Part shown: positions 1 to 5,231 of the stretch, in pieces | Position numbering within the stretch: the first letter of the stretch is position 1 | Layout: each line of letters starts with the position of its first letter | Made by a program: the position numbers and the translations under genes | The notes under the pieces: generated by a model | What the model saw: only the letters and a program-made list of their open reading frames with translations | Told to the model about the DNA's origin: nothing | Databases searched by the model: none | From: a bacterium | Lineage (GTDB): Bacteria > SM23-31 > JAUVVT01 | NCBI GenBank assembly: GCA_030616165.1 | Contig: JAUWXV010000255.1 | Location: forward strand, 1-5,231 | Reading direction: 5' to 3' | Length of the DNA: 5,231 nucleotides

Positions 1-1535
1 CTTATATTTCTATCGCCAAGGATAAAGATTTAAAAAATGGTAGAAAAATTATTGAAAAAATAAATTCCGGTTTTTTTAAATTTATAGTATTAAAAAATAT
101 TAAAATATTAGAAAAATTGAAATCTTTTCCATCTGAAAATATTAAGTACATAACATTAGGAATTGAAAGTGTCGATTTTAAAAATGGCCTTCTATATATA
201 AAGGATTTAATAAATTATTCTGGTAAGATTCCAATTGTTATTCTTATTTCCAATCCTTCTCCGGAAATAAGAGAAAATATAATCAAAACTCTTAATCTAA
301 AACGGGTGAAGGTTTTTGTCAGAGGCTTTGATAGACCAAACCTTTGTCATATGGTCATTAAAGGTGAAGATAAACTGGAAAAGATTATCGATGTAATAAA
401 TAAGGTCAGCGGGTCGGGATTGATTTTCGTGGATTCAAAACAAGATGCTTACCAGATACGTGATTTCCTGAAAGAAGAAAATATATCTTCAGAAATATAT
501 GCTGATGACGCTGAAAATTTAAAGAAAATTGCTGGAAATTTTCATAAAGGAAAGACCAAAGTTCTGATAACCAATCGAGAATTTTATAATAATATCAAAA
601 AGACAGATATAAGGTATGTGATACATTATTCTCTTCCTTTTTCCTTGACTGAATACTATTTTGAGTCGGGGATCGCAGGATTGGATGGGAAAAAAAGCTA
701 TTGCATTTTACTCTATCATCCAAGAGACAGGTATAAATGTGAAGAGAAGATAAGAGAAAAATTCCCTGAAGAATATTCTGAAGAAAGAAATCTTGCTTTT
801 TCTATGCTTGAAGTATTGGAAGACTATATATTTTCAAACGCCTGCAGAAAGAGTTATATCCTTTCATACTTCGGAGACGAGGAGGTAAAGGAAAGATGTG
901 GAATTTGTGATGTTTGTGTTGGGTATAAAAGGGAATTAATGTTAAAGAAATATGACATAAATCTAATAAAGATAATCCTTAAATGTATAACAGAATTGAG
1001 GGAGAAATTTGGAATAAATACGGTTGTTGATGTGCTGCGGGGAAAAATGGGGGAAAAAATCCAGCAGTTTAATCTCAACAGAGCTTCCACATTCGGCATG
1101 CTTAAGGAACTCGACAGAAAGATAATAAAGGAAAATATCAACAGCCTCATCCTTGACAGATATATTTCCGTCAGGAGAGGAGTATATCCAACGCTTGAAT
1201 TGACACACTGGGGGAAAAACGTAATAAAGGAAGAAGAAATATTTGAGATAAAACTTCCGAAATTTATCGACCGAAAAGTTGATAAACCATTCGACCCGGT
1301 TCTATTTGAACAACTGAGGTTAGTCAGAAGAAAAGTCGCCAAAAGGTTAGACCTTCCAACATTTCAAATATTTCTTGATAGAGTATTACAGGAGTTGGCT
1401 ACATACCTTCCGGAGACAGAAGAAGAGATGGAAAAATTAAAGGGCGTCGGAAAAACAAGGATGGAACTTTACGGAAAAAAATTTATTAATGCAATAAAAG
1501 AGTATAAAAAGAAAAAGGAGATGTTGGAAAAATAA
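1..1535 (+). CDS. recQ: RecQ-family protein with degenerate helicase motifs, 5'-partial
   Basis: The reading frame is open back to the window edge (first full codon at 3), so the gene starts outside; the TTG at 117 is internal. 510 residues are visible; about 90-100, including Walker A, are missing. Against RecQ from memory, residues 20-280 follow the two RecA-like lobes (FDRPN at nt 327-341 is kept). However, DEAH reads IESV (nt 162-173), motif III ALTATA is ILISNP, motif IV YHAGL is YADDA, motif V AFGMGID is EFYNNIK, and motif VI ETGRAGRDG is ESGIAGLDG (nt 663-689), losing both arginines. All four zinc cysteines remain (nt 843, 897, 906, 915; CGICDVC). The RQC winged helix (about nt 950-1240; FGINTVVDVLRG) and HRDC domain (about nt 1290-1520; LKGVGKTRMELYG) are well conserved. 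The family unwinds DNA 3'-5' in recombination and fork repair. This copy probably binds DNA but cannot hydrolyse ATP. RecQ membership is near certain; inactivity is strongly inferred. The gene symbol denotes the family. Confidence 0.93.
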   Translation, partial: YISIAKDKDLKNGRKIIEKINSGFFKFIVLKNIKILEKLKSFPSENIKYITLGIESVDFKNGLLYIKDLINYSGKIPIVILISNPSPEIRENIIKTLNLKRVKVFVRGFDRPNLCHMVIKGEDKLEKIIDVINKVSGSGLIFVDSKQDAYQIRDFLKEENISSEIYADDAENLKKIAGNFHKGKTKVLITNREFYNNIKKTDIRYVIHYSLPFSLTEYYFESGIAGLDGKKSYCILLYHPRDRYKCEEKIREKFPEEYSEERNLAFSMLEVLEDYIFSNACRKSYILSYFGDEEVKERCGICDVCVGYKRELMLKKYDINLIKIILKCITELREKFGINTVVDVLRGKMGEKIQQFNLNRASTFGMLKELDRKIIKENINSLILDRYISVRRGVYPTLELTHWGKNVIKEEEIFEIKLPKFIDRKVDKPFDPVLFEQLRLVRRKVAKRLDLPTFQIFLDRVLQELATYLPETEEEMEKLKGVGKTRMELYGKKFINAIKEYKKKKEMLEK

Positions 1536-1563
1536 TTTCCAAAAGTATTCCTTAAGTTAGGTT

Positions 1564-1608
1564 ATACCAGATTTGTTGTATTTGTTTTTCGGTTAACTTT
1601 TCCTTCTT
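1564..1608 (-). repeat. Direct repeat copy 1 (downstream copy)
   Basis: This is a 45-base unit matched by 2574-2618 at 37 of 45 positions, including the block ACAAATACAACAAAT. On the minus strand it reads KKEKLTEKQIQQIWY in a frame that overlaps the end of the 149-aa gene and is open from 1620 to a TAA at 1554-1552. It looks like the start of another gene that was cut short, not a regulatory site. A chance origin is unlikely for the core, although the flanks are AT-rich. Confidence 0.6.
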
Positions 1609-2042
1609 CTTAACGAATCTTCAATAGATATTAAAAAAGGTATTACTTCAGGTGCTTCACCTCCTTTTATGAATATGCCCCTTTCTATAGCATTATTAAA
1701 TGTCTCTTCATAGTTCTCTGGATATTTTCCATATAACCTAAACTTGGCTATCATATAAATTCTAATGCTGTCTGTGATAATTCTCTTTAATTCTGGATAG
1801 GTCGCACCTAAATTTTTTATCTCATCAATTATCAATTCTCTATTTTCATTAAACACTCGCAGGCTCTCTTCTGTATGGCTGCCAAATATTTCATTCGCTG
1901 AAGCCTCAGCGAGTTCACCGTTGTGTTCTTTATTATTTACTTGATATTTTATTTTAAAACTCTCTTCGAATGTTTCGTACAATAATAATTTTACAGTATC
2001 TACACCGGAAAGTGCTTTTTCTGCTAACTTTTTTTCCGCCAT
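1593..2042 (-). CDS. Hypothetical protein, 149 aa, soluble and mostly helical
   Basis: I do not recognise this protein. It starts at ATG 2042, with GGGAG about 12 bases upstream (AGGCAGGGAG), and ends at TAA 1595-1593. It has no signal peptide or membrane segment, and no cysteines. The sequence is rich in Glu, Lys and Asn and looks helical throughout. An N-terminal stretch (about residues 1-40, MAEKKLAEKALSGVDTVKLL) leads into a middle section with SANEIFGSHTEESLRVF near residues 49-65 and a C-terminal section ending in a basic RRRKS. It is the last gene of the leftward cluster and is convergent with recQ across 57 bases. An 89-base spacer separates it from the preceding gene, so co-transcription is plausible but not shown. 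Its 3' end overlaps one copy of a direct repeat that encodes LTEKQIQQIWY in another frame. Coding character is supported by length, RBS and normal composition; the function is unknown. Confidence 0.8.
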   Translation of the reverse strand: MAEKKLAEKALSGVDTVKLLLYETFEESFKIKYQVNNKEHNGELAEASANEIFGSHTEESLRVFNENRELIIDEIKNLGATYPELKRIITDSIRIYMIAKFRLYGKYPENYEETFNNAIERGIFIKGGEAPEVIPFLISIEDSLRRRKS

Positions 2043-2131
2043 TTTTATTTTTTACTCCCTGCCTTCATTCTTCTTTTTTATTTCCAAATGTCCTTTCCAT
2101 TGATTGACTTATTTCTTCAAATTATTTTATG

Positions 2132-2554
2132 TCAATTAATAACTCCCGACGAAGTCCGAACGGTTGAACCTTTTACATCCTCAAACACTCCAATATAATA
2201 ACCTTCTTTTTTATCGTCCTTGCTCAATAATCCAAGATATTTATCAAAAATTTTTTTATGTGGGTCTTGAATTTCTGGATTGTTTAATATTTCATAGTCT
2301 TTATTATCAAGTATGATTTTTTTCAATCCTTTTAATTCCTTCATATCCATAACATAATAAATCTTAACAGACTTACATTTATCCTTCATCTTAATTTCTT
2401 TAAACGTTTGAGCAAGGAATTTATCAATTTTATCTACAACTGTTTTTACAAATTCTGAATCTTCACCTTTAATAATTTCTTTTATTTCTTCTTCAGAAAA
2501 CAATATTCTAAATAATCCTAAATAGTTTTTTATTTGTTCTTCGTTCACGTTCAT
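2132..2554 (-). CDS. Hypothetical protein, 140 aa, charged and soluble
   Basis: I do not recognise this protein. ATG 2554 is the first usual start in its frame; upstream the frame runs only 22 codons, to a TGA, without ATG, GTG or TTG. The RBS is weak (a purine run AAGAGAGAAG ending 7 bases before ATG). It ends at TGA 2134-2132. The first 55 residues (EEQIKNYLGL, SEEEIKEIIKG) look like paired amphipathic helices. The middle has a beta-like KSVKIYYVMDM, followed by a Lys/Asp-rich region. The C-terminus GYYIGVFEDVKGSTVRTSSG has a strand-turn look. There is one cysteine, no membrane segment and no signal peptide. It lies 70 bases after the membrane-protein gene on the same strand, and that spacer carries a copy of the 45-bp direct repeat. 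It may belong with its two neighbours, all three being orphan proteins, but no role can be assigned from sequence. Confidence 0.78.
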   Translation of the reverse strand: MNVNEEQIKNYLGLFRILFSEEEIKEIIKGEDSEFVKTVVDKIDKFLAQTFKEIKMKDKCKSVKIYYVMDMKELKGLKKIILDNKDYEILNNPEIQDPHKKIFDKYLGLLSKDDKKEGYYIGVFEDVKGSTVRTSSGVIN

Positions 2555-2573
2555 ATCAAATTCTTCTCTCTTA

Positions 2574-2618
2574 ATACCATATTTGTTGTATTTGTTATTC
2601 AGTGAGATTTTTCTTTTT
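2574..2618 (-). repeat. Direct repeat copy 2 (upstream copy)
   Basis: This copy lies between the membrane-protein gene and the 140-aa gene. It follows an ATG at 2621 directly and reads MKKKNLTE, then TAA, then QIQQIWY, then TAA. It is therefore the same peptide as copy 1 but broken by stops. GGAGG lies too far upstream (about 16 bases) for a good RBS. It is best read as a relic of a duplicated gene start, or a very short leader frame of 8 codons. Confidence 0.6.
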
Positions 2619-2624
2619 CATTTT

Positions 2625-3098
2625 TTATTTCGCATCTCCTCCCAATGTCTTTTTTCCTTTATATCGAGAAAAAACAATATAAATTATCTCTGAAAACAAA
2701 TAGACTAACAATAAAAATTCCCCGATGTAAGATTCAATTTTAAGTAATGACGTAGCTTTTATAAATAATATTGATTGAGAAATAAGAGAAATAAGATAAA
2801 TCCAAACTGCGGCTATTAGCCCACAAATTCCTAATAATCCTATAAATAAAGTTTTGGGAAATTTTAAATTTTCTAATTTATTTTTTGTCTCAATATACAA
2901 TGCTTTTTGAGGAATGAAATCCGGAATATTATCAACTGACCCGTAAAAATGCGTTGAGTCCAGTTTGGATAATTCCATTTTCATTTCTAATACTTTATTT
3001 TCAAGATTATTTTTTTGATGAATAAACGATGAAACTCTAAAAAACAAAAATGCAGACGATATAATTACGAGCGTGATTAAAAGCCAATTATAATCCAT
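2625..3098 (-). CDS. Predicted membrane protein, 157 aa, three transmembrane segments
   Basis: It starts at ATG 3098 and has the strongest Shine-Dalgarno in the window (GAGGAGGAG, about 6 bases upstream), which fixes the start. An N-terminal hydrophobic anchor (residues 5-20, WLLITLVIISSAFLFF) is followed by a short coiled-coil-like segment (about 28-47, NNLENKVLEMKMELSKL) and a soluble linker with DNIPDFIPQKALYIETKNKL near 56-75. Two more membrane helices follow (82-106 and about 125-143), then a basic tail RYKGKK. The layout suggests an inner-membrane protein with a loop of about 60 residues. I do not recognise the family. Its position ahead of two soluble orphan genes suggests they might work at the membrane, but that is inference. 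The GAGGAGGAG of its RBS also forms the end (EEE, stop) of a decayed frame just upstream. Confidence 0.82.
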   Translation of the reverse strand: MDYNWLLITLVIISSAFLFFRVSSFIHQKNNLENKVLEMKMELSKLDSTHFYGSVDNIPDFIPQKALYIETKNKLENLKFPKTLFIGLLGICGLIAAVWIYLISLISQSILFIKATSLLKIESYIGEFLLLVYLFSEIIYIVFSRYKGKKTLGGDAK

Positions 3099-3101
3099 TT
3101 T

Positions 3102-3232
3102 TTACTCCTCCTCATACAAATCATCCGTTACTTCTAAATGATAATCCGCTTTATTTTTTAAAATTTTTCCCTGATTTTAATTTTATCTATAAGACTTTGG
3201 TAAATTAGTACAATATTACCACTCCATCTAAG
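3102..3232 (-). pseudogene. Possible decayed reading frame upstream of the membrane-protein gene
   Basis: Two short frames join into something that reads like a protein C-terminus. One (3232-3161) gives NIVLIYQSLIDKIKIREKF and stops at TAA 3160-3158. The overlapping next frame (from 3176) gives KNKADYHLEVTDDLYEEE and stops at TAA 3104-3102. The switch would fall in the A/T homopolymers at about 3154-3168, where single-base indels are common. Neither frame has an ATG, GTG or TTG start, and the 5' side is cut off by stops next to a palindromic repeat (3247-3316). I read this as the tail of a gene truncated by the repeat and frameshifted, or as a sequencing slip in a small gene. Chance composition is a real alternative in such AT-rich DNA. 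Confidence 0.3.
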
Positions 3233-3246
3233 TTACTAACATAGTC

Positions 3247-3316
3247 GTCATGCTGAATTTATTTCAGCATCTAAATAATAAATAAACAATATATTCTGAA
3301 ATAAGTTCAGAACGAC
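3247..3316. repeat. Palindromic MITE-like repeat made of two hairpins in inverted orientation
   Basis: Two 26-base arms (3247-3272 and 3291-3316) are inverted copies of each other (21 of 26 match), separated by an 18-base AT spacer. Each arm is itself a perfect 7-bp hairpin with a 5-base loop: TGCTGAA/TTCAGCA at 3251-3269 and TTCTGAA/TTCAGAA at 3294-3312. The outer ends are GTCATG and ACGAC. This architecture is typical of small non-autonomous dispersed elements. It lies just downstream of the HEPN gene on its strand and may end that transcript as RNA hairpins, though no T-run follows. Confidence 0.7.
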
Positions 3317-3329
3317 AGTTAACCGTTGT

Positions 3330-3911
3330 TTATTCATCATTTAACATAGTCCCTGACATTGTAGATATGCCAGAATGAAATAGTGTATCTTCATCGTAAC
3401 CTGCTTTCTTATGTAGTTTAGTAATCATTTTTTTAACATCTGTTTTAGCCCTCTCAGCATTCTCTAAAGTGCAATATTTTTCCCATTTAGTTTTTGGTAG
3501 TTCTTCTCGATAAATATCAAATTCATTGATTTTAATTTTCGTTTCAGTTAGAAACTCTGATTTTCCATGAGCGATGCTATTCCTGAAATTAAATAGATTT
3601 TTTATAGTCTGAAAAGGTCTTCTTGATTTATCAATTTTTAAACCTATATTATTTTCTATAACAATAAGTTTTTCTAACCAATGAAGTTTTTCAAGATCAT
3701 GCCAATCTTTTTTAAATCGTTTATCTCCTAAATGGTTTAAGTATGCTTCAAACGTAAAAGCAGAGAATAGAAGGCTTGCCATGTATTCATAAAAAACTCT
3801 TTTTTTGAGTTGTTTTTTAGACTTATCTCTTAAAATGGAAGATGCACAGTAAAGTTCTTGATACATTTTTACTGGCCTTTCCTTCTTTATCCTTATTTTC
3901 CTTTTATTCAT
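3330..3911 (-). CDS. HEPN-domain protein, putative RNase, 193 aa
   Basis: I chose ATG 3911 because AAGGTG lies 8 bases upstream; an in-frame GTG at 3920 would overlap that RBS. It ends at TAA 3332-3330. The central region is a HEPN-like helical bundle. A first helix (about residues 42-62, SLLFSAFTFEAYLNHLG) has the aromatic and glutamate pattern of HEPN families. It is followed by the signature NFRNSIAHGKSE, with RNSIAH at 110-115 matching the Rx4H/RNxxxH catalytic motif of HEPN ribonucleases. The first 40 residues and the tail (after about 150) are basic. There are no membrane segments. HEPN proteins often act as metal-independent RNases in toxin-antitoxin, abortive infection or CRISPR effectors, though some are only RNA-binding or scaffold modules. 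No nucleotidyltransferase (MNT) antitoxin lies beside it. A macro domain gene lies two genes upstream. The motif makes the domain call good; the actual activity is not shown. Confidence 0.75.
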   Translation of the reverse strand: MNKRKIRIKKERPVKMYQELYCASSILRDKSKKQLKKRVFYEYMASLLFSAFTFEAYLNHLGDKRFKKDWHDLEKLHWLEKLIVIENNIGLKIDKSRRPFQTIKNLFNFRNSIAHGKSEFLTETKIKINEFDIYREELPKTKWEKYCTLENAERAKTDVKKMITKLHKKAGYDEDTLFHSGISTMSGTMLNDE

Positions 3912-3919
3912 AAAATACA

Positions 3920-3923
3920 CCTT
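3920..3923 (-). promoter_or_regulatory. Shine-Dalgarno AAGG deciding the HEPN gene start
   Basis: AAGG followed by 8 bases and then ATG 3911. It favours the ATG over the upstream GTG at 3920, which overlaps this site and has no RBS of its own. Confidence 0.55.
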
Positions 3924-3930
3924 AAAATTT

Positions 3931-3944
3931 AATTATACATAATT
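3931..3944 (-). promoter_or_regulatory. Candidate -10 box and palindrome upstream of the HEPN gene
   Basis: The 14-base sequence AATTATACATAATT is a perfect inverted repeat (6-bp arms, 2-base centre). On the minus strand it contains TATAAT (3937-3932). A start about 7 bases downstream would give a leader of about 14 bases that still includes the AAGG site. The -35 (TTTAAT at 17 bases) is weak. If used, it would give the HEPN gene its own promoter with an operator-like palindrome over the -10. Such AT-rich palindromes arise often by chance. Confidence 0.28.
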
Positions 3945-3983
3945 CTGAATTGGAATTAAAATAATTTTAAATAAAATTTAACT

Positions 3984-4175
3984 TCACTCAGTCTCAAAGA
4001 ATCTGTCTGGTGAGCCTGTGGGAGATATTTTTACTTCGACCTTTTTAGCACATTTGGGGCACCATCCCACAAAAGCGGTGCGCTCTTTGTTTATGTAAAT
4101 CCTGCTGTAAATCTTACAGCACTTAAATAAAATCCCGATAAACTCCTTTTTTCTTGAATTTTTGTCGCTTTGCAT
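3984..4175 (-). CDS. Small zinc-ribbon-like protein, 63 aa
   Basis: I chose ATG 4175 because its Shine-Dalgarno GAGGA overlaps the TGA stop of the macro gene (4185-4183) and sits about 5 bases upstream. This is a classic translational coupling arrangement. A TTG at 4211 would add 12 residues but has no RBS and overlaps macro coding. The protein has a Cys-Cys pair (C19, C20, FKCCKIYSRIY) and a CPKC knuckle (C39, C42, GWCPKC), which together could bind one zinc ion. The section ends with SPTGSPDRFFETE. It resembles small conserved CC...CPxC proteins that I recall as genomic neighbours in uncultured bacteria, but I cannot name a family. Coupling to the macro gene suggests the two are made in step and may act together, perhaps with the ribbon as an RNA- or protein-binding adaptor; that is inference. 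A 72-base spacer separates it from the HEPN gene start. Confidence 0.8.
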   Translation of the reverse strand: MQSDKNSRKKEFIGILFKCCKIYSRIYINKERTAFVGWCPKCAKKVEVKISPTGSPDRFFETE

Positions 4176-4185
4176 TAATTCCTCA
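4176..4185 (-). promoter_or_regulatory. Shine-Dalgarno overlapping the macro stop codon (translational coupling)
   Basis: TGAGGA: the macro stop codon TGA forms part of the RBS for the zinc-ribbon gene, whose ATG follows 7 bases after the stop. This decides the start at 4175. Confidence 0.65.
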
Positions 4186-4719
4186 TTTATTAGCACTGAA
4201 CATAGTTTCAAGTTCGCCCTTGAAAGCTTCTAATGTGCCGGTGTCATAAAGAACAAACACTATATTTCTTAAGTTTTTTGCCTCTTGAAGAAAATCAACC
4301 GCCTCTTTCAGCACAATATTAGCACATTTCTGGGAAGAGAATCCTCCCACTCCTGTACCTATAGCAGGAAATGCAATCGATGAGAGCCCTTTTTCTTCCG
4401 CCAATTTGAGGCTGTTGTATGTTGAGTTTTTAATTTTTGTCTGGTCGGTCTTGAGGTCCTGTCCCATTCCTGCCGCATGAATGACATATCTCGCTTTTAA
4501 ATCTCCTCCAGTTGTAATTACCGCTTTGCCAACTTCTACTGGTCCCTGTGAAACTGCTTCCTTCTCGATTATACCTCCACCTTTCCTTTTTATGGCTCCT
4601 GCAACTCCTCCTCCCATCCAGAGATGATTGTTGGCTGCGTTTACTATTGCATCGGTTTCCTGTTCCGTTATATCTCCCTGAATTACAGCAATCTCTCCAT
4701 TTCCAATTATTATTTTCAT
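4183..4719 (-). CDS. Macro domain protein (ADP-ribose binding/hydrolysing), 178 aa
   Basis: It is a single macro domain of usual full length, starting at ATG 4719 with AGGA 7 bases upstream. Family landmarks are all present in order: QGDIT (residues 14-18), the adenine/ribose loop IVNAANNHLWMGGGVAGAI (25-43), VGKAVITTGG (63-72), RYVIHAAG (77-84), and the phosphate-binding loop FPAIGTGVGGFS (117-128). Macro domains bind ADP-ribose and many remove it from proteins, nucleic acids or O-acetyl-ADP-ribose. Here the loop reads GGGVAG. MacroD-type hydrolases usually have GGGVDG with a catalytic aspartate, so this one is closer to the archaeal Af1521 type and may mainly bind, or hydrolyse by another route. 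It is the first gene of the leftward cluster and is coupled to the zinc-ribbon gene by a stop/RBS overlap. It is cytoplasmic, with no signal peptide. The domain call is near certain; the substrate is unknown. Confidence 0.95.
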   Translation of the reverse strand: MKIIIGNGEIAVIQGDITEQETDAIVNAANNHLWMGGGVAGAIKRKGGGIIEKEAVSQGPVEVGKAVITTGGDLKARYVIHAAGMGQDLKTDQTKIKNSTYNSLKLAEEKGLSSIAFPAIGTGVGGFSSQKCANIVLKEAVDFLQEAKNLRNIVFVLYDTGTLEAFKGELETMFSANK

Positions 4720-4794
4720 ACTTTTATCCTAATTTTTATACCTTTTCTGTTAAATTTTACAACAAAAAAAGAGAAAAATATAAACATAATAATA
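4720..4794. other. Leader region of the macro gene, no further gene seen
   Basis: It contains AGGA (4730-4727) as the macro RBS. TATAAA (4740-4735) and TTGTAA (4762-4757) are spaced 16 bases apart on the minus strand, but a start from them would remove the RBS, so I do not call a promoter. No ORF of note lies on either strand except shadows of the macro gene. Confidence 0.4.
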
Positions 4795-4999
4795 AATCCT
4801 AAACTCTAATATCTAAATAAATCCAAAATTCAAATTTCAATTATTATATACATATTCTAACTTTTCTATTGTGAATTAAATCTCTTTTGTAAATATAAAA
4901 GTTCTATCTTTCTAATTACGTTGTTTTGAATTTAGGATTTTGTCCGTTTGCCTGCCTGTCGGCAGACAGGAATTTGTTTAGAATTTAGTATTTAGTATT
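4795..4999. repeat. Imperfect long inverted repeat with internal GC-rich hairpin (MITE-like)
   Basis: The left arm (4795-4824, AATCCTAAACTCTAATATCT...) matches the reverse complement of the right arm (4969-4999) at about 22 of 28 aligned bases. The right arm has short tandem units (GAATTTAG, TATTTAG, TATTTAG). Inside, near the right arm, sits a hairpin: CCTGCCTG, TCGG loop, CAGACAGG (4951-4970, 7 of 8 pairs), a GC island in otherwise AT-rich DNA. No ORF lies within. It looks like a dispersed intergenic element. Confidence 0.55.
4951..4970. repeat. GC-rich stem-loop CCTGCCTG...CAGACAGG
   Basis: An 8-base stem with one mismatch closes a TCGG tetraloop. It is strongly GC-rich against its surroundings and has no T-run on either side, so it is not a standard terminator. 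From memory, similar CCTGCCTG hairpins recur between genes in several uncultured bacterial lineages. Confidence 0.6.
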
Positions 5000-5157
5000 A
5001 TCAACATTTTCTGTAAAAAAGTTTCGCAAAAAACTTACATTTTTAATTTAATAATTTTTAATAGATAATCCAAAATTTTATTTTAAATAAATTACAGGAC
5101 TATGGAAAATTCTGAAAGTTAAAATTTTTTATTTAGTCAATAATATATTCAATTGTT
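5000..5157. other. AT-rich intergenic stretch without recognised features
   Basis: I see no ORF, RNA gene or convincing promoter here. A weak AAGTTT/AAACTT pairing near 5020-5037 has no support as a terminator. Confidence 0.4.
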
Positions 5158-5231
5158 GAGATTGCAACGCTTTGTCCCGATGCTTCTGGACTCCGCTCGT
5201 AATGACAAATTAACTTTATGTCATTGCGAGG
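5158..5231. repeat. Dispersed repeat of the GAGATTGC ... GTCATTGCGAG type, partial at the window edge
   Basis: GAGATTGC (5158-5165) begins a GC-richer stretch ending in CTCGTAATGAC (5196-5206). After a 13-base spacer comes GTCATTGCGAG (5220-5230), its inverted copy with a single G-T type difference (11-bp stem). This pairing of ends matches a palindromic repeat known between genes in many bacteria. The second copy continues past the window, so the full unit cannot be seen. Confidence 0.55.

Follow-up and report, generated by a model that had tools for sequence, protein, structure and literature searches.

A gene at the edge of the analysed window, which is an entire contig of 5231 bases (G000:C148) from a genome of the candidate phylum SM23-31, encodes a RecQ-family protein whose motor has been lost while the protein itself was retained. 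The original prediction had read the sequence in this way, and the reading is now supported by the loss of motifs, by open homologues and by an omega far below 1. We consider it likely that this RecQ pseudo-helicase now serves, independently of ATP, to bind DNA junctions or as an adaptor during recombination or the repair of forks; both its DNA binding and its role we infer. As far as searched, the pseudo-helicase is specific to SM23-31.

The 510-aa fragment encoded in the window possesses, above cut-off and in recQ order, the Pfam domains Helicase_C, RecQ_Zn, RQC and HRDC (Table 1), and the window protein matches E. coli RecQ (PDB 1oyw) with an E value of 4e-34. The fragment also matches the recQ model TIGR01389 (E 2e-82), at 277.6 bits vs. 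an equivalog cut-off of 640.2, and scores 164 bits with TIGR00614 vs. a cut-off of 219.8. Homology over RecA2-Zn-RQC-HRDC together with a Cys4 zinc site identifies it as a RecQ-family protein by descent. As Walker A, DEAH, the motif VI arginines and the equivalog score all fail, we class it with pseudo-helicases derived from RecQ rather than with DNA helicases. The range of 1–950 assigned to it earlier covers the helicase and zinc part only; the protein extends to position 1535.

Table 1. Features of the pseudo-helicase gene, in window coordinates
Feature	Position	Strand	Basis
recQ-family pseudo-helicase gene, 3′ 510 codons	3..1535	+	ORF open at 5′ contig edge; Pfam, NCBIfam
Degenerate first RecA-like domain (RecA1), C-terminal part	3..305	+	Alignment; 44% identity to G001 vs. 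70% in RQC
Former motif II, DEAH = GIES, then deletion of aromatic-rich loop	159..170	+	Residue alignment
Former motif III, LTATA = ILISNP	240..257	+	Residue alignment (ALTATA to ILISNP)
Degenerate second RecA-like domain (RecA2)	306..722	+	Helicase_C E 5e-7; alignment
Former motif IV, YHAGL = YADDA	498..512	+	Residue alignment
Former motif V, AFGMGI = EFYNNIK	579..599	+	Residue alignment (AFGMGI to EFYNNI)
Former motif VI, QETGRAGRDG = FESGIAGLDG, both arginines gone	660..689	+	Residue alignment
Zinc-binding domain, Cys281, Cys299, Cys302, Cys305	723..962	+	E 1.3e-9; alignment
RQC winged-helix domain	966..1262	+	Pfam E 1.2e-22; only RQC match in window genome
HRDC domain; PPY-motif aromatic kept as F (PTF)	1299..1496	+	Pfam E 6.4e-17

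A RecQ family model search of the window genome located the 5′ ~90 codons of the gene at the end of another contig (G000:C296), in a frame of 118 codons that matches RecQ positions 2–72 and holds motif 0 and the Walker A region. This frame corresponds to residues 1–91 of the homologue in G001 (isolate CSMAG_1171, a second genus of the window's family) at 59% identity, and the window resumes at residue 98. The G001 gene is uninterrupted (586 aa, 61–62% identity to the window protein), and on C296, as at the intact locus in G001, a divergent ECF-type sigma gene, named from sequence, lies upstream. Because of the uninterrupted G001 gene and this shared 5′-side synteny, we infer, in place of a sequenced join, that C296 and C148 carry one gene interrupted by a small gap in the assembly; the two contig ends have no exact overlap, with a few codons missing between them.

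Alignment of the window protein with solved RecQs and fourteen further RecQ-family sequences placed substitutions at each of motifs III, IV, V and VI, in agreement with what had been read from the window. The reported loss of DEAH held as well, but its register shifted: the aligned residues are GIES, and the IESV named earlier lies one residue further on. The aromatic-rich loop that follows motif II (SQWGHDFR) is deleted in the window protein. Walker A, encoded upstream of the window, proved to be lost too, with MPPSKDKY on C296 where the canonical sequence is MPTGGGKS and GxGKS/T is expected. In G001 the same motifs are gone, partly through other residues (MPPSDIKY, GTES, VSVSNP, EFYRNL and FETCAAGIDG). 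The residue alignments revealed no canonical motifs displaced to nearby positions, and misalignment was rejected as a source of the apparent losses, as was an assembly artefact. A loss of catalysis is strongly supported by the sequences, the window protein having lost each class of residue on which ATP hydrolysis and its coupling depend. It is highly improbable that the motifs are merely rearranged and the protein still hydrolyses ATP. In both proteins of the window's family the glutamine of motif 0 and the lysine position of Walker A remain Q and K, so that some nucleotide binding may persist there, but DEAH, SAT, the glycines and Ser of the P-loop and the two arginines of motif VI have all gone, and the homologues of a sister family are without RecA1.

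The zinc/RQC/HRDC half is intact, as had been predicted, all three domains being matched with significant E values (Table 1). The four zinc cysteines are invariant in 5/5 homologues, and REKFG and other residues are invariant across the family at about 30% identity. RQC and HRDC domains are established DNA binders with plain DNA-binding folds, which would also suit a winged-helix DNA-binding regulator, for instance of transcription, from which the repair role has gone. Weak matches over the RQC to NCBIfam RQC-minor DNA-binding families point in the same direction, although at 27 of 115 bits (NF041107) and 25 of 300 bits (NF041108) relative to the cut-offs they do not confer membership, and so does the divergent ECF sigma gene upstream in the window's family. 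We nevertheless regard a regulator as quite unlikely, because the protein retains its zinc domain, its RecA2 fold and its HRDC in recQ order, with RecA2 under constraint, and because the loci of the sister family showed no such sigma gene. More generally, the gene neighbourhoods of the homologues revealed no conserved operon partner.

Within the RQC, residue E331 (window 993–995) is the equivalent of Arg425 in the SCIYR sequence of E. coli RecQ. Every member of the family has Glu at this position (C-I-[TA]-E-[TL]-REKFG), which reverses the charge. As Arg425 is presumably part of the SSB-tail-binding pocket of E. coli RecQ, an SSB-recruited role like that of the E. coli enzyme may be altered.

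The pseudo-helicase gene was found with an open frame in five of the six examined SM23-31 genomes, each from a different genus, so that four other genera of the phylum have open homologues sharing the losses. Most of these genomes are incomplete (70–79% complete for G001, G002 and G004); the sixth genome, without the gene, is 83% complete. Two of the genera, those of the window genome and G001, belong to one family, and G002, G004 (PL23a_bin.125, placed in SM23-31; PMC9868349) and G005 (bacterium SM23_31) to a sister family. Homologues in the sister family begin at RecA2 and span ~420–437 codons (435–437 in G002 and G004); in G005 a contig edge truncates the gene at its 3′ end. Upstream of the G004 and G005 homologues tblastn detected no RecA1 remnant, and the distance to the preceding peptidase gene in G005 is a mere 130 bases or so. 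The sister family thus appears to have discarded RecA1 altogether, demonstrably in G004 and G005 and probably in G002, where a contig edge lies close upstream.

In a tree with 31 full-length RecQs of other lineages, the five pseudo-helicases formed one clade (support 100/99) on long branches. Motifs I, II, III, V and VI are kept in all 31 of these RecQs, vs. none of the motifs in any of the five pseudo-helicases. A profile built from the five members scored them at 416–681 bits and any other RecQ at no more than 260 bits (386 genomes). Scanning genome contigs with the window protein alone gave no match; with a pattern from the family alignment, the scan covered 84,980 species genomes and matched only the four public loci of the known homologues. 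The viral contigs searched yielded no family member; canonical RecQs from them were added as alignment depth.

Codon-based maximum likelihood between the window and G001 gave an omega of 0.053 overall, 0.051 in the helicase half and 0.053 in the C-terminal half; these values are rough, because dS is saturated (4–7), but omega = 1 is still strongly rejected (2ΔlnL of 251, 97 and 170, respectively). Purifying selection on the pseudo-helicase is accordingly strongly supported, as judged from codon substitutions, and the helicase half shows no sign of a recent pseudogene. Between window and G001, the RecA1 remnant is the least and the RQC the most similar part by identity (Table 1), whereas in an active RecQ fusion protein of the same phylum (described below) the helicase part is the most conserved, at 86% identity vs. 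75% overall: the conservation pattern of the pseudo-helicase is inverted relative to that of the active protein. Taken alone, the loss of the P-loop and of every catalytic motif might suggest a pseudogene sampled in several genomes while it decays. Such decay has very little probability given open frames in five genera, rejection of neutrality in every part, and zinc cysteines, REKFG and other residues that stay invariant across about 30% identity.

AlphaFold models, whose reliability is limited by the small alignments from which they were built, were confident for RecA2, zinc, RQC and HRDC and poor for the RecA1 of G001; the RecA1-less G002 protein reached a predicted mean pLDDT of 83. Fold searches returned RecQ, BLM, WRN and RecQ1, including human RecQ1 D2-Zn-WH (6jtz), which was matched by the G002 model. 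Whole-chain matches had low global TM-scores and high rmsd, as expected if the domain arrangement differs, and hence support the domain folds only.

A canonical-type RecQ is also present in the window genome. This second protein (839 aa; G000:C124, L032:1477–3996) has intact motifs, a zinc site and a phosphoribosyltransferase domain before its HRDC; Pfam detected no RQC in it. The same RecQ-phosphoribosyltransferase fusion occurs in G005 (G005:C83), i.e. in two of the five pseudo-helicase genomes. In each genome that carries an RQC protein, none other than the pseudo-helicase was found. This distribution raises the possibility of a split RecQ, in which the fusion would depend on the pseudo-helicase, acting in trans, for RQC and for recognising junctions: the window genome and G005 have both proteins, the fusion is without RQC, and the pseudo-helicase is the sole RQC protein. 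We find this arrangement unlikely, as G001, G002 and G004 (70–79% complete), all of which have the pseudo-helicase, yielded no fusion, and as the two genes share no locus.

Among other repair genes, RecJ was present in all six phylum genomes and RecO in four. Two above-cut-off RecJ matches in G001 (G001:C420 and G001:C46) may reflect a paralogue or a mixed bin. PDDEXK_1 domains in an AddAB-like arrangement were found in two genomes: G004 has one open frame of 2056 codons with two PDDEXK_1 matches (G004:C249:22502–25705), a possible AddA-AddB fusion, vs. two separate frames of 1077 and 1059 codons on G000:C40.

Elsewhere in the window, the minus strand encodes a 196-aa protein (3330–3920) whose match to HEPN_MAE_28990 falls below threshold (E 0.0026) and a Macro-domain protein (4183–4719; PF01661, E 7e-34) that probably binds ADP-ribose. 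Inspection by eye revealed ATTTGTTGTATTTGTT twice, at about 1566–1592 and 2577–2602, between small minus-strand genes, and an intergenic, REP-like inverted repeat, CCTGCCTGTCGGCAGACAGG, at about 4951–4970.

Our favoured reading, an ATP-independent junction binder or adaptor, would start from an ordinary RecQ ancestor with the order RecA1-RecA2-Zn-RQC-HRDC. The ATPase and coupling motifs would, most simply, have been lost in the common ancestor of the two SM23-31 families, after which the window's family would have retained both RecA folds in degenerate form and the sister family dropped RecA1. The Zn-RQC winged helix and HRDC may have kept their affinity for DNA junctions or for forks between ssDNA and dsDNA, so that the protein could act without ATP, as a structure-recognising adaptor or a roadblock; RecF-type recombination or fork repair is proposed as the setting because of RecJ in all six genomes and RecO in four. 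There it might recruit or gate another helicase or nuclease, by analogy with the pseudo-helicase parts of RecC and AddB. A bolder version, in which the motor-less protein replaced the RecQ motor in a bacterial phylum, working by structure recognition alone or in trans with the RQC-less RecQ helicase, is conceivable but tentative. If true, this replacement would mean that nature has uncoupled the reading of DNA by RecQ from the unwinding.

From bacteria to humans, RecQ proteins safeguard the genome, and the question of which of their tasks depend on ATP arises, e.g., for RECQL4. Active RecQ, the dead two-RecA form and the RecA1-less form would together constitute a natural separation-of-function series that tests zinc/RQC/HRDC without unwinding. 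Pseudo-helicases and ATPase-independent RecQ functions are already known. In open papers, no bacterial precedent was found for a RecQ pseudo-helicase, a truncated RecQ or RQC-minor; nor did we find in the open literature an earlier description of a phylum-wide, stepwise-reduced bacterial RecQ pseudo-helicase.

The pseudo-helicase resembles bacterial RecQ (TIGR01389; E. coli RecQ, 1oyw) in domain order, in its zinc Cys4 and in about 24–31% identity, but is without the ATPase and coupling motifs, without the aromatic-rich loop in the window protein, and without RecA1 in the sister family. HRDC mediates DNA-geometry-dependent, structure-specific behaviour of RecQ (PMC6773442). The sister-family proteins share their minimal RecA2-Zn-WH set with human RecQ1 D2-Zn-WH (6jtz); the latter, however, is an artificial truncation of an active enzyme, whereas the former are natural and additionally possess HRDC. 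Members of the RecQ family can fulfil essential roles in which ATPase activity is not required, as in the case of RECQL4 (PMC6636780; PMC13076768): mice with Recql4 K525A, in which the ATPase is lost, are normal, unlike those with truncations that also remove the C-terminus (PMC6636780). RECQL4 nevertheless keeps a working helicase, and other regions, at its N- and C-termini, account for the ATP-independent roles. RecC and AddB, finally, are motor-less helicase-like folds reused for DNA recognition, the helicase-like domain of AddB harbouring the Chi recognition locus (PMC4824097). Both are subunits of SF1-type helicase-nucleases and not RecQ-derived; as an analogy, the helicase-like domain of AddB is the nearest working one in bacteria.
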